Origin: Lacticaseibacillus kribbianus
GTDB taxonomy: Bacteria > Bacillota > Bacilli > Lactobacillales > Lactobacillaceae
NCBI RefSeq assembly: GCF_020180945.1
Contig: NZ_JAIPUL010000002.1
Location: 248,001 to 312,000 of the forward strand
DNA: 64,000 nt
Reading direction: 5' to 3'
The position numbers and the translations under genes were made by a program. Positions 1-64,000 of this stretch are shown piece by piece. Every line of letters starts with the position of its first letter. Within the stretch, counting starts at the first letter, position 1. Under the pieces are notes generated by a model. That model was not told the origin of the DNA. It saw nothing but the letters and a program-made list of their open reading frames with translations, and searched no databases.

Positions 1-614
1 CAGGAGGCGACGGCGCCGTCGCGAATCGTTTTGGTCGGGTCCGGAATCAGCCTTTCTTCGGCCAGCCGCTTGGCCTGGCCGGTGCCGTCGCAGGTGGGGC
101 AGGCGCCCACGGAGTTGAAGGCGAAGGATTCGGCGCCGAGCAGGGGAAAAACGGCGCCGCACACCGGGCAGGTCGCCGTCGCGTCCTTGCCAGCGACGTC
201 CATGGCGTGGGCGATCTCAAGCGTCGCGGGCAGCTGGTGACCGTTGGGGCAGCGCGGCGACCCCAGCCTGGAAAACGCCAGGCGGATCACGTTCAGCGCC
301 TCGGTGGTCGTGCCGACCGTCGAGCGGATGCCCGGCACCACTGGTCGCTGCCGCAGGGCGATGGCGCTTGGAATGTGGTGGATCGCGTCGACCTGGGCGT
401 GGCCGACCTGGCCCAGCCGGCGCCTGGTGTAGGTGGACAAAGCGGAGACGTAGCGGCGCATGCCCTCGGCGTACAGGACGCCCATGGCCAGCGACGACTT
501 GCCGGCGCCGCTTGGGCCGGTGATGGCGACCAGCTGGTGCAGGGGGATGGTGACGTCCAGGTGCTTGAGGTTGTTGACGTGCGCGCCTTGGACGATGATT
601 GCGGATGGTTCCAT
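1..614 (-). CDS. UvrA-like excinuclease ATPase, N-terminal part (runs off the window)
   Basis: Only the first 204 codons are present; the gene continues beyond base 1. Residues 33-41 form a Walker A motif (GPSGAGKSS). Further on are Cys-rich zinc-module segments (CPVCG, then the UvrA-typical GACPTCDGTG). This is the double-ABC ATPase family of the UvrABC repair damage scanner. The early Walker A and compact layout fit equally well with the shorter UvrA paralogues of Firmicutes, some linked to drug tolerance, so I give no symbol. The ATG at 614 follows AGAAGG with good spacing. Confidence 0.85.
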   Translation of the reverse strand, partial: MEPSAIIVQGAHVNNLKHLDVTIPLHQLVAITGPSGAGKSSLAMGVLYAEGMRRYVSALSTYTRRRLGQVGHAQVDAIHHIPSAIALRQRPVVPGIRSTVGTTTEALNVIRLAFSRLGSPRCPNGHQLPATLEIAHAMDVAGKDATATCPVCGAVFPLLGAESFAFNSVGACPTCDGTGQAKRLAEERLIPDPTKTIRDGAVAS

Positions 615-684
615 GTGTTGACCTTCTTCGTGGTGGGGCCGCTGGGGCAGCCCGGGATTACCTTTATCCTACCACAACGCAAAC

Positions 685-706
685 AGGACACGCGGTGGCG
701 TGTCCT
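685..706 (-). terminator. Hairpin downstream of the esterase gene
   Basis: AGGACACGC and GCGTGTCCT form a perfect 9-bp stem around a 4-base loop, about 80 bases past the esterase stop on the minus strand. The following T tract is short (GTTTGCGTTG), so termination may be partial. Confidence 0.5.
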
Positions 707-783
707 GGAGGTGAGGCAGCGGGTGGCAAGCGGCGGCCCGCATGTTGGCTCGGGGCCGGCCGGGTTGTGGGCGGTCGCGGCGC

Positions 784-1734
784 TCAGTCCATGAAGAACC
801 CGCGGGTGCGATCGGCGAACTTGGGCAGGAACTCGTGGCCGTACTCCGGTAGCGTGATCAGCTTTTTCTCGCCGGTCAGCTGGTTGTAGCCGGCGAACTG
901 GGTGGCCAGGGGCACCACCTGGTCGGCAAGCCCCATGCCCCAGATCAAAGGCGTCTGGATGCGCCGCGCGAAGTGGCTGACGTCGATGTACTCGAGCGCG
1001 TCGAAGAACTCGGCTTCGTGCTCGTGCAGCGGGTCGCGGTAGCGGAACCAGTAAGCCAGCTGGTCGTAGCCGTTGGTCTCGGCGCCCAGCGCGTAGGCCT
1101 TGCGGTAGTCGCTCAAAAACGGGTAGTAGACAACGGCGCGGTGGATGGTCGGCACCAGGCCCAGGAGCGCCAGCGTCAGGCCGCCGCCCTGGGAGCCGCC
1201 CATCGCGTACAGCCTTTTTGCATCGACCCCCGGCAGCTCACCCAGCAGCCGTGCGGCCAGCGCGACGTCGAGGAAAACGCGCCGGTAGTAGAGGTTCTCG
1301 GGCCCCTCTTCGATGCCGCGCACGATCAGCCCCTTCAGCGTCCCGCCGCGCGTGGCCGTGACGTCCTCGCTCAGGCCGCCCTGACCGGGGCAGTCCAGCG
1401 CCAGCACGACGAAGCCCTCCGCCGCCCAGCCGAACTTGTCGGTGAAGTCGCCGGCGTCGCAGTGGTAGCCGTGAAACAAAAGCAGTCCCTTGTGCGGAAC
1501 GGCAGGATCGAAGTGCTTGGGCCGAATCAGCTGCGCGTGCAGCCGGGCGCCGTCGATGCCCGTGAACCAAAGGTCGTAGGGCGCCGCGACGTTGCTGGGA
1601 ATCGCCACCGGCGTTTCCTTGGGTGCCGGGTCCAGCGCGGCCACCTGCTGCAGCCCGCGGGCCCAGAAGTCATCGAAGTCGGCCGGACGCACGCCCGAGC
1701 CGCGGTAATCCGCAAACTGGCTCAGGTCGCTCAT
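784..1734 (-). CDS. Acetyl xylan esterase / cephalosporin-C deacetylase family (CE7-like) hydrolase
   Basis: A 316-aa alpha/beta hydrolase matching the AXE1 family in length and layout. The nucleophile Ser181 lies in GGSQGG; the probable acid and base are Asp271 (GLADQV) and His300 (EYGHEF). There is no signal peptide, so it is cytosolic and should remove acetyl groups from imported sugars or oligosaccharides. Its ATG overlaps the stop of the upstream PTS IIB gene by four bases (ATGA), so the two are translationally coupled. The context suggests deacetylation of a PTS-imported acetylated sugar. The exact substrate cannot be read from sequence. Confidence 0.9.
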   Translation of the reverse strand: MSDLSQFADYRGSGVRPADFDDFWARGLQQVAALDPAPKETPVAIPSNVAAPYDLWFTGIDGARLHAQLIRPKHFDPAVPHKGLLLFHGYHCDAGDFTDKFGWAAEGFVVLALDCPGQGGLSEDVTATRGGTLKGLIVRGIEEGPENLYYRRVFLDVALAARLLGELPGVDAKRLYAMGGSQGGGLTLALLGLVPTIHRAVVYYPFLSDYRKAYALGAETNGYDQLAYWFRYRDPLHEHEAEFFDALEYIDVSHFARRIQTPLIWGMGLADQVVPLATQFAGYNQLTGEKKLITLPEYGHEFLPKFADRTRGFFMD

Positions 1735-2051
1735 GCCGACGCCTTCTCAATCAGGGCGAGGGCGGCGGTCAGCACTTTTTCTCCGTTCATCGTGCCGTAG
1801 TCGCGCATCTCGATCATCGCGACGGGCACGGCGACCTTCTTGCTCAGCGGCGCGAACATGTAGCGAATCTGCGGGCCGAGCATCACGACGTCGGGGTGGA
1901 ATTTCTCGACGTCGGCCGGCACCGCCGACGCGCCGACGGCAAAAATCTCCGCGTCAAGGCCGCGGTCCTTGGCCGCCGCCTGCATCTTCGTCACCAGTAA
2001 GCTGCTGGACATGCCCCCGGCGCACGCCAGCATAATCGTCAATTTTGTCAT
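1731..2051 (-). CDS. PTS lactose/cellobiose-type EIIB component
   Basis: A 106-aa protein beginning MTKLTIMLACAGGMSSSLLV. Cys10 in the LACAGGMSS loop is the phosphorylated residue of the IIB lac/cellobiose family. It passes phosphate from EIIA to sugar at a partner EIIC. No EIIA or EIIC is adjacent; a lac-family EIIC lies far away at 30.3 kb. I chose the ATG at 2051 because GGAGG stands 7 bases upstream and the phosphocysteine loop then falls at the usual place. An in-frame start further upstream would add 17 unrelated residues. It is coupled to the downstream esterase gene. Confidence 0.9.
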   Translation of the reverse strand: MTKLTIMLACAGGMSSSLLVTKMQAAAKDRGLDAEIFAVGASAVPADVEKFHPDVVMLGPQIRYMFAPLSKKVAVPVAMIEMRDYGTMNGEKVLTAALALIEKASA

Positions 2052-2101
2052 CGCAAAGCCTCCAGAAGAAATTGGCCCGCCCGGCGGCGAACCTGACTTC
2101 A

Positions 2102-2137
2102 ATTATGACTCTTTGGCGCGAAATGTAAACGGTTACC
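2102..2137 (-). promoter_or_regulatory. Promoter with overlapping cre-like site for the IIB-esterase operon
   Basis: On the minus strand a -35 TTTACA (2129-2124) and a -10 CATAAT (2107-2102) are 16 bases apart. The -35 lies within GGTAACCGTTTACA (2137-2124), which matches the CcpA cre consensus at all but one position. CcpA binding here would block RNA polymerase, giving catabolite repression of sugar uptake and deacetylation. Confidence 0.6.
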
Positions 2138-2159
2138 CGAAAGCGTGTCATCGACAGGG

Positions 2160-2452
2160 TTTGATCCGCTAGAATGGTCTCTGCCGTCCAGTCGGCGCTT
2201 TTCCGCCCTCTAAACGGGTTCCAAAGCACAACGCGGCGTCGGTTGGCTACGCACTGACGCCGAGGCAAAGACCGCCTCAACGTCAGCGCTAGGCCAGCCG
2301 CACCGCTAAGCCCGCGCTTTTCCACCCTCCAAACGGGCTCCAAAGCGCAACGCGGATACGGCTAGCTACGCTGGGGCGCTCGGGCCAAAGACCGGCCCAA
2401 GCACCCCAGCTAGGCTACCCGATCCGCTAAGTGCGCGCTTTTCCGCCCTCTC
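2160..2452. repeat. Family-1 hairpin repeats, cluster A (fragment plus two full copies)
   Basis: Two ~120-bp units follow a right-end fragment. Each begins near AAACGGG and ends CCGCCCTCT or CCACCCTCC. Each folds into a long imperfect hairpin around an AAAG loop. The central helices differ: the first pairs CTGACGCCGAGGC with GCCTCAACGTCAG, the second GCTGGGGCGCTCGGGCC with GGCCCAAGCACCCCAGC. The outer helix is AAAGCGC/GCGCTTT. The cluster fills the gap between the IIB promoter and tRNA-Thr. Confidence 0.85.
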
Positions 2453-2457
2453 CAAAC

Positions 2458-2486
2458 AAAAATCCCGTCGCTCGCGGCGACGGGAT
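2458..2486 (-). terminator. Rho-independent terminator of tRNA-Thr
   Basis: On the minus strand ATCCCGTCGC and GCGACGGGAT form a 10-bp stem with a 5-base loop, followed by a T tract. It sits about 20 bases past the tRNA 3' end. Confidence 0.85.
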
Positions 2487-2507
2487 TCACGTGCATATTA
2501 TGACTTC

Positions 2508-2580
2508 TGCCGTCTACTGGATTCGAACCAGCGACCTCATCCTTACCATGGATGCGCTCTACCTACTGAGCTAAGACGGC
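2508..2580 (-). tRNA. tRNA-Thr(GGT)
   Basis: A complete 73-nt cloverleaf: acceptor GCCGTCT/AGACGGC, D arm GCTC/GAGC, anticodon stem CATCC/GGATG with loop ATGGTAA (anticodon GGT), and T arm GCTGG/CCAGT with TTCGAAT. The discriminator is A. CCA is not encoded. Confidence 0.97.
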
Positions 2581-2696
2581 ATGTTGTTGGTAAAACAACT
2601 GCCTGATTAATATACAATATTTCCGGGTGTGGTGCAAGCCTTTCGGGTAAAAAGTTTGTCCCTGCTTAACTTTCCCCGTTCCACTCCGAATGGAAC

Positions 2697-3308
2697 TCAT
2701 CGAGGAAGGCGAGCATCACGGCCTGCCGGTGAACGGCTAGGCGGCGGGGCCGCCGGGGTGTTCATCAGGTCGGCCAGCTTCAGGAGCTTTTCGTCGAAGT
2801 GCTTCAGAATCGTGCTTTCGGTACTCCGATAACCGGCCGCGTCGAGCTGGGTGCGCGGGCGAATCGCCGGGTCGTACAGCTTGCTGCCGTGAGCGCCGCC
2901 GTACATCATGGTGCGGGCGATGCCGATGGCGCCGATCGCGTCCAGCCGGTCGGCGTCCTGCACCAGCTGGCCCTCGAGGCTCAGCGCCTGCTTGCCGCCC
3001 AGGCTGGCCTTGAAGCTCATGTGGTCGATGATGGCGATCACTGCCTCAGTTTCGGCGGGCGTGGCGCCGGCTTCGGTCAAAACGGTCAGGGTCGCGGCCT
3101 TGGCTTCGGCGACGTCCGCCACCAGCTTGTCGTCGTAGGTGTCGTGCAAAAGCGCCGCCGCCACGGCGATGTCGGCGTCGGCCGCCGGCGTCTGCGCGAG
3201 CAGGGTGCTGGTCGTGGCGACCACCCGCGTGATGTGATCCATGGCGTGGCCGCTGGCGTCTTGGGCCAGGACGGCACGGGCGTGGGCCCAAAGTGGTTTT
3301 TCCTTCAT
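2697..3308 (-). CDS. HD-domain phosphohydrolase, C-terminus altered by a frameshift
   Basis: As read, 203 aa. The HD superfamily metal-binding layout is visible: H in the N-terminal helix (GHAMDHITRV), HD in LLHDTYDD, and a later D in QDADRLDAIGAIG. Such proteins cleave nucleotides or other phosphomonoesters. The last ~20 residues (Pro/Arg-rich after MNTPAA) are atypical. In another frame the same DNA encodes LAVHRQAVMLAFLDEF and then HSEW, the expected family ending, closing with TAA at 2668-2666. A one-base indel in the C-rich run near 2735-2745 explains this. The start ATG has GGAGG in front. The gene is divergent from marR. Confidence 0.85.
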   Translation of the reverse strand: MKEKPLWAHARAVLAQDASGHAMDHITRVVATTSTLLAQTPAADADIAVAAALLHDTYDDKLVADVAEAKAATLTVLTEAGATPAETEAVIAIIDHMSFKASLGGKQALSLEGQLVQDADRLDAIGAIGIARTMMYGGAHGSKLYDPAIRPRTQLDAAGYRSTESTILKHFDEKLLKLADLMNTPAAPPPSRSPAGRDARLPR

Positions 3309-3325
3309 GGGAGCCTCCTAATTCG

Positions 3326-3355
3326 TTGAGTTCCGTTACTTCACCCCGTTACAAT
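3326..3355 (+). promoter_or_regulatory. Putative promoter of the MarR gene
   Basis: TTGAGT (3326-3331) and TACAAT (3350-3355) are 18 bases apart, just before the AAGGAGGG ribosome site. TTGAGTT occurs twice in this 68-bp divergent gap, a possible repressor target. Confidence 0.45.
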
Positions 3356-3376
3356 TGAGTTAAGGAGGGTGCCGAT

Positions 3377-3790
3377 ATGAAACTTAAATACTTGCAGATG
3401 AACCAGACGCTCAACCAGTTCAATCGCCTCAGCCCCGCCATCGATGACACGATGCGGCCACTGTCCCAGCAGAACCTGCTGTTTTGGGTCGCGGCCGAGG
3501 ATGCGCCGCCGACCCCGACGGCCCTGGCCGAGGCGATGGGCCTGACCAAGGCCGCCATCACCAAAATGCTTAACCCGCTGATCGACGATGGTCTGTTGAC
3601 CAAGACGACCGACGTGCGGGACAACCGCAGCTTCACCCTGTCTCTGACCGACGCCGGCCACCGCGAGGTCGCGGCGCTGAGCCCGACGTACTTCGAGCCG
3701 ATGAACCGCCTGCGCGAGGGCATGGGCAAGCGCCAGTTCGACCAGCTGATCGAGCTGTTGGAAGTGGCGAACGAAGTGCTGATTGACTAG
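3377..3790 (+). CDS. MarR-family transcriptional regulator
   Basis: A 137-aa protein with the MarR winged-helix pattern. The recognition helix region is PTALAEAMGLTKAAITKML, followed by the wing segment (TTDVRDNRSFTLSLTDAG, with the typical D-R/N-R and LT-G). Helices at both ends should form the dimer. AAGGAGGG precedes the ATG by 6 bases. It is divergent from the HD hydrolase and may control it or itself. The stop codon TAG merges directly into a family-1 repeat (TAGAGGGCGGAG). Confidence 0.9.
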   Translation: MKLKYLQMNQTLNQFNRLSPAIDDTMRPLSQQNLLFWVAAEDAPPTPTALAEAMGLTKAAITKMLNPLIDDGLLTKTTDVRDNRSFTLSLTDAGHREVAALSPTYFEPMNRLREGMGKRQFDQLIELLEVANEVLID

Positions 3791-4263
3791 AGGGCGGAGC
3801 GAGGCGAACTTAGCGGATCGGGTAGCCTAGCTGGGGTGTTTGGGCCGGTCTTTGGCCCGAGCGCCCCAGCGTAGCTAGCCGTATCCGCGTTGCCTCGCGG
3901 AGCCCGTTTAAAGAGAGGGCGGAGCGAGGCGAACTTAGCCGGTCGATTAGCGTAAGCCCGGCGCTTGGGTCGCACTTTGGCCCGAGTGCCGGGCTTAGCT
4001 AAGCGAACCGGCGTTGCCTCGCGGAGCCCGTTTAGAGAGAGGGCCGAAAAGTGCGCACTTAGCGGGTCGGATTGCCTAGCCAAGGCACTTGGGCCGGTCT
4101 TTGGCCCGAGTGACTTGGCGTAGCAAGCCGCACCCGCGTTGCGCTTTGGAGCCCGTATAGAGAGAGGGCGGAAAAGCGCGCACTTAGCGGGTCGGGTAGC
4201 CTAGCACTAGCGTTGAGGCGTTCTTTGCCTCGGCGATAGTGCGTAGCTAGCCGCACCCGCGTT
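3787..4263. repeat. Family-1 hairpin repeats, cluster B (four tandem copies)
   Basis: Four units at about 123-125 bp spacing begin near 3787, 3913, 4036 and 4162. They run opposite to cluster A: AGAGGGCGG first, AGCCCGTTT last. Each is a hairpin with a different central stem, for example CTGGGGTGTTTGGGCC/GGCCCGAGCGCCCCAG, CCCGGCGCTTGGGTC/GGCCCGAGTGCCGGG, and CACTAGCGTTGAGGC/GCCTCGGCGATAGTG. The outer helix is GCGAGGC/GCCTCGC in the first two and a GCGC-type helix in the others. The array starts inside the marR stop codon and fills the 600-bp gap before the protease gene. Confidence 0.9.
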
Positions 4264-4403
4264 GCCTCACCAAGCCAGTTTCGCCGCCTGCCCCGTGCAG
4301 GCGGCTTTTTGCTGCGCCCAGCGCTTCGACCATCGTATCACAGATTGCCCGCGTTGGCCGGGTTTGGTGTATAGTTACTGGTAACCAGAAGGGAGTGAGG
4401 CGC

Positions 4404-5078
4404 ATGCGCCGCCAGGTAGGCCTTACCATCGGCCGGCTGTTCATCGTGGCCGGTCTGTTCATCCTGTACCAGCTGGTGTCCGCGTTCGTGCTGGCGCCCA
4501 ACCTGATCCGCCCGCAGACCGTGACGGCCAGCGCGCTGTGGTTCACGGTGCTCTATGGCGGGCTGCTGCTTGCGCTGTGGCGCGTGTACCAGTTTTTCTT
4601 GAGGGATGATAAACCACAGCTTTACGGCCTGCGCCGGTTCGACGCGCCGGTCGCGCGGTTCATGGCGCTGATGGTGGCGGCGCTGGTGCTTGTTCAGGTC
4701 GCGTCCAGCCTGCTGATCAGCTGGCAGGTGACGCCGGAAGCGCAGAACCAGGCCGACCTGATTGAGATGATGCAGCAGGCGCCACTGCCGATGGTGCTGA
4801 TCACCGTGGTCGGGGCGCCGCCGGTCGAGGAGCTGCTGTTTCGTGGGCTGTTGATGCACAGTTTTCCCCACCAGGACCGTGTCGGCTGGCGCGTCGCCAG
4901 CGGCGTGACCTCGTCCGTGCTGTTCGGCCTGGCGCACACCGGCTTCACCGATCCGCTCAACCTCGTCATCTACGTGGCCATGGGCGGGGTGTTCGCCGCG
5001 ACCTACGCCTACACCCGCGACCTGCGCTACGACATCGGGCTGCATTTTCTGAATAACTTCGCCGCCCTGTTCCTGTGA
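4404..5078 (+). CDS. CPBP (CAAX/Abi-type) intramembrane metalloprotease
   Basis: A 224-aa protein with several hydrophobic segments. The family motif EExxxR is Glu142-Glu143 with Arg147 (VEELLFRG), followed by the FGLAHTG histidine segment and a C-terminal HFLNN. These residues form the zinc site of Abi/CAAX proteases, which in lactic acid bacteria often relate to bacteriocin self-immunity or surface-protein processing. No bacteriocin gene is next to it. I used the ATG at 4404 rather than the GTG at 4395, because AAGGGAG then stands 8 bases upstream. Confidence 0.88.
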   Translation: MRRQVGLTIGRLFIVAGLFILYQLVSAFVLAPNLIRPQTVTASALWFTVLYGGLLLALWRVYQFFLRDDKPQLYGLRRFDAPVARFMALMVAALVLVQVASSLLISWQVTPEAQNQADLIEMMQQAPLPMVLITVVGAPPVEELLFRGLLMHSFPHQDRVGWRVASGVTSSVLFGLAHTGFTDPLNLVIYVAMGGVFAATYAYTRDLRYDIGLHFLNNFAALFL

Positions 5079-5095
5079 CCAAAGGAGGAATCGCC

Positions 5096-5149
5096 GTGCT
5101 GTACGCGCCGCTGTTTGAAAACGATGTGCCGACCGCAACCGTTGCCTGA
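5096..5149 (+). CDS. Possible 17-codon small ORF behind a consensus ribosome site
   Basis: A perfect AAAGGAGGAA stands 5 bases before a GTG that opens a 17-codon frame (MLYAPLFENDVPTATVA), ending 29 bases before the next gene. I recognise no family and see no signal sequence or metal motif. It could be a translated peptide, a coupling leader for the B3/B4 gene, or the remnant of a larger gene. The strong ribosome site is the only evidence. Confidence 0.3.
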   Translation: MLYAPLFENDVPTATVA

Positions 5150-5178
5150 CCCTCAGTCAACCGTTGAAAGGATGCATC

Positions 5179-5835
5179 ATGCAAGTTAATCTCAGTTCCG
5201 AAGTTGCTGCCGCGGGCCTCGCCCCGCTGGCGTTCACGTTCACCGGCACCAACGCCGAAGACAGCACCGCGCTTTGGCAGTCGGCCATCGCGCCGCTGAT
5301 CGCCGCCTGCCCGTACCAGGCCCCGGCGGACGTGGCCAAGGACCCGGCCATCGCCGCGATGCGCGCGGTGTACAAAAGCCTGGGCAAGGACCCGAGCCGC
5401 TACCGGCCGTCGCAGGAGGCGCTGTGGCGCCGCATCGCGCAGGGCAAGGGCCTGTACCAGGTCAACCGCGCCGTCGACCTCAACAACTACCTGTCTTTGG
5501 CCTTTCGCGTCAGCTGCGGCCTGTACGACCGCGCCGCGCTGGTTGGCCCCGTCACCCTGACCGTCGGGGCGCCGGGTGAAAGCTACCAGGGCATCGGCAA
5601 GGGTGCACTCGCCCTCGACCACCTGATTGTGGCGGCGGATGACGCCGGCCCGTTCGGTAGCCCGACCAGCGACTCACGCCGCAGCCTGGTGACGCCCGCG
5701 ACCACCGATTTTCTGCTGATCGCGTACGCGCCGCGGGGACAGGTTGACCCGTCAGCCTTCACCGCCGCGCTGACGCGGCTCGCCGGGCAGGCGCTCGGCA
5801 GCCGCGACGTGGCGGCCCTCGCCGTCGAGCGGTAG
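5179..5835 (+). CDS. B3/B4 domain protein (PheT-like tRNA-binding/editing domain)
   Basis: A 218-aa soluble protein resembling the stand-alone B3/B4 domain of phenylalanyl-tRNA synthetase beta. Recognisable segments are the RAVYKSLGKDPSRYRPS region, the LYQVNRAVDLNNYLSL core, and a late TTDFLLIAYAP strand. Such proteins are thought to bind or edit tRNA or aminoacyl groups; few are characterised. The ATG at 5179 is preceded by GAAAGG. A TTG 15 bases earlier has no ribosome site. Confidence 0.8.
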   Translation: MQVNLSSEVAAAGLAPLAFTFTGTNAEDSTALWQSAIAPLIAACPYQAPADVAKDPAIAAMRAVYKSLGKDPSRYRPSQEALWRRIAQGKGLYQVNRAVDLNNYLSLAFRVSCGLYDRAALVGPVTLTVGAPGESYQGIGKGALALDHLIVAADDAGPFGSPTSDSRRSLVTPATTDFLLIAYAPRGQVDPSAFTAALTRLAGQALGSRDVAALAVER

Positions 5836-6005
5836 CCGCCCGCCGTCTGCGTGATTTTAATGTTTCGAACCGAACCGCTGTCGGCGTCATGTGTGCCTGC
5901 AGCGGTTTTTGGTTGGCGCCAAGATTCTTAGCCCGTATTTCCCGGGCAATACGCTGGTCTTCTCGCACCGCCGGTTGCATACTGAAGGCAGTGGAGGTGG
6001 GCGAG

Positions 6006-6500
6006 ATGTTTGGAGAGCGATTGGCGGCGGCGCGGCGCGCGAAGGGGTGGACGCAGGCACAGCTGGCGGAAAAATGCTGCGTGTCGCGGCAGACCATTAG
6101 CAGCTGGGAGAACGGGCGCAGCTACCCCGATCTGGCGTCGTTAGTCACGCTTGGCGACACCCTCGCGGTCAGCCTCGATGCGCTGCTGAAAGGGGATGCC
6201 CCGATTCGCGCGGCCCTGGCGAAGCGCCAGCGGCTGGCGGCCAGCGCGCGGCGGGTGCTTTGGGCCTGCTACGGCGTGGCAATCGCGTTGATGCCGCTGC
6301 TGATCTGGGAGCTGCCGGCGCCCTTTGCCATGGGCTGGGCGGCCAAGTGCGTGGCTTGGGTGGCGCTGTTTGCCAGCATGTTTGCCCTGGAACGCACGCA
6401 GACCCTTCTGACCGCGCTGACGGGCCGACCGCGGTTTACGAGGCGGCCGGGCCAGGCCGTCAGCTACGCGCGCCCGCGCTGGCGTCGGCCACCGCAATAG
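6006..6500 (+). CDS. XRE-family regulator with C-terminal membrane segments
   Basis: A 164-aa protein. Residues ~5-60 are a helix-turn-helix of the XRE/Cro type (QLAEKCCVSRQTISSWENGRSYPD). Residues ~85-140 contain two hydrophobic helices (VLWACYGVAIALMPLLIW and a second one), then a basic tail. DNA-binding proteins of this design are common in lactobacilli and probably report on the membrane or a small partner. GGAGG lies 8 bases before the ATG. Earlier in-frame starts would add unrelated residues. It ends at a terminator shared with helD. Confidence 0.85.
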   Translation: MFGERLAAARRAKGWTQAQLAEKCCVSRQTISSWENGRSYPDLASLVTLGDTLAVSLDALLKGDAPIRAALAKRQRLAASARRVLWACYGVAIALMPLLIWELPAPFAMGWAAKCVAWVALFASMFALERTQTLLTALTGRPRFTRRPGQAVSYARPRWRRPPQ

Positions 6501-6507
6501 ACACAAT

Positions 6508-6541
6508 GAGGCCACCCTGCGGCTGCGGGGTGGCCTCTTCA
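6508..6541. terminator. Bidirectional terminator between the XRE gene and helD
   Basis: GAGGCCACCC and GGGTGGCCTC form a 10-bp stem with a 10-base loop between two convergent genes. The T tract is weak in both directions. Confidence 0.65.
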
Positions 6542-6548
6542 TGATTAG

Positions 6549-8834
6549 TCAGATGGTGGCGACGCCGGCGATGGTCGGCACCCGGTCGTACAGCGCATCC
6601 GGCAGCGCGGCAATCAGCGGGCTGACCGCGTCCAGCGCGACCAGCACCAGCGTGCGCAGCGCGCGGGTGGCGAGGGTGTAGAGCACGTCGCGGTCGCTTG
6701 CCTCGTGGTAGGTGGCGGCGGAGACGTCAAACCCCACCACCGCGTCGAACTCCAGCCCCTTGGCCAGGTACACCGGCAGGATCACGCAGCCGGTGTGCAT
6801 CTGGTGGTCGGCGGGGGTCAACAGCGTGACGGGCACGTCCAGCTGCAGGCTGGCGTACAGCTTCGCGGCGGTGTCGGCGTCGCGGGTCAACACGGCGACG
6901 GTGTGGTTGACCGCCAACAGCTGCGTCAGCGTGGCGATCAGCGCGTCGCGGTAGCCGGTGCGCGGCAGCACCGCCACCTGGGGTCGAGCGCCGTCGCGGT
7001 TGAACGCCTGGATGCGCGAGCCGTCGACCAGCAGCGCCTTGGCGAACTCGGTGATCGGCCGCGTCGAGCGGTAGCTGCGCATCAGGTTGACCTGGTGCAC
7101 GCGCAGGCCGGAGAAAACGTCGCGGATGCTGTCCAGGCTCGCCGGCTGGTAGCCGCTTGAGAACACGTCCTGCAGCGCATCGCCGAGCAGCGTCATTTTG
7201 GCCTTGGGGAAGGCGTGGTGCAGGTAGCGCAGCTGGGCCTGGCTGTAATCCTGCATCTCGTCGATGAACACGTTTTGCATCCGGTGGTTGACCCCGCCGC
7301 CGGTGATGGCGTCGCGCAGCCACAGAACCGGCGCCGCGTCCGCCAGGCGCAACGTGTGGGCCTCCAGGTCGGCGCGGTAGGCCGAAGTCGCCGCGGCCCA
7401 GACCGGGGCGGGCACCGGTGCGGCGACGGCTTCAAGGAAGCGGCCGTACTCCTGGTAGACGTCGAGGAAGTAGTCGTTGTAGATTGCGTCGTACACCGGC
7501 GCGTAGGCCTCCTCAACCAGCTCGCGGGCCAAAAAGCGCGCCTCGTCGTCGCTTGCAAAGCTTCGCCCGTCCAGGCGGGCGCGGGCCTCGCGGGAGGACA
7601 TGCTGCCCAGTTTCTCTTGCACCCAGTCGTCGTCTTGCGCCATGCCGACGCGCAGGCGCAGGCGGCTAATCAGGGTGTTCTTGGTGTCCAGGAACTTGTT
7701 GGCGGCCGTCGCGCCCGCCGGCTGGCTCGCATAGATTTTCGCGATGGTTTTGGCGGCGAAGAACACCTCGCCGTTCAGCGTGATGTCGACGAAAAACGGC
7801 ACGCGCGCGGGTTCGGCCAGGTAGGCGTCGATGGCGTCCAGGTAGGCCGCGCGCTCCTTGAAGCGGCGGATGCGCTGCGCCGCCTCGGGCAGGCCGGCCA
7901 GGTCGCGCTCGTAGCGCTCGAACAGCGTCTCGACGTGCAGGCCGGAGAAGCGCTTGGCGAAGAACTCGTAAAGCGTCGCCTGGCGCGTGTTTTTCTCCCC
8001 GAGGCTCGGCAGCACCGCCGAGACGTAGTTGGCGAACAGCTGGTTGGGCGAAAACAGCACCATCTGGTCGGCGTCCAGCGTCTTGCGACTGTGGTACAGC
8101 AGGTAGGCGACGCGCTGCAGCGCCGCCGACGTCTTGCCCGAGCCCGCGACGCCCTGCACGACCAGCACGTCGGCGTCGGTGTCTCGGATGATGTCGTTTT
8201 GCTCCTTTTGGATGGTCGCGACGATGTTTTGCATCAAGGCATCGCTCTGCGACCCGAGCACCGCCTGCAGCACGGCGTCGCCGACGGTTTCGTCCGTGTC
8301 GAACAGGTTGGTGATGCGCCCGTCCTCGATCATGAACTGGCGCTTGTTGTTAAGCGTTACGGTGACCGGCCCGACCGGCGCCTGGTAGGTGACCGGTCCG
8401 AGCGTCCCGTTGTAGTAGACGCTGGCGACCGGCGCGCGCCAGTCGTAGACGAGAAAACGGTCCGCCTCATCGATGAACGTGCCGGTGCCGATGTACAAGG
8501 TGTCTTGCTCGCCGTCCTGTTCGATGTCGATGCGGCCAAAGTAGGGCTGCGGCAGCAGGCGGCGGAGGCGGTCCTCCTCGTGGCCCAGGATGGTCTCCGT
8601 TTCCACGGCGCGGGCGACCATCATCTTCTGCTGCTGCACGGCCGCGTTGGTCTCCATGCGGTCGTCGATCTCGGTGATGTTGACACGGGTGGCCTCGCCG
8701 TACGCCTGCTCGACGCGGGTGGTCTCACGGTGTGCCGCCTCCTGCTGTGCGGTGACCGCGGCCAGCCGCGCCGTCATCTTCTCGCGCACCGCGTCCACGC
8801 GCGCCTGCTCCTGCTGCCTGATCGATTCCTGCAT
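6549..8834 (-). CDS. helD: HelD-type RNA polymerase recycling helicase
   Basis: A 761-aa UvrD/Rep-like ATPase with the HelD layout. An N-terminal coiled-coil arm rich in Gln/Glu/Arg (residues ~1-90) is followed by a Walker A (QGVAGSGKTSAAL, near residue 230), a DEMQDYS Walker B, and C-terminal motifs (TRDADTAAKL, YLAKGLEFDAVVGFDV, LYTLATRALR). HelD frees RNA polymerase from stalled complexes and nucleic acids using ATP. AGGAGG stands 5 bases before the ATG. Confidence 0.93.
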   Translation of the reverse strand: MQESIRQQEQARVDAVREKMTARLAAVTAQQEAAHRETTRVEQAYGEATRVNITEIDDRMETNAAVQQQKMMVARAVETETILGHEEDRLRRLLPQPYFGRIDIEQDGEQDTLYIGTGTFIDEADRFLVYDWRAPVASVYYNGTLGPVTYQAPVGPVTVTLNNKRQFMIEDGRITNLFDTDETVGDAVLQAVLGSQSDALMQNIVATIQKEQNDIIRDTDADVLVVQGVAGSGKTSAALQRVAYLLYHSRKTLDADQMVLFSPNQLFANYVSAVLPSLGEKNTRQATLYEFFAKRFSGLHVETLFERYERDLAGLPEAAQRIRRFKERAAYLDAIDAYLAEPARVPFFVDITLNGEVFFAAKTIAKIYASQPAGATAANKFLDTKNTLISRLRLRVGMAQDDDWVQEKLGSMSSREARARLDGRSFASDDEARFLARELVEEAYAPVYDAIYNDYFLDVYQEYGRFLEAVAAPVPAPVWAAATSAYRADLEAHTLRLADAAPVLWLRDAITGGGVNHRMQNVFIDEMQDYSQAQLRYLHHAFPKAKMTLLGDALQDVFSSGYQPASLDSIRDVFSGLRVHQVNLMRSYRSTRPITEFAKALLVDGSRIQAFNRDGARPQVAVLPRTGYRDALIATLTQLLAVNHTVAVLTRDADTAAKLYASLQLDVPVTLLTPADHQMHTGCVILPVYLAKGLEFDAVVGFDVSAATYHEASDRDVLYTLATRALRTLVLVALDAVSPLIAALPDALYDRVPTIAGVATI

Positions 8835-8880
8835 GTGCCCCTCCTGACCGGCGGCCGCGGCCGCCTAATTGAGTCCATCC

Positions 8881-8909
8881 AGTCTAGGCGTTTTGGCCGG
8901 ATTTGTAAA
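8881..8909 (-). promoter_or_regulatory. Putative helD promoter
   Basis: On the minus strand TTTACA (8909-8904) and TAGACT (8886-8881) are separated by 17 bases, about 45 bases upstream of the helD start. A GCGGCCGCGGCCGC palindrome (about 8851-8864) lies in the leader. Confidence 0.6.
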
Positions 8910-8957
8910 GCCCTGCGCCGGTGCGGGGCCGCCGACTTGCCCGGCGCGTGGCCCCGC

Positions 8958-8996
8958 GCCGCCACCGACCGCCGCCACCGACCGCCGCCACCGACC
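8958..8996. repeat. 13-bp tandem repeat, three exact units
   Basis: GCCGCCACCGACC occurs three times head to tail, followed by degenerate GACCGCCACCGAC units to about 9030. It is non-coding sequence between helD and the glycosyltransferase gene and looks like slippage-generated DNA. Confidence 0.8.
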
Positions 8997-9077
8997 GCCG
9001 TCGCGCGACCACCGCGACCGACCGCCACCGACTGTTGCGCGGCCGCGGCAATCCAGCCCCGCGCCGCCGCGCACGGC

Positions 9078-9107
9078 AAAAAACCGCCTGCGGTTGGCAG
9101 GCGGCTG
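9078..9107 (-). terminator. Terminator of the glycosyltransferase gene
   Basis: On the minus strand GCCGCCTGCC and GCAGGCGG pair around AACC and are followed by six Ts, immediately after the stop codon. Confidence 0.85.
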
Positions 9108-9110
9108 GGC

Positions 9111-10349
9111 TCAGCGCTCGATGTGCTCCCAGGCCGAGGTCTGATTGGTGTTCAGCACGATTTCGCGCGACTTGCCGATGCACTTGATCAGGGACACGAA
9201 GTCGGCAACGTTCACCACGTACATCAGGCCAAAGGCGAGCGGTGCCCGCACCAGCAGCTGCCACCGCTCGCGGCGCGGCAGGTGGGCGTCGCCAATCACG
9301 GTGGACACCGAGACGAAGGCGTAGACGATGGCGGTGCCGACCAGGGTGGTGAAGTCGGTGTAGCGGTAGAGCAGAAAGCCCATCAGGCAGAGGAAGAACG
9401 GCTCGAGCAGCATCATCAGCTCCTCGAAGAAGATAATTTTCGGCAGCTTCCACCACGTCAACGTCGGGCTGTACTTGGCGAGGTCGCGGGAGAAAAACAG
9501 GTCGCGGTTCTTGATCAGCGCCTTGAAGCGCCCGTACTTCCAGCGCAGCCGCTGGGTCTTGAGGTCACCGAAGTTGTGCGCGGCCGGCGTGTAGCAGGGG
9601 ACGTCGTCGGTGTAGTCGATGTGGTAGCGCCGGTTGCCGAAGTGGTGGATCAGCTTCATCGACAGGTCGATGTCCTCGGTGATGGAGTCGGTGCTGTAGC
9701 CGCCCACCGCCAGCAGCGCCGTTTTGCGAAAGGTCGACCCGACGCCGCCGACGATGTACTCGAGGTTCAGCGTCGGCTCGGCCTCCTTGTACTTGTTGCC
9801 GATCAGGTACTCGAGCTTCTGCGCGTACTCAACCGCGCTGTGGGCGGATTCGATGACGACGTGGGTGGCGGCCGCAATCAGCTTCGGGTCGGCCTCGAAG
9901 TGCGCGACCATCGCGGCCAGCGCGGTGGGTCCCAGGGCGGAGTCGCCGTCGAGCGCCATGACGATCTCGTGGACCGCGTGATTGGCAATCGCGTTGTTCA
10001 GCGCGTGGGCCTTGCCGGCGTTGGCCTGGTGAACGACGGTCAGGCCGGGCAAGTCGGCCGCGAGCCCATCCAGAATCGCGGCGGTGTTGTCGGTTGAGCC
10101 GTCGTCGACCACGATGACCTGCTTGTTGGGGTAGGCGTTGGCGAAAACCGAGCGCACGCACTTGGCGATGTCCTTCTCCTCGTTGTACGCGGGGATGATG
10201 ACGGTGATGCCGGCCGTGGGCGCCGCCCACTCACGCGCGGCGCGCACCTTGCGCACCTTGGTGAAGTTGGCGATGGTCAGCGAGATGAAAATGCGGGCGT
10301 AGTTGAATATCGCGAGTAGCACGATCAGACGGATACAGAAGTAAAACAT
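9111..10349 (-). CDS. Membrane family-2 glycosyltransferase (PgaC/IcaA-like)
   Basis: A 412-aa processive GT2 enzyme. An N-terminal transmembrane helix is followed by the catalytic domain: PAYNEEKDI, VVDDGSTDN, MALDGDSAL, SITEDIDLS and QRLRWKYGR (the QxxRW motif of processive enzymes). Two or three C-terminal membrane helices follow. The family includes poly-N-acetylglucosamine and hyaluronan-type synthases; the product here is not determined. I started at the ATG at 10349 because AAGGAG lies 7 bases upstream and the membrane helix then follows at once. It stands alone, bounded by a terminator and the large repeat array. Confidence 0.88.
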   Translation of the reverse strand: MFYFCIRLIVLLAIFNYARIFISLTIANFTKVRKVRAAREWAAPTAGITVIIPAYNEEKDIAKCVRSVFANAYPNKQVIVVDDGSTDNTAAILDGLAADLPGLTVVHQANAGKAHALNNAIANHAVHEIVMALDGDSALGPTALAAMVAHFEADPKLIAAATHVVIESAHSAVEYAQKLEYLIGNKYKEAEPTLNLEYIVGGVGSTFRKTALLAVGGYSTDSITEDIDLSMKLIHHFGNRRYHIDYTDDVPCYTPAAHNFGDLKTQRLRWKYGRFKALIKNRDLFFSRDLAKYSPTLTWWKLPKIIFFEELMMLLEPFFLCLMGFLLYRYTDFTTLVGTAIVYAFVSVSTVIGDAHLPRRERWQLLVRAPLAFGLMYVVNVADFVSLIKCIGKSREIVLNTNQTSAWEHIER

Positions 10350-10517
10350 GGCACATCTCCTTAGTGAGCGGGGTGAATAATCCACGAGGTATGAGGGACG
10401 AGTGCACGCGGCTGGTCGGACTGTATTGGCGGCGACTTGTGACTGATAAAGTTGAATTAATTGATTGTCTCTATAAGACATTATATAGTATCGGCAAGAC
10501 ATGATGGAAGCGATAAG

Positions 10518-11104
10518 GCGCGGCGCGCGCCGTGCCGGCTAAGTGCGGCCCAAGCGCCAGTGCTAGGCTACCCGATCCGCTAAGTGCGCTTTGCTCCGCC
10601 CTCTAAACGGGCTCCGCCGCGCAACGCCGGTTCGTCTAGCTAAGGCCGGTCATTGGGCCAAAGTGCGGCCCCAACGTCCAGCCTTACGCTAGCCGACCGG
10701 CTGAGTGCGCGCGGCTCCGCCCTCTATTTAAACGGGCTCCGCCGCGCAACGCCGGTTCGTCTAGCTAAGGCCGGTCATTGGGCCAAAGTGCGGCCCCAAC
10801 GTCCAGCCTTACGCTAGCCGACCGGCTGAGTGCGCGCGGCTCCGCCCTCTATTTAAACGGGCTCCGCCGCGCAACGCCGGTTCGTCCAGCTAAGGCCGGT
10901 CATTGGGCCAAAGTGCGGCCCCAACGTCCAGCCTTACGCTAGCCGACCGGCTGAGTGCGCGCGGCTCCGCCCTCTACTTAAACGGGCTCCCCAAGGCGAC
11001 GCCGGCGCGGCTAGCTACGCCGAGTCACTTGGGCCTAAGCGCGGGCCCAAGCGCCTCGGCTAGGCTACCCGGCCGGCTAAGCTCGCCTTGCTCCGCCCTC
11101 TATT
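10518..11104. repeat. Family-1 hairpin repeats, cluster C (half unit plus four tandem copies)
   Basis: After a half unit (10518-10604), four units follow. GCTCC of each unit begins at 10611, 10736, 10861 and 10986, an exact 125-bp period. The first three are almost identical: outer helix GCCGCGC/GCGCGGC, central helix AAGGCCGGTCATTGGGCC/GGCCCCAACGTCCAGCCTT. The fourth differs in both: outer CAAGGCG/CGCCTTG, centre GCCGAGTCACTTGGGCC/GGGCCCAAGCGCCTCGGC. The array ends two bases before the trpS -35 box. Between 10350 and 10517 is an AT-rich stretch that probably holds the glycosyltransferase promoter. Confidence 0.93.
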
Positions 11105-11131
11105 GACACCGCCTCCATTCCCCCTTATGAT
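11103..11131 (+). promoter_or_regulatory. trpS promoter
   Basis: A consensus -35 TTGACA (11103-11108), a 17-base spacer and a TATGAT -10 (11126-11131). Transcription would begin near 11138, at the start of the T-box leader. Confidence 0.85.
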
Positions 11132-11137
11132 TAAGCC

Positions 11138-12372
<1,235 letters not shown>

Positions 12373-12374
<2 letters not shown>

Positions 12375-12522
12375 AGGGCGGAGCCGAGCGCACTTAGCCG
12401 GTCGGCCAGCGTATGACTGGACGTTGGGCCGCTCTTTGGCCCAATGACCGGTCATAGCTGGACGAACCGGCGTTGCTCGGCGTAGCCCGTTTAAGTAGAG
12501 GGCGGAGCCGAGCGAGCTTAGC
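12373..12522. repeat. Family-1 hairpin repeat, cluster D (one copy plus a truncated second)
   Basis: One full unit begins within the trpS stop codon. Its outer helix is CCGAGC/GCTCGG and its centre ATGACTGGACGTTGGGCC/GGCCCAATGACCGGTCAT. A second unit starts after CCCGTTTAAGTAG but stops after about 25 bases. The position suggests a 3'-UTR role for trpS. Confidence 0.85.
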
Positions 12523-12535
12523 GACAACGACAACA

Positions 12536-12593
12536 AAGCAAGGCCGGTCCCCGGCGCTGATTCACTCAGCACCGAGGACCGGCCTTGCTGTAG
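12536..12593. terminator. Long hairpin between trpS and the membrane protein gene
   Basis: GCAAGGCCGGTCC and GGACCGGCCTTGC form a 13-bp perfect stem; inside it GCGCTG/CAGCACC extends the pairing. It lies between convergent genes. No good T tract follows on either strand, so it may be a processed or rho-assisted end. Confidence 0.5.
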
Positions 12594-12614
12594 CCTTGAT
12601 TCAACTCGCGCCCG

Positions 12615-12911
12615 TCACGCCACCCGCGTGATGAGGTGCTCGACCACCCACAGCCCGCCGTAGACGAGCACCGGGAACCAGAAGTTGACCAGGCCCAGGC
12701 GCCACGCACGCTGCTCTTCCGGCCGCGGGCGCCTGAGGTACGTCACCAGCCGCCAGATGGCCGCGACGAACACCACCCAGTACGCCCAGTTGCCCAGGCG
12801 AAACGCCGTCAGCGGCACGAACTGCTCGCGGGCCACCACGTAGCCCACGAGGATGAACGCGGCCAGGTACGCATCGAACGTGAACGACCGCCACCACCCC
12901 ACCTTTTTCAT
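12615..12911 (-). CDS. Small membrane protein of unknown function
   Basis: A 98-aa protein with about three hydrophobic segments (DAYLAAFILVGYVVA, WAYWVVFVAAIWRLVTYL, VNFWFPVLVYGGLWVV) and positive charges between them. I do not recognise a family. The ATG has GGGGGG 6 bases upstream. An overlapping frame on the same strand is less hydrophobic and has no ribosome site. Confidence 0.65.
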   Translation of the reverse strand: MKKVGWWRSFTFDAYLAAFILVGYVVAREQFVPLTAFRLGNWAYWVVFVAAIWRLVTYLRRPRPEEQRAWRLGLVNFWFPVLVYGGLWVVEHLITRVA

Positions 12912-13110
12912 TCGAATCCCCCCAATTCTAGTATTCGTGCAAGCGATTACACACTGACTATACCGCGCGCTGCCGGGGAATCAAGGGGGGGTGATGAGAA
13001 TACGGTGAGCGTTCAAAAAGACCGCGGCTTCGCAAATCATGCTAGAGACTGATGGCGAGATCATGCGGCATGTTACAATATGGGTATCTAAGACCATGAA
13101 GGAGAAACTT

Positions 13111-13698
13111 ATGCAATCGAGAAAACTTAGCCCGGTCGCCGTGACCGGGATCGTGATCGGGGTCATCGCGCTGTTCGTCGCGATTTTCGGCGTCAGCACC
13201 TACAACGGCCTGGCCAAGCAGAATCAGGCCGTCGAGGCGCAGTGGAGCCAGGTCGAAAACGTGATGCAGCGCCGCGCCGACCTAGTGCCGAACCTCGTGT
13301 CCGCGGTCAAGGGCCAGATGAAGCACGAGACCCAAATTTTTGACGACATCGCCAAGGCCCGCAGCGCGTACGGTAGCGCCACCTCCACCAAGGATAAGGC
13401 CGACGCGGACGCCAAGCTGAACCAGTCCGTTGGCACGCTGTTGAACGTGATTCAGGAGAGCTACCCGGACCTCAAGAGCTCCGGCAACGTCTCGACCTTG
13501 ATGACGCAGCTTGAGGGCAGCGAGAACCGCATCGCCGTGGAGCGCAAGCGCTACATCGACGCGGTGCGCGACTACAACTCAAGCGTCGTCACCTTCCCGA
13601 AGAACCTGTTCGCCAACATGATGGGGCTGGGGCAAAAGGCGACGTTCAAGGCCGACCCGAGCGCCTACAAGGTGCCGACCGTCGACCTGGATGACTGA
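13111..13698 (+). CDS. lemA: LemA family protein
   Basis: A 195-aa protein with one N-terminal transmembrane helix (residues ~11-28) and the LemA pattern: YNGLAKQNQAVEAQWSQVEN, then QRRADLVPNLV, then RKRYIDAVRDYN. LemA proteins are helical membrane-anchored proteins of unclear role, usually paired with a TPM-domain protein, as here. AAGGAG stands 6 bases before the ATG at 13111. A TGTTACAAT extended -10 lies about 40 bases upstream. The TPM gene follows after 8 bases. Confidence 0.93.
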   Translation: MQSRKLSPVAVTGIVIGVIALFVAIFGVSTYNGLAKQNQAVEAQWSQVENVMQRRADLVPNLVSAVKGQMKHETQIFDDIAKARSAYGSATSTKDKADADAKLNQSVGTLLNVIQESYPDLKSSGNVSTLMTQLEGSENRIAVERKRYIDAVRDYNSSVVTFPKNLFANMMGLGQKATFKADPSAYKVPTVDLDD

Positions 13699-13706
13699 GG
13701 CCCGCG

Positions 13707-14579
13707 ATGACAAAACGCGCGTGGTGGCTCGGCCTTTTGCTGCTGCCGCTGGCGCTTGGCCTCGCCAAGCCTGAGGCCACCCAGGCGGCGACTTTGCCGG
13801 AGCGGCCGGCGGCGCACTACTACTACGACGGGCTCGACCTTCTGACGGGCACGACGCAGGAGCTGATCGATCAGAAGAACCAGTACTACCAGACCACAAG
13901 CCTTCAGCCGCAGATCGGCGTGGCGGTGGTGAAGTCGACCGGCGGCGACGCCATCGGCCAGTACGCCCCCGACCTGTTCGCCAAGTGGGGCATCGGCAAA
14001 AAGGGCGAAGACAACGGCGTCCTGATCGTTTTTGCCGATAACGACGGGGCGCACAACATGCGCATCGAGGTCGGCTACGGCCTGGAGGGGGAGCTGACCG
14101 ACGCTTTGGCCGGCCGCATCCTGAATCAAAACCTCAAGGACATCAAGGCCAAGTCCGACGCCCGCGTGAACAAGGCGATCACCAACGTCTTCAACGCCGT
14201 GGCGACGGTGGTCGACAAGAAGTACAAGTTCCCCAAGGACGACAACACGGTGTCGGACGCGCGCATGGCGAGCTACCGGCAGGCGTCCGGTCAAGGCGGC
14301 GACCGCGGGTCCAACCTGCTGGTGCGCATCGTCGGCCTGTTCTTCGTCGTGGTGATCGTCGTGATCATCCTCGGCATGGGCGGCGGCGGGCGCGGTGGCC
14401 GAGGCGGCCGCGGAGGCGGCGGCTGGTGGCTCTGGTGGCTGCTCGACATCCTGCTGTCCGGCTCGCGCCGCGGCGGTGGCCCGTTCGGCGGCGGCGGCTT
14501 TGGCGGTGGCGGCTTCGGCGGCGGCGGCGGCTCCAGCTGGGGCGGCGGCAGCTCCGGCGGCGGTGGCGCCGACGTCTAG
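13707..14579 (+). CDS. TPM-domain protein (YgcG-like) with glycine-rich tail
   Basis: A 290-aa protein. A signal peptide (residues ~1-28, ending ATQAA) precedes a TPM domain (residues ~35-165: YYYDGLDLLTG, QIGVAVVKST, GKKGEDNGVLIVFA, MRIEVGYGLEGEL). A transmembrane helix (~200-222) and a ~60-residue tail of Gly, Arg, Trp and Ser follow. The TPM domain should be outside and the tail inside. Together with LemA it forms a conserved pair implicated in membrane-protein upkeep. Confidence 0.9.
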   Translation: MTKRAWWLGLLLLPLALGLAKPEATQAATLPERPAAHYYYDGLDLLTGTTQELIDQKNQYYQTTSLQPQIGVAVVKSTGGDAIGQYAPDLFAKWGIGKKGEDNGVLIVFADNDGAHNMRIEVGYGLEGELTDALAGRILNQNLKDIKAKSDARVNKAITNVFNAVATVVDKKYKFPKDDNTVSDARMASYRQASGQGGDRGSNLLVRIVGLFFVVVIVVIILGMGGGGRGGRGGRGGGGWWLWWLLDILLSGSRRGGGPFGGGGFGGGGFGGGGGSSWGGGSSGGGGADV

Positions 14580-14600
14580 GCAACTCACACATCAGGAGGG

Positions 14601-14631
14601 TAGGGACTCCGCTTCGGCGGGGTCCCTTTCC
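14601..14631 (+). terminator. Terminator of the lemA-TPM operon
   Basis: GGGACTCCGC and GCGGGGTCCC close on a TTCG tetraloop and are followed by TTTCCT, about 25 bases after the stop. Confidence 0.85.
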
Positions 14632-14925
14632 TGTGCCCGAGGCGGTGCGGCACACGTGGCCTTGTCTGGCCGCTCGGCAGCTGCGGGGCCGGCGCTCACC
14701 GCAGCCCGGCCGGCGGGTAGACCACCGAGCGAGGGTGTGGCCTGCCGAATCGCCGGCCGGGTGCCTTCGGCCGGTTCCTGTCAGCGCCGCCAATTCCGGT
14801 GCGGCGGCGACGACGCGAAACTTTTTGGCGGTGGGGGGTCCCGTGGTTCGGCCAAGTGTGATAAGGTGTACCGAGATTGGTAATCATGCGGGGCGACCCG
14901 CCACGTCACACACAGGAGGCAAGCG
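14632..14925. other. Non-coding GC-rich gap before the MATE gene
   Basis: No convincing gene. Short complementary blocks (CCGCTCGG with CCGAGCG; GGGGCCGG with CCGGCC) suggest a folded segment at about 14665-14740. A TGTGATAAGGT sequence near 14856 could be a -10 region for the MATE operon. Confidence 0.4.
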
Positions 14926-16314
14926 TTGCGCACTTTGACCAAGGGCAATCCCCTTAAGCTGGTATTCTTCTTCACGATTCCGCTGTTGATCGGGAACGTC
15001 TTTCAGCAGCTCTACAGTTTCATGGACGCCCTGATCGTCGGCCGCACCATCGGCAAGGCCGCGCTTGCCGCGGTCGGCGCGACCGGCAGCGTCAACTTCC
15101 TGATCATCGGCTTCGCCCAGGGCACCACGGCCGGGCTGTCGGTGCTGACGGCGCAGGCCTACGGGGCCCGCGACGCCAAGGGGGTGCGCAAGAGCTTCGG
15201 CACCAGCGTCTGGATCACGCTCGGCATCTCGCTGATCCTGACCGTGCTGGCCGCCGGGCTGACCCGGCCGATCCTGACCTTGATGCAGACGCCGCCGGAA
15301 ATCCTGAACGACTCGGTGTCCTTCATCCGGGTGATTTTTTACGGCATCATCGCGGCCATGGCGTTCAACCTGCTGTCCAACATGATGCGGGCGCTCGGCG
15401 ACTCGCGGACGCCACTGTTTTTCCTGATCATCGCGACCATCATCAACATCGCGCTGGAGTTCCTGTTCATCCTCGGCTTCCACTGGGGCGTGGCCGGCGC
15501 CGGCTGGGCGACGGTGACGGCGCAGGTGGTTTCGGCCATCCTGTGCTGGGTCTACATTAAAAAGAAGATCCCGATGCTGAACCTGCGGCGCGAGGACCTC
15601 GCCATCGACTGGCACGAGATCAAGCACCACCTGGTGGTCGGGCTGCCGATGGGCTTTTCCATGTCGATCATCGCGATCGGCTCCGTCATCCTGCAGGTGA
15701 TGCTGAACACCTTGGGCACCAACGCCGTGGCGGCCTACACCGCGGCGGGGCGGATCGACCAGCTCGCGACGCTGCCGGCGTCCTCCTTCGGCGTGGCGAT
15801 GGCGACCTACGCGGCCCAAAACCTCGGGGCGCGCGAGTACGGCCGCATCCGCCAGGGCGTCCACCAGACGCTGGCGCTCAACGTCGGCATCTCCGCCGCG
15901 CTCGGCGCCTTGATCATCGTGTTCGGCAAGCCGCTGGTCAACCTGTTCCTCGGCCCGAACCAGCCGGCGGTCACCGCGCTTGCGCAGACCTACTTCCACT
16001 ACAACGCCAGCATGTACTGGCTGCTCGCGATCCTGTTCACGATGCGAAACCTGCTGCAGGGGCTGGGCCACACGCTGGTGCCGACCGTCGCCGGGTTCTT
16101 CGAGCTTGCGATGCGCGCTTTCGCCGGCATCGTGCTGGTCAGCCAGTTCGGCTTCGCCGGCGCCTCGATGGCCAACCCACTGGCCTGGGTCGGCTCCGTC
16201 TGCGTGCTGATCACGATGTACTTCCGCACGATGCGCAAGATTAGGCAAAAAGAGGACGCACAGCGCGGCGCCTTGGCGGATGGCCTGGACGACCACCCCG
16301 AGGCCAGACCGTGA
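14926..16314 (+). CDS. MATE family efflux transporter
   Basis: A 462-aa protein with about 12 membrane helices and MATE hallmarks: NPLKLVFFFTIPLLIGNVFQ, the QGTTAGLSVLTAQAYGA segment after helix 2, and its counterpart SFGVAMATYAAQNLGA in the second half. It would export drugs or metabolites using H+ or Na+. The start is TTG at 14926, 6 bases after AGGAGG. Its last four bases overlap the signal peptidase start (GTGA), so the two are coupled. Confidence 0.92.
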   Translation: MRTLTKGNPLKLVFFFTIPLLIGNVFQQLYSFMDALIVGRTIGKAALAAVGATGSVNFLIIGFAQGTTAGLSVLTAQAYGARDAKGVRKSFGTSVWITLGISLILTVLAAGLTRPILTLMQTPPEILNDSVSFIRVIFYGIIAAMAFNLLSNMMRALGDSRTPLFFLIIATIINIALEFLFILGFHWGVAGAGWATVTAQVVSAILCWVYIKKKIPMLNLRREDLAIDWHEIKHHLVVGLPMGFSMSIIAIGSVILQVMLNTLGTNAVAAYTAAGRIDQLATLPASSFGVAMATYAAQNLGAREYGRIRQGVHQTLALNVGISAALGALIIVFGKPLVNLFLGPNQPAVTALAQTYFHYNASMYWLLAILFTMRNLLQGLGHTLVPTVAGFFELAMRAFAGIVLVSQFGFAGASMANPLAWVGSVCVLITMYFRTMRKIRQKEDAQRGALADGLDDHPEARP

Positions 16315-16919
16315 CGGACAAGAAGGCCTGGCGGCAGCTGCTCGCCCTCCTGCGCCTGATGAGCGCGCTGATCCTGGTCACTCTGGTGATCCTCGGCGGC
16401 CAGGCGCTGCTGGGCCATTTTCTCACCAACAACGTGATCGAGGGCACCTCGATGGAGCCGACGCTGCGCCCGGGCGACCGCGTGGTGGCGGTGCGCAAGG
16501 TCACGGTCAAGCAGAACGACATCGTGATCCTGCACGGCCCGGATAACCCGGCGCGCACCTACATCAAGCGGGTGATCGGCATGCCCGGCGACTTCGTCTG
16601 GGTCAAAAACGAGCGGCTGTACATCAACGGCCAGCAGGTCGCCCAGCCGTACCTCGAGGCCAAGTTCATGGCGGCCTCCGTCAGGCTGTGGGCCAAGCAG
16701 CAGCACGTGACCACCAGCGGCCACTTCACCGACGACTTCACACTGGCCACGCTGAAGGCGACCCACCGCGCCACCGTGCCGGCGGGATCCTACTTCGTGA
16801 TGGGCGACAACCGCCGCGTGTCCTACGACAGCCGCAACTTCGGCTTCGTGAAGCGGGCCGGCATCATCGGCGTGGTCAAGTGGCGCTACTGGCCGCTGAG
16901 CAAGGCGCAGACGTGGTAG
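16311..16919 (+). CDS. lepB: Signal peptidase I
   Basis: A 202-aa type I signal peptidase. One N-terminal membrane anchor (residues ~13-33) is followed by the catalytic Ser47 (GTSMEPTL), Lys86 (YIKRVIGMPGD), and box E (GDNRRVSYDSRNFG). It removes signal peptides from exported proteins at the outer membrane face. The GTG start overlaps the MATE stop. A strong terminator follows. Confidence 0.95.
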   Translation: MTDKKAWRQLLALLRLMSALILVTLVILGGQALLGHFLTNNVIEGTSMEPTLRPGDRVVAVRKVTVKQNDIVILHGPDNPARTYIKRVIGMPGDFVWVKNERLYINGQQVAQPYLEAKFMAASVRLWAKQQHVTTSGHFTDDFTLATLKATHRATVPAGSYFVMGDNRRVSYDSRNFGFVKRAGIIGVVKWRYWPLSKAQTW

Positions 16920-16927
16920 CGCGACAC

Positions 16928-16960
16928 AAAAAAGCCTCAGCTGATGCTGAGGCTTTTTTG
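16928..16960. terminator. Bidirectional terminator
   Basis: AAAAAAGCCTCAG and CTGAGGCTTTTTT flank a 6-base loop, giving T tracts on both strands between the convergent signal peptidase and aldo-keto reductase genes. Confidence 0.95.
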
Positions 16961-16970
16961 ATGCACGGAA

Positions 16971-17888
16971 TCACGGCAGGTCGTTGCCGGCCGCGAAGTA
17001 CAGGTCGTACCACTCCTGCGCCTTGAGCCGGATGTTGCCGGCCTCGGCGATTTCCTGGATGCGGTGCGCGTTGGTGGTGCCCGCGATCACCTGGGTGCCC
17101 GGGACCCGGATCAGCCAGGCGGAGGCAATCGCGTTCTTGTTGGTGTGGTAGGCGTCGGCGAGCTCCTGCAGCTTGGCGTTGAGCTTCGGGAACTTCGGGG
17201 AGTCGATGAAGACGCCCTCGAAGAACCCGTACTGGTAAGGGCTCCAGGCCTGAATCGTCATGTGGTGCAGGCGGCTGTACTCGAGGATGCCGCCGTCGTG
17301 GTCGACGGAGCGGTCGTCGGTCATGTTGACGTGGATGCCCGAGTCGATCATGCCGGTGTGCATCAGGGAGAACTGGAGCTGGTTGGCCACCAGAGGCTGG
17401 CTGACGGCCGACTTCAGCAGCTCGATCTGCGTCGGGTTGCAGTTGGACACGCCGAAACTGCGGACCTTGCCGCTGTTGTGCAGCTCGTCGAAGGCGGACG
17501 CAACCTCTTCGGGTTCGAACAGGGCGTCTGGCCGGTGCAGCAGCAGCACGTCGAGGTAGTCGACGCCCAGGCGCTTCAGGCTGCCGTCGACCGCCTCGAT
17601 GATGTGGTCGTGGGACCAGTCGTAACGCTTTCCGGACACGATGCCGGCCTTGCTTTGGACGATGATGTCCTCGCGGCTGAAGTTGGCGTTCTTCAGCGCC
17701 TGGCCGAACAGGGTCTCGGCCTTGCCGCCGTCGTAGATGTCGGCGTTGTCAAAAAAGTTGACGCCGGCATCGTGCGCCGCTTCCAGCAGGTTGGTGGCGC
17801 CGGCCAAGTCGAGGCCGGTGATGCGCATCACGCCAAGGGCGATGGCGGATGCCTTCAGGCCGCTTTGGCCCAGGTCGATCATTTTCAT
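16971..17888 (-). CDS. Aldo/keto reductase (YdhF-like)
   Basis: A 305-aa TIM-barrel NADPH oxidoreductase. The catalytic tetrad is visible: Asp47 and Tyr52 (FFDNADIYDGG), Lys80 (VQSKAG), His118 (LLLHRPD). The cofactor-binding end is near VIAGTTNAHRI. Members reduce small aldehydes and ketones. GAGGTGAT precedes the ATG. It is a single gene ending at a shared terminator. Confidence 0.93.
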   Translation of the reverse strand: MKMIDLGQSGLKASAIALGVMRITGLDLAGATNLLEAAHDAGVNFFDNADIYDGGKAETLFGQALKNANFSREDIIVQSKAGIVSGKRYDWSHDHIIEAVDGSLKRLGVDYLDVLLLHRPDALFEPEEVASAFDELHNSGKVRSFGVSNCNPTQIELLKSAVSQPLVANQLQFSLMHTGMIDSGIHVNMTDDRSVDHDGGILEYSRLHHMTIQAWSPYQYGFFEGVFIDSPKFPKLNAKLQELADAYHTNKNAIASAWLIRVPGTQVIAGTTNAHRIQEIAEAGNIRLKAQEWYDLYFAAGNDLP

Positions 17889-18040
17889 AAGTTATCACCT
17901 CGCGGCTAGTGTAGCACATCGTGAAAGCGGGTGCAAGCCCGCCGGCACCCGGGTTGCGTGGGGTCGGCCAGGCGGTTTTTTTCACTCACACTTGCGGGGG
18001 CGGTTGTGATACAGTGAGCGTCAGAAAGGGGGCGACCGAC

Positions 18041-19774
18041 ATGCCAGAACCGACCATTATGGAGATGTTTCGCTTCGTGTTCGGCACGGTCTTGAAGCAA
18101 AAGGGGCTCTTGGTCTTGAACGTGGCGGCCCTGAGCCTGACCACGGTGCTGGGGTTCGTCGTGCCTCAGATCACCCAGTACATCATCGACACGGTGATCC
18201 CGCAGCGAAGCGACACGCTGTTAATCGCCGCGATTGCCGCGCTGCTGGCGACGGCGGCGGTGCTTGCGGTGCTGAACTTCCTGTCGACCTACTACATGAG
18301 CGTGATGAGCCAAGACGCCATCACCGGGCTGCGCAACGACTTGTACGCGCGGATTTTGCGCCAGGACACCGCTTTTTTCGAGGCCAGCAAAACCGGGGAT
18401 CTGATGACGCGCCTGACGTCCGACGTCAATAACCTGCAGAGCCTGATCTCCGCGAACATGCTCAACGTGGTGGGCTCGGTGTTCACCTTCTGCGGGGTGC
18501 TGGCGCTGCTGTTTTGGATCAACTGGCAGATGGCCCTGGCCGTTTCCCTGACGTTTCCCCTGATCTACGCGATCCAGCGGGTGTTTCGCCGCCGCATCCA
18601 CCGCGCGTTCCGCCGCGCCCGGGCGAGTCAGGCACAGATGTCCAACCGCATGCAGCAGACGCTGACCCAGATCGATCTGATCAAAAGCTACACCGCGGAG
18701 CCTTGGGAGACCGCGCGCTTCAACGCAATCGCCGCGACCAACCGGGACAACATGGTCGACGCCGGGCGCAACCAGGCGCTGTTCAACCCGCTTGTCGACA
18801 CGGTCAACTACCTCGGCACGGCGATCGTGCTGTTCTTGGGCGCCCACTTCATCATCCAAGGCACGCTTTCTGTCGGCCAGCTGGTCGCCTACCTGTCGTA
18901 CGTCGGCATGGTCCAAAATCCGATTCGCACCCTGGCGCGCCTGCTCAACCAGCTGCAACAGGCGCTGGTGTCTTACGGGCGCATCAGGGCGGTGTCGGCA
19001 CTCGCCCCAAGCGTCGTCGATCAGCCCGGCGCCGGGGCGTTCCCCAAGCTGCAAGAGGGGATCCACCTCGACCAGGCCAGCTTCAAATACGGCCACGCCC
19101 AGATCCTGCGCGGGGTGAGCTTCGACATCCCCGCCGGCAAGACCACGGCGCTGGTCGGGCGCTCCGGGGCGGGCAAAACCACCATTACGCGGGTCCTGAC
19201 GCGCCTGTACGACCTGAACGGCGGCAGCATCCGCTTCGACGCCACCGACCAGCGCGCGATTCGCCTGCGCGACTTGCGCCAGCACATCGCCGTGGTCAGC
19301 CAAGACATTGCCATCCTGGACGGGACCGTGCGCGACAACATCGTGTACGGGCGCCCCGGCGCGACCGATGAAGACGTCTGGCGGGTGCTTGAGCTCGCGG
19401 ATCTGGCCGCGTATATCCGCACGCTTTCGGCGCAGCTCGACACGCCGGTCGGCGAGCGCGGGGTGCGCCTGTCGGGCGGGCAAAAACAGCGGCTGGCGAT
19501 CGCCCGCGCCCTTTTGAAGGACGCCCCGATCATCATCCTGGACGAGGCGACGGCCAACCTGGACAACGAATCGGAAAAGGCCATCCAGCAGGCCCTGGCC
19601 CACCTTTTGGCGGACCGCACGGCGCTGGTGATCGCCCATCGCCTCTCCACGGTGCACAACGCCGATCAGATCGTGGTGCTAGACGCCGGCGCGGTGGTGG
19701 AGGTCGGCACCCACGCCGCGCTTTTGGCCCGCGGTGGGGCGTACGCTGCCCTGTACCAGGCGCAATTCGCCTGA
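18041..19774 (+). CDS. ABC exporter half-transporter (permease-ATPase fusion)
   Basis: A 577-aa protein. Residues ~1-320 are six membrane helices with type IV exporter features (LDTVIPQ-like entry, TGDLMTRLTSDVNNLQ loop). Residues ~340-577 are the ATPase with Walker A (VGRSGAGKTT near 371), signature LSGGQKQRLAIARALL, Walker B IIILDEATANLD and the H-loop AHRLST. It should work as a homodimer; substrates are typically lipids, peptides or drugs. AAAGGGGG stands before the ATG at 18041. An earlier in-frame start would add 40 non-homologous residues. Confidence 0.92.
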   Translation: MPEPTIMEMFRFVFGTVLKQKGLLVLNVAALSLTTVLGFVVPQITQYIIDTVIPQRSDTLLIAAIAALLATAAVLAVLNFLSTYYMSVMSQDAITGLRNDLYARILRQDTAFFEASKTGDLMTRLTSDVNNLQSLISANMLNVVGSVFTFCGVLALLFWINWQMALAVSLTFPLIYAIQRVFRRRIHRAFRRARASQAQMSNRMQQTLTQIDLIKSYTAEPWETARFNAIAATNRDNMVDAGRNQALFNPLVDTVNYLGTAIVLFLGAHFIIQGTLSVGQLVAYLSYVGMVQNPIRTLARLLNQLQQALVSYGRIRAVSALAPSVVDQPGAGAFPKLQEGIHLDQASFKYGHAQILRGVSFDIPAGKTTALVGRSGAGKTTITRVLTRLYDLNGGSIRFDATDQRAIRLRDLRQHIAVVSQDIAILDGTVRDNIVYGRPGATDEDVWRVLELADLAAYIRTLSAQLDTPVGERGVRLSGGQKQRLAIARALLKDAPIIILDEATANLDNESEKAIQQALAHLLADRTALVIAHRLSTVHNADQIVVLDAGAVVEVGTHAALLARGGAYAALYQAQFA

Positions 19775-19830
19775 TCGGGCCGGCTGGTGAAACACGTGGT
19801 AAAATGGGGGTAACAGACAGGAGGGGCATT

Positions 19831-21360
19831 ATGGCAGCGACTGAGCAGGGCTTTGTGGTGATTGGCGCCCAAAGCGTACTTTTTAGCATCACCAACCTTC
19901 GCACGATGGCCACCATCGAGCGCGGGCAGTACCCGGTGGCGATCGGGGAGGACATCTTCGCGACGCACCAGATCGAACCGGACACGGTCGACGCCCTGGT
20001 GGCGGCGCTGGCGGCCATCGCGCGGGTGTTTGCCGACTACGGCATCACCAAGCTTTCCGTGGTGGGCTCACACAGCTTCTACGAGGCGCACAACGCGCAG
20101 TTCGTGCGCGACCAGATCCTGAGCCGCACCGGCTGGCAGCTGCAGCCGTTGACGCTGTCGCAGGAGTCCTTCTACCGCACCCAGGCGGTGCTCGCGAAGT
20201 TCCCGAACTTCGAGGCGGTGACGGAGCAGGGGACCCTGCTCATCGACATCTCCAGCGGCTCGGTTGAGCTGACCGCCTTCAACCACGGCGAGTTCGGCTT
20301 CTCGCGCAACCTGTCGATCGGACCGCTGCGCGTGTTCGAGGTGATGAGCGACCTGCAGCGCAGCGTGCCCAATTACGTGGCGGTGATGCGCGACTACATC
20401 GATTCTCGCCTGGTCGACTTCATGCGCCTGTTGCCCAAGGACATCCACTACCCGAACCTGGTGCTGATGGGCAGCTCGCTGTCGTTGTTCGAGACCCTGA
20501 TTCCCACCGGCGACATGACGGTGGAGACGGACTCAGACGGGCTGGCCTTGATCTACCACGAGGTCACGCATGCCTCCGACCAGTACTTGAGCGACCAGTA
20601 CGACCTGACGCCGACGCAGACGGCGCAGGTGCTGCCGACGGTGCTTTTGGTCTACCGGCTGGTGCAGGTGCTCAAGTCGTCTCGGCTTTGGATCTCCAAC
20701 CTCAAGCTGATCGACGGGCTGGAGATCAACACCGCCGTGGCCGTGAACAGCCCGGCGGTGACCATCGACCCGACCAAGGAGATCCTGATCTCGGCCCAAA
20801 ACCTCGCGGACCGCTACCAGGTCGACGCCAAGCACCGCGACGCGACCGTGACCTTTGCGCTGCAGCTGTTCGACCGCCTGCGCCGGCTGCACGGGCTGGG
20901 GCGGCGCGAGCGGCTGCTGCTTGAGATCGCCGCGACGGTCAACGACATCGGCAGCTACGTCGACACCCACAAGCACTACGAGCACTCCGATTACATCATT
21001 CAGGCCTCCGAGCTGATGGGGCTGACCGCCGCCGAGCAGCGGATGGTCGCGACCATCGCCCGCTACCACTCCAGCGACACGCCGCAGACCGACCTGTCGG
21101 ACCTGCGCGAGCTCAACTCCAGGCGCCGGCTGGTGATCGCCAAGCTCTCGGCGCTGTTGCGGGTGGCGGATTCTTTGGACGCCTCGCGCCAGCAGAAAAT
21201 CGAGAAGATCCGTGTCTCGGTGCAGCCAACGCGCGTGCTGCTGTCCGCGACGGCCAAGGACGACGTGGCGCTTGAGAAGTGGACGCTGCGGCGCAAGGGC
21301 CAGTTTTTCGCCGCGGTGTTCGGGCTGCCGATTGAACTCAAAGGAAGGACGCGTGTCTGA
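19831..21360 (+). CDS. ppx: Ppx/GppA phosphatase with HD-like C-terminal domain
   Basis: A 509-aa protein. The N-terminal half has the ASKHA-type fold of exopolyphosphatases (GTLLIDISSGSVELTAF as phosphate-binding loop). The C-terminal half resembles an HD domain (AATVNDIGSYVDTHKHYEHSDY, ATIARYHSS). It would remove phosphate from polyphosphate ends or from pppGpp. It is the first gene of the polyphosphate operon and its TGA overlaps the ppk start (TGATG). The ATG at 19831 has AGGAGG 6 bases before it. The first Asp-rich motif is divergent, so activity may differ from the second Ppx. Confidence 0.88.
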   Translation: MAATEQGFVVIGAQSVLFSITNLRTMATIERGQYPVAIGEDIFATHQIEPDTVDALVAALAAIARVFADYGITKLSVVGSHSFYEAHNAQFVRDQILSRTGWQLQPLTLSQESFYRTQAVLAKFPNFEAVTEQGTLLIDISSGSVELTAFNHGEFGFSRNLSIGPLRVFEVMSDLQRSVPNYVAVMRDYIDSRLVDFMRLLPKDIHYPNLVLMGSSLSLFETLIPTGDMTVETDSDGLALIYHEVTHASDQYLSDQYDLTPTQTAQVLPTVLLVYRLVQVLKSSRLWISNLKLIDGLEINTAVAVNSPAVTIDPTKEILISAQNLADRYQVDAKHRDATVTFALQLFDRLRRLHGLGRRERLLLEIAATVNDIGSYVDTHKHYEHSDYIIQASELMGLTAAEQRMVATIARYHSSDTPQTDLSDLRELNSRRRLVIAKLSALLRVADSLDASRQQKIEKIRVSVQPTRVLLSATAKDDVALEKWTLRRKGQFFAAVFGLPIELKGRTRV

Positions 21361-23534
21361 TGGCAAAACAAGACAATTACACCGACCCTAAGTACTACAC
21401 CAACCGGGAACTGTCCTGGCTGGCCTTCAACGACCGGGTGCTCGAGGAGGCGCGCGACCACAACAACCCGCTGCTCGAGCGCGTCCGCTTCCTCGGCATC
21501 ACCCAAAGCAATCTGGACGAGTTCTTCAACGTCCGCGTCGCCTCGCTGCGCAAGATGGTCGCCGTCGCCTACAACACGCCGGACGCCGCGGGGATGACCC
21601 CGGCGACGCAGCTGCAGCACATCGCCAAGGCCGCCCACGCGATGGTGGAAAAGCAGTACACCACCTGGTCGCGCTCGCTGGTGCCAAAGCTTGCGGAGCT
21701 GGACATCCGGCTCAAGGACTTCTCCGACCTCAGCGCCAAGCAGCACGAGTTCGTCTCCGAGTACTTCCACCAGGAGCTCTACCCGGTGCTGACCCCGATG
21801 GGCGTGGACCCGACGCGGCCGTTTCCCTTCCTGGCCAACAACTCGCTGAACCTGGCGATTCGCCTGCAGCGCCCGGACGCCGAGGCCGACAAGGCGCGCG
21901 GCTTTGCCACCGTGCAGGTCCCGGACGTCTTCCCACGGGTGCTGCGCCTGCCGGACGCGCCCAACGACTTCATTTTGCTTGAAAACGTGGTGCAGGCGTA
22001 CGTCGGCGAGCTGTTCGTCGGCGCGACCGTGCAGGAAACCGCGGTCTTTCGCGTCACCCGCGACATGGACCTCGACGTCGCCGAGGAGGACGCGTCGGAC
22101 CTGATGAAGGAGATCCAGTCGCAGCTCAAGAAGCGCCAGCGCGGCAAGGTGATGCGTCTGGAAATCGACGCGGGGATGAGCAAGTACCTGCGCAAGCACC
22201 TGGAAAAGGGCCTGGACGTCCGCAACGCCGCCGACGTCTACGAGATCAAGGGCCCGATCGACCTGAACGTGATGAGCAAGCTGGTCAAGGGCGTCCACGG
22301 CCACGCCGACCTGCTGTACGCGCCGTTCACGCCCTACGTGGACTCGCGGCTGATCGAGGGCAACATTTTCGAGGCGATCGCCCAGCACGACATCTTGGTC
22401 CAGCACCCGTACGACGCCTTCACGCCGGTGGTCGAGTTCATCCACCAGGCGGCGACGGACGCGCAGGTGCTGGCGGTCAAGATGACGCTCTACCGCGTGT
22501 CGTCCAAGTCGCCGATCATCCGCTACCTCAAGCAGGCGGCGGAAAACGGCAAGCAGGTCACCGTCCTGGTCGAGCTCAAGGCGCGCTTCGATGAGGAGAA
22601 CAACGTGCACTGGGCCCAGGAGCTCGAGCGCGCCGGCTGCCACGTGATCTACGGGCTGGTCGGCCTCAAGACCCACAGCAAGCTGGCGCTGGTGGTGCGC
22701 CGCGAGGAAACCGGCATCCGCCGCTACATGCACATGGCGACCGGCAACTACAACGACGTGACGGCCAACGTCTACACCGACCTCGGCCTGTTCACGGCCA
22801 ACGCCGAGATGGGCGCCGACGCCTCGAACATTTTCAACATGCTGTCGGGCTTCTCCGAGCCCGCCTACTTCAACAAGCTGGTGATCGCGCCGCTGGGCAT
22901 CCGCGACTTCCTCTACGAGCGCATCGAAGAGGAGATCCAAAACGCCAAGGCCGGCCGCCGCGCGCTGATCCGCATGAAGATGAACTCGCTGTCGGACGCC
23001 GGCATGATCGCGGCCCTGTACCGCGCCGCGGCCGCCGGGGTCAAGATCGAGCTGATCGTGCGCGGCATCACCAACCTCAAAGTCGGCATTCCCGGGGTGT
23101 CTGAGAACATCGAGGTCCACTCGATCGTCGGGCGCTACCTCGAGCACTCGCGCATCTACTACTTCTACGCGGGCGGCGAGGAGCACCTCTACCTGAGCTC
23201 CGCCGACCTGATGAAGCGCAACCTGTCGCGGCGCGTCGAGCTGCTGTTCCCGATCCTGCAGCCGGACATCCACGCGCGCGTCTGCGGCATTTTCGACACG
23301 CTGTGGGGCGACAACGTCAAGACCCGCGTGCTGATGCCGGACGACTCGTGGGAGCGCATCGACCTGCGCGGCCAGACCAAGCAGAACGCCCAGGCGACCT
23401 TCATGGCGGAAGCGGCGGCCAAGACCGTGCGCGACGCCAAGCAGGAAGACGCTGTGGTCGCGGAGGGCGACGTGCAAAACACGCGGCGCTTCACCCCGAT
23501 GCAGGCGCCGGAATCTGAGGAGGAAGACGAATGA
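21360..23534 (+). CDS. ppk: Polyphosphate kinase 1
   Basis: A 724-aa enzyme of normal PPK1 length, starting with the family signature YYTNRELSWLAFNDRVLEEA. The phosphorylated histidine is near residue 439 (KTHSKLALVVRRE); a second conserved His lies in HMATGNYND. It polymerises the gamma phosphate of ATP into polyphosphate, reversibly. It sits between two Ppx genes with overlaps at both ends (TGATG and ATGA), so synthesis and degradation are made from one transcript. The last ~30 residues are acidic. Confidence 0.97.
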   Translation: MAKQDNYTDPKYYTNRELSWLAFNDRVLEEARDHNNPLLERVRFLGITQSNLDEFFNVRVASLRKMVAVAYNTPDAAGMTPATQLQHIAKAAHAMVEKQYTTWSRSLVPKLAELDIRLKDFSDLSAKQHEFVSEYFHQELYPVLTPMGVDPTRPFPFLANNSLNLAIRLQRPDAEADKARGFATVQVPDVFPRVLRLPDAPNDFILLENVVQAYVGELFVGATVQETAVFRVTRDMDLDVAEEDASDLMKEIQSQLKKRQRGKVMRLEIDAGMSKYLRKHLEKGLDVRNAADVYEIKGPIDLNVMSKLVKGVHGHADLLYAPFTPYVDSRLIEGNIFEAIAQHDILVQHPYDAFTPVVEFIHQAATDAQVLAVKMTLYRVSSKSPIIRYLKQAAENGKQVTVLVELKARFDEENNVHWAQELERAGCHVIYGLVGLKTHSKLALVVRREETGIRRYMHMATGNYNDVTANVYTDLGLFTANAEMGADASNIFNMLSGFSEPAYFNKLVIAPLGIRDFLYERIEEEIQNAKAGRRALIRMKMNSLSDAGMIAALYRAAAAGVKIELIVRGITNLKVGIPGVSENIEVHSIVGRYLEHSRIYYFYAGGEEHLYLSSADLMKRNLSRRVELLFPILQPDIHARVCGIFDTLWGDNVKTRVLMPDDSWERIDLRGQTKQNAQATFMAEAAAKTVRDAKQEDAVVAEGDVQNTRRFTPMQAPESEEEDE

Positions 23535-24460
23535 GCCATTACGGTGTGATCGACCTGGGGTCCAACTCGGCGCGGCTGAGCGTCTGGGCCCTGGACGCGG
23601 ACGGCGCCCCGCGCCAGGTCCTGAAGCTTAAGGAGATGGTGCGCCTCTCCGAGGACATGGGGTCGACCAAGACGCTGCAGCCGGCGGCGATTGCCCGCAC
23701 GCTGGTCGCCCTCAAGAAGTTCGTCGCGGCCGCCGCGGCGTATTCCGACCTGACGCTTGAGGCCTTTGCCACCGCGGCGACGCGCCAGGCGGTGAACCAA
23801 AAGGACTTTCTGCGCCAGGTCAAGCAGGCGTGCGGCCTGACCATCACGGTGATCCCCGGCACCCGCGAGGCGGAGCTGGACTACCTCGGCGTGATCAACA
23901 CGCTGCCGATCCAAAACGCGCTGATCATGGACACCGGCGGCGCCTCCACGGAGCTGATTCTGGTCCAAAACCGCAAGCTGCAGCACCGCATCTCGCTGCC
24001 GGTCGGCTCCGTGAACCTGACGGAGCGCTACCTGAACCACAACCTGATCTCGGCCGCCGAGCTGTTCGCGTTGATCTCCGAGTTCAACCGCGTGCTCAAC
24101 TCGATCTGGTGGCTGCGAAAGGCCCTGAACCTGCCGATCGTCGCGCTGGGCGGCTCCAACCGCACCCTGGCCAAGATCCAGCGGCGCAAGGAGCAGGCGG
24201 TGAACTTCGAGGACATCCACGGCTACCGCATGGCGACCACCGCCGCCAACACCATTTTCGAGGACGTCTTGACCAAGGACCTCGAGGGGCGCAAGGCGAT
24301 TCCGGGCCTGGCCAAGGAGCGCGCCGACATCATCGTCGGCGGCCTGATCCCGGTGATCACCATGATCCGCTACCTGGACTCCGACCGCCTGACCTTTTCC
24401 CAAAACGGGCTGCGCGAAGGCGCCTTGTACGCCTACCTCAACGCCCACGAGCAGGGCTAG
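23531..24460 (+). CDS. ppx: Exopolyphosphatase (Ppx/GppA core)
   Basis: A 309-aa short-form Ppx with clear motifs: VIDLGSNSARLSVW at the N-terminus, TREAELDYLGVIN, and IMDTGGASTELILV as phosphate loop, then PVGSVNLTERYL. It lacks the HD-like C-terminal half of the upstream paralogue. It releases phosphate from polyphosphate chain ends. Its ATG overlaps the ppk stop by four bases. Confidence 0.95.
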   Translation: MSHYGVIDLGSNSARLSVWALDADGAPRQVLKLKEMVRLSEDMGSTKTLQPAAIARTLVALKKFVAAAAAYSDLTLEAFATAATRQAVNQKDFLRQVKQACGLTITVIPGTREAELDYLGVINTLPIQNALIMDTGGASTELILVQNRKLQHRISLPVGSVNLTERYLNHNLISAAELFALISEFNRVLNSIWWLRKALNLPIVALGGSNRTLAKIQRRKEQAVNFEDIHGYRMATTAANTIFEDVLTKDLEGRKAIPGLAKERADIIVGGLIPVITMIRYLDSDRLTFSQNGLREGALYAYLNAHEQG

Positions 24461-24555
24461 AATCGAGAAGTTTTGGTTAAGTCAGGCTGTAACGGCGGCC
24501 GGACGGCGCGCGGTCTGCTACACTGGGCTAAACACCTACGAATGGAGCGTTCAGC

Positions 24556-25536
24556 ATGAAAAAATGGCTTATGACCCTGACGGCGGCAGCCGCCCTCGCC
24601 ACCGCGGCGGTGGCAGTTGCCAAGCCGGTCCGCGCGGCCGAGACCTTTGAGCCGGTGGCCACCCTCGGCACCAGCCTGACAACCGACCAGAAGAACGGGA
24701 CGCTCAGCACCTTGAAGGGCGCCGCCGGCCTCGACACGGTCGGTGAGCTGACCGTGACCGGCGACACCCTGGTCAAGTACCTGAACCCGTCCGGCGCAAG
24801 CTTCACCAGCGCAAGCGGCGTCTGGTCCAGTGCGCTGGTCCAAAAGACCAGCGACGGCGGCATCAACGTGAAAATCGTGCCGTACAACAACGTCAACAAC
24901 ATCACGACGATCACCGCCGACCAGTACCGCAACGCCGCCTTGACCGCTGGCGTGACCAACGCGAACCTGTACATCACAAGCGCCGTCAAGATCGACGGCT
25001 CCGGCGCCCTGGCCGGTGTGTACGCGGCCTTCGCGCAAAACGGCCAGAGCCTGTCTGCCAGCCAGATCGACGCGGCCCAAAGCGAGGTCAACACGCTGTC
25101 CGGCATCACCGCCGAGAACAAGGACAAGTCGGGCTACTCCGACAAGCAGCTCAACAACGCCGTCGCCGGCATGAAGAAGACCATGGCGACCCAAAGCAAC
25201 AGCGGCGAGCAGACCCTGTCCCAAAACCAGATCGGCAACATCGTGGACTCGCAGCTCAAGCAGAACAACCTGACCACCATCATCAACAACAACCAGCGCA
25301 CCCAGATCATCAACCTGCTGGTGAAGATTCAGGACTCCGGCGCCCTGAAGTCCAGCGACTTCAAGGCCCAGGCCCAAAAGCTCGCGACCAGCATCCAAGA
25401 CAGCGCCAAGAGCCTGTTCTCCAAGCTCTCCAGCCTGAACACCGAGGAGAACCGCAACTTCCTCCAGAAGGTCTGGGACTCCATCGTCTCGTTCTTCAAG
25501 GCCATCGTCGACTGGGTCGGCGGGCTGTTCAACTAA
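24556..25536 (+). CDS. Secreted DUF1002 protein (YpuA-like)
   Basis: A 326-aa exported protein with a signal peptide (residues ~1-31, cleavage near RAAE) and the DUF1002 core (KNGTLSTLKG, VTGDTLVKYLNPSG, YNNVNNITTITADQYRNAALTAGV, ALAGVYAAF). The second half is Gln/Asn/Lys-rich and helical. The family is conserved in Firmicutes with no assigned function. GGAG stands 8 bases before the ATG; TGCTACACT 30 bases upstream is a likely extended -10. A strong terminator follows. Confidence 0.9.
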   Translation: MKKWLMTLTAAAALATAAVAVAKPVRAAETFEPVATLGTSLTTDQKNGTLSTLKGAAGLDTVGELTVTGDTLVKYLNPSGASFTSASGVWSSALVQKTSDGGINVKIVPYNNVNNITTITADQYRNAALTAGVTNANLYITSAVKIDGSGALAGVYAAFAQNGQSLSASQIDAAQSEVNTLSGITAENKDKSGYSDKQLNNAVAGMKKTMATQSNSGEQTLSQNQIGNIVDSQLKQNNLTTIINNNQRTQIINLLVKIQDSGALKSSDFKAQAQKLATSIQDSAKSLFSKLSSLNTEENRNFLQKVWDSIVSFFKAIVDWVGGLFN

Positions 25537-25548
25537 ACCAGTAAACCA

Positions 25549-25595
25549 GAATCGCCCCGGTACCGCAGATGCGGTACCGGGGCGATTCTTTTTTT
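25549..25595 (+). terminator. Terminator of the DUF1002 gene
   Basis: GAATCGCCCCGGTACCGC and GCGGTACCGGGGCGATTC form an 18-bp perfect stem with loop AGAT and a 7-T tail. Confidence 0.97.
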
Positions 25596-25605
25596 GGTTG
25601 ACTTG

Positions 25606-25719
25606 TTGCGCCGCCGCGCAGCGCCGGGACAGCCAGCTAAGGCCGAGAATCGGGGCAAAGTGCGCCCCAATCCTCGGCCTTACGCTAGCCGCCCGGCTAA
25701 GTTCGCGCGGCTCTGCCCT
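25606..25719. repeat. Family-1 hairpin repeat, cluster E (one copy)
   Basis: A single unit with outer helix GCCGCGC/GCGCGGC and central helix TAAGGCCGAGAATCGGGGC/GCCCCAATCCTCGGCCTTA. It abuts the stop codon of the RibD-like gene (stop at 25720-25722), so it would be its 3'-UTR. Confidence 0.88.
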
Positions 25720-26247
25720 CTAGTCTAACTTGTACGTCAGGGTCACGAACTGGTCGTGCTGCACGGCGTTGGTCAGGCGCAGCGGAACGTCCGCCAGGTT
25801 CGTGGAGACCAGGCTGATGCCGGAGCCCAAAAGCACCGGCGCGATGGTGATGATCAATTCATCGATCAGCTTCTCCTTCAGCAGGTCGGTGAAGATGTCG
25901 GCCCCGCCGACCAGCCAGATGTCCTTGCCCTTCTTGGCCTTGAGCTGCCGCACGAACTGCGGGATGTTGCCCGCAACCACAGAGGTCGGATCGTCGGTGT
26001 CGTGCAGCGTGGTGGAGAAGACGTAACTTTCCTTGTCTTGGTACGGGTAGACCCCGGCCAGGCGAAGCGCGCGCTGGTAGGTTTTGCGCCCCATCAGAAC
26101 GGTGTCGATCGTCTGGTAGAAGTCTTGGTAGGCTTGGTCGGCCGCGCTGGAGTTCAGCTTGCTCAGGAAGCTGGTGGAGCCGTCCTCCTCGGCGATGAAG
26201 CCGTCTAAGCTTTCAGATAAATACAGGATCACTTTGCGTTCTGTCAT
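25720..26247 (-). CDS. RibD C-terminal/dihydrofolate-reductase-fold protein
   Basis: A 175-aa reductase-fold protein: ILYLSESLDGFIAEEDGS at the N-terminus, TVLMGRKTYQ, DIWLVGGADIFTDLL and LIDELIITIAPVLLGSGI. This group (YwjB/YyaP-like) binds NADPH; substrates are mostly unknown and it is not the housekeeping DHFR. AGAGGGTGG precedes the ATG. The stop codon is followed directly by a family-1 repeat. Confidence 0.88.
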   Translation of the reverse strand: MTERKVILYLSESLDGFIAEEDGSTSFLSKLNSSAADQAYQDFYQTIDTVLMGRKTYQRALRLAGVYPYQDKESYVFSTTLHDTDDPTSVVAGNIPQFVRQLKAKKGKDIWLVGGADIFTDLLKEKLIDELIITIAPVLLGSGISLVSTNLADVPLRLTNAVQHDQFVTLTYKLD

Positions 26248-26346
26248 TCTGCCACCCTCTTTTCGTTGATACGTTCATTATATCACAAAAACGGGTGGAG
26301 AAAGCGCTTCATTTCGGCGCGGATGCGGTGGTGGACTGCGACCTAG

Positions 26347-26562
26347 TCACAGGTTGTCATCTTCAGGCAGGTGACTGTGGTCAATCAGCAGCCGACCGAT
26401 CAGCATGCAAGCGGTGACGATAACAAAGGAGCCCAAGGCGTATTTGCCTTCGGTAATCCCGGTCTTGTACATCACCCTGAGGTAGATTGGCGGGCTGAGG
26501 CTGATAAAGCCACCTAGCCAGACGACAAATGCCATGATTTTGCGTGCCTTCTTCTTCGTCAT
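26347..26562 (-). CDS. Small two-helix membrane protein, unknown
   Basis: A 71-aa protein with a basic N-terminus (MTKKKARK), a hydrophobic helix (IMAFVVWLGGFISL), a second helix (GSFVIVTACMLIGRLLI), and an acidic tail. No family recognised. GGGAGGGA stands just before the ATG. It is separated by only 27 bases from the upstream secreted-protein gene and shares its lower GC, so the two may be one transferred unit. The size would suit an immunity-type protein, but that is only a guess. Confidence 0.6.
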   Translation of the reverse strand: MTKKKARKIMAFVVWLGGFISLSPPIYLRVMYKTGITEGKYALGSFVIVTACMLIGRLLIDHSHLPEDDNL

Positions 26563-26589
26563 GCTTATCCCTCCCTAGTTGATTATTCG

Positions 26590-27354
26590 CTAACTCTGAG
26601 GACGCACTGACCAGAAGTAATAGGTGTAAGCAGATCCGTAGACGGTTTTCCCGTACACTTTCACGAAGGGCTTACGCTGCTCCTTCACCGCACCGTAGAC
26701 GGTCTTGTGGTAGGCCTGGTACTGCTTATAGTAGGCGGTCGTCGTGAAGGACTGCTTGACACTCTCGATCAAGCCACCTGCAACGGCTGCTTTCAGGGCG
26801 TTTTTGATTAATACTTTCGCGACGCCGACCCCACCACCAAGGAAGACACCAACCGCGCCTTCCGCCGCGGAGGAAAGAATCATCTTCATATCGTATTTTT
26901 TGTGAGTTTTGATGTAGATGAGGCTGCTATAGCCTGTGGTTGGCAGGGCCGTTCGCCGACTTAATGTCAGATTTGTGACCTGCTGATTCTGATTGATCAT
27001 CGGCGTGAGGTGTTTAAGCGAATCTGTGAGGGTTCCGTCGCTCTTTGCTAAAACGTCGTAGTACTGTCCAAGCTGATAGTACGTGCCATTCACTGAAACC
27101 GTGTCATAGGCCGGGTAAAACTCCTGGTCGTAAGTTTTTCCATCTTCGGTGATTTCAAAATGATTGAAGCCCAACTCTTTCAGAGAACTGTGATCGACAG
27201 TTTCCTCTGGTGTTACTGCGTATTGAGTGGCGGGTTGGTTTATGTCTGTTGATATGGTGTCACTGCTTGCACGAACGGTCTGGGTATGAAGACTTAATGC
27301 CATTGCACCAGTGCTCATGGCAATTAATATGAGAAACAGGGCTCTTTTTTTCAT
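26590..27354 (-). CDS. Secreted protein with a glycine/alanine-rich hydrophobic core, unknown
   Basis: A 254-aa protein with a signal peptide (MKKRALFLILIAM, cleavage near VRAS). The middle carries two short Tyr-rich strands (YDTVSVNGTYYQLGQYYDV). At residues ~165-200 is a Gly/Ala-rich amphipathic stretch (EGAVGVFLGGGVGVAKVL, then ALKAAVAGGL) like membrane-inserting peptides or bacteriocin cores. The C-terminus is basic and aromatic. I recognise no family. GC is clearly lower than in neighbours. The ATG at 27354 follows GGGGGGAT. Confidence 0.6.
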   Translation of the reverse strand: MKKRALFLILIAMSTGAMALSLHTQTVRASSDTISTDINQPATQYAVTPEETVDHSSLKELGFNHFEITEDGKTYDQEFYPAYDTVSVNGTYYQLGQYYDVLAKSDGTLTDSLKHLTPMINQNQQVTNLTLSRRTALPTTGYSSLIYIKTHKKYDMKMILSSAAEGAVGVFLGGGVGVAKVLIKNALKAAVAGGLIESVKQSFTTTAYYKQYQAYHKTVYGAVKEQRKPFVKVYGKTVYGSAYTYYFWSVRPQS

Positions 27355-27434
27355 CGCAGTATCCCCCCCTTGATGTTTGCTTGAAAATCCTGAGACACGC
27401 TGCAGATAATGTGTTCTACCGGTTGAACGACTCA

Positions 27435-27462
27435 ATTATACTTCTAAAACCGCTTTTATCAA
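27435..27462 (-). promoter_or_regulatory. Promoter of the secreted-protein gene
   Basis: On the minus strand TTGATA (27462-27457), a 16-base spacer and TATAAT (27440-27435), about 80 bases upstream of the start. The surrounding region (to ~27560) is AT-rich and otherwise empty. Confidence 0.75.
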
Positions 27463-27639
27463 GACGTGTAAGTGCTTTATTTTTATTATCGAAAGTCGAG
27501 AATTCTATTTCCAAATAATGTGATACCCGCAATGAAGGTTGATACAAAGGGGTTAATCTAATCCGGGTGTCTGCTGACAATTCATTGCGCAGGGACCCTC
27601 GCGGCCGCTAGAATAGAGGCAAAGGGAGGCGAGGTCAGG

Positions 27640-28944
27640 ATGGACATGACCGCATTGGATGAGGCGATTGGCCACCAGCTACCAATCTTTGAGCGGGAGC
27701 TGGCGGCGTTGATTGCCGTGCCGAGCGTCGCGGGGGAGCCCGTGCCCGGGGCACCGTTCGGGCGTGAGCCACGGCGGGTGCTCGACGTGGCCTGCGCGCT
27801 TGCGACGGCTGCGGTGTTTTCCGCCCGCGTGGTCGCGGCCGCGGCGGCGGAGGTGACGTGGGGGCCCGCCGACGCGGCCGAGCCGTACATCGGCGTGTTC
27901 GGCCACCTGGACGTCGTGGCGGCGGGGCCGGACTGGCACAGCGATCCGTTCTCGCTGACCCGACGCGGCGACCACTACTACGGCCGCGGCGTGCTGGACA
28001 ACAAGGGGCCGGCCTGGGCCTGCGTGTTTGCGGCGCGGCTTTTGCGGGACGCCGGCTTCACACCGCGTCGCCCGCTGCGCATCGTGCTGGGATCGGACGA
28101 GGAAACCGGCAGCCGCGACATGCCGCGCTACCTGGCGGCGGCCGGGGCCCCGTCGTTCGGCTGGACGCCGGACTGCAAGTTCCCGGTGGTGTACGGCGAG
28201 CGCGGCATCGTCAACTACCGCATCGCCACGCCAATCACCGACGGCAGCCTGGCCGCCCTGACCGCGCTCGCCGGTGACGAGGACCGCGGCCACGTGCCGG
28301 CGCGGATGCAGGCCAAAGTGGCCGGGCAGTCGCTTAAGGTCACCGGCACGCGCGCCCCGAGCAACGCGCCGACGCTGGGCGACAACGCGCTGACCAAGCT
28401 TGCGGCGCTTGCGGCGCCGCTGGCCGGCGGGCAGCTGGCCGCCTACCTGAGCTGGCTGGGCAGCCTGCACGGCAAGCACCACGGCGAGGGGCTCGGCATC
28501 GTCTTTGAAGACGCCGCAAGCGGCAGTCTGATCCAGACGCCGTACCGCCTGGCGAAAACGGCCGCCGGGCTTGTGCTTGAACTGGCGGTGCGCTACCCGG
28601 TCAGCGTCAGCGAGGCCCAGGTGACCGCGGGCTTGACCGCCGCGGTGCCGGCGGGCAGCCAGGTCACCGTGACCCGCGCCTTGCCCGGCACCCGCCACGA
28701 CCCGCACGACCCGCGCATCAGGGCGCTGTCCGACGCCTACGCGGCCGTGACCGGGCTGGACGCGACGCCGGTCACCACGACCGGCGCCACATAAGCCCGC
28801 GCGGTGCCCAACCTCGTGGCGTTCGGCCCGTCCTTCCCGGGGCAAAAAGGTATCGCGCACAAGGAGGACGAGTGGCTGGCCGTGTCCGACCTCGTGGCCT
28901 GCGTGCGCATCTACGCCCGGGCCCTGGCCGCAGTGTGCGGGTAG
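27640..28944 (+). pseudogene. pepV: PepV-like M20 dipeptidase, interrupted by a nonsense codon
   Basis: The frame encodes an M20 metallopeptidase of the PepV/Xaa-His dipeptidase group: GHLDVV and YYGRGVLDNKGPAWA (metal site), GSDEETGSRDM (catalytic Glu region), and GERGIVNYRI. At codon 385 a TAA (28792-28794) interrupts the conserved GAT-Y-AR segment. The same frame continues without a break for 49 codons (ARAVPNLVAFGPSFPGQKG, then IAHKEDEW) to a TAG at 28942. A single C-to-A change in TAC explains it. The truncated product loses the His-containing C-terminal metal segment and should be inactive. Confidence 0.85.
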
Positions 28945-29182
28945 CGGGCGCCGCTGCCCGCATACCAGGCCGCCCGTGCCGCGACCGACTGGTTCACGCA
29001 CTAATCCGGTCGCTTGGTCTACGCACTGAATTCGCTGACTGGTTCACGCGCCGAGTCTGTTGACTGGTTCAGGGGCCGACCTGCCTGCGCGGCGCACGAC
29101 CGGTTCACGCCGTGCCGCTTTCGCTCGGTCAGCGCAAAGGGCACACGGCAAGCTTCTGTCGTCGGGGTTCCGGCGCCGAATG

Positions 29183-29238
29183 GGACACCCTGTGAGCGAT
29201 TCGCCGCACCGGCGGTTGGCTCACGGGGTGTCCTTTTT
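29183..29238 (+). terminator. Terminator downstream of pepV remnant
   Basis: GGACACCC...GTGAGC and GCTCAC...GGGTGTCC pair around an inner GCCGC/GGCGG hairpin and are followed by five Ts. Between 28945 and 29182 there is no gene; the motif CTGGTTCACGC or close variants occurs four times (about 28987, 29038, 29062, 29099). Confidence 0.75.
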
Positions 29239-29258
29239 GCGCGGCGCCCGGTTGCGGC

Positions 29259-29288
29259 TTGGCGCGCGGCGCGGCGACGGTGCATAAT
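29259..29288 (+). promoter_or_regulatory. Promoter of the asparaginase-PTS operon
   Basis: TTGGCG (29259-29264), an 18-base spacer and CATAAT (29283-29288), about 35 bases before the gene. Confidence 0.6.
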
Positions 29289-29321
29289 AGAGGGAAGAGG
29301 TAAACAGAAAGGATGACGCAC

Positions 29322-30284
29322 ATGACTTGGGGAACGATTGCAACGTGGCGGATGGCGCACGAGGGCGTGGTCAAGGCAAGCGACTTGCTGGCGCAGGGCG
29401 CAAGCGCCGGCGACGCGGTGGAGGCGCTGATCAACCTGGTGGAGGCCTACCCGTACTACAAGAGCGTCGGCTTCGGCGGGCTGCCCAACGAGGAGGGCGT
29501 CGTCGAGATGGACGCGGCCTTCATGGACGGCGACACGCTGGCCCAGGGCGCGGTTGCGGGCATCCACAACGTGATGCACGCGGTGTCCGTGGCCCGGGCG
29601 CTGAGTGCCGAGCACTACAACAGCTTCCGCGTCGGCGACGGGGCGACCAAGTTCGCGCAGCTGCACGGCTTTGAGATGACCAACATGCTGACGCCACGCG
29701 CCAAGCAGGTGTGGCTCAACCGGCTGGCCGAGATGACCGACCACGACCTGAACCCCTACGACGGCCACGACACGGTCGGCGCCATTGCGCTGAACCGTCA
29801 GGGTGGAATGGCCGCGGCCACCTCCACCTCCGGCCTTTTCATGAAAAAGGCCGGCCGGGTGGGCGACTCGCCGCTGTCGGGTTCGGGGTACTACGTGGAC
29901 TCCACCATCGGCGGCGTGGCGGCCACGGGCTTGGGCGAGGACATCATGAAGGGCTGCCTGTCCTACGAGATCGTCCGGCGCATGGGCGAGGGCCAGACCC
30001 CGCAGCAGGCCTGCGACGGCGCGGTGTACCCGTTCATTGAGAAGCTGCGGGCGCGCTACGGCAAGGCCGGCGAGTTCTCGCTGATTGCGATGAACAACCA
30101 GGGCGAGTGGGGCGTGGCGACCAACGTCGAGTTCACGTTCAGCGTCGCCACGGAAGGAAACCCGGCGCGCGTCCTGATCGCCAACCCGGGTCCGGACGGC
30201 ACCACGACGATTGCGCCGATCACGCAGGCGTGGCTTGACGCCTACGAGGCGCGCATCAAGGCGCCGGTGCCGCACCAAAACTGA
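29322..30284 (+). CDS. N4-(beta-N-acetylglucosaminyl)-L-asparaginase family Ntn hydrolase
   Basis: A 320-aa protein of the Thr-dependent glycosylasparaginase/isoaspartyl peptidase family. The self-cleavage nucleophile is the Thr in GHDTVGAIAL. Flanking family segments are VGFGGLPNEEGVVEMDAAFMDG and GLGEDIMKGCLSYEIV. It should split GlcNAc-Asn, or a related beta-aspartyl compound, into sugar amine and aspartate. There is no signal peptide. The ATG at 29322 has AGAAAGG at proper distance; the ATG at 29313 is too close to it. A PTS EIIC follows after 21 bases, suggesting uptake of a glycosyl-asparagine. Confidence 0.88.
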   Translation: MTWGTIATWRMAHEGVVKASDLLAQGASAGDAVEALINLVEAYPYYKSVGFGGLPNEEGVVEMDAAFMDGDTLAQGAVAGIHNVMHAVSVARALSAEHYNSFRVGDGATKFAQLHGFEMTNMLTPRAKQVWLNRLAEMTDHDLNPYDGHDTVGAIALNRQGGMAAATSTSGLFMKKAGRVGDSPLSGSGYYVDSTIGGVAATGLGEDIMKGCLSYEIVRRMGEGQTPQQACDGAVYPFIEKLRARYGKAGEFSLIAMNNQGEWGVATNVEFTFSVATEGNPARVLIANPGPDGTTTIAPITQAWLDAYEARIKAPVPHQN

Positions 30285-30305
30285 GGCAGCACGGGGGAGA
30301 AGCGG

Positions 30306-31562
30306 ATGATGGACAAACTTGAGAAGCGGCTGGCCCCGCTCGGCGGGCTCGCCGAGTGCCTGGTCCTGCGCAGCTTGCGCGATGGGCTGGCGCTGGTCGT
30401 GCCCTGGGTCGCGGCCCTGTCGCTGGTGGTGCTGGTCGTGAACTTCCCGCTGCCAGGGTGGGGGGCTTTTTGGCAGGGGCTGCTCGGGGCGGGCTGGCAC
30501 GACTGGGCCGCCGTGGCGACGCACGGCGCGCTGGCGGTGATGGGGCTGGCGACGGCCGCGGCGATTGGCGCGAGCCACGGGCAAAACCGCGGGCTGCGGC
30601 CGGCGGTCGGGGCGATTGCCGGGGCGCTGGCCCTGGCCCTTTTGACCGTGCCGCGCCAGGTGCCGCAGTGGGATGCCGCCGCGCGGGTGCAGGGGCTGGG
30701 CGCGTCCGGCCTGTTCTTCGGCATCCTGGTCGGGTTCGCCGCCAGCGAGCTGGTCGCCTGGCTCACGCGGCACCCGTGGCCGCGCCGGCTGCCGGCCGGG
30801 GTGCCGCCGGCCGTCGCGCGGTCCTTGGCCGAGCTGGTGCCCGGCACGGTGCTGGTGGCGGGGTTTGGCCTGGTGCGGCTGGCCGCCGACGCCTGGCTGC
30901 CGGCGCTGGCCCGGCTGGTGTACACCTGGCTTCAGGCGCCGCTTTTGGCCATCGCCGACACGATGCCGGCGCAGCTGGTGTACAGCGGGATGTCCAGCCT
31001 GCTGTGGAGCCTGGGCATCAACGGCCCGGCGGTGGTCAACGCCGTGTGGTCGCCGCTGGGGCTGGGGCTGAACCTCGACAACCTGCAGGCCTTTGCGACC
31101 GGCGCGGCGCTGCCGCACATCTACACCCAGTCGTTCATCGACTTCTTCACCACGTACGGGGGCGGCGGCTCCACGCTGTCGCTTGCGCTGGTGCTGTTGG
31201 CGGTGCCCCACGCCGGGCTGCGCCGCACCGGCCGGCTGGCGCTTGCGCCCGGGATCTTTGGCATCAACGAGCCGCTGTTGTTCGGGCTGCCGATCGTGAT
31301 GACGCCGCTGCTGGCGGTGCCGTTCGTGCTGGCGCCCCTGGTCAACGTCGTCGTGTCCGGTCTGGCCTTTTCCAATGGCTGGGTGCCGCGGCCCAACGGC
31401 GTGATGTTGCCGTGGACCACACCGCCGCTGGTGTCCGGCTGGCTGGCCACCGGCGCCTGGCAGGGCGCGGCGCTGCAGCTGGTGGAGATCCTGATCGGGG
31501 TCATCATCTACTACCCGTTCGTGCGCCGGCTGGCCCGGCGGCGGGCCGCGACGGAAGGGTGA
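30306..31562 (+). CDS. PTS EIIC component, lactose/cellobiose family
   Basis: A 418-aa integral membrane protein of the EIIC lac family. N-terminus LEKRLAPLGGLAECLVLRSLRDGL; ~8-10 helices; GGGGSTLSLALVLL and the sugar-site segment GIFGINEPLLFGLPIVMTP are typical. It is co-transcribed with the asparaginase gene. EIIA and EIIB are not adjacent; the orphan IIB at 1.7-2.05 kb is of the matching class. Codon use is extremely GC-rich. GGGGAG precedes the ATG. Confidence 0.9.
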   Translation: MMDKLEKRLAPLGGLAECLVLRSLRDGLALVVPWVAALSLVVLVVNFPLPGWGAFWQGLLGAGWHDWAAVATHGALAVMGLATAAAIGASHGQNRGLRPAVGAIAGALALALLTVPRQVPQWDAAARVQGLGASGLFFGILVGFAASELVAWLTRHPWPRRLPAGVPPAVARSLAELVPGTVLVAGFGLVRLAADAWLPALARLVYTWLQAPLLAIADTMPAQLVYSGMSSLLWSLGINGPAVVNAVWSPLGLGLNLDNLQAFATGAALPHIYTQSFIDFFTTYGGGGSTLSLALVLLAVPHAGLRRTGRLALAPGIFGINEPLLFGLPIVMTPLLAVPFVLAPLVNVVVSGLAFSNGWVPRPNGVMLPWTTPPLVSGWLATGAWQGAALQLVEILIGVIIYYPFVRRLARRRAATEG

Positions 31563-31723
31563 CGCGGCAATCGGCCGCCTCGAACCGGGTCGTTCCCGCG
31601 GCCGCACGCCGGGGTGAGGACTAGGCGCGCCTGCGCGCCGCAACTCTGGCATTTTCGCCCCCTTCCATGGGGGATTGTGGTACACTAGCAATGCATTGTT
31701 AAAACAAATGGAGGCGTCATGCA

Positions 31724-33214
31724 TTGACAGATCGACCAATTCGGGTGCGGTATGCACCAAGTCCAACCGGGCACTTACACATCGGCAACGCGCGCACTGC
31801 GCTGTTCAACTACCTGTTCGCGCGTCACAACAACGGGACCATGGTGCTGCGCATCGAAGACACCGACACCAAGCGCAACATCGCGGATGGTGAAAAGAGT
31901 CAGATCGAAAACCTGCACTGGCTGGGCATCGATTGGGATGAAGGTCCCGACAAGGGCGGCGACTTCGGCCCTTACCGCCAGTCCGAGCGCAAGGACATCT
32001 ACCTCAAGTACATCGACCAGCTGGTTAAGGAAGGCAAGGCCTACGAGTCCTACAAGACCGAAGAGGAGCTGCAGGCCGACCGCGAGGCCCAGCAGGCCAA
32101 CCACGAGATGCCGCACTACGTCTACGAGTACGAGGGGCTGACCGAAGAAGAGAAGCAGGCCAAGATTGAAGAGGCCAAGGCCAAGGGCTTGACCCCGGTC
32201 ATTCGCTTCCACATTCCGGCCGACAAGACCTACGAGTGGCAAGACATCGTCAAGGGTGACATCTCCATCGACGGCAACACCATCGGCGGCGACTTCGTCA
32301 TCCTCAAGCGCGACGGCATGCCGACGTACAACTTCGCCGTGGTCATCGACGACCACCTGATGGAGATCACCCACGTGCTGCGCGGCGACGACCACATCGC
32401 CAACACCCCCAAGCAGATGGCGGTTTACGACGCCTTTGGCTGGGAGGCCCCGGTCTTCGGCCACATGACGCTGATCATCAACGGCGCGACGGGCAAAAAG
32501 CTGTCCAAGCGCGACGAGAACGTGCTGCAGTTCATCGAGCAGTACCGCGAGCTCGGCTACCTGCCGAACGCGATGTTCAACTTCATCACGCTGCTCGGCT
32601 GGTCGCCGAAGGGTGAAGACGAGATTTTCACCAAGAAGGAATTCATCAAGCTCTTCGACGAGCACCGCCTGAGCAAGTCGCCGGCGCGCTTCGACCAAAA
32701 GAAGCTCGAGTGGGTCAACAACCAGTACGTGAAGAAGACGGATCCGTCCGAGCTCTCCGCGCTGGCTTTGGCCAACCTGATCGACGACGGCCGCATTCAA
32801 AAGGACCCGGCGCCGCAGACCATCGAGTGGGCCCGCCAGATGACCAGCCTGTACATCCCGCAGATGAGCTACACGGCTCAGATCACCGAGATGTCGAGCA
32901 TCTTCTTCGACGACCGCGAGAGCCTGACCGAAGACGAGCTCAAGGAGCTGGCCGACGACAACGCGCTGCCGGTGATTAAGGCCGTGGCCGACAAGCTGCA
33001 CCACCTGGACACCTTCGCCGCGTACTTCGTCAACCAGCTGGTTAACGAGGTGCGGCTTGAAAGTGGCGTGAAGGGCCGCAAGCTCTACATGCCGATCCGC
33101 ATCGCCACCACCCGTCACATGCACGGGCCGCAACTCGCCGAGACCATCGAGCTGATGGGCCGCGACAAGGTCCTGGCCAACATCGACAAGACCATCGCCG
33201 AGATGACCAAGTAA
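31724..33214 (+). CDS. gltX: Glutamyl-tRNA synthetase
   Basis: A 496-aa class I synthetase. HIGH motif [13 protein letters not shown] near residue 17 and KLSKR in [11 protein letters not shown]. It charges tRNA-Glu, and possibly tRNA-Gln. The start is TTG at 31724, nine bases after GGAGG. An ATG at 31720 in another frame stops at once (ATG CAT TGA) and overlaps the TTG. A TGGTACACT extended -10 lies about 35 bases upstream. In many Firmicutes gltX precedes cysS; here toxin modules and recQ lie between. Confidence 0.97.
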
Positions 33215-33220
33215 TCCGTG

Positions 33221-33256
33221 AACCGCCGCCTTTCCGCTGGGAAGGCGGCGGTTTTG
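33221..33256 (+). terminator. gltX terminator
   Basis: AACCGCCGCCTTTCC and GGAAGGCGGCGGTT close on GCTG and run into TTTT, seven bases after the stop. Confidence 0.9.
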
Positions 33257-33336
33257 GCGTTCGGGCGGGCCAGCGTGCTTGGCACGAGTGTCCAACCGCT
33301 TGACAGCTATTGATGGCGGCGTGTTATCCTGGCTTC

Positions 33337-33398
33337 GAGTCAAATGATGATACGCTCGATACCGAGGCCGCTATTGATTGTGGGATAGCGGTCTTTTT
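33337..33398 (+). ncRNA. Antitoxin RNA (RNA II type) of Fst module 1
   Basis: TTGACA (33300-33305) and TATCCT (33325-33330) form a promoter. The ~60-nt transcript ends at a hairpin GGCCGCTAT/ATAGCGGTC followed by five Ts. Near its middle CTCGATACC (33355-33363) is repeated in the toxin region (33559-33567), so this RNA is complementary to the toxin ribosome-site region. Size, convergent direction and shared direct repeat match the RNA II of Fst/par systems. Confidence 0.75.
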
Positions 33399-33403
33399 GT
33401 ACG

Positions 33404-33435
33404 AAAAAACCTTTGCAGATTGTGGACTGCAAAGG
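33404..33435 (-). terminator. Terminator of toxin mRNA 1
   Basis: On the minus strand CCTTTGCAG and CTGCAAAGG pair around 8 bases and are followed by six Ts, immediately after the toxin stop codon. Confidence 0.88.
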
Positions 33436-33440
33436 CCGGT

Positions 33441-33557
33441 TCAGCCGAACTCGTGTCGCGACGAGTGATCATCGTGGTGGTTCAGCCAGTGCTCAAACAC
33501 TGCGACGAGTACACCCACGATGAGGGGTGCAGTGACTGCGGTATCAAAAACAGACAA
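33441..33557 (-). CDS. Fst-family type I toxin 1 (38 aa)
   Basis: A 38-aa peptide with the Fst toxin pattern: a short N-terminus, the hydrophobic helix TAPLIVGVLVAVFEHWL, and a charged tail (NHHDDHSSRHEFG). Such peptides insert into the membrane and stop growth when their antisense RNA is lost. It starts with TTG at 33557 after AAAGGGGG. The tail is nine residues longer than that of module 2. The matching antitoxin RNA lies downstream on the opposite strand. Confidence 0.85.
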   Translation of the reverse strand: MSVFDTAVTAPLIVGVLVAVFEHWLNHHDDHSSRHEFG

Positions 33558-33758
33558 CCTCGATACCCCCTTTCCGACGCAGCATCACGCGGTGCCGGGC
33601 GTAGCGACTTTCACAGTGTAACAGATGCGGAATTTCTCGGCACTTTTGCGCCGGAAATGGCCGGCAAACGCCGCCACTATCGATTTTGCGGCCGTGGAAA
33701 AGTGGCCGGGGGTCACCGTGACTTTACACGCCGGCGCGGGGCATGGTATACTCGTGGC

Positions 33759-33820
33759 GAATCGAAATTCGACAAGAGATGCCCGAGCCGCTACCTGTTG
33801 TGGGGATAGCGGTTTTTTGT
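33759..33820 (+). ncRNA. Antitoxin RNA (RNA II type) of Fst module 2
   Basis: TTTACA (33723-33728), an 18-base spacer and TATACT (33747-33752) drive a ~60-nt RNA ending at CCGCTA/TAGCGG plus six Ts. ATCGAAATTCGACAAG (33761-33776) matches 15 of 16 bases of the toxin start region (33975-33990), so the RNA can pair across the toxin start codon. Confidence 0.8.
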
Positions 33821-33827
33821 TGCACTC

Positions 33828-33859
33828 AAAAACCACCGCGGGTTGTGGGACCGCAGTGG
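33828..33859 (-). terminator. Terminator of toxin mRNA 2
   Basis: On the minus strand CCACTGCGG and CCCGCGGTGG pair around an 8-9-base loop, then TTTTTG. Confidence 0.8.
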
Positions 33860-33899
33860 CCGGTGTGGAGCCGGGTGGCTGAGCGCGTCGCTACAAGCG

Positions 33900-33989
33900 C
33901 TAGTCGTGGTGCTGCAGCCAGTGCTCAAAAAGTGCAATGAGCACACCCACGATCAGCGGTGCGGTAACCGCGACATCGAAATCCGACAA
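33900..33989 (-). CDS. Fst-family type I toxin 2 (29 aa)
   Basis: A 29-aa peptide: MSDFDVAV, then TAPLIVGVLIALFEHWL, then QHHD. It is a close paralogue of toxin 1 (same core, TTG start after AAAGGGTG). The hydrophobic helix and APLIVGV motif are diagnostic of the Fst group. Its own antisense RNA gene lies at 33759-33820. Confidence 0.88.
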   Translation of the reverse strand: MSDFDVAVTAPLIVGVLIALFEHWLQHHD

Positions 33990-34043
33990 GTGATGTCACC
34001 CTTTCCGGCGCGGTATCACGCGGCAGGGCGTAGCGACAGACCC

Positions 34044-34067
34044 AGTATACCAAGGCCGCGCCTTCCC
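34044..34067 (-). promoter_or_regulatory. Promoter of toxin 2 mRNA
   Basis: TGGTATACT, an extended -10 with TATACT at 34049-34044, is preceded by ATGACG at about 17-18 bases. Transcription would start some 50 bases before the TTG start. The equivalent for toxin 1 is TGTTACACT near 33625. Confidence 0.6.
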
Positions 34068-34223
34068 GTCATTTTTCCCCGGAGCGGCGGCCGCAAACCC
34101 GCGCGGTGGCGGCATTCCTGCACCGAATTTTGGGTTGGCCGCGGCGGCACGGGGTTTTGGCGTAATTTACTTAGACCGGCCGAACGCGTAGAATGGATGG
34201 ATACGAAACGGGGGAGACGCGAG

Positions 34224-36002
34224 ATGGACACGCAGCACGCTTTATTGAAGGAAAAATTCGGCTACGACGAGTTTCGGCCGGGGCAGGACCAGGCGATCAG
34301 CCGCGTTTTGGCCGGCGACAACACGCTGGTCATCATGCCGACCGGCGGCGGGAAGTCGCTGTGCTACCAGATTCCGGCCCTGATGCTGGACGGGCTGACG
34401 GTCGTGGTGTCGCCCTTAATCGCCCTGATGAAGGACCAGGTCGACGCGCTGAACGAGAACGGCATTCCCGCCACCTTCATCAACAGCACCATCGCCCGCG
34501 GCGAGGCCGACCACCGGCTCGACATGGCGGCGCAGGGTGCGGTCAAGTTGCTGTACGTCGCGCCGGAGCGGCTGGAGATGCCCGACTTTCAGGCCGAGCT
34601 CGGCCAGCTTCGCATCGACCTGTTGGCCGTCGACGAGGCGCACTGCATCTCGCAGTGGGGGCACGATTTTCGCCCCAGCTACCTGGCCATCGCCGACGTC
34701 GCCGCCAGCCTGCCGTCGCACCCGACCGTCATCGCGCTGACCGCCACGGCCACCACCCGCGTCGCAACGGACATCAGCGCGCGGCTGGCGATTCCCGCGG
34801 CCGGGCGCATCAACACCGGCTTCGCGCGGCCCAACCTCAGCTTCAAGGTGATCAAGGACCAGGCCAAGGACGCCTACCTGCTGGACTACCTGCGCCTGAA
34901 CCCGGATTCCGCCGGCATCGTCTACTGCGCCACGCGCAAGGAGGTCGAGCGCCTGCACGACCTGCTGGCCAAAAACGGCATCCAGGTGGCCAAGTACCAC
35001 GCGGGGATGCCCGAGGCCGAGCGCTCGGCGGCCCAGGAGGATTTTCTCTACGACCGCAAGCCGGTGATGGTCGCGACCAACGCCTTTGGCATGGGCATTG
35101 ACAAGAGCAACGTGCGCTTTGTCATCCACGCGCAGGTGCCCGGCGACCTCGAGTCCTACTACCAGGAGGCGGGGCGTGCCGGCCGTGACGGGCTGGACTC
35201 CGAGGCCATCCTGCTGTTCGCTCCGGCCGACCTGCAGATCCGCCGCTTTTTCATCGACCAAAGCGAGGGCGACGACGCGTACCGCGCCAGCGAGTACCAG
35301 AAGCTTCAGGTGATGAACCAGTACGCGAACACCGGCGACTGCCTCCAGCAGTTCATCCTGCGCTACTTCGGCCAGGCGTCGGAACCCTGCGGCCGCTGCT
35401 CCAACTGCCTGGACGACCGCGAGAGCTTCGACGTCACCGTCGACGCGCAGAAGGTGCTGTCCTGCGTCTACCGCATGCACGAGCGCTTCGGCAAGGCACT
35501 GATCGCAGACGTCCTGGCCGGCGCCAAGACCCAGCGCGTCTTGGACCTGCACCTCGACCAGCTCTCGACGTACGGCCTGATGAGCAGTCAGCGGAAAAAG
35601 GACATCAGCGGCTTCATCGACTTTCTGACCGCCGGCGGCTACCTGGCCGCAATCGGCGGCCAGTACCCGACGCTGCACGTGACCGAGGCCGGCGCCGCGG
35701 TCCTGCGCGGCCAGCAGACCGTCGCGCGCAAGCAGGCGGTTCGCGCCACCCGCACCCGGCCGGTCGACGACGCGCTGTTCCAGAAGCTGCGCGACCTGCG
35801 CCGCGAGCTCGCGGAAAAGGGCGGCGTCCCGCCCTACGTCATTTTCTCCGACCAGACCCTGCGTGACCTCTGCGCGGCCAAGCCGCAAAGCGAAGTCGAG
35901 ATGCTGGCGGTCAAGGGCATCGGCCAGGCGAAGTTCGCCAAGTACGGCGAGGTGTTCCTTGAAGCGTTAGCAGAAGACCAGGGCGAAGGCGCGCGGGCTT
36001 AG
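34224..36002 (+). CDS. recQ: ATP-dependent DNA helicase RecQ
   Basis: A 592-aa RecQ. Helicase motifs: FRPGQDQAI, MPTGGGKSLCYQIPA (motif I), VDEAHCISQWGHDFRP (motif II), YYQEAGRAGRDG (motif VI). A zinc site follows (CLQQF, CGRCSNCLD), then a winged helix and a C-terminal HRDC domain (residues ~515-585, ending VKGIGQAKFAKYGEVFLEAL). It unwinds recombination and replication intermediates. I started at the ATG at 34224 after GGGGGAG. The stop codon lies in GGGCTTAGCGGGTCG, which resembles family-1 repeat sequence. Confidence 0.95.
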   Translation: MDTQHALLKEKFGYDEFRPGQDQAISRVLAGDNTLVIMPTGGGKSLCYQIPALMLDGLTVVVSPLIALMKDQVDALNENGIPATFINSTIARGEADHRLDMAAQGAVKLLYVAPERLEMPDFQAELGQLRIDLLAVDEAHCISQWGHDFRPSYLAIADVAASLPSHPTVIALTATATTRVATDISARLAIPAAGRINTGFARPNLSFKVIKDQAKDAYLLDYLRLNPDSAGIVYCATRKEVERLHDLLAKNGIQVAKYHAGMPEAERSAAQEDFLYDRKPVMVATNAFGMGIDKSNVRFVIHAQVPGDLESYYQEAGRAGRDGLDSEAILLFAPADLQIRRFFIDQSEGDDAYRASEYQKLQVMNQYANTGDCLQQFILRYFGQASEPCGRCSNCLDDRESFDVTVDAQKVLSCVYRMHERFGKALIADVLAGAKTQRVLDLHLDQLSTYGLMSSQRKKDISGFIDFLTAGGYLAAIGGQYPTLHVTEAGAAVLRGQQTVARKQAVRATRTRPVDDALFQKLRDLRRELAEKGGVPPYVIFSDQTLRDLCAAKPQSEVEMLAVKGIGQAKFAKYGEVFLEALAEDQGEGARA

Positions 36003-36030
36003 CGGGTCGCATAGCGCGTGTCCGAGTCGC

Positions 36031-36381
36031 AAACCGGCCGCGGGTTCCGGTCCGGCAGGCGGCTGCGGCTGTGCGGCCGGTTTCCGCCCGAGACGGGCTC
36101 CGCAAGGCAACGCCGGTGCGCTCAGCTAGGGCCAGCACTCGAAGCAAAAGGCGCTTCAAGCGCTGGCCCTACGCTGACCGACCGGCTAAGTGCGCCTTGC
36201 TCCGCCCTCTATTCGGGCTCCAACCTAAAAGATGAGCCAACCGTCGCCTGCGGCTCCTTTGGTTGTCTCATCTTTTGCCGGGAGCAGCCACGCGAAAGCC
36301 TCGCCAAGTGCGCGAGTCTTCCGGGTGGCTGCTCCTTTCACGGCCTCCGCCGCCTGCCGGACCTCCACCCGCGGCCGGTTT
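36031..36381. repeat. Family-3 structured element, copy 1 (split by a family-1 insertion)
   Basis: Terminal arms AAACCGGCCGCGGG + GGTCCGGCAGGCGGC (36031-36065) pair almost perfectly with GCCGCCTGCCGGACC + CCCGCGGCCGGTTT (36350-36381). Inside are AAAAGATGAG/CTCATCTTTT with CCAACC/GGTTG, and GGAGCAGCCAC/GTGGCTGCTCC. A family-1 unit occupies 36094-36221. Copy 2 at 54129-54337 has the same blocks without this insertion. Confidence 0.85.
36094..36221. repeat. Family-1 hairpin repeat, cluster F, inserted in family 3
   Basis: One unit with outer helix GCAAGGC/GCCTTGC and centre TAGGGCCAGCACTCGAAGC/GCTTCAAGCGCTGGCCCTA. CGGGCTCC occurs at both ends (36094-36101 and 36214-36221), while family-3 copy 2 has it once. 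A fragment of the right end also overlaps the recQ stop (about 35990-36020). Confidence 0.88.
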
Positions 36382-36572
36382 GCTACGGAGTGGGGGGGAC
36401 CGACAAACATTGAAGCGACACCGTCTTTGGTCGCTCAAAAATTGAAACTGCCGTTAATTCTGAGAATCGCGGTGGTTGCGCTTCTTGTCGGTTGACCACC
36501 GAGCTGTCGGCGATTTTTTCTGCCGTGCGACCTACCAATTTTGTGTCACCGTTGCGCGATGTAGCGGCCGGA

Positions 36573-36659
36573 GGGACCGGGGCTGGTCGGGCCGCGAAAG
36601 AAGCGGTGGCCCGGTTTTGGGGCGGAGGCCGGCCGCGCAGTCCGACCAGCCGCGGTCCC
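36573..36659. other. Long inverted repeat upstream of cysS
   Basis: GGGACCGGGGCTGGTCGG and CCGACCAGCCGCGGTCCC pair over 18 bases with one mismatch, around ~50 bases containing further complementary blocks. The rest of 36382-36771 shows no gene and no T-box core. The stem would lie just upstream of the cysS promoter. Confidence 0.7.
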
Positions 36660-36710
36660 GCAGACCTCGGCCCCGTACCGCGGCAAGCCGGAAACATTGC
36701 GGCCGCCCGC

Positions 36711-36739
36711 TTTCACCCGGGGCGCTTTTCGAGTACACT
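36711..36739 (+). promoter_or_regulatory. cysS promoter
   Basis: TTTCAC (36711-36716), 17 bases, TACACT (36734-36739), about 30 bases before the cysS start. Confidence 0.7.
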
Positions 36740-36771
36740 GGTAGGGAGACACTTGCGAAAGGATAACGCTT

Positions 36772-38159
<1,388 letters not shown>

Positions 38160-38175
<16 letters not shown>

Positions 38176-38582
38176 CTGACGCAAAACAACTGAACGGGGT
38201 GACGCTGGCCTACCTCGGCGACGCGGTGTACGAGGTGTACGTCCGCGAGCACCTCTTGAACCGCGGCATCGTGCGGCCGAACATGCTGCAGAAAACGGCG
38301 AAGTCCTTCGTCTCGGCCAAGGCCCAGGCGGCCCTGATCGCCGGCATGGAGGCCCAAAGCCTGCTGTCCGATGACGAGTGGGAGATGTTCAAGCGCGGGC
38401 GCAACGCGAAGTCGTACACCCACGCCAAGAACACGGACGTGGTGACCTACCGCACGTCGACGGGCTTTGAGGCGCTGTTCGGCTACCTGAAGCTCGACGG
38501 CCAGCTGGCGCGCGTCGACGAGCTGGCGCAGTGGTGCATTGATTACGTGGAGAACGGAGGAACCGGTCATGGCAAAGCCTAG
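38160..38582 (+). CDS. mrnC: Mini-ribonuclease III
   Basis: A 140-aa RNase III-like dimeric nuclease without a dsRNA-binding domain. The catalytic helix is [23 protein letters not shown] (Asp in GDAV). [34 protein letters not shown] is the second signature region. It matures 23S rRNA ends. The ATG at 38160 lies inside cysS; the in-frame TTG at 38172, which overlaps the cysS stop as TTGA and has GGAG before it, is an equally good start. Confidence 0.93.
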
Positions 38583-39486
38583 TGAGCATTCAGATTCCCG
38601 CGCGGGGCGCGGCCAGGGCGGCCGCCCGAGCACTAACCGCGCAGGGCGGCGGCCCGGCAACAGCGGCCCGCGTGCCGAGCGCAAGCCGCGCGCGGCCGCG
38701 CCGGTGCCGGAGAAGTACCGCGACCGGCCGCGCGATGAGGCGCACGAAGACGAGTTCGTCTTCGGTCGCCACGCGGTCGAGGAGGCGCTCAAGGTCGGCA
38801 GCAACAAGACCATCAACAAGCTGTTCGTCCAAAGCGGCCTGAACGCCGATCAGATCCACACCATCGTTCAAAAGGCGACCAAGGCCAAGATCCTGGTCTC
38901 AAGCGTTCCAAAGGCCAAGCTCGACCTGCTGTCCGACGGCGGCAACCACCAGGGTGTCCTGGTCGCGATGACGCCGTACGCTTACGCGACGTTGGACGAG
39001 CTGTTCGAGCACGCCCAAAACGCCGGGCACGCGCCGTTTTTCCTGGTGCTCGACAACCTCGAGGACCCGCACAACCTGGGCTCCATCATGCGCACCGCCG
39101 ACGCGGTTGGGGTGGACGGCATCATCATTCCCAAGCACCGCGCAGTCGGCCTGACCAGCACGGTGGCCAAGATTTCGACGGGCGCCATTGAGCACGTGCC
39201 GGTGGCCAAGGTGACCAACCTCGCCGCGACCATCAAGACGCTCAAGGACCGCGGCATGTGGGTCTTTGGCACCGCGATGGACGGCCAGGACTTCCGCGAG
39301 TGGGACGCGCAGGGCGCAGTCGCCCTGGTGATCGGCAACGAGGGCAAGGGCATCTCGCCGGGCGTCGCCAAGCTGATGGACGCGACGTTGACCATTCCGA
39401 TGGTCGGCCACGTCCAGAGCCTGAACGCTAGCGTCGCGGCCGGCATCCTGATGTATCAGGCGTTCACCGCCCGCACGAAGGCCTGA
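38569..39486 (+). CDS. rlmB: 23S rRNA 2'-O-ribose methyltransferase RlmB
   Basis: A 305-aa SpoU-class SAM-dependent enzyme. Residues ~1-55 form a basic, Gly/Arg/Pro-rich extension. Then come the substrate-binding domain (FVFGRHAVEEALK) and the knotted SPOUT domain: LDNLEDPHNLGSIMRTADAVG, LVIGNEGKGISPGV and SLNASVAAGILMYQ. It modifies a G in the 23S peptidyl-transferase region. GGAGG stands 8 bases before the ATG, inside mrnC. Confidence 0.95.
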   Translation: MAKPSEHSDSRAGRGQGGRPSTNRAGRRPGNSGPRAERKPRAAAPVPEKYRDRPRDEAHEDEFVFGRHAVEEALKVGSNKTINKLFVQSGLNADQIHTIVQKATKAKILVSSVPKAKLDLLSDGGNHQGVLVAMTPYAYATLDELFEHAQNAGHAPFFLVLDNLEDPHNLGSIMRTADAVGVDGIIIPKHRAVGLTSTVAKISTGAIEHVPVAKVTNLAATIKTLKDRGMWVFGTAMDGQDFREWDAQGAVALVIGNEGKGISPGVAKLMDATLTIPMVGHVQSLNASVAAGILMYQAFTARTKA

Positions 39487-39487
39487 C

Positions 39488-40033
39488 ATGCGCAAGCACA
39501 TTTTGATCGTGGATGGCTACAACGTGATCGGCAACTGGCCCGAGCTGTCCAAGCTCAAGGCCGACGGTCACTTCGACGCCGCACGGGACCGCCTGCTCGA
39601 TCAGCTGGCCGAGTACCGCAGCCACGAGAACGCCAATATGATCGTGGTTTTCGACGCGATGTACGTGCCGGGAATCGGGGAGCGCTACGACAAGTGGGAC
39701 CTGCAGGTGGTGTTCACCCAGCAGGACCTGACCGCCGACTCCTACATCGAAAAACTCGCCAACGACCTGAACACGCCCTTGGTGCAGCTGACCGTGGTCA
39801 CCTCCGACCAGGCCGAGCAGTGGACCGTGTTCTCGCGCGGCGCCTTGCGCATCTCCTCGCGCGACTTCCTGCGCGAGGTCAAGCGCTCGCACAACGAGTT
39901 CACCAAGTCCACGGATCCGTTCATCATGCGGGAGAACCCGCGCAACGTGCCGTGGCGCACCGACCAGCTCCTGAAGCTGGACCAGGCGCGGCGCAAGCTG
40001 GAGCAAAAACCGAAACCAAAGCCCAAGCGCTGA
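39488..40033 (+). CDS. NYN-domain endoribonuclease, YacP/Rae1 family
   Basis: A 181-aa PIN-like protein: ILIVDGYNVIGNWPEL with the first catalytic Asp, IVVFDAMYVPG, VVFTQQDLTADSYIEKLA, TVVTSDQAEQ. In Bacillus subtilis the homologue Rae1 cuts mRNA in the ribosomal A site. The tail is Lys/Pro-rich. It begins two bases after the rlmB stop and ends the operon. Confidence 0.92.
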   Translation: MRKHILIVDGYNVIGNWPELSKLKADGHFDAARDRLLDQLAEYRSHENANMIVVFDAMYVPGIGERYDKWDLQVVFTQQDLTADSYIEKLANDLNTPLVQLTVVTSDQAEQWTVFSRGALRISSRDFLREVKRSHNEFTKSTDPFIMRENPRNVPWRTDQLLKLDQARRKLEQKPKPKPKR

Positions 40034-40071
40034 CGCGCTGGGCCGGCAGAAACGCGAATAAGACCCATCGG

Positions 40072-40101
40072 CGCACCGAGCCTCGCTCGGTGCGTTTTTT
40101 T
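40072..40101 (+). terminator. Terminator of the cysS operon
   Basis: CGCACCGAG and CTCGGTGCG pair around 5 bases and are followed by seven Ts. Confidence 0.93.
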
Positions 40102-40231
40102 GGCGCCAGGCGCCTTGTGCGGCCGTTTTTTTCGGCAATTGGTCACACTTTCTTCACACGCGCGGTGGCAGGGGGCAATCGTTCGGGACTGCGGGGACCG
40201 CCACGCCGGGGCCAGGCGGGACCGCGAGCAC

Positions 40232-40312
40232 GTGTTCACAATTTGTTCACAACATCCCAACAGTTTTACCGAATTCCGTGCGCAGTTTGTGGATATTCAC
40301 AGACTACACTAA
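40232..40312 (+). promoter_or_regulatory. Repeated TTCACA motifs and promoter region of the sulfonate/sugar cassette
   Basis: GTTCACAA occurs twice, three bases apart (40233-40251). TGTGGATATTCACA (about 40288-40301) is an interrupted palindrome with the same half-site. TACACT (about 40305-40310) is a likely -10. The 12-mer AATTTGTTCACA (40240-40251) is repeated on the other strand at 56302-56291 in front of the second transporter. I infer a shared regulator. Between 40102 and 40231 I see nothing else except TTCACAC near 40151. Confidence 0.6.
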
Positions 40313-40341
40313 CGGTAATCAAATGTTCGGAGGACAAAGAC

Positions 40342-41361
40342 ATGACAAAATTCCACGGCTGGCGCTGGTTACTGCTTCCCCTCATCGCGGCGATGATGCT
40401 GATCGTCACCGCGTGCGGCAAGTCGACGAGCGGCACCGCAAGCCTCACCACCATCAAGATCGGCTACATGGAAAACGCCAACTCGGTCGGCCTCGCCGCC
40501 ATCGCCGATCAGGCCGGCTACTTCAAGAAGCAGGGCTTCAAGGTCAAGCTGGTCGCCTTCGCCGACGGCCCGTCGATCCTCGCGGCGATGAAGGCCGGCA
40601 GCATCGACGTCGGCAACATCGGCTCCGGCGCCCACACCGCCCTGGCGCAGGGCGCCGCCCAGGTCATCCTGACCGACGGCGTCAGCACCGCTGACGAGCT
40701 GATCGGCAACAAGGCCAAGGGCGTCTCCAGCATGGCGGACCTGAAGGGCAAAAAGGTCGCGGTGGTCGCCGGCACCACGTCCGAGATGATTTTTGAGGCG
40801 GCGCTGAAGAAGGCCGGCATGAGCAAGTCCGACGTCACCGTGGTCAACATGTCGGCCAACAACATCGCCGGCGCGATGGCGGCGGGCAAGGTCGACGCGG
40901 CCGCGACCTGGTCGCCGAGCACCACCACCATCAAGGACAAGCTCGGCGATGACGCCGTGACCCTGGCGTCCGACAGCGATTTTGCCAGCACGATGCCGTT
41001 CATCAGCTCCTGGGTCGTGACCGCCAAGTACGAGAAGGCCCACCCGGCGCAGGTGGTCAAGATCACCAAGGCGCTGATGGCGGCCAACGACGCGCGCAAG
41101 GCCAGCCTGAGCAAGGTCGCGCCGTACATCGCCAAGCAGCTGGCGATCACGACCAAGCAGGCGCTCGCGCAGATGAAGGGCATGGAGACGCTCTACTCGT
41201 CCAAGCAGCTGAGCCAGATGGCGTCAAGCGGCGCCCTGGCCAAGCTCTACAACGCCCAGCAGACCAACTTCATCAACGTCGGCACGCTCAAGGACACCGG
41301 CGACCTGGAAACAGCCGCCGACTACCTGCTGACCGACGTGATTGAAAAAGCCGCGGCTTAG
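40342..41361 (+). CDS. ABC substrate-binding lipoprotein, nitrate/sulfonate/taurine (NMT1/SsuA-like) class
   Basis: A 339-aa lipoprotein. Signal and lipobox LIVTAC with Cys25. The mature part has the family pattern IKIGYMENANSVGLAAIADQ, AGYFKKQGFKVKLVAF, AAMKAGSIDVGNIGSG, SMADLKGKKVAVVAGTTSE and KVDAAATWSP. It would capture a small anionic or sulfonated ligand outside the cell. Its permease and ATPase genes lie downstream, after nagB-, nagA- and pfkB-like genes, with which it shares tight spacing. CGGAGG stands before the ATG. Confidence 0.9.
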   Translation: MTKFHGWRWLLLPLIAAMMLIVTACGKSTSGTASLTTIKIGYMENANSVGLAAIADQAGYFKKQGFKVKLVAFADGPSILAAMKAGSIDVGNIGSGAHTALAQGAAQVILTDGVSTADELIGNKAKGVSSMADLKGKKVAVVAGTTSEMIFEAALKKAGMSKSDVTVVNMSANNIAGAMAAGKVDAAATWSPSTTTIKDKLGDDAVTLASDSDFASTMPFISSWVVTAKYEKAHPAQVVKITKALMAANDARKASLSKVAPYIAKQLAITTKQALAQMKGMETLYSSKQLSQMASSGALAKLYNAQQTNFINVGTLKDTGDLETAADYLLTDVIEKAAA

Positions 41362-41370
41362 GAGGCCCAC

Positions 41371-42192
41371 ATGCAGGACTACTATCGCTACAGTGTTTCC
41401 GAACTGACGCAGCACGCGCGGCTGCCGCTGACGGTGGTGCCCGCCGCCCAGGACGTGTACGACCGCTTGGCCGACGAAATGGTGGCGGTGATTGCGGCCA
41501 ACAACGCCGCCGGTGCAATCAGCGTGATCATCATCCCGGTCGGGCCGATGGGGCAGTACCCGGCGTTCGTCCAGGCGGTCAATGCAAAGCACCTCGACCT
41601 GCGCCGCACCTGGTTTGTGAACATGGACGAGTACGTCACCGACGGCCGGTGGATTGATCCGGCCTCCGACTGGAGCTTCCACCGCTTCGTTCAGGCCAAC
41701 CTGTACGACCGCCTGGACCCGGCGCTGGCGCCGCCGACCGACCAGCGCGTGTTCCCGGATCCCCAGGATCCGGCCGCCATCGACCGGTTGCTCGCCCAGC
41801 TCGGCAAGGTGGACCTGGTGATCGGCGGCATCGGCCTGAGCGGCCACATCGCCTTCAACGAGCCGCAGCCGGCGCTCAGCGTTGACGAATTCGCCGCCCT
41901 GCCGACCCGCGTGGTGACGCTGACGGCGGCCACGCGCATCGCCAGCGCGATCGGCGACACCCACGGGGCGCTGGAGCTGGTGCCGACGCAGGCCGTGACC
42001 ATCGGCATGGCGGAGCTTCTGTCCGCCCGGCGCATCGTCCTCGGGTGCTTTCGCGACTGGCACCGCGGCGTCGTGCGCCAGGCGGTCGGGCAAAAGCCCT
42101 CGGCGGCTTTTCCGGTGACGCTGCTGCAGCGCCACCCCAACGCCGAGCTGGTGGTGCCAACGGCCGTGGCCGCTTTCGAGGCACCGGCATGA
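41371..42192 (+). CDS. NagB-like glucosamine-6-phosphate isomerase homologue, divergent
   Basis: A 273-aa protein, longer than typical NagB (~235-265). The catalytic base region WFVNMDEYV (Asp86) is kept, as are His159 and Glu164 of GHIAFNEP. The residue before GH, an Asp in E. coli NagB (Asp141, ring opening), is Ser157 here (GIGLSGHIAFNEP). NagB converts GlcN-6-P to Fru-6-P and ammonia; the substitution suggests a changed reaction or substrate. TAGGAGG, overlapping the upstream stop, stands 5 bases before the ATG. Its stop overlaps nagA by four bases. Confidence 0.8.
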   Translation: MQDYYRYSVSELTQHARLPLTVVPAAQDVYDRLADEMVAVIAANNAAGAISVIIIPVGPMGQYPAFVQAVNAKHLDLRRTWFVNMDEYVTDGRWIDPASDWSFHRFVQANLYDRLDPALAPPTDQRVFPDPQDPAAIDRLLAQLGKVDLVIGGIGLSGHIAFNEPQPALSVDEFAALPTRVVTLTAATRIASAIGDTHGALELVPTQAVTIGMAELLSARRIVLGCFRDWHRGVVRQAVGQKPSAAFPVTLLQRHPNAELVVPTAVAAFEAPA

Positions 42193-43334
42193 CGGCGCGG
42201 GTGTTCACCCACGCGCACCTGGTGACCGGTTGCGCCGAGTGGCCGGACGGCTTCATCCGCTTCACCGACACGGTGCAGGCGGTGGGGCCGATGACGGCCT
42301 TTGTCCAGCAGCCGGGCGACGCGGTGCAGGACGTCGGCGGCGACCTGATCGTGCCCGGCTTCATCGACGTGCATGTTCACGGCGGCTACGGCGTGGACGC
42401 GATGGACGGCGATCCAACGGCAATTGCCGCCATGGCCACGCGCATCGCCGCGGCGGAAGGGGTCACGACCATTTTTCCCACCACCATGACCCAGGCGCCT
42501 GAAGCCATCGACCGCGCGGTGGCCGGCATCGCGGCGGCCGCCGAGCGGACCCCGCTGATTGCGGGCATCCACCTGGAGGGGCCGTTCATCGCGCCGGCCT
42601 ACAAGGGGGCCCAGCCGGCCGCCTTCATCCAGCCCGCCACGGCCGCCGCCGTCGCCCGCTGGCAAAGCCTGGCGCGGGGGATGATCCGCCTGATCACCTA
42701 CGCGCCGGAGGTCGGCGACCCCGCCGACTTCGAGGCGTACTGCCAAGCGCACGGCATCGCGCTGGCCATCGGGCACAGCGACGCCACGCGCGCAAGGCTT
42801 GTGACCTGCCCCGCCCGGCACGTCACCCACCTGTACAACGCGCAGCGCCTCGCGGTTCACCGCGAGCCCGGCGTGATGGGTCACGCGCTGTTGGAGGACG
42901 GCATCACCGCCGAGATCATCGCCGACGGCTTCCACAACGCCCCGGACATGGTCAAGCTGGCCTACCGGGTGAAGGGCGCCGCGCGCCTGGAGCTGGTCAC
43001 CGACGCGATGCGCGCCAAGGGCCTCGGCGACGGCGTCAGCGAGCTGGGCGGCCAGACCGTCACGGTGCAAGGCGTCGAGGCGCGGCTGGCCGACGGCACA
43101 ATCGCCGGCTCGGTGCTGCCGTTCATCACCGCGTTCGTGAACATTCAGCGCTTCACCGGCGCCGGGGTGGCGCAGGCCGTGCAGATGGCCAGCGTCAACC
43201 AGGCCCAGGAGTTCGGGCTGAGCCAAAAGGGCGTGCTTGAACCCGGCCGCGACGCCGACTTGAACCGCCTGACCCCAGACCAAAAGTTGGTTGCGACCTT
43301 CAGCCGCGGCCGCCTGATTGAAAGGATGGACTGA
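42189..43334 (+). CDS. nagA: N-acetylglucosamine-6-phosphate deacetylase (NagA-like)
   Basis: A 381-aa amidohydrolase. Metal and catalytic positions appear intact: DVHVHGG (HxH), IHLEGPF (Glu), AIGHSDA (His), THLYNAQ (His) and LVTDAMRAKG (catalytic Asp). It should remove an acetyl group from an N-acetyl amino sugar phosphate. THLYNAQRL replaces the usual THLFNAM, a small difference near the substrate. It is coupled to the nagB-like gene through ATGA. Confidence 0.88.
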   Translation: MTARVFTHAHLVTGCAEWPDGFIRFTDTVQAVGPMTAFVQQPGDAVQDVGGDLIVPGFIDVHVHGGYGVDAMDGDPTAIAAMATRIAAAEGVTTIFPTTMTQAPEAIDRAVAGIAAAAERTPLIAGIHLEGPFIAPAYKGAQPAAFIQPATAAAVARWQSLARGMIRLITYAPEVGDPADFEAYCQAHGIALAIGHSDATRARLVTCPARHVTHLYNAQRLAVHREPGVMGHALLEDGITAEIIADGFHNAPDMVKLAYRVKGAARLELVTDAMRAKGLGDGVSELGGQTVTVQGVEARLADGTIAGSVLPFITAFVNIQRFTGAGVAQAVQMASVNQAQEFGLSQKGVLEPGRDADLNRLTPDQKLVATFSRGRLIERMD

Positions 43335-43336
43335 CA

Positions 43337-44023
43337 ATGCTTCTCACCGTGACCCTCAACCCCGCCGTCGACGTGCACTACCGGCTGGCGGCCCTGCAGC
43401 TCGACAACGTCAACCGCGTCGCCAACGGCATTGTGTCCGCCGGCGGCAACGGCATCAACTCGGCGCGGGTGCTCACCCAGCTCGGGGTGCCGACCCAGGC
43501 GCTCGGCCTGGCCGGCGGGCCGCGCGGCGCGCAGCTGCGCCGGCTGATGCAGGCGGACGGGGTGCCCAGCGCCTTCACGCCCATCGCGGCCGACACGCGG
43601 CAGTGCCTCGCGCTGTTGCACGGCACGGCGCAGACGGAGGTGCTGGAGGCGGGGCCGGCGGTGACCCCAGCGGCGCTTGCCGCCCAGCTTCAGGCGCCGG
43701 TGCTCGCGGCCGTGCCGTGGGTGCTGGTGTCCCTGGGGGCGGACGGCGCCATCGCCCGCCACGGCGAGCGCCTGTACCGCGCCACGGTGCCGCGGGTCGC
43801 CGCCGTCAACGCGGTGGGGTCCGGCGACGCCACCACCGCCGGCATCGCGGTCGCTTTGACTCGCGGGCTGGACGACCGCGCGGCGCTGGCCTGGGCTTTG
43901 GCCTGCGGCACCGCCAACGCCGCGCAGGACGCCACCGGCAGCGTCGACCTGGCACAGGTGGCGGCACTTGCCGCCCGCATCACCGTCACGGCACTCAGAA
44001 AGGAAGATCGCAATGACGCCTAA
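43337..44023 (+). CDS. PfkB-family sugar kinase (LacC/FruK-like) lacking its middle section
   Basis: A 228-aa protein versus ~310 for LacC/FruK. The N-terminal part (LTVTLNPAVDVHYRL, SAGGNGINSARVLTQLG) and the C-terminal ATP site (VSLGADGAI, VNAVGSGDATTAG with the catalytic Asp) are intact. They join near residues 118-121. About 80 residues that normally carry the SGSLPPG and KPN-E segments are absent, without loss of frame. It is either a decayed kinase or a shortened variant. It lies three bases after nagA. Confidence 0.8.
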   Translation: MLLTVTLNPAVDVHYRLAALQLDNVNRVANGIVSAGGNGINSARVLTQLGVPTQALGLAGGPRGAQLRRLMQADGVPSAFTPIAADTRQCLALLHGTAQTEVLEAGPAVTPAALAAQLQAPVLAAVPWVLVSLGADGAIARHGERLYRATVPRVAAVNAVGSGDATTAGIAVALTRGLDDRAALAWALACGTANAAQDATGSVDLAQVAALAARITVTALRKEDRNDA

Positions 44024-44924
44024 TCACTCCGCAACCATCGCAAACAACCGCCCGCGGCGCGGGCTTCTCGGCCGCACCGTGACCGCCGCCCGCGCGCCAC
44101 AGACCGCGGCAGACGCGACCGCCCAAAAGCTCGCCCCTGCGGCGACCGCAAAGCCGGCCGCGCGAACCCCGCGCCGCGCCCTGCCGCGCGCCGTGTGGTG
44201 GGTGGCCTCGCTACTTTTGGCCATCGGGGCCTGGAGCCTGCTGTCGGTCAACCCGACGACGGCGGACACGTTCCCCAGCCTGGTCAAGGTGATCACGGCC
44301 ATCGGCGACATGTACAACAAGGGCGTGCTGCTGCAGGACATCGGCTCAAGCCTTCTGTCCGTGCTCGGCGGCTTCGTGCTCGGCTTCGCGCTGGCCCTGC
44401 CGATGGCGATTCTGATGGCGTGGTACCGGCCGATCGAGAACCTGATCGGGCCGTGGATCCAGTTCATCCGCAGCATTCCGCCTCTGGCCTACGTGCCGCT
44501 GGTCGTGATGTCTGCGGGCATCGGCACCAAGGCGCAGATCATCGTGATCATGCTCGCGACCTTCCTGGTGATGACCGTCACGATCTACCAGGGTGTGATC
44601 AACGTCGACCCGCTTTTGATCAAGGCGGCCCGGGTGCTCGGGGCGCGCGACCGCGACCTGTTCGTGCACGTGCTGGTGCCGGCCGTGATTCCCTACATCA
44701 TCACGGCGGTGCGGCTGGGCGCAACCACGGCGCTGACCACGCTGATCGCCGCGGAGTCCACCGGCGCCGTGGCGGGGCTGGGGATGCGCATCCAGTCCTT
44801 GAGCCAGAACTTCGACACCGCGCCGATGATGCTGTACATCATCATCGTCGGCATCATCGGCGTGGCCCTGGACCAGGGCATCCGCGCGCTTGAAAGGAGA
44901 CTGACGACATGGCAGGAGAACTGA
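44013..44924 (+). CDS. ABC permease, SsuC/TauC type
   Basis: A 303-aa membrane protein. A ~65-residue Ala/Pro/Arg-rich cytoplasmic extension precedes six helices. The ATPase-contact loop is EAA-like (IKAARVLGARDRDLFVHVLVPAVIPYI). FIRSIPPLAYVPLVVMSAGIG matches the sulfonate/taurine permease family. It pairs with the ATPase at 44909 and the binding protein at 40342. It overlaps the upstream gene by 11 bases; AAAGGAAG precedes the ATG. Confidence 0.92.
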   Translation: MTPNHSATIANNRPRRGLLGRTVTAARAPQTAADATAQKLAPAATAKPAARTPRRALPRAVWWVASLLLAIGAWSLLSVNPTTADTFPSLVKVITAIGDMYNKGVLLQDIGSSLLSVLGGFVLGFALALPMAILMAWYRPIENLIGPWIQFIRSIPPLAYVPLVVMSAGIGTKAQIIVIMLATFLVMTVTIYQGVINVDPLLIKAARVLGARDRDLFVHVLVPAVIPYIITAVRLGATTALTTLIAAESTGAVAGLGMRIQSLSQNFDTAPMMLYIIIVGIIGVALDQGIRALERRLTTWQEN

Positions 44925-45691
44925 GCAAGCTGAGCATTACCCATCTGGCCAAAACGTTCCCGCGGGGTGACGGCGAGCTGAAGGTGCTCGCCGACATCAA
45001 CCTGGAAATCGGCGCCAACGAGTTCGTCACCGTCATCGGCCCCAGCGGCTGCGGCAAGTCGACGCTGCTGAACATCATCGCCGGGCTGGATCAGCCGACC
45101 GCCGGGGCGGTGCAGTGCGACGGCCGGCCGGTGACCGGCACCGGCACGGACCGCGGCGTCGTGTTCCAGCAGTACGCACTTTTTCCCTGGCTCACCGTGC
45201 GCCAAAACATCGGCTTCGGCCTGAAGATGCAGGGCAAGGACGCGGCGGCGATTCGGCCGGTGGTCGACCACTACCTGGACGTCGTCGGGTTGACCGCCTT
45301 TGCGGACAGCTACCCCAAGGACCTGTCCGGGGGGATGCGCCAGCGCGTCGCCATCGCCCGGGCCTACGCCGCCGACCCGGCCGTGCTTTTGATGGACGAG
45401 CCGTTCGGCGCCCTGGACGCCCAGACCCGCGCGCAGCTTCAAGACAGCCTCCGCGCGTTTTGGGCGGCGGAGAAAAAGACCTGCTTTTTCATCACCCACG
45501 ACGTCGACGAGGCGATCTTCCTCGGCCAGCGCATCGTGATCATGGGCGCCAACCCCGGCACCATCAAGGAGATCGTGCCGGTCGCGCTGCCGGAGCCGCG
45601 CACCCAGGCCGTCCGCCTGTCGCCGGAGTTCCTGGCCATCAAGCAGCACGTGTGGGCGCAGGTGTACCAGGAGGCCGCAGTCCAGGCGTAG
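44909..45691 (+). CDS. ABC ATPase, SsuB/TauB type
   Basis: A 260-aa ATPase: Walker A GPSGCGKST (residues ~44-52), Q-loop VVFQQYALFPWLTV, signature LSGGMRQRVAIARAY, Walker B VLLMDEPFGALDAQTR, and H-loop FFITHDVDEA. The Q-loop with ALFPW is typical of nitrate/sulfonate importers. It overlaps the permease gene by 16 bases, with AAAGGAG before its ATG. Confidence 0.94.
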   Translation: MAGELSKLSITHLAKTFPRGDGELKVLADINLEIGANEFVTVIGPSGCGKSTLLNIIAGLDQPTAGAVQCDGRPVTGTGTDRGVVFQQYALFPWLTVRQNIGFGLKMQGKDAAAIRPVVDHYLDVVGLTAFADSYPKDLSGGMRQRVAIARAYAADPAVLLMDEPFGALDAQTRAQLQDSLRAFWAAEKKTCFFITHDVDEAIFLGQRIVIMGANPGTIKEIVPVALPEPRTQAVRLSPEFLAIKQHVWAQVYQEAAVQA

Positions 45692-45770
45692 GCAGTTGAG
45701 CGGGCTCCGGCACGCACGGGCCACTGCTTCCGGCTTCGGCCGTTCCCACCACCCAACAGGAGGAATTGTG

Positions 45771-47039
45771 ATGATAACAATCGAGACTGAGGTCACCGCC
45801 GACTTTCCGGCGGACGAACTCGCCGCGTACCGGCGCGCGCACCTGGACGCCCTGCACACCCTGCAGGCGGCCCGGCCCGGGACGGGGGCACACCGCGACA
45901 ACCTCGGATGGCTGACGGCCGACCGGTGGGCGACCCCGACACAGCTGGCCAAGCTGACGACGCTGGCCGCGCAAGTGCGGGCGACGGCCGACGTGCTGGT
46001 GGTGGTCGGCGTCGGCGGCTCCAACCAGGCGGCCCGCGCGGCCATCACGGCGCTGGCCACCGACACGAGTTGTGAGGTGGTCTACGCCGGCACCAACCTG
46101 TCGGCGGCATACTACCAGCGCCTGCTCGCGTCGCTTCAGGGCCGCGAGGTGACCATCGATGTGATCGCCAAAAACTTCCAGACCCTGGAGCCGGGCATCG
46201 GCTTTCGCGTGTTCAAGCCGTTTTTGGTCGCCAAGTACGGCGCCGATTACGCCAGCCACCTGATCGTCACCGGCACGCCGGGCAGCCCGCTTGAGGCGCT
46301 GGCCACGGCCGAGGGCTACCCGTTTTTGACCTTTCCGACGGACATCGGCGGCCGCTTCTCGGCGCTGTCGGACGTCGGCCTGTTCCCGATGGCGGTCGCC
46401 GGGCTCGACGTGGCCGAGCTGGTCGCAGGGGCGATGGCCGAGCGGACGGCGCTGCTCGCCAACCCCGGCCCGACCAACCCGGCGTACGCCTACGCCAGCC
46501 TGCGCCAGTTCTGGCTTGCCCACGGCGGCAAGCTCGAGGTGCTGGGCCATTTTGAGCCGCAGCTGGACTTCTTTGGCCGCTGGTGGACGCAGCTGTTCGC
46601 CGAAAGCGAGGGCAAGGCGGACTCTGGGCTCTACCCGGTCGCCTTGACCTACTCGGAGGACCTCCACTCGGTCGGCCAGTACATCCAGCAGGGGCAAAAA
46701 GACCTGCTGGAGACCTTCCTGGTGGTGGCCAAGCCGAGCGGCAGCCTAGCGATTCAACCCAGCGGCGTGGCGGACGGCTTCGCCTACCTGGACGGGCGCG
46801 ACCTGACGGCGATCAACCGCACGGCGGAAAATGCGGTGATCGCCGCGCACCGCAACATCGGGGTTCCGGTGACCAAGCTCACGGTCCCGCGGCTGGATGC
46901 GGCGGCGTTCGGCGCGCTGTTTTACTTTTTTGAGGTCGCGGTATTCCTGTCCGCGACGCTGCAGGGCGTCGACCCGTTCGACCAGCCCGGCGTCGAGGCG
47001 TACAAGGCGCTGATGTTTGCGGGCCTCGGCCGCGATTGA
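45771..47039 (+). CDS. Glucose-6-phosphate isomerase homologue with altered phosphate loop
   Basis: A 422-aa Pgi-family protein, slightly shorter than the usual ~450. Family segments VVGVGGSNQAARAAI, FFGRWWTQLFAESEGK (catalytic Glu region), YSEDLHSVGQYIQ and NPFDQPGVEAYK-like (DPFDQPGVEAYKALMF) are present. The phosphate loop, normally SKSGTTTEP, reads AKNFQTLEP (residues 133-141), losing most of the hydroxyl ligands. It may act on a sugar without a normal phosphate. AGGAGG stands before the ATG at 45771. Confidence 0.85.
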   Translation: MITIETEVTADFPADELAAYRRAHLDALHTLQAARPGTGAHRDNLGWLTADRWATPTQLAKLTTLAAQVRATADVLVVVGVGGSNQAARAAITALATDTSCEVVYAGTNLSAAYYQRLLASLQGREVTIDVIAKNFQTLEPGIGFRVFKPFLVAKYGADYASHLIVTGTPGSPLEALATAEGYPFLTFPTDIGGRFSALSDVGLFPMAVAGLDVAELVAGAMAERTALLANPGPTNPAYAYASLRQFWLAHGGKLEVLGHFEPQLDFFGRWWTQLFAESEGKADSGLYPVALTYSEDLHSVGQYIQQGQKDLLETFLVVAKPSGSLAIQPSGVADGFAYLDGRDLTAINRTAENAVIAAHRNIGVPVTKLTVPRLDAAAFGALFYFFEVAVFLSATLQGVDPFDQPGVEAYKALMFAGLGRD

Positions 47040-47062
47040 TCAACATAGAAAGAAGCATAGAG

Positions 47063-48421
47063 ATGGCATACACAGTGATTAACCCTTACACGCAGGAGGT
47101 GCTGGCGACGTACCCGGTCGCCTCCGACGAGCAGATCGAGGCCGCGCTGCAGCAGGCGGACGCGGCAATCGGCGCAACCGACGCGCGGCCGCTTCGGGCC
47201 AAGCAGCTGGCGGCCCTCGCGCAGGCCTTTGCCGCCCACGCGGAGGAGCTCGCCGCCCTGGCCACGGCCAACATGGGCAAGCTGCACCGCGAGGCCTTGG
47301 GCGAGGTGCAAGGCGCCATCGGGGTGATCAACTACTACGCCAACTACGGCGCGGCGTACCTTCAGCCGCGGCTGCGCCAGTACCAGGGCGTGCGCCAGGC
47401 GACCATCAGCTACGAGCCAAGCGGCGTGGTGATGGCGATCGAGCCCTGGAATTTCCCCTACACGCAGGTGATGCGGGTCTTCGCGCCGAACTTCATGGTC
47501 GGCAACCCGGTGATCCTGAAGCACGCGCCGGGCGTGGCCCAGTGCGCGGTCAAAATGATCGAGCTGGCGAGGTCGGCCGGGATCCCCGCGGGCGCGTTTC
47601 AGAACCTGTTTTTGACCAACGAGCAGGCCGCGGCCGTGATCGCCGATCCGCGCGTGCAGGGCGTGGCCCTGACCGGCTCCGTGCGCGCCGGGCGGCAGGT
47701 CGCCGCGGAGGCCGGCGCGGCCCTGACCAAGGTGACGCTGGAGCTCGGCGGCAACGACGCCTTCGTGGTGCTGGATGACGCCGATGTGGCGGCCGCCGCG
47801 GCCGCCGCGGTCGGCTCCCGGCTGCGCAACGCCGGGCAGGTCTGCGTCTCCGCCAAGCGCTTCATCGTCACCCAGGGCGTGGCCGCCGCCTTCACCGCCG
47901 CGGTGGTGGAACAGTTCGAAAACCAGGTGCTGGGCGATCCCGACGACTTCGAGACGACGCTTGCGCCACTCGCGTCCAAGGCCGCCTGCACCCGGCTGCA
48001 GACGCAGGTCGACGCGGCGCTGAGCCACGGCGCCCGCGCGCTGGTCGCGGGGGGCACGGTGCCCGGCACCGCCAACTTCTTTTCGCCGGTGCTTCTGACC
48101 GACATCACGCCGGAAAACCCGATTTTTGACTCCGAGCTCTTCGGGCCGGTCGGGCAGCTGCACGTCGTCGCAGACGACGACGCGGCGGTCGCCCTAGCCA
48201 ACCGCTCGCAGTACGGCCTGGCCGGCACCGTGTTCGGCGCGCCCGCCCACGCGGCCGCGGTGGCGGCCCGGCTGAGCACGGGGCAGGTGTTTTTGAACCA
48301 GCAGGCCGTCGCCCAGCCGGAGCTGCCCTTCGGCGGGGTGCGCAACTCGGGCTTTGGCCGCGAGATGAGCGAGCAGGCGCTGTACGAGTTCGCCGCGCTC
48401 AAGGTGATTGCGGCGGGCTGA
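47063..48421 (+). CDS. NAD(P)-dependent aldehyde dehydrogenase, succinate-semialdehyde dehydrogenase-like
   Basis: A 452-aa ALDH. EPWNFPY carries the conserved Asn, LELGGND the general-base Glu, and NAGQVCVSAKRF the nucleophile Cys; PELPFGGVRNSGFGREM is near the C-terminus. It is a non-acylating enzyme that would oxidise an aldehyde to an acid. It belongs to the GabD-like group, which in other bacteria includes sulfolactaldehyde and semialdehyde dehydrogenases. Substrate not assigned. It follows the Pgi-like gene by 23 bases. Confidence 0.9.
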   Translation: MAYTVINPYTQEVLATYPVASDEQIEAALQQADAAIGATDARPLRAKQLAALAQAFAAHAEELAALATANMGKLHREALGEVQGAIGVINYYANYGAAYLQPRLRQYQGVRQATISYEPSGVVMAIEPWNFPYTQVMRVFAPNFMVGNPVILKHAPGVAQCAVKMIELARSAGIPAGAFQNLFLTNEQAAAVIADPRVQGVALTGSVRAGRQVAAEAGAALTKVTLELGGNDAFVVLDDADVAAAAAAAVGSRLRNAGQVCVSAKRFIVTQGVAAAFTAAVVEQFENQVLGDPDDFETTLAPLASKAACTRLQTQVDAALSHGARALVAGGTVPGTANFFSPVLLTDITPENPIFDSELFGPVGQLHVVADDDAAVALANRSQYGLAGTVFGAPAHAAAVAARLSTGQVFLNQQAVAQPELPFGGVRNSGFGREMSEQALYEFAALKVIAAG

Positions 48422-48550
48422 GGCACTCAGGCGACACGCCGCACGGCACTGGCCTGACAGCCTTACGTTGAGACGCCGCGCCGCTCCCCGGCCGGTGATG
48501 TTACTTCGTCGACGCGCTGCGCCGGCGTTTTTGAAAGGATCTGTAGAGAT

Positions 48551-50065
48551 ATGACTGAACTGACCGCAGTACTGGACCGCCAGCTGGCCGACAACCCCGA
48601 CCGGCGCATCATCAAGGACGAGGGGATGGGCCGCTGGTTCACCGGCCGCGACCTGGCCGAAGACGTCGCGACGCTTGAAGACATTTTCGCTGGACTTGAC
48701 CTTGGTCACGGGGCGCAGGTGCTGGTGTGCCTGGAAAACGCCGCCGTGTTCCCCGTCATCAACCAGGCCGCCTGGCACCGCGGCATCATCGTCCACCCGA
48801 TCTCACCGAGCACGCCGATCGCCGAGCTGGCCGCCGACTGGGCCGCGCACCGCTACCCGGCGATGCTGGTGACGCCGGCGCTCGCCGCGGCGTGGGGGGA
48901 TGACCGCTTCACGCAGCAGCCGCTTGCGCTGAACACCTTCCCCGAGCTGGTCGTGATCGCCGACCCCGACCGGGCGCCAGGCCAGCTCAAGCCGGTGCAG
49001 GACTCGGACCTCGGGCTGATCCTGAACACCTCGGGCACCACCGGCAAGCCCAAGCGCGTCGGCCTGACCCACGCGATGCTGCTGAACGCCGCGCGGTACG
49101 ACGCGGCGAGCAACGAGATGACCGACCAAGACGTCGCGATGATCACCATGCCGATGTTTCACATCAACGCGCAGGTGATGTCGACGCTGTCCAGCCGCAT
49201 CGCCAACGCCCGCATCGTCGTGACGCCGCGCTTTTCCGCCTCGCGCTTCTGGGATCAGGTCGCCGACAACGGCGTCACCTGGGTCTCGGTGGTGCCGACC
49301 ATCGTCTCGTTCTTGCTGCTGAACGACAACGCCAACGCGGCGTACGCCCGGCTGAAAAACCGCATCCACCTGCGCTACGTGCGCTCCAGCTCCTTTGCGC
49401 TGCCCGAGGAGCGGCTGCGCGAGTTCCAGGACCGCTTCGACACGCTGATCCTGGAGGGCTACGGCATGACCGAGGCCGCCAGCCAATGCACCATCAACCC
49501 CTTCGACGCGCCGAAAATCGGCTCGGCGGGCAAGCCGTACGGCACGGAGGTCCGCATCGTCGGGCCCGACGGCAAGCGCACGGCGGCTCCCGGCGTGATG
49601 GGGGAGATCACCATCCGCGGCAACCACGTGATCACCCGCTACATGGACCCCAACCCCGACTCGTTTGCCGACGGCTGGTTTTTGACCGGCGACCTCGGCT
49701 ACTTCGATGCCGACGGCTACCTCTACGTGAAGGGCCGCAAGAAGGAGATCATCTCGCGCGGCGGGGAGAAGGTCGCGCCGGCCGCGGTGGAAAACGTGCT
49801 GAACGAGCTGGACTTCATCGAGCAGCTCGCCGTCGTCGGCCTGCCCGACGACCTGTACGGCGAGGCGGTCTGCGCCGTCGTCGTCAGCACCACCCCGGGC
49901 GTCGACGAGGACGCCCAGCGCGCCGCCATCTTCGCCTACGCCAAGACCCACCTGGCGAAGTTCGAGTCACCGACGGAGGTGCGCTTCGTGCGCGAATTCC
50001 CGCGCAACATCACGGGCAAGGTGCTGCGGCCCAAGCTGGTCGAACAGCTGATGGCCACCGTGTAA
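48551..50065 (+). CDS. Acyl-CoA synthetase (AMP-forming) 1
   Basis: A 504-aa ANL-superfamily ligase: NTSGTTGKPKRVGLTH (P-loop A3), MEGYGMTE-like LEGYGMTEAASQ (A5), DGWFLTGDLGYFDADGYLYVKGRKKEIISRGGEKVAP (A7-A8), NITGKVLRPKL (A10 Lys). It activates a carboxylic acid with ATP and CoA. It ends the plus cassette. It is a close paralogue of the ligase at 51297-52820 on the other strand and resembles oxalate- or short-acid ligases more than long-chain FadD. Substrate unknown. Confidence 0.9.
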   Translation: MTELTAVLDRQLADNPDRRIIKDEGMGRWFTGRDLAEDVATLEDIFAGLDLGHGAQVLVCLENAAVFPVINQAAWHRGIIVHPISPSTPIAELAADWAAHRYPAMLVTPALAAAWGDDRFTQQPLALNTFPELVVIADPDRAPGQLKPVQDSDLGLILNTSGTTGKPKRVGLTHAMLLNAARYDAASNEMTDQDVAMITMPMFHINAQVMSTLSSRIANARIVVTPRFSASRFWDQVADNGVTWVSVVPTIVSFLLLNDNANAAYARLKNRIHLRYVRSSSFALPEERLREFQDRFDTLILEGYGMTEAASQCTINPFDAPKIGSAGKPYGTEVRIVGPDGKRTAAPGVMGEITIRGNHVITRYMDPNPDSFADGWFLTGDLGYFDADGYLYVKGRKKEIISRGGEKVAPAAVENVLNELDFIEQLAVVGLPDDLYGEAVCAVVVSTTPGVDEDAQRAAIFAYAKTHLAKFESPTEVRFVREFPRNITGKVLRPKLVEQLMATV

Positions 50066-50080
50066 CCCCAAATGCCTGAT

Positions 50081-50112
50081 CAGGCCACCGCGGCGTCGCG
50101 GTGGCCTTTTTG
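50081..50112 (+). terminator. Terminator of the plus-strand cassette
   Basis: AGGCCACCGCG and CGCGGTGGCCT pair around 4 bases and run into TTTTT, about 15 bases after the CoA ligase stop. Confidence 0.92.
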
Positions 50113-50275
50113 GTGTTGAGGGCCGCAAGAAGTCCGGAGACACGCGTTGCTGGCCCCGTCAGACGGGGCCCGGAACCGACCCCGTCGCGACCCGGCGGCC
50201 CTGTCACGCGGGGCGCAGGTCATCGCGTCGGCTTCTCAACGGCGGCCGGACCCGCCCCGCACCGCCCAATTGGAC

Positions 50276-50335
50276 CCAAAAAGGCGGCCGGCCGCGACTC
50301 CCGAGTGGGGGAGCTGCGACCGGCCGCCTTGGCGG
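50276..50335 (-). terminator. Terminator of the minus-strand cassette
   Basis: On the minus strand AAGGCGGCCGGTCGCAGCTC and GAGTCGCGGCCGGCCGCCTT form a long stem followed by TTTTTGGG, just after the binding-protein stop. Between the two terminators (50113-50275) lies GC-rich DNA with GGCCCCGTC/GACGGGGCC but no gene. Confidence 0.9.
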
Positions 50336-50340
50336 TGCGG

Positions 50341-51300
50341 TTACTTGAGCATGGCGTCTGAGACCTTGATCTTCTTTTCGATCAGCCCCTGCTCGTAGAA
50401 CACGTCGGCAATCTTTTGCTGCTCGGCGAGGATGCTTGGGGTGACCTTGCCCATCGAGAAGTGGCGCCGGTCGATCATGCGCTTGACGATGGTTTTGGAC
50501 AGGTGCAGGGTCTTGGCCAGCATGGTGATCAGCTTGTCGTGGTTGGCGTTGGCCCAGTCCATGTCGCTGGACAGGTAGCTGACCAACAGGGCGGAGACGT
50601 CCGTGTTCTTCTTGGCGTACTTGCGCGTGGAGACGAAGAAGTCGCGGTCCTTGGCCAGGCCGGTGGCGTCGAGCAGGATCTTTGCGCCCTGCTCGACCTC
50701 GGCGGTTTCCGTGTACGGCGGCCAGGTGACCCAGGCGTCGACGTTGCCCTTGGCGAAGGCCACGGAGGCCGCGCTTTGGTCCATGTCGACCAGGGTGGCG
50801 TCGTTGACGGTCAGGTTGGCCGTGCCCAGCGCCTGCACCATCATGAACTGCGCCGTGGTGCCCTTGGCGTAGGCGATGCGCTTGCCGCGCAGGTCGGCCA
50901 TCGACTTGATGTTCGAGTTCTTCTTGACCAGCACCGCGGTGCCCTTGACCTTGGAGCCACCGGCGGCGACGTAGACGAGGTCGAGCCCGGCGGCCTGGTT
51001 GACCACCGGCGGGGTGTCGCCCAGGCGCGCGTAGTTGATGTTGCCGGCCTTCAGCGCGGTCAAAAGCGCCACGCCGTTTTGGAACTCCTTGAACACGACC
51101 TTGTAGCCCTTGGCCTTCATCTTCTTGGCCAGCTCGCCGTGCTGGCGGGCGATGTCGACCGGGTCGGCCTTTTGGTAGCCGATGACGACGCGGGTCAGGT
51201 TGGTCTTGGCGGCGTCGGTCTGGGTGTAGCCGTAAGCGGCGACGCCCAGCCAGGCGACCAGTGCAATCAGCAGGGTAACGACTTTGGTTTTATGACTCAT
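50341..51300 (-). CDS. ABC substrate-binding protein, aliphatic sulfonate (SsuA-like) class
   Basis: A 319-aa protein. An N-terminal hydrophobic helix (VVTLLIALVAWLGVAAYGY) lacks a lipobox Cys, so it is an uncleaved anchor or a cleaved signal. SsuA-like segments: VVIGYQKADPVDIA, LKAGNINYARLGDTPPVVNQAAG, MADLRGKRIAYAKGTTAQ and GNVDAWVTWPPY. The GDTPPV and DAWVTW motifs point to sulfonates. It is the last gene of the minus operon, overlapping the CoA ligase stop by four bases and separated from its permease and ATPase by two other genes. Confidence 0.92.
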   Translation of the reverse strand: MSHKTKVVTLLIALVAWLGVAAYGYTQTDAAKTNLTRVVIGYQKADPVDIARQHGELAKKMKAKGYKVVFKEFQNGVALLTALKAGNINYARLGDTPPVVNQAAGLDLVYVAAGGSKVKGTAVLVKKNSNIKSMADLRGKRIAYAKGTTAQFMMVQALGTANLTVNDATLVDMDQSAASVAFAKGNVDAWVTWPPYTETAEVEQGAKILLDATGLAKDRDFFVSTRKYAKKNTDVSALLVSYLSSDMDWANANHDKLITMLAKTLHLSKTIVKRMIDRRHFSMGKVTPSILAEQQKIADVFYEQGLIEKKIKVSDAMLK

Positions 51301-52820
51301 GCGTGGACTCCTAGGATCTGGTCGCGCAGCTGCGGCCGAAGGACCTTGCCCGTCGCGTTGCGCGGGAAGTCAGAGACGAAAACAACTTGGGTCGGGGCCT
51401 CGAACTTGGCGAGGTGGCTGCGGCCGTAAGCCAAAAGCTCCGCGCGCTGCGCGTCCTCGTCGACGCCCGGGGTGCGGCTGACGACGACGGCGCAGACGGC
51501 CTCGCCGTACAGCTCGTCCGGCACGCCGATCACGGCCAGCTGGGCGATGAACGGCAGCACGTCCAGCACGTTTTCGACGGCGGCCGGCGCGACCTTTTCC
51601 CCGCCGCGGGAGATGATGTCCTTGGTGCGCCCGCGGACGAACAGGTAGCCGTCCTCATCGAGCTCGCCGAGATCGCCGGTCAAAAACCAGCCGTCGACGA
51701 ACGAGTCGGGGTGCGGCTCGAGGTAATCGCTGATGATGTGGTCGCCCTTGACCACGATTTCGCCGAGTTGGCCGGGTTCCGTGGTCACGGTGCCGTCGGC
51801 CAGGCGAATCGCCAGCGTCGTGCCGACGGGCTTGCCCGCCGAGCCGATCTTGGCCGCGCCGTACGGGTTGATGGTGCACTGGCTGGCCGACTCGGTCATG
51901 CCGTAGCCCTCCATCACGTGGGTGTGGTAGCGGTCCTCAAAGCCCCGAAGCTTGTCCTCCGGCAAAGAGAAGCTGGAGCAACGGACGTAATCGAGGTGAA
52001 TCTCGGCCTGGCGCGCCTCATAGGCCGCGTTGGCCTTCTCGTTGAGCATCAGGATCATGATCATGGTCGGCACCACCGTGGTCCAGGTGACGCCGTTGTC
52101 GGCGACCTGGCTCCAGAACTGGCTGGCCGAGAACTTCTTGGCGATCACCAGCTTGCAATCGGCGACGCGCGCCGCGAGCATCGCCATCACCTGCCCGTTG
52201 ATGTGAAAAAGCGGCATGGAGATCATGGCGACGGTGTCTTGACTCATGCGGTTGCTGGCGGCGTTGTGCCGCGCGGCGTTGAAGATGATGCGCTGCGACA
52301 GCCCGACGCGCTTGGGCTTGCCGGTGGTGCCGCTGGTGTGCATGATCAGCGCGATGTCGTCTTGGTCCGGGGCGCTTTGGTCGGCCTGTGTGCGGCCGGC
52401 CAGAAGCTGCGGGTCAAAGGCCAGGTGCAGCGTGCCGGTGGCCAGGTCAACCGTGGTCTGGGCGAAGGTGGCCGGCAGCTGGGCGGCCAGCTCTGGGGTG
52501 ACAATCATGGTGTGGTAGTGGTGCGCGGCGTGGTCGGCCAAAAGCTCCGTGATTGGGGTGCTGGGCGACAACGGGTGCATCGCCATGCCCAGCGACCAAG
52601 CCGCCTGGTTGAGCGGCCAGTACGCCGCCGTGTTCTCCAGGCACACCAGCAGCCGGTCGTGGCAGCCGATCAGGTGGTCGACCCAGGCGGCGGCCAAGCG
52701 GTCGGCGTCTGCCTGCAGCTCACGGGCGGTGAACCACCGGTCTTGCGTCAGGTCCTTGACCAGCTGGCGGTCCGGGTCCGCCGCCAGCTGGTTGCGCAGG
52801 TAATCATTAAGCGCGGTCAT
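51297..52820 (-). CDS. Acyl-CoA synthetase (AMP-forming) 2
   Basis: A 507-aa ANL ligase, paralogous to the one at 48551-50065. Shared segments: MHTSGTTGKPKRVGLSQ, MEGYGMTESASQCTINPYGAAKIGSAGKP, DGWFLTGDLGELDEDGYLFVRGRTKDIISRGGEKVAP and NATGKVLRPQL. It activates an unknown acid. Start ATG at 52820 overlaps the acyltransferase stop (ATGA); AAAGGGAG is 10 bases upstream. Finding related ligases in both cassettes suggests they treat related substrates. Confidence 0.9.
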   Translation of the reverse strand: MTALNDYLRNQLAADPDRQLVKDLTQDRWFTARELQADADRLAAAWVDHLIGCHDRLLVCLENTAAYWPLNQAAWSLGMAMHPLSPSTPITELLADHAAHHYHTMIVTPELAAQLPATFAQTTVDLATGTLHLAFDPQLLAGRTQADQSAPDQDDIALIMHTSGTTGKPKRVGLSQRIIFNAARHNAASNRMSQDTVAMISMPLFHINGQVMAMLAARVADCKLVIAKKFSASQFWSQVADNGVTWTTVVPTMIMILMLNEKANAAYEARQAEIHLDYVRCSSFSLPEDKLRGFEDRYHTHVMEGYGMTESASQCTINPYGAAKIGSAGKPVGTTLAIRLADGTVTTEPGQLGEIVVKGDHIISDYLEPHPDSFVDGWFLTGDLGELDEDGYLFVRGRTKDIISRGGEKVAPAAVENVLDVLPFIAQLAVIGVPDELYGEAVCAVVVSRTPGVDEDAQRAELLAYGRSHLAKFEAPTQVVFVSDFPRNATGKVLRPQLRDQILGVHA

Positions 52821-54028
52821 GCGAGTTTTGCTCCCTTTCGATTTTTCTTCAAAATGTGCCACTGCGGCCGGCCGATCAAGAGCCCGAACGGCGGGATCTT
52901 GTAGCAGAACCACGCGATGCCAAAGGAGATGCCGAGCGCCAGCGCGTAGCCGACCGGAATCAGGGCGAACAGCGCCCAGTCCGAGACGTGGACGTAGGTC
53001 AAAAGCTTTTCGAGGATGATCAGGCCGATGGTCTGGTCGAGGTAGATACCGAACGACACCTTCGCGCCGTTGCTGATGAAGGCCTCAAGCAGGTGCGGCA
53101 TGCCGCGCTTGCGCCAGGCGGCGTAGCCCTTGCCGATCGCGAACACGGTGACGATCATCAGCGCGTCGTAGACCAGCATGTACGGCTGGTGCGGCGACAC
53201 GGCCGCGGTGTGGGTGAAGTCAAGCGAGTTGAGGTTCCAGAAGTAGTAGGGCACCGTGCCGACGCCCAGCACCAGGGTCGCGGCGACGATGGCGCGCAGG
53301 TGCTTTTTGACGAAGTCGTAGAACTGCTGGTAGTGAAGCGACACGTAGGTCCCGAAGATGAAGTAGAACTGGTACGTGAAGACGTTCACACCGTAAGCGC
53401 GGAACCACCACAGCCAGTTGCTGCGGTCGACGTGCGGCAGGCCGTACTTGATGCCAAACATCAACAGCATCTGCAGTGCGAAGCTGGTGACGAGGATCGC
53501 CAGGTGGTGCTTGTGCAGCTTCTTGAACAGCAGCACCATGAACGGGAAGGCCAGGTACAGCTGCAGGGTGACCAGGATGTAGTACAGGTAGAACTGGTCG
53601 CCGTGCAGGATGGCGCTCCAGTAGGTCGACCCGAAGTCGGCCCACGCGAAGCCCTTCAGCCCCAGCGCGCAGGACAGGACCAGCAGGCCGAAGTTCCACA
53701 GCAGGTACGGCCAGCCGGACCCGGCGAAGCGCTTCTTGAAAAAGGTCGGCCAGTCGTTGCGGTTGTAGTAGTTCAGGGTCAGCACCAGGCCGGTCATGAA
53801 CATGAAGCCCATCCGCGTGAAGTGGATGAACAGGTGCAGCGAGTGCAGGGTGATGAACGGCGTCCCCTGCGAGTCGGCCATCGCGCCGGCGAAGGCGGTG
53901 GTGGTGTGGTTAAGCAGCACCCCGAAGATGAAGAAGACCCGCATCAGGTCGACTTCGTGGAGGTACTTGCGTTTCTTCTTCTTAGGCAGGGCGGTTGTCG
54001 GTGCGGTTACGATAATGAGGACCTCCAA
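52817..54028 (-). CDS. Acyltransferase family 3 (OafA-like) membrane protein
   Basis: About 400 aa with ~10 hydrophobic helices. The N-terminal signature is YLHEVDLMRVFFIFGVLLNHTTTAF, followed by FFKKRFAGSGWPYLLWN and FGIYLDQTIG-like segments (SFGIYLDQTIGLIILE). Such proteins move acyl groups from CoA donors to sugars or lipids at the membrane. The coordinates use a TTG at 54028, but that codon overlaps the only ribosome site (GGAGG, 54026-54022). An ATT at 54016 or ATC at 54013 is better placed. It is translationally coupled to the CoA ligase. Confidence 0.88.
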   Translation of the reverse strand: MEVLIIVTAPTTALPKKKKRKYLHEVDLMRVFFIFGVLLNHTTTAFAGAMADSQGTPFITLHSLHLFIHFTRMGFMFMTGLVLTLNYYNRNDWPTFFKKRFAGSGWPYLLWNFGLLVLSCALGLKGFAWADFGSTYWSAILHGDQFYLYYILVTLQLYLAFPFMVLLFKKLHKHHLAILVTSFALQMLLMFGIKYGLPHVDRSNWLWWFRAYGVNVFTYQFYFIFGTYVSLHYQQFYDFVKKHLRAIVAATLVLGVGTVPYYFWNLNSLDFTHTAAVSPHQPYMLVYDALMIVTVFAIGKGYAAWRKRGMPHLLEAFISNGAKVSFGIYLDQTIGLIILEKLLTYVHVSDWALFALIPVGYALALGISFGIAWFCYKIPPFGLLIGRPQWHILKKNRKGAKLA

Positions 54029-54128
54029 AACTGGTGTGACGGGTGTGATGCGATATGTACGCGCGGTGCGCGCTTCTGTGGATTGGTGGGGTGGTGGCTT
54101 GGGGCCGCGGGGCGCTTGCGCGGGGGCC

Positions 54129-54337
54129 GCGGCCTCCGGGCTCCGGGGCGAGGCGGGCTGTGCGGCCGGTCTCCGCCCGCGGGCTCCGACCTAAAAGTTG
54201 AGCCAACCCTCGCCTGCGGCTCGTTGGTTGTCTCACCTTTTGCCGAGATTCGCCGCGCGAATGCCCCGCCAAACCCGCGGCTCATCCGAGCGGCTAATCC
54301 TTTCACGGCCCGCCTCGCCCCGGAGCCCTCCGGCCGC
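54129..54337. repeat. Family-3 structured element, copy 2
   Basis: Terminal arms GCGGCC + GGCTCCGGGGCGAGGCGGG pair with CCCGCCTCGCCCCGGAGCC + GGCCGC (19 bp perfect). Inside are AAAAGTTGAG/CTCACCTTTT with CCAACC/GGTTG, and GATTCGCCGC/GCGGCTAATC. The conserved blocks TGTGCGGCCGGT and TTTCACGGCC match copy 1, while stem sequences differ but still pair. It lies in the 690-bp gap upstream of the acyltransferase gene. Confidence 0.85.
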
Positions 54338-54507
54338 TACATCGTGGATCCGACGGCGGGGATGGTGTGCAAGGCGACGCTGACAATGGCGAGGCCAACG
54401 AGACGTATTTCCAATGCCGCTGACTGCGTTGCCTATCTGGAACAAGGTGGCCAGCGCGCAAAGCGCCAGCGGCGTGGCAACCCATCGCGGTGTGACTGAT
54501 CGGCCAC

Positions 54508-54713
54508 TAGGTAGGGCGGAGGCGCGGACCGACCACTGCTGCAGGCGGAGGGCCGGGGCGAGCCAGCGTGAGATTGCTGTTAGCCGGGTGGTTTTCCCGG
54601 CTTACAGCAAGGGCGGGTCGCAAGACCGCACTTTGGGCTTGCGGGAGCCCCACGCGTTCCGCCGCCCCGGTCCGGAGCCGAAAGCAGTGGTCCGTCCGGG
54701 CCGGAGCCCGGGC
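54508..54713. repeat. Family-2 structured element, copy 1
   Basis: Helices: GGACCGACCACTGCT/AGCAGTGGTCCGTCC closes the element; CCGGGGCG/CGCCCCGG; TTGCTGT + AGCCGGG / CCCGGCT + TACAGCAA; CGCAAG/CTTGCG. Conserved single-stranded blocks GAGCCAGCGTGA and AGCCCCACGCGTTCCGCC. It abuts the stop codon of the minus-strand ATPase gene. No coding frame is conserved between copies. Confidence 0.85.
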
Positions 54714-54714
54714 C

Positions 54715-55428
54715 TTATGCCCGCGCGCCGTCGCCCTCTGGTGCCAAGATCACCTTGAGCACCTCGTCCGCCACCTTGGCGACGGTTTCGGCGTCCTTGC
54801 CCTTCGCGCCGGCCGCGGAGTAGACGTTCGTGCCGGACTTCACGACGATTACGCGGTCGGCCATGCGGGCCGCCTCGTCGACGTCGTGGGTGATCAAAAG
54901 GGTGGTGAGGTGGGACTCATCGCAGATCTTGGTGATGAACTGCTGCATGTTGCGGCGGGTCAGCGCGTCCAGTGCACCGAGCGGCTCGTCCAACAGCAAA
55001 AGCTGCGGGTCGGCCATCAGCGCGCGGGCCAGGGCCAGGCGCTGCTTTTGGCCGCCGGAGAGCTGGCTTGGGTAGGCGTCGGCGTACTCTGCGAGGTCGA
55101 CGCTGGCCAGCGCGGACTTGGCCTTCTCCTGCTGGACCTTGTCGTGGCTGGCAAACGAGATGTTTTCGAGCACGGTCATCCACGGCAGAAGCCGGTCGTT
55201 TTGAAACATCACGCGCGTCACGAGGTTGGGGTCGGCGTAGGTGATGGTGCCGGCGGTCGGCTGCTCGAGCTGCGCGATCAGGCGCAGGATGGTGCTCTTG
55301 CCGCCGCCGCTCATGCCGACTAGGGCGACGAATTCGCCGGGCTGAAGGTCAAAGGAGACATCGTGCAAGGCGGCCGTTTCGCCGTACTGCTTGCCGATAC
55401 CGGTGAGGGTCACAAGGGGTGAAGTCAT
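54715..55428 (-). CDS. ABC ATPase, SsuB-like
   Basis: A 237-aa ATPase: Walker A GMSGGGKST, Q-loop VMFQNDRLLPWMTV (the NDRLLPW form typical of SsuB), signature LSGGQKQRLALARAL, Walker B LLLLDEPLGALDALTR, and H-loop LLITHDVDEA. It energises the sulfonate permease encoded just upstream, whose stop overlaps its ATG (ATGA). I used the ATG at 55428 with GAAAGGA in front. Confidence 0.93.
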   Translation of the reverse strand: MTSPLVTLTGIGKQYGETAALHDVSFDLQPGEFVALVGMSGGGKSTILRLIAQLEQPTAGTITYADPNLVTRVMFQNDRLLPWMTVLENISFASHDKVQQEKAKSALASVDLAEYADAYPSQLSGGQKQRLALARALMADPQLLLLDEPLGALDALTRRNMQQFITKICDESHLTTLLITHDVDEAARMADRVIVVKSGTNVYSAAGAKGKDAETVAKVADEVLKVILAPEGDGARA

Positions 55429-56234
55429 TGCGTGCGTCCTTTCTTCTGCCATTCGAGGCACAGGCTCTCAAGCGCCTTGGCAATCACGTCGGACAGCTTG
55501 CCCAAAAGCGCGTAGATCACGATGCACAGGAGCACCGTGTCCATGTTCATGAATTCCTGGGCGTTGGTCGCCATGTAGCCGATGCCGGAGTTCGAGGAGA
55601 TGGTTTCCGCGACGATCAGCGTTGTCCACATCACCCCGAGGGCGTAGCGGACGCCGACCAGGATGGTCGGCAGGGCACCCGGAAAAATGATTTTGGTCAA
55701 CAGCGCCCGGCGGGAGAGGCCGTAAGCCTTGCCCATCTCGAGCAGCTCGGGGTCGACGCTGGTGATGCCGTGGTAGGTGTTGATGTAGATCGGGAACATC
55801 ACGCCGACGGACACCAGGGAGATCTTGGCGGTTTCACCGATGCCCAGCAGGATGATCACCAGGGGAATCAGGGATAAGTGCGGGATGTTGCGAAGCATCT
55901 GAATCGTGGTGTCAAAGAGGCCGCGCATCACGCGGGACAGCCCGTTGGCCAGCCCCAGCACGAAGCCGAGGCTGCCGCCGATGGCGAACCCGGTGGTGGC
56001 GCGGAAAAGTGAAATGCTGATGTTACGGGGTAACTCGCCGGACTTGGTCAGGTTGATGCCGTCCTGAACCACGGACCACGGCGAGGGAAGCAGGTTGCTG
56101 TTGAGCCAGCCTGCGTTAACGGCGACTTGCCAAAAGCCGATCAGAAGCACTGGAATCAGCCAGGGAAGGAGGCGGTGCCAGCCGAAGCTGTGCGGCCTGG
56201 GTTCACTTGCGGCAAGTTCAGTCGCGTTGTCCAT
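55425..56234 (-). CDS. ABC permease, SsuC-like
   Basis: A 269-aa six-helix permease. WLIPVLLIGFWQVAVNAGWL and LPSPWSVVQDG near the N-terminus, IQMLRNIPHLSLIPLVIILLGIGE, and the EAA loop (GLSRRALLTKIIFPGALPTI) match sulfonate importers. First gene of the minus operon ssuC-ssuB-(repeats)-acyltransferase-CoA ligase-ssuA. The ATG at 56234 has GGAG 9 bases upstream. Its leader contains a terminator-like hairpin and a palindrome. Confidence 0.92.
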   Translation of the reverse strand: MDNATELAASEPRPHSFGWHRLLPWLIPVLLIGFWQVAVNAGWLNSNLLPSPWSVVQDGINLTKSGELPRNISISLFRATTGFAIGGSLGFVLGLANGLSRVMRGLFDTTIQMLRNIPHLSLIPLVIILLGIGETAKISLVSVGVMFPIYINTYHGITSVDPELLEMGKAYGLSRRALLTKIIFPGALPTILVGVRYALGVMWTTLIVAETISSNSGIGYMATNAQEFMNMDTVLLCIVIYALLGKLSDVIAKALESLCLEWQKKGRTQ

Positions 56235-56290
56235 ATCTCTCATCTCCAATACGCATGATACCCAATTCTACTCCTAATTTTTGATTAAAA

Positions 56291-56389
56291 TGTGAACAAA
56301 TTCAGGCTAAGGACTGATTACAAGCAAAAAAGAAGCGCTGGTGGGCCGGGTTTTTGCGGCAGCGCTTCCACCACTAACAGTGTTAGCGG
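56291..56389 (-). promoter_or_regulatory. Leader of the minus cassette: shared motif, hairpin and palindrome
   Basis: Three elements on the minus strand. CCGCTAACACTGTTAGTGG (56389-56371) is a near-perfect 19-bp palindrome suited to a dimeric repressor. GAAGCGCTG...CAGCGCTTC (about 56368-56331) is a stem followed by TTTTTTGC, as in a terminator or attenuator. AATTTGTTCACA (56302-56291) is identical to a 12-mer in front of the other cassette. The region 56390-56651 otherwise holds the leader of the plus-strand sigma factor gene, with GCTGC/GCAGC and GCGGC/GCCGC hairpins. Confidence 0.6.
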
Positions 56390-56651
56390 TTTCACATTTT
56401 TGAGGGCAACAGACGTTCCCTAGGCAGGAAGCGCGGCGCCTGCTATCCTGACCACACGCTGCTTGCCCCGGCCCGTTCACCGGCAGGCCGCAGCGAAAAC
56501 GTTCGGCGGCGCCGTGCTGGCGGCTGGCCTTACAGTCGGCCGCTGGTCAGCGCCCGGGTTCTAGCAGTCATCAGAGGAAATCACCGCGTGGGAGGTGATC
56601 GGCGTGCGCACACGTTGTCCGACCCGCACCCGAATGGGGAGGTGAACGACG

Positions 56652-57197
56652 ATGAACGAAGCCGAGCTGGCCCGCATCGACCGGGCCCAGACCGACTCCG
56701 AGGCCTTTGAAACCCTTTTTAACCAGTACCGTCCGATGGTGCTGCGGCAGATCAGCCGCTTTTACCTGCGCGACTTCGACCGCGATGACTGGCTGCAGGA
56801 GGCGCGCATCGCGATGCTCAAGGCCCTGCAGAAGTTCGACGGCGGCCAGGGCTCGCAGTTCGGCCCGTACTTCCGGCTGGTGCTGCAGTCGCACTACAAC
56901 TCGCTGTTGCGCCTCCACCTGGCGCTGAAGCGGCGGGCGGAGGAGCAGGCGATCAACGTCTTTGAGGTTCGCGAGGACGTCTCGCCGTACCACCTGAGTG
57001 CCCAGGAGGTCGAGACCGACTTCCTAGTTTGGCTAGAAAGCGACCGGTTCTGGGACAGCCTGTCTCCAAGCGAGCGCCACGCGCTGCAGGCCAACCTGGC
57101 CGGCCGCCCGGACGCGACCGACCATCACGTGGCCCGCGCGCTGGAGCGGGCGCACCGCAAGCTAGAGCGCTACCTGGCGGACCAGCACGAAGGCTAG
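56652..57197 (+). CDS. Sigma-70 family (ECF/ComX-like) RNA polymerase sigma factor
   Basis: A 181-aa protein. Region 2 is visible at residues ~18-75 (FETLFNQYRPMVLRQISRFYLRDFDRDDWLQEARIAMLKALQKFD). Region 4 is near the C-terminus (SERHALQANLAGRPDATDHHVARALERAHRKLERYL). Its size and sequence resemble the alternative sigma factors of lactobacilli related to ComX/SigH. No anti-sigma gene is adjacent. GGGGAGG stands 8 bases before the ATG. A leader of about 200 bases with hairpins may control translation. Confidence 0.88.
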   Translation: MNEAELARIDRAQTDSEAFETLFNQYRPMVLRQISRFYLRDFDRDDWLQEARIAMLKALQKFDGGQGSQFGPYFRLVLQSHYNSLLRLHLALKRRAEEQAINVFEVREDVSPYHLSAQEVETDFLVWLESDRFWDSLSPSERHALQANLAGRPDATDHHVARALERAHRKLERYLADQHEG

Positions 57198-57215
57198 GTG
57201 ACGCAGACGACAATC

Positions 57216-57244
57216 AGGCCCCCAGCCAAAACGGCTGGGGGCCT
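57216..57244 (+). terminator. Hairpin after the sigma factor gene
   Basis: AGGCCCCCAGCC and GGCTGGGGGCCT form a 12-bp perfect stem with loop AAAAC. There is no T tract. The following 57245-57405 contains no recognisable gene. Confidence 0.7.
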
Positions 57245-57405
57245 GGTCGTGCGATGCGGTGAAGGATTGGACTGGTTATCCGGCGTGCTAGGAACAGTCA
57301 AGCATTCGAGGTCAAGTGAGCTGCAACTGCTAGCACTAGGACGCGTCTTAAAGCGTGATTGACCGTCTTTAGCACCGAATGCCGTTATTTGATGAGATTA
57401 GCCAC

Positions 57406-57607
57406 TCGGTAGAGCGGAGGCTCGGACGCACCACTGCTGGAGGTGGAGTGCCGGAGCGAGCCAGCGTGAAATTGCTGTTGGCCGGCCGAACCTGCCGGCT
57501 TACAGCAAGGGCGGGTCTTGAGCCCGGAACGGGCTCAGGAGAGCCCCACGCGTTCCGCCGCTCCGGCCCGGAACCGGAAGTAGTGGTGTGGCCGGGCCGG
57601 AGCCAGG
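57406..57607. repeat. Family-2 structured element, copy 2
   Basis: Same order as copy 1 with compensating changes: CACCACTGCT/AGTAGTGGTG; CCGGAGCG/CGCTCCGG (copy 1 GGGGCG/CGCCCC); TTGCTGT + GGCCGGC / GCCGGCT + TACAGCAA (copy 1 AGCCGGG/CCCGGCT); GAGCCC/GGGCTC replacing CGCAAG/CTTGCG. The blocks GAGCCAGCGTGA and AGCCCCACGCGTTCCGCC are identical. It lies about 70 bases downstream of a minus-strand gene, as copy 1 does. Confidence 0.85.
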
Positions 57608-57611
57608 TGCC

Positions 57612-57674
57612 GCAAACGGGCTTCGCCGGGTAACGCGGGTGCGAGCCGCTAAGCCCGCCCGGCTTTGCCCTCTC
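57612..57674. repeat. Family-1 repeat, cluster G (centrally deleted copy)
   Basis: AAACGGGCTTCGCCGGGTAA at one end and CGCTAAGCCCGCCCGGCTTT at the other belong to a family-1 unit, but the central hairpin is missing. It touches the stop codon of the polyprenyl synthase gene. Confidence 0.75.
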
Positions 57675-57675
57675 G

Positions 57676-58653
57676 CTAGCTCTTGCGGGTCAGCAGCTGC
57701 TCGGTCAGCTTGATCAGCGTCGCGCGGGCCGGCTGGTCCGGCAGCTTGGCCAGGCCGGCCAAAGCGCGGGCGGTGTAGTCGGCGGCCAGGGTGCGGGCCG
57801 CGCCGACGCCGTCGTAGCGGTCGACCAGGTCAACCACCGCGGCGAGGTCGGCGTCGGTCGCCGCTTCGCGCTTGTCGAGGTACGGGGCGAAGGCGGCCGG
57901 CGCCTGTTGCTTGGCGAGAATCAGCGGGGCGGAGTAGACGCCCTGGCGGATGTCCTCGTGCACCGGCTTGCCCATGGTCTGGACGTCTGAGGTGTAGTCG
58001 AGGATGTCGTCGAGCAGCTGGAAGGCGATGCCGATGTTCATGCCGATCTTCTCGCAGGTCTTGGCGAACATCAGCGAGTTGTCGCTTTCGTAGGCGCCGA
58101 TGAAGGCGGCGAGGGCGAACAGCTGGCCGGTTTTGCCCGAGACCTGGCTGAGGTAGTCGTCGATGGTGATGCCCTGGTTGTAGCGCCGCGCCATCTGTGA
58201 AAGCTCGCCGTTGAGCAGTCGCTCCATGGACGCGCCGTCCTGCTGCACGGAGCGCAGGTCGGAGGCCCAGTGGGCGATCAGCTTGAAGCAGACCACGAAG
58301 AGGTAGTCGCCGGCGTACACCGCGACGTCGGGGCCGAACTGGGCGGCGATGGTCGGCAGGCCGCGGCGGGTCGCCGACTTATCGATGATGTCGTCGTGCA
58401 CCAGAGTGGCAGTGTGCAGCGACTCGACGGCGGCGGCCAGCGCGATCATTTTCTTGCGGTCGACTTGCTTGAACTGGGAAAAAAGCAGGCAGTAGGCCGG
58501 CCGCAGCAGCTTGCCACCGGCGTTGATCATGCTCAACAGGGCCTCTGCCACCGGCTGGTTCTGCGGTTTGATCTGGCCCTCGATCAGGTCGAGCGTGGCC
58601 GTCAGTTCGGGCGCGAGCGTGGGGTAGTCTGCCCACATGGGATGGATCTTCAT
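57676..58653 (-). CDS. dmkB: Polyprenyl diphosphate synthase of the EET locus
   Basis: A 325-aa trans-isoprenyl diphosphate synthase. First Asp-rich motif VHDDIIDKSATRRG, second FQLLDDILDYTSD; GGKLLRPAY carries the diphosphate-binding Lys/Arg. It makes the long isoprenoid tail for the demethylmenaquinone-type quinone used in EET. The ATG at 58653 overlaps the eetB stop (ATGA); AGAGGAG lies 6 bases before. The partner prenyltransferase (dmkA) is not within this window. A general heptaprenyl synthase (HepT) is the alternative name. Confidence 0.9.
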   Translation of the reverse strand: MKIHPMWADYPTLAPELTATLDLIEGQIKPQNQPVAEALLSMINAGGKLLRPAYCLLFSQFKQVDRKKMIALAAAVESLHTATLVHDDIIDKSATRRGLPTIAAQFGPDVAVYAGDYLFVVCFKLIAHWASDLRSVQQDGASMERLLNGELSQMARRYNQGITIDDYLSQVSGKTGQLFALAAFIGAYESDNSLMFAKTCEKIGMNIGIAFQLLDDILDYTSDVQTMGKPVHEDIRQGVYSAPLILAKQQAPAAFAPYLDKREAATDADLAAVVDLVDRYDGVGAARTLAADYTARALAGLAKLPDQPARATLIKLTEQLLTRKS

Positions 58654-59216
58654 TGTGATCTCCTCTGTCTGTGCCGCGTCTTGTCGAAGCGCAGGCGGCG
58701 CAGTGTGTCGATGTGTTCGAATAAAAAGTTGGCGGCGATGCCGACGGCGATGCCGGCCAGGATGCCCATGACCGACAGAATCGGCAGGTAGAGCATGACG
58801 GTCCAGCTCTGGGCGATCCAGCTGGCGACGACCAGCTGCCCGACGTTGTGCAGGATGCCGCCCGCGGCGCTGATGCCGATCATCGAGACGCGCTTGTCGC
58901 CCAGCAGGCTGATGGCAAGCATCCCCACCCAGGAGAGCAGGGCGCCGGCCCCGCTGTACATGAAGGTCGACAGCGTCCCGCCGAGCAGCGTGGTCAACAG
59001 CAGGCGCAGGATCAAAAGCAGGAAGCTGTCGGAGACGGACATGGTGAACAACGAGACGATGGTGATCAGGTTCGCCAGCCCGAGCTTGGCGCCGGGGGCG
59101 AAGGCGAAGGGGAACGGGATCATGCGCTCCAGCAGGCCGATGACGACGCCCTGGGCGCACAGCAGCGCGATGAAGATCATCTGCCGCGTGCGGTCGGGCC
59201 GGTAGACTTTGGTCAT
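58650..59216 (-). CDS. eetB: EetB-like membrane protein (Gx transporter / heptaprenyl synthase component I family)
   Basis: A 188-aa protein with five or six helices, of the ECF-substrate-component-like Gx family: IPFPFAFAPGAKLGLANLITI, FMYSGAGALLSWVGM, and ISAAGGILHNVGQLVVA. In the Listeria-type EET locus EetB acts with EetA, probably in supplying flavin or assembling the lipoprotein outside. Stops and starts overlap with both neighbours (ATGA on each side), giving a tightly coupled eetA-eetB-dmkB block. Confidence 0.9.
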   Translation of the reverse strand: MTKVYRPDRTRQMIFIALLCAQGVVIGLLERMIPFPFAFAPGAKLGLANLITIVSLFTMSVSDSFLLLILRLLLTTLLGGTLSTFMYSGAGALLSWVGMLAISLLGDKRVSMIGISAAGGILHNVGQLVVASWIAQSWTVMLYLPILSVMGILAGIAVGIAANFLFEHIDTLRRLRFDKTRHRQRRSQ

Positions 59217-59638
59217 TGGGTCACCATGCCTCCCGTCTGCTCACCGGTGTTGGACTTGATCTCGATCAACAGCTTGTGCGGCAGGCACACAATGGTCTCG
59301 CCGGGCTTGGCGATTGCGCCCTTGCGCACACAGACCTGATCGGAGCAGTTCGCCTCGGTGATCGCGATCTTGGCGCCGGTGGTCACGATCTCGTTGTAGT
59401 GGGTGCCGTCCGTGTACCGGAACTTGCTGGTGCCGGTGTGCCCGGTCAGCCTGATGCGGTACACCTCCTGGCCGTCGTGCGAGACCACGGCCGTCAGCAC
59501 CCGCGCCGAATCACCGCGCTGCGCAGACAGGCTCGCCTCGTGCCGCGCGAACAGCACGTAAGGCAGAAAGGAGAGGAGCATCAGCGCCACGACGATGATC
59601 ACATCGAACGGCTTGATCATATGCAGATACTTGCGCAA
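59213..59638 (-). CDS. eetA: EetA-like NusG domain II protein
   Basis: A 141-aa protein: one N-terminal helix (DVIIVVALMLLSFLPYVLF) and an extracellular NusG_II domain with the family cysteines (EANCSDQVCVRKG and IVCLPHKLLIEI). It is the partner of EetB. I chose the TTG at 59638 because GGGGGGAAAA stands just upstream and the N-terminus LRKYLHMIKPFD fits the family; an ATG at 59620 is the alternative. A terminator separates it from ndh2. Confidence 0.88.
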   Translation of the reverse strand: MRKYLHMIKPFDVIIVVALMLLSFLPYVLFARHEASLSAQRGDSARVLTAVVSHDGQEVYRIRLTGHTGTSKFRYTDGTHYNEIVTTGAKIAITEANCSDQVCVRKGAIAKPGETIVCLPHKLLIEIKSNTGEQTGGMVTQ

Positions 59639-59686
59639 CGCTTTTCCCCCCAATCGGTGTCTGGCCTGGCGGGTCGGCCGCCAAAC

Positions 59687-59720
59687 AAAAAGGTTCTGGG
59701 GCCAGTTTACCCCAGAACCC
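59687..59720 (-). terminator. Terminator between ndh2 and eetA
   Basis: On the minus strand GGTTCTGGGG and CCCCAGAACC pair around 8 bases and are followed by TTTTTGTTT, 17 bases after the ndh2 stop and before eetA. Expression of eetA-eetB-dmkB would depend on read-through or a nearby promoter. Confidence 0.9.
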
Positions 59721-59737
59721 AAAGTCGGACAACGACG

Positions 59738-61636
59738 CTATTTGACCACGTCGGTGCCGTACAACGCTTTTGGTGTCTTGTACCACCACTTGCCGAAGGT
59801 CTTTTGCAGGTAAGGCACGACCCACTTGTCGAGGCCGAACGCGCGGCCGGAGCCGTTCATCACGGCGATGGACATCGGAATCATCCAGATGTTGACCCAG
59901 TAGAACATCCCGCTGAGGCAGAAGATGACCGTGAACATCGCGGACATCCCGCCGGCGGCCCAGGTGAAGAGGCCGGCGAGCAGGGCCAGGCCGATCAGGA
60001 TTTCGACGATCGTCATGGTCTTTTGCATGAAGAAGGCGACGTCCTGGTTCGGAATCATGGCCTTGGTGATGTTGTACATCCACTTCGGCATCTTGTCGAA
60101 GACCATCATCGGGTCGTTGCCGTACTCGTAGGACAGGGAGAACACAGCCTTGGTGGCCGCGGTGGCGGTGTCGGCCGCGCCGCTGGCGGCGCTTGTCGCA
60201 TCAGCACCGGCGGCACTCGCGCCGCTAGTGGCGGCCGGCTGCAGCCAGTCGAACGGCAGGCGCAGCTTGTCGAGGAACCAAGAGCCCTTGCCGGACACCT
60301 TGCCGGCACAGTCGACCAGCCACATTGCGCCGAGGAAAAGGCGGGCGGGAACGGCCCACAGCACATTGCCCTGACGGGAGATGTGGCCGTGCATGATGTT
60401 CCGATCGGTGCGGGTGCGGAAGAACTCGTGCATCAGGTACTGGAAGAAGTAGTAGCCCGAGAAGTTCTGCAGGAAGTACAGCATGTTGACCAGGTGCTTC
60501 ATCAACATCGCGAAGAAGCCAGACAGGTGCAGCCAGCCCATGATGTTGGCCACGCCGTACTGGGAGCCCAGGCTGACCATGAAGCCGGAGTAGGATGCCT
60601 TGTAAGGAATCGTGGCCGGCTTGCCCTCAATCTTGGCCTCGATGTTCTTCAGCGCGGTTCCCGCACTGGCCTCGGCGCCCTGAACGATCTGGGGTTCGCC
60701 GCGGTCGGAGTGACCATCGAAGAAGGACACGTCGCCGACGACGTAGATGTCTGCGTCGTCCTTGGACGCCATGGTCTCGTCGACCACGATGCGGCCGCCG
60801 CGAGCCTGGGTCAGGCCGAACTGCGCGGCCTGGTCCGTCGCCTTGACGCCGGCGGTCCAGATCAGGGTGCTGGTCGGGTAGGTCGAGCCGTCCTTGAGGT
60901 CCACGTGGTCCTCGTGAACGCCGACGACGCCGGTGCTCTTCATCACCTTGACGCCGCGCTTGGCCAGGTAGCGCTCCGCCTTATCGGCATCCGAGCGATC
61001 CAGCATGTTCATGATGGTCGGCGCCATTTCCATTAAGGTGAAGGTGAGCTCTTCCGGGTTCAGCTTGTTCTTTTTGGCCAGCGCATCGCGCCAGTCGCGC
61101 AGCTCGCCGATGGTCTCGGTGCCGGTGAAGCCGGAGCCGACCACCACCAGGGACAACAGCGCGCGGCGCTTCTCGGGATCGTGCTCGACGGCCCCGCGGC
61201 GCACAACGTCTTCGATGTGTTCCTTGAGGGCCAGCGCCTGTTCCCAAGAGCCCAGCGTGAAGCCGTGTTCCTTGACGCCCGGGGTGCCAAAATCATTCGG
61301 TTCCGCGCCGATGCCCAGCATCACGTAGTCGTAAGGGTATGCCCCGTGCTTGGTCTTGACCTGCTTCTTCTCGCGATCGATCGTGGTCACAGTGTCCGTA
61401 ACCAGCTTCACGTTCTTCTGGCGGAAGAACAGCCGCTGCAGGTCGTACTGAATGGCCTCAGGGTCGACGCGGTCGGCGGCGACTTCGTGGAGCTCAGTCA
61501 TATAGGTAAAGTACGAGTGCTTGTCGATCAGGGTGATGGAGACATCCTTATTGCGTTTGAAATGTTTGGCTAACCGTTTCGTTGCGTAGACGCCCGCGAA
61601 ACCGGCGCCGACGATAACGATGTTTTTTTGCGCCAT
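59738..61636 (-). CDS. ndh2: EET-type NADH:quinone oxidoreductase Ndh2
   Basis: A 632-aa protein. Residues ~1-400 are a type II NADH dehydrogenase: FAD motif IVIVGAGFAGVYATKRL, NADH motif LVVVGSGFTGTETIGEL, and YVVGDVSFF near the end of the core. A C-terminal part (to 632) adds an Ala/Ser/Thr linker (~470-495) and three or four membrane helices. This extension distinguishes the EET enzyme from ordinary Ndh. It passes electrons from NADH to a membrane quinone. AAGGAG stands 7 bases before the ATG at 61636. Confidence 0.94.
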   Translation of the reverse strand: MAQKNIVIVGAGFAGVYATKRLAKHFKRNKDVSITLIDKHSYFTYMTELHEVAADRVDPEAIQYDLQRLFFRQKNVKLVTDTVTTIDREKKQVKTKHGAYPYDYVMLGIGAEPNDFGTPGVKEHGFTLGSWEQALALKEHIEDVVRRGAVEHDPEKRRALLSLVVVGSGFTGTETIGELRDWRDALAKKNKLNPEELTFTLMEMAPTIMNMLDRSDADKAERYLAKRGVKVMKSTGVVGVHEDHVDLKDGSTYPTSTLIWTAGVKATDQAAQFGLTQARGGRIVVDETMASKDDADIYVVGDVSFFDGHSDRGEPQIVQGAEASAGTALKNIEAKIEGKPATIPYKASYSGFMVSLGSQYGVANIMGWLHLSGFFAMLMKHLVNMLYFLQNFSGYYFFQYLMHEFFRTRTDRNIMHGHISRQGNVLWAVPARLFLGAMWLVDCAGKVSGKGSWFLDKLRLPFDWLQPAATSGASAAGADATSAASGAADTATAATKAVFSLSYEYGNDPMMVFDKMPKWMYNITKAMIPNQDVAFFMQKTMTIVEILIGLALLAGLFTWAAGGMSAMFTVIFCLSGMFYWVNIWMIPMSIAVMNGSGRAFGLDKWVVPYLQKTFGKWWYKTPKALYGTDVVK

Positions 61637-61689
61637 GGTAACACTCCTTAGTGTGAATAATGCCAGTAGGCTGGCTGATTGCAACACCG

Positions 61690-61719
61690 ATTATACCGTT
61701 AGAGCACAGCACTTGTCCA
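61690..61719 (-). promoter_or_regulatory. ndh2 promoter
   Basis: On the minus strand TGGACA (61719-61714), an 18-base spacer and TATAAT (61695-61690), about 55 bases before the start codon. Confidence 0.8.
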
Positions 61720-61843
61720 TCTCTTCACGAATTCTCTGGGCGATTTCTTGAATCCGCACGCAATGCCGCCGCGCCGGGCCTGGGGTCGAAACAGTAAGCG
61801 CCGCCAAAAAAATGAGAAAGCGCTGATAAAGGCCCGGTTCTTG

Positions 61844-61897
61844 TTGATTTTTGCACAAGTTCTGATTACACTTGTTTTGTGTGAAATGTAACACAAA
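61844..61897 (+). promoter_or_regulatory. pplA promoter with 22-bp palindrome
   Basis: TTGATT (61844-61849), 17 bases, TACACT (61867-61872). Immediately downstream TTTGTGT (61876-61882) and ACACAAA (61891-61897) form 7-bp perfect arms 8 bases apart. The palindrome covers the probable transcription start, so a dimeric repressor of Rex- or Crp/Fnr-like specificity could control pplA. The regulator is not identified. Confidence 0.7.
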
Positions 61898-61932
61898 GTT
61901 TTCCAAATAGATAGCTAAAGGGGTTTTTGGAT

Positions 61933-62871
61933 ATGAAACTGGCAAAGGCTTTAACCAGCGTCTCTCTGGTCGCAGTGGCGGCTTTGACGCTTGCGGCGTG
62001 CGGCAACGCCAACGATTCGAAGGATTCTAGCAGCAGCAAGTCCTCCAGCTCCAAGGTCGAGAAGAAGTCCTCGTCCTCCGAGAAGAAGGAAGAAACGACC
62101 GAAGCTAAGCAGACCGCCGGTGGCGCCCTGAAGGACGGCACTTACAAGCTGGAAGAACTGGCTTACAGCCACGGCTACAAGGTTGAGATGTCCATGACCG
62201 TCACCGACGGCAAGGTCTCCGACACCACCTACGATTACGTCGACAAGGACGGCAAGTCCAAGCAAGACGACAAGGACTACGAGTCCAGCATGAAGGCCAA
62301 GAGCGGTACCGGCCCGAAGGAATACATCCCAGAGCTGAACGACTCCTTCAAGAAGAACGGTAGCAACGTCGGCGCCATCGACGTGGTTTCCGGCGCGACG
62401 GAATCCAGCCAGAGCTTCAAGAACTACGCCGCTCAGCTGGTTCAGGCTGCCCAGGCCGGCAACACCGACACCATCCAGATCCACAACGGCGACAAGATGA
62501 AGGACGGCACCTACACCCTGGAAGAAAAGAACTACTCCCACAACTACCGCGCCACCTTCTCCATCACCGTTGCCGGCGGTAAGATCACCGAAAGCAAGTA
62601 CGACAACATCGACAAGGACGGCAAGTCCAAGACCAAGGATGCGGCTTACGAGAAGAGCATGAAGAAGGTCAACGGCGTCGGCCCTGCTGAGTACATGAAG
62701 AAGTTGAACGAAGAGCTGGTCAAGGTTCAAAACCCGGCCGAAGTTGACGCCGTTTCCGGTGCCACGAGCTCATCCAACAGCTTCGTGCTGTACGCACAGC
62801 AGCTGATCAACGCGGCCCAGGCCGGCAACACGAACAAGATCGAAATCGACAACATCGTTTTCGCTGAATAA
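61933..62871 (+). CDS. pplA: PplA-like flavinylated lipoprotein with two FMN-binding domains
   Basis: A 312-aa lipoprotein. Lipobox LAAC, then a Ser/Lys/Glu-rich linker (to ~65) spanning the wall, then two FMN-binding domains of ~110 residues each. Each carries the flavinylation motif: DVVSGATESS and DAVSGATSSS, where the Thr receives FMN. It is the surface electron carrier of flavin-based EET. GC is lower and codon use more biased than in neighbours, as expected for a highly expressed gene. The ATG at 61933 follows AAAGGGG; a TTG six bases earlier is less likely. Confidence 0.95.
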   Translation: MKLAKALTSVSLVAVAALTLAACGNANDSKDSSSSKSSSSKVEKKSSSSEKKEETTEAKQTAGGALKDGTYKLEELAYSHGYKVEMSMTVTDGKVSDTTYDYVDKDGKSKQDDKDYESSMKAKSGTGPKEYIPELNDSFKKNGSNVGAIDVVSGATESSQSFKNYAAQLVQAAQAGNTDTIQIHNGDKMKDGTYTLEEKNYSHNYRATFSITVAGGKITESKYDNIDKDGKSKTKDAAYEKSMKKVNGVGPAEYMKKLNEELVKVQNPAEVDAVSGATSSSNSFVLYAQQLINAAQAGNTNKIEIDNIVFAE

Positions 62872-62893
62872 GTCGTGCCGGTTAGCAGTACAG

Positions 62894-62923
62894 GAGTCGA
62901 GACTCGCTCTCGGCTCTTTTTTT
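62894..62923 (+). terminator. pplA terminator
   Basis: GAGTCGAGA and TCTCGGCTC pair (one G-T) around 5 bases and are followed by seven Ts. Confidence 0.88.
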
Positions 62924-62945
62924 AATCCGCCCGAGCCGCTATACT
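62917..62945 (+). promoter_or_regulatory. Putative apbE promoter
   Basis: TATACT (62940-62945) follows the pplA terminator. The T tract and TTTAAT at 62921-62926 could serve as a poor -35. Transcripts would carry a ~210-base leader holding family-1 sequence. Confidence 0.5.
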
Positions 62946-62983
62946 GAAAGCATTGCGCGAAGGGGACTCGGCGCGCACCACGG

Positions 62984-63150
62984 GTGCAAGGGCTGGCGAT
63001 CCCGCTAAGCCCGCGCTTTTCCACCTGCTAAACGGGTTCCAAAGCGCAACGCGGGCGCGTCTAGCTACGCACCAGCGCCGGGGCACAACCCGCCCCAACG
63101 CTTGTGCTAGGCTATTCGATCCGCTAAGCCCGCGCTTTTCCACCCTCTCA
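62984..63150. repeat. Family-1 hairpin repeat, cluster H, in the apbE leader
   Basis: A right-end fragment (62984-63030) precedes one full unit with outer helix AAAGCGC/GCGCTTT and centre TACGCACCAGCGCCGGGGC/GCCCCAACGCTTGTGCTAG. It ends CCACCCTCT, directly before the AAAGGAG ribosome site of apbE. Confidence 0.85.
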
Positions 63151-63164
63151 AAGGAGATTTTTAT

Positions 63165-64000
63165 ATGAAGAAATGGCTTTTTGCGGCGGTTGCCGCACTG
63201 GCTTTGGCCGCCCCGCTTGCCGGGTGCAAGCCGGCGGGCGACGCCGACACCGCAAGCTCCAGCAGCAAGGCGGCCACCGCCGAGCTTTTGACCACCCCGT
63301 ACGAGGACACCAAGTTCCTGATGGGGACCGTGGTCACGCTGCGCATCTACGATCAGGGCAAGGAGCGCGTGCTGGACAAGGCCTTCGCCCGCATTGAGGA
63401 GCTGGCCGACGCCATCACCGTCAACCAGAAGGGCTCGCAGGTCGACGCGATCAACGCGGCGGCCGGCGAGAAGGCGGTGAAGGTGGACGCGGACGTGTTC
63501 AACCTGGTCGAATACGCCAAGAACTGGTCGGAAAAATCCGACGGTTCCTTTGACCTCGCCATCGGCCCGATCACGTCGATGTGGCACATCGGCTTCAACG
63601 ACGCGCGCAAGCCGGCGCAGTCCGAGATCGACGCCGCGCTGCCGCTCGTGCACTACCAGGACGTCGAGCTCAACGCCGCCAAGCGGACCGTTTTTTTGAA
63701 GAAAAAGGGGATGCAGATCGACCTCGGCGGCATCGCCAAGGGCTACATCACGGATCTGGCGACGCAGACCATGAAGGACAACGGCGTCACCACCGCGATC
63801 CTCGACCTCGGCGGCAACATCTACGTGCTGGGGCACAGCCCCAAGGCACCGGGCAAGGACTGGACGATCGGCATTCAGGACCCGAAGAAGACCCGCGGCA
63901 CGTCGATCGGCACGATGCCGGCCAGCAACAAGACCATCGTCACCAGCGGCATCTACGAGCGCTACCTGAAGGTCGACGGCAAGCTCTACATGCACCTGAT
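63165..64000 (+). CDS. apbE: FAD:protein FMN transferase ApbE, lipoprotein (runs off the window)
   Basis: The first 278 codons are present. Signal with lipobox LAGC (Cys21), a Ser/Ala linker, then the ApbE domain: TKFLMGTVVTLRIYD, SDGSFDLAIGPI, GMQIDLGGIAKGYITD and AILDLGGNIYVLG. It attaches FMN from FAD to Thr in the (D/S)GAT motifs of PplA outside the membrane, with Mg2+. AAAGGAG lies 7 bases before the ATG. Location next to pplA fixes its role in EET. Confidence 0.95.
   Translation, partial: MKKWLFAAVAALALAAPLAGCKPAGDADTASSSSKAATAELLTTPYEDTKFLMGTVVTLRIYDQGKERVLDKAFARIEELADAITVNQKGSQVDAINAAAGEKAVKVDADVFNLVEYAKNWSEKSDGSFDLAIGPITSMWHIGFNDARKPAQSEIDAALPLVHYQDVELNAAKRTVFLKKKGMQIDLGGIAKGYITDLATQTMKDNGVTTAILDLGGNIYVLGHSPKAPGKDWTIGIQDPKKTRGTSIGTMPASNKTIVTSGIYERYLKVDGKLYMHL

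Follow-up and report, generated by a model that had tools for sequence, protein, structure and literature searches.

The window, by which we mean the whole 64,000-nucleotide stretch of Lacticaseibacillus kribbianus DNA that was analysed, contains 14 full copies of a repeat unit of about 120 nt (119-122 nt). An earlier note, made from the letters alone, had placed 14 full units in clusters at 2.2, 3.8, 10.6, 12.4, 25.6, 36.1 and 63.0 kb, and all of them were found there. The units are read here on the strand that we call R (AGAGGGCGGA...GGAGCCCGTTT), the reverse complement of the strand in that note, and the signs below give the direction of R. The array of four at 3789-4281 begins with a unit of end type I at 3789-3909 (+), next to a MarR-family gene (3377-3790) whose TAG stop codon is made up of the gene's own T and the AG of the unit. 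It is followed by full units at 3914-4033 (+), 4038-4158 (+) and 4163-4281 (+); the last of these has a degraded outer helix and the weakest fold of the array, and a terminator-like hairpin, seen in the sequence, comes next. At 2212-2451 there are two full units, the one at 2331-2451 (-) lying directly behind the terminator-like hairpin and T-run of tRNA-Thr (2507-2581, minus strand) and the second at 2212-2330 (-). Four more (10605-11101) lie between divergent genes, at 10980-11101 (-), which is the first, 10855-10975 (-), 10730-10850 (-) and 10605-10725 (-), the latter two being identical in sequence, and a 3'-degraded unit at 10538-10604 (-) ends this array.

The other full units are single. 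The unit at 12373-12492 (+) sits at the trpS stop codon, again split as T|AG, with the 5' remnant of a second unit behind it (12497-12530, +, the 3' limit being approximate). The unit at 25602-25721 (-) is located at the stop codon of a minus-strand gene (25720-26247) encoding a RibD C-terminal/DHFR-like domain; its 3' end is degenerate, and it was scored as partial in the genome-wide HMM set. The unit at 36091-36210 (-) lies within another palindromic repeat (GGTTGGAGCCCGA...CGGGCGGAAACC), and that at 63030-63148 (-) is antisense, immediately upstream of AAAGGAG and a plus-strand ATG at 63165. An internally deleted unit of 60 nt at 57614-57673 (-) has both ends and no central hairpin. When 13 of the 14 units were aligned with MAFFT (an identical copy was omitted), mean column identity was 79% and the variable columns fell in the stems; the compensated stem switches that the earlier note had named are real in these units.

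Other repeats and features are found nearby. A second palindromic family, 131 nt long, is present at 54498-54628 and 57396-57526 (82% alike; the inner hairpin of the first copy is TTGCTGTTAGC...GCTTACAGCAA), and stretches like it lie near units at loci L008, L014 and L027. A further repeat occupies 36259-36372 and 54224-54337 (74% alike). A 106-nt direct repeat at 33452-33557 and 33884-33989 (77% alike, 432 bases apart) has its second copy inside a RecQ-like gene (33843-36002). A palindrome bounded by GGTTGGAGCC / CGGGCGGAAACC encloses the unit at 36091, as well as units at L011, L012 and L018, and seems to act as a landing site for units. Upstream of trpS, at about 11150-11335, there is a T-box-like leader with the motif GGTGGTACCGCG, which we take to be the T-box motif; this leader was not reported by the Rfam T-box model at the model's cut-off.

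Structure and strand of the unit

On R, the unit is one nearly continuous hairpin, running from a 4-bp base to a CUUUG-type loop. A GGA/GGA internal loop separates the base from an 8-bp helix; after a UUA-type bulge comes a further helix, and then a CUA/GUA internal loop and a private central helix of about 18 bp that carries the apical loop. The upper internal loop has two versions, CCTAGC/GCGTAGC and GCGTAAG/CTTAGC, which are found next to each other in arrays of this genome. Three of the four units at 3.8 kb, the degraded fourth being left out, gave RNA fold z-scores of -6.3, -8.1 and -9.8 on R with none of 200 shuffles folding as well, which excludes a chance fold. The terminal base pair is C-G, A-T or T-A in 226 of the 234 full copies from this genome (122, 103 and 1, respectively) and in 91 of 97 copies from relatives (A-T 75, C-G 12, T-A 4). 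Since the terminal bases pair and covary, the hairpin is the whole element.

The orientation given previously, ACGGGCTCC...CCGCCCTCT with an AAAG loop, is not that of the selected strand. Across all 234 full copies R folds about 12 kcal/mol better than its complement (e.g., means of -78.5 vs -66.5 for 153 units and -79.1 vs -66.9 for 69 units), because the G.U pairs sit on R, and in the three units tested energy models favour R both as RNA and as DNA. Cells with G.U outnumber those with A.C by 669:38 in the copies from this genome, by 404:37 in relatives and by 141:10 in a third set of 40. Part of this excess comes from fixed wobble pairs (e.g., G.U in 135 of 147 rows), and the ratio in this genome is 254:31 once the four pairs in which a wobble is the most frequent state are left out. 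It can therefore be deduced that one strand is constrained, which excludes that selection acts on a symmetric double-stranded cruciform. The earlier proposal was that the structure is maintained in one of two forms, RNA or a DNA hairpin that serves in copying. The structure is indeed kept and the double-stranded cruciform drops out; the selected form is RNA or single-stranded DNA, both of which fit the G.U excess.

Pairing is maintained throughout the family. In an alignment of 147 distinct rows from the L. kribbianus genome (A5), 96.3% of pair cells were paired, against 78.2% with partners shuffled; two-sided changes were present at 37 of 45 pairs, and shifting the partner by 1-3 columns lowered pairing to 34-43%. 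The family-wide alignment A6 (97 rows) gave 92.8% against 58.8% when shuffled, a score of 0.829 against at most 0.098 when slid, and 43 pairs with two-sided change, a count reached in 7 of 500 shuffles. Both alignments were fitted to the covariance model, which favours the model, so mutations were tested directly in the closest pairs of copies. For this purpose, 82 disjoint, ungapped pairs of equal length were formed greedily and without a tree, and the same base changes were placed at random. Two-sided Watson-Crick swaps numbered 175 vs 18.4 expected, and pair-keeping double changes 181 vs 21.6, an excess of about eightfold. One-sided changes from Watson-Crick pairs to G.U (97 vs 166 expected), one-sided changes to A.C (26 vs 121) and changes to a mismatch (80 vs 268) were all depleted. 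With the base changes held fixed, deamination bias does not explain the excess. The previous claim that covariation reflects a maintained structure is thus borne out by the closest pairs and by A6, with pairs of copies in place of a tree-based test.

Selection is also seen on recent changes. In 21 pairs of same-array near-duplicates with 1-6 differences, changes to A.C numbered 2 vs 8.2 expected, and changes that keep pairing on R occurred at the neutral rate (21 vs 20.6); in tandem near-duplicates with 1-12 differences, A.C changes numbered 4 vs 19.7. These tests, and those by gene context, used ungapped pairs of equal length, greedily paired and without a tree. Changes to A.C were 4 vs 43.7 expected where R is antisense to the adjacent gene (ratio 0.09, 25 pairs), 7 vs 31.6 at stop codons (0.22, 19 pairs) and 17 vs 56.0 more than 20 nt past a stop codon (0.30, 31 pairs), and over all co-directional units they stood at 0.36 of expectation (53 pairs). 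A function in the 3' UTR would predict constraint mainly where the transcript contains R. Constraint is no weaker in the antisense arrays, which makes the fold a property of the element and not a 3'-UTR service, and the 3'-UTR function hinted at earlier is unsupported.

Copies, arrays and their sites

At least 150 copies in the genome were matched by the covariance model R1. In 311 kb around the best 150 of these matches, an HMM identified at least 234 full and 23 partial copies, a lower bound given how the stretches were picked, and one that includes 13 of the 14 window units. The copies form 115 arrays, of which 111 include at least one full unit, and all 75 multi-unit arrays are uniform in orientation. 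Two main end types, AGA...TTT (type I) and CCA...ACG (type II), are found in 51 of the 111 arrays each, with ACA...ACT in three and other ends in six. A replication-strand bias was considered and dropped, as array orientations look mixed along the contigs by eye. When every third unit (78 of 234) was compared with the units of other arrays, its best match had a median identity of 86% and a maximum of 96%; of 1500 random between-array pairs, 0.3% exceeded 90%, the best reaching 99%. With so few dispersed copies near-identical, dispersal looks mostly old, and movement in the species may be old or rare.

The arrays show a preference for particular sites. Genes around them were called by a custom codon-usage script. 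Of the 105 arrays with a called gene upstream of R, 74 are co-directional with that gene and 31 run against it; between tandem genes there are 47 sense vs 24 antisense arrays. Measured from the stop codon, 28 of the 74 co-directional arrays begin within -2 to +8 (13 at -2), and no array begins in the interval from +9 to +23. Type I arrays split the stop codon as T|AG, with T from the gene and AG from the unit, in 11 of 20 co-directional cases; 14 of the 51 are immediately preceded by an anti-Shine-Dalgarno-like motif, and five type I units sit within another palindromic repeat. For type II, 31 of 51 arrays begin a few bases past a run of at least four T. Moving the search upstream by 40, 80, 120 or 160 bases gave 2, 3, 1 and 1 of 51, and searching the opposite strand at the unit gave 1 of 51; 8 of 51 type I arrays start in this way. 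In other genomes the T-run rule is less sharp, with 5 of 11 arrays in genome G027 and 2 of 10 in G181 following it as judged by eye. There is no fixed TA flank: the base at -1 of the unit is T in 23 of the 51 type I arrays and in 10 of the 51 type II arrays. In 14 of 39 type II arrays (2.0 shuffled) the spacers repeat the final three bases of the flank, a faint hint of target duplication; for type I the figure is 3 of 13 (1.3 shuffled).

Arrays also run one way, with remnants at the far end. In 78 of 111 arrays the last full unit is followed by a stretch resembling a unit start (10 for a reversed-motif control), and in 10 of 111 the first is preceded by a stretch resembling a unit end (control 3); partial units detected by the HMM come after the last full unit in 17 arrays and before the first in no array. 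First and last units differ in fold energy (-80.1 vs -76.5, p 0.022), which gives weak backing to an age polarity along arrays, and do not differ in HMM bits (84.6 vs 83.7, p 0.65).

Sites may be occupied or empty in relatives. Downstream of trpS, no unit was present in any of the 12 relatives displayed. In 400 kb of the close relative G010, the HMM detected no unit at 12 of the 13 sites (of the 115 arrays) for which both flanks could be aligned, some of these 12 being loose, with flank alignments hundreds of bases apart and one doubtful right flank. One of the 12 contains a unit remnant beginning at the same terminator, and one clean empty site has a stop codon on one side and a Shine-Dalgarno site on the other, with AGGAG flanking the insertion on both sides. 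The MarR site is occupied, by different units, in L. parakribbianus too, which is the closest relative with a name that was found; unit-by-unit orthology there was uninformative, the units being about as unlike as random pairs. Within that L. parakribbianus array (L088, 2347-2833), the order is mirrored: unit 1 resembles unit 4, and unit 2 is nearly identical to unit 3.

Further afield, R1 matches were present in at least 19 of 30 genomes of the genus and, among the matches listed (60 candidates scored), in none of 30 other genomes; R1 is a narrow model. A family sample, with 11 candidates scored, had matches in at least 34 of 301 genomes and at least 9 of 40 genera. With the broader model R2 and 12 candidates scored, an order-wide sample yielded matches in at least 20 of 295 genomes and at least 12 of 74 genera, including three further families, and relatives of the unit thus occur in at least four families of Lactobacillales. 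Copy number differs widely between species. Structure models catch copies that sequence search misses: genomes G022, G005 and G027 had 0, 1 and 8 matches in the stricter R1 search, among the matches listed (60 candidates scored), and 59, 83 and 144 with R2. Nine out-of-family copies were displayed, of which eight have AGA...TTT ends and eight fold better on R; the two from G501 fold poorly (-45 and -41 kcal/mol).

Copies are also carried by plasmids of L. paracasei, L. rhamnosus and Pediococcus. A query from G027 matched 15 plasmid records, and queries from L. kribbianus, G148 and G368 matched none; two queries against phages gave no match. One L. paracasei plasmid site varies, holding an internally deleted unit only (three of six such records were aligned), one full unit in p1, or two full units ahead of the deleted one in pWX3. 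Among near-identical plasmids, the middle of a unit is missing in P. acidilactici pHN9-1, a unit is partly missing in L. paracasei p2, and only the 3' end is kept in L. plantarum pLP12-1. Close plasmid pairs differ through deletions inside units and not through clean insertion. Loss of units via deletion is therefore seen, and gain would take place at the anchor side. The near-identical L. paracasei, L. plantarum and Pediococcus plasmids (L290-L304) could serve as a natural assay of palindrome loss.

Candidate enzymes and libraries

No Y1 transposase (PF01797) was found in the L. kribbianus genome or in the high-copy relatives G001 and G010; the domain is present in 13 of 30 genomes of the genus, with no obvious relation, by eye, to unit copy number. 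Reverse transcriptase (PF00078) is absent from the L. kribbianus genome and present in 11 of 30 in the genus, and DDE_3 (PF13358) was found in neither (0 of 30 in the genus). For the IS110 transposase (PF01548), the L. kribbianus genome has one fragment with a stop and no intact gene, G010 has none and 14 of 30 genus genomes have it. The integron integrase model (TIGR02249) matched in 30 of 30 genomes with no match above the cut-off, 14 controls giving the same, and the tyrosine recombinases of L. kribbianus score below that cut-off. A longer, autonomous element with unit ends was not detected in the L. kribbianus stretches, in the 400 kb of G010 or in L088-L107.

With Rfam 15, tRNA alone scored above the gathering score in the window; at E<=5, positions 2150-4300 gave only weak sub-threshold matches, mostly to miRNA models, and 38 relative and plasmid loci had no family over a unit. 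Membership in Lacto-3/Ref68 was rejected, since the match in L241 adjoins a unit and does not lie over it. The literature searched, including PMC2267715 and PMC2864571, gave no recognisable description of the units; its coverage of subscription journals is sparse, and an earlier description is possible. In the libraries and literature searched, no known repeat family accounts for the units.

Possible explanations and known systems

The units have the look of very small mobile elements that are recognised by their shape and form a so far undescribed family. We consider it somewhat probable that they are mobile hairpins, not autonomous, that act as folded RNA or as single-stranded DNA and are moved by a putative enzyme. 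Each element would be exactly one hairpin of about 120 nt, from first base to last, and the acting form would be one folded strand, the AGA...TTT strand, as RNA or single-stranded DNA. Recognition could depend on the closed terminal pair, the conserved bulge, the 3x3 internal loop (CUA/GUA) and the CUUUG-type apical loop, leaving the stem letters free provided pairing is kept. The putative enzyme would insert units at gene ends, i.e., at a stop codon, at a terminator T-run or beside Shine-Dalgarno sites, and mobility would be the selected function. New units might enter beside the anchor, with older ones pushed outward and lost by deletion. A SINE-like bacterial element, in which a hairpin RNA or single-stranded DNA is recognised by shape, a putative enzyme reads gene ends, and anchored one-way arrays keep the order of insertion age, is possible, and we put it forward tentatively.

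Several findings weigh against mobility. The L. kribbianus genome has no mobilising enzyme among the tested Y1, reverse transcriptase and DDE_3 families and only a fragment of IS110; few dispersed copies are near-identical; some sites are common to relatives (MarR in L. parakribbianus and the remnant in G010); plasmid pairs differ by within-unit deletions; the sign of target duplication is weak; and the T-run rule is weaker in G027 and G181. If movement is old or rare, lasting constraint requires either rare ongoing movement or an in-place role of the folded strand, a tension that is the weakest point of the mobile-element explanation.

A rival explanation is a host-serving RNA, in which hairpins in 3' UTRs or intergenic regions stabilise, process or insulate the neighbouring transcripts. 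The selection that lasts on the very short branches of tandem near-duplicates, the co-directional bias (74 of 105 arrays, and 47 sense vs 24 antisense in tandem gene pairs) and the 3'-end position all agree with this; however, the same-strand constraint is not weaker in antisense arrays (4 vs 43.7) or more than 20 nt past the stop (17 vs 56.0), most compared sites are empty in relatives and copy number varies widely between species, and we regard a host function as unlikely. Somewhat less likely still is that the units are MITE relics of an ordinary DDE transposon or of a REP/RAYT-type system whose transposase has since been lost from this genome. Their size, copy number, intergenic placement and inverted ends recall ERIC, RUP, Correia and BOX, and the broad features of MITEs (short length, inverted ends, high copy number, presence or absence between relatives) are there, but the flanks do not fit a TA-target MITE, there being no fixed TA, and copies remain structurally constrained even though the tested transposase families are absent from the genome. 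It is very improbable that covariation arose without selection, through palindrome arms corrected by template switching. The arms are long and near-perfect, and deletions within units occur between near-identical plasmids, as such a process might leave; yet a strand-symmetric process would not give G.U:A.C of 669:38, nor deplete A.C at a fixed mutation spectrum, and unpaired motifs are common to different genera. A cruciform or arm-correction origin was accordingly rejected on the strand asymmetry.

Small interspersed palindromes are commonly regarded as relics in decay; here hundreds of copies hold a one-strand fold while sequence identity falls, and constraint was found in each gene context tested. 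What selects bacterial repeat hairpins thereby becomes directly testable in organisms that are safe and cultivable. The units also point to a putative enzyme with stop codons, terminators and Shine-Dalgarno sites as its targets.

Among known systems, integron attC sites have a fixed frame and a variable terminal stem, act as a folded single strand and stand in one-way arrays. The units work like attC, and differ in that the 30 genomes have no integrase above the cut-off, there are no cassettes, and there are more than 100 arrays instead of one. In REP/RAYT and IS200/IS605 systems a hairpin is recognised on one strand, which the units resemble, without a Y1 transposase in L. kribbianus, G001 or G010. 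Group IIC introns insert behind intrinsic terminators and share that site with the units, whereas the L. kribbianus genome is without reverse transcriptase and the unit is a single 120-nt hairpin and not an intron. EFAR of Enterococcus faecalis are palindromic repeats of a Lactobacillales species near terminators; the likeness is one of description, and no EFAR paper was found in the literature searched. IS630-type MITEs (ERIC, RUP, Correia) duplicate a TA target. ERIC are about 127 bp and target TA, and the units are likewise palindromic, intergenic, high in copy number and of similar size. Their sites are a stop codon, terminator or Shine-Dalgarno site instead of TA and, going by description, they are unlike ERIC in their nearly private stems and tandem one-way arrays. 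A review describes ERIC as imperfect intergenic palindromes in tens to hundreds of copies, of which those at 3' ends can affect mRNA (PMC10969869). REP are given as 20-40 bp in PMC3733652. BOX, RUP and SPRITE of pneumococcus, according to PMC3049150, are predicted to fold when transcribed and are over-represented between convergent genes. Their hosts, like those of the units, are Lactobacillales; BOX is modular (A-B-C) whereas the unit is a complete hairpin repeated head to tail, a distinction made by description. The units fail the tested defining features of each of the narrow families, and we file them among the small interspersed palindromic repeats, as a new variety.
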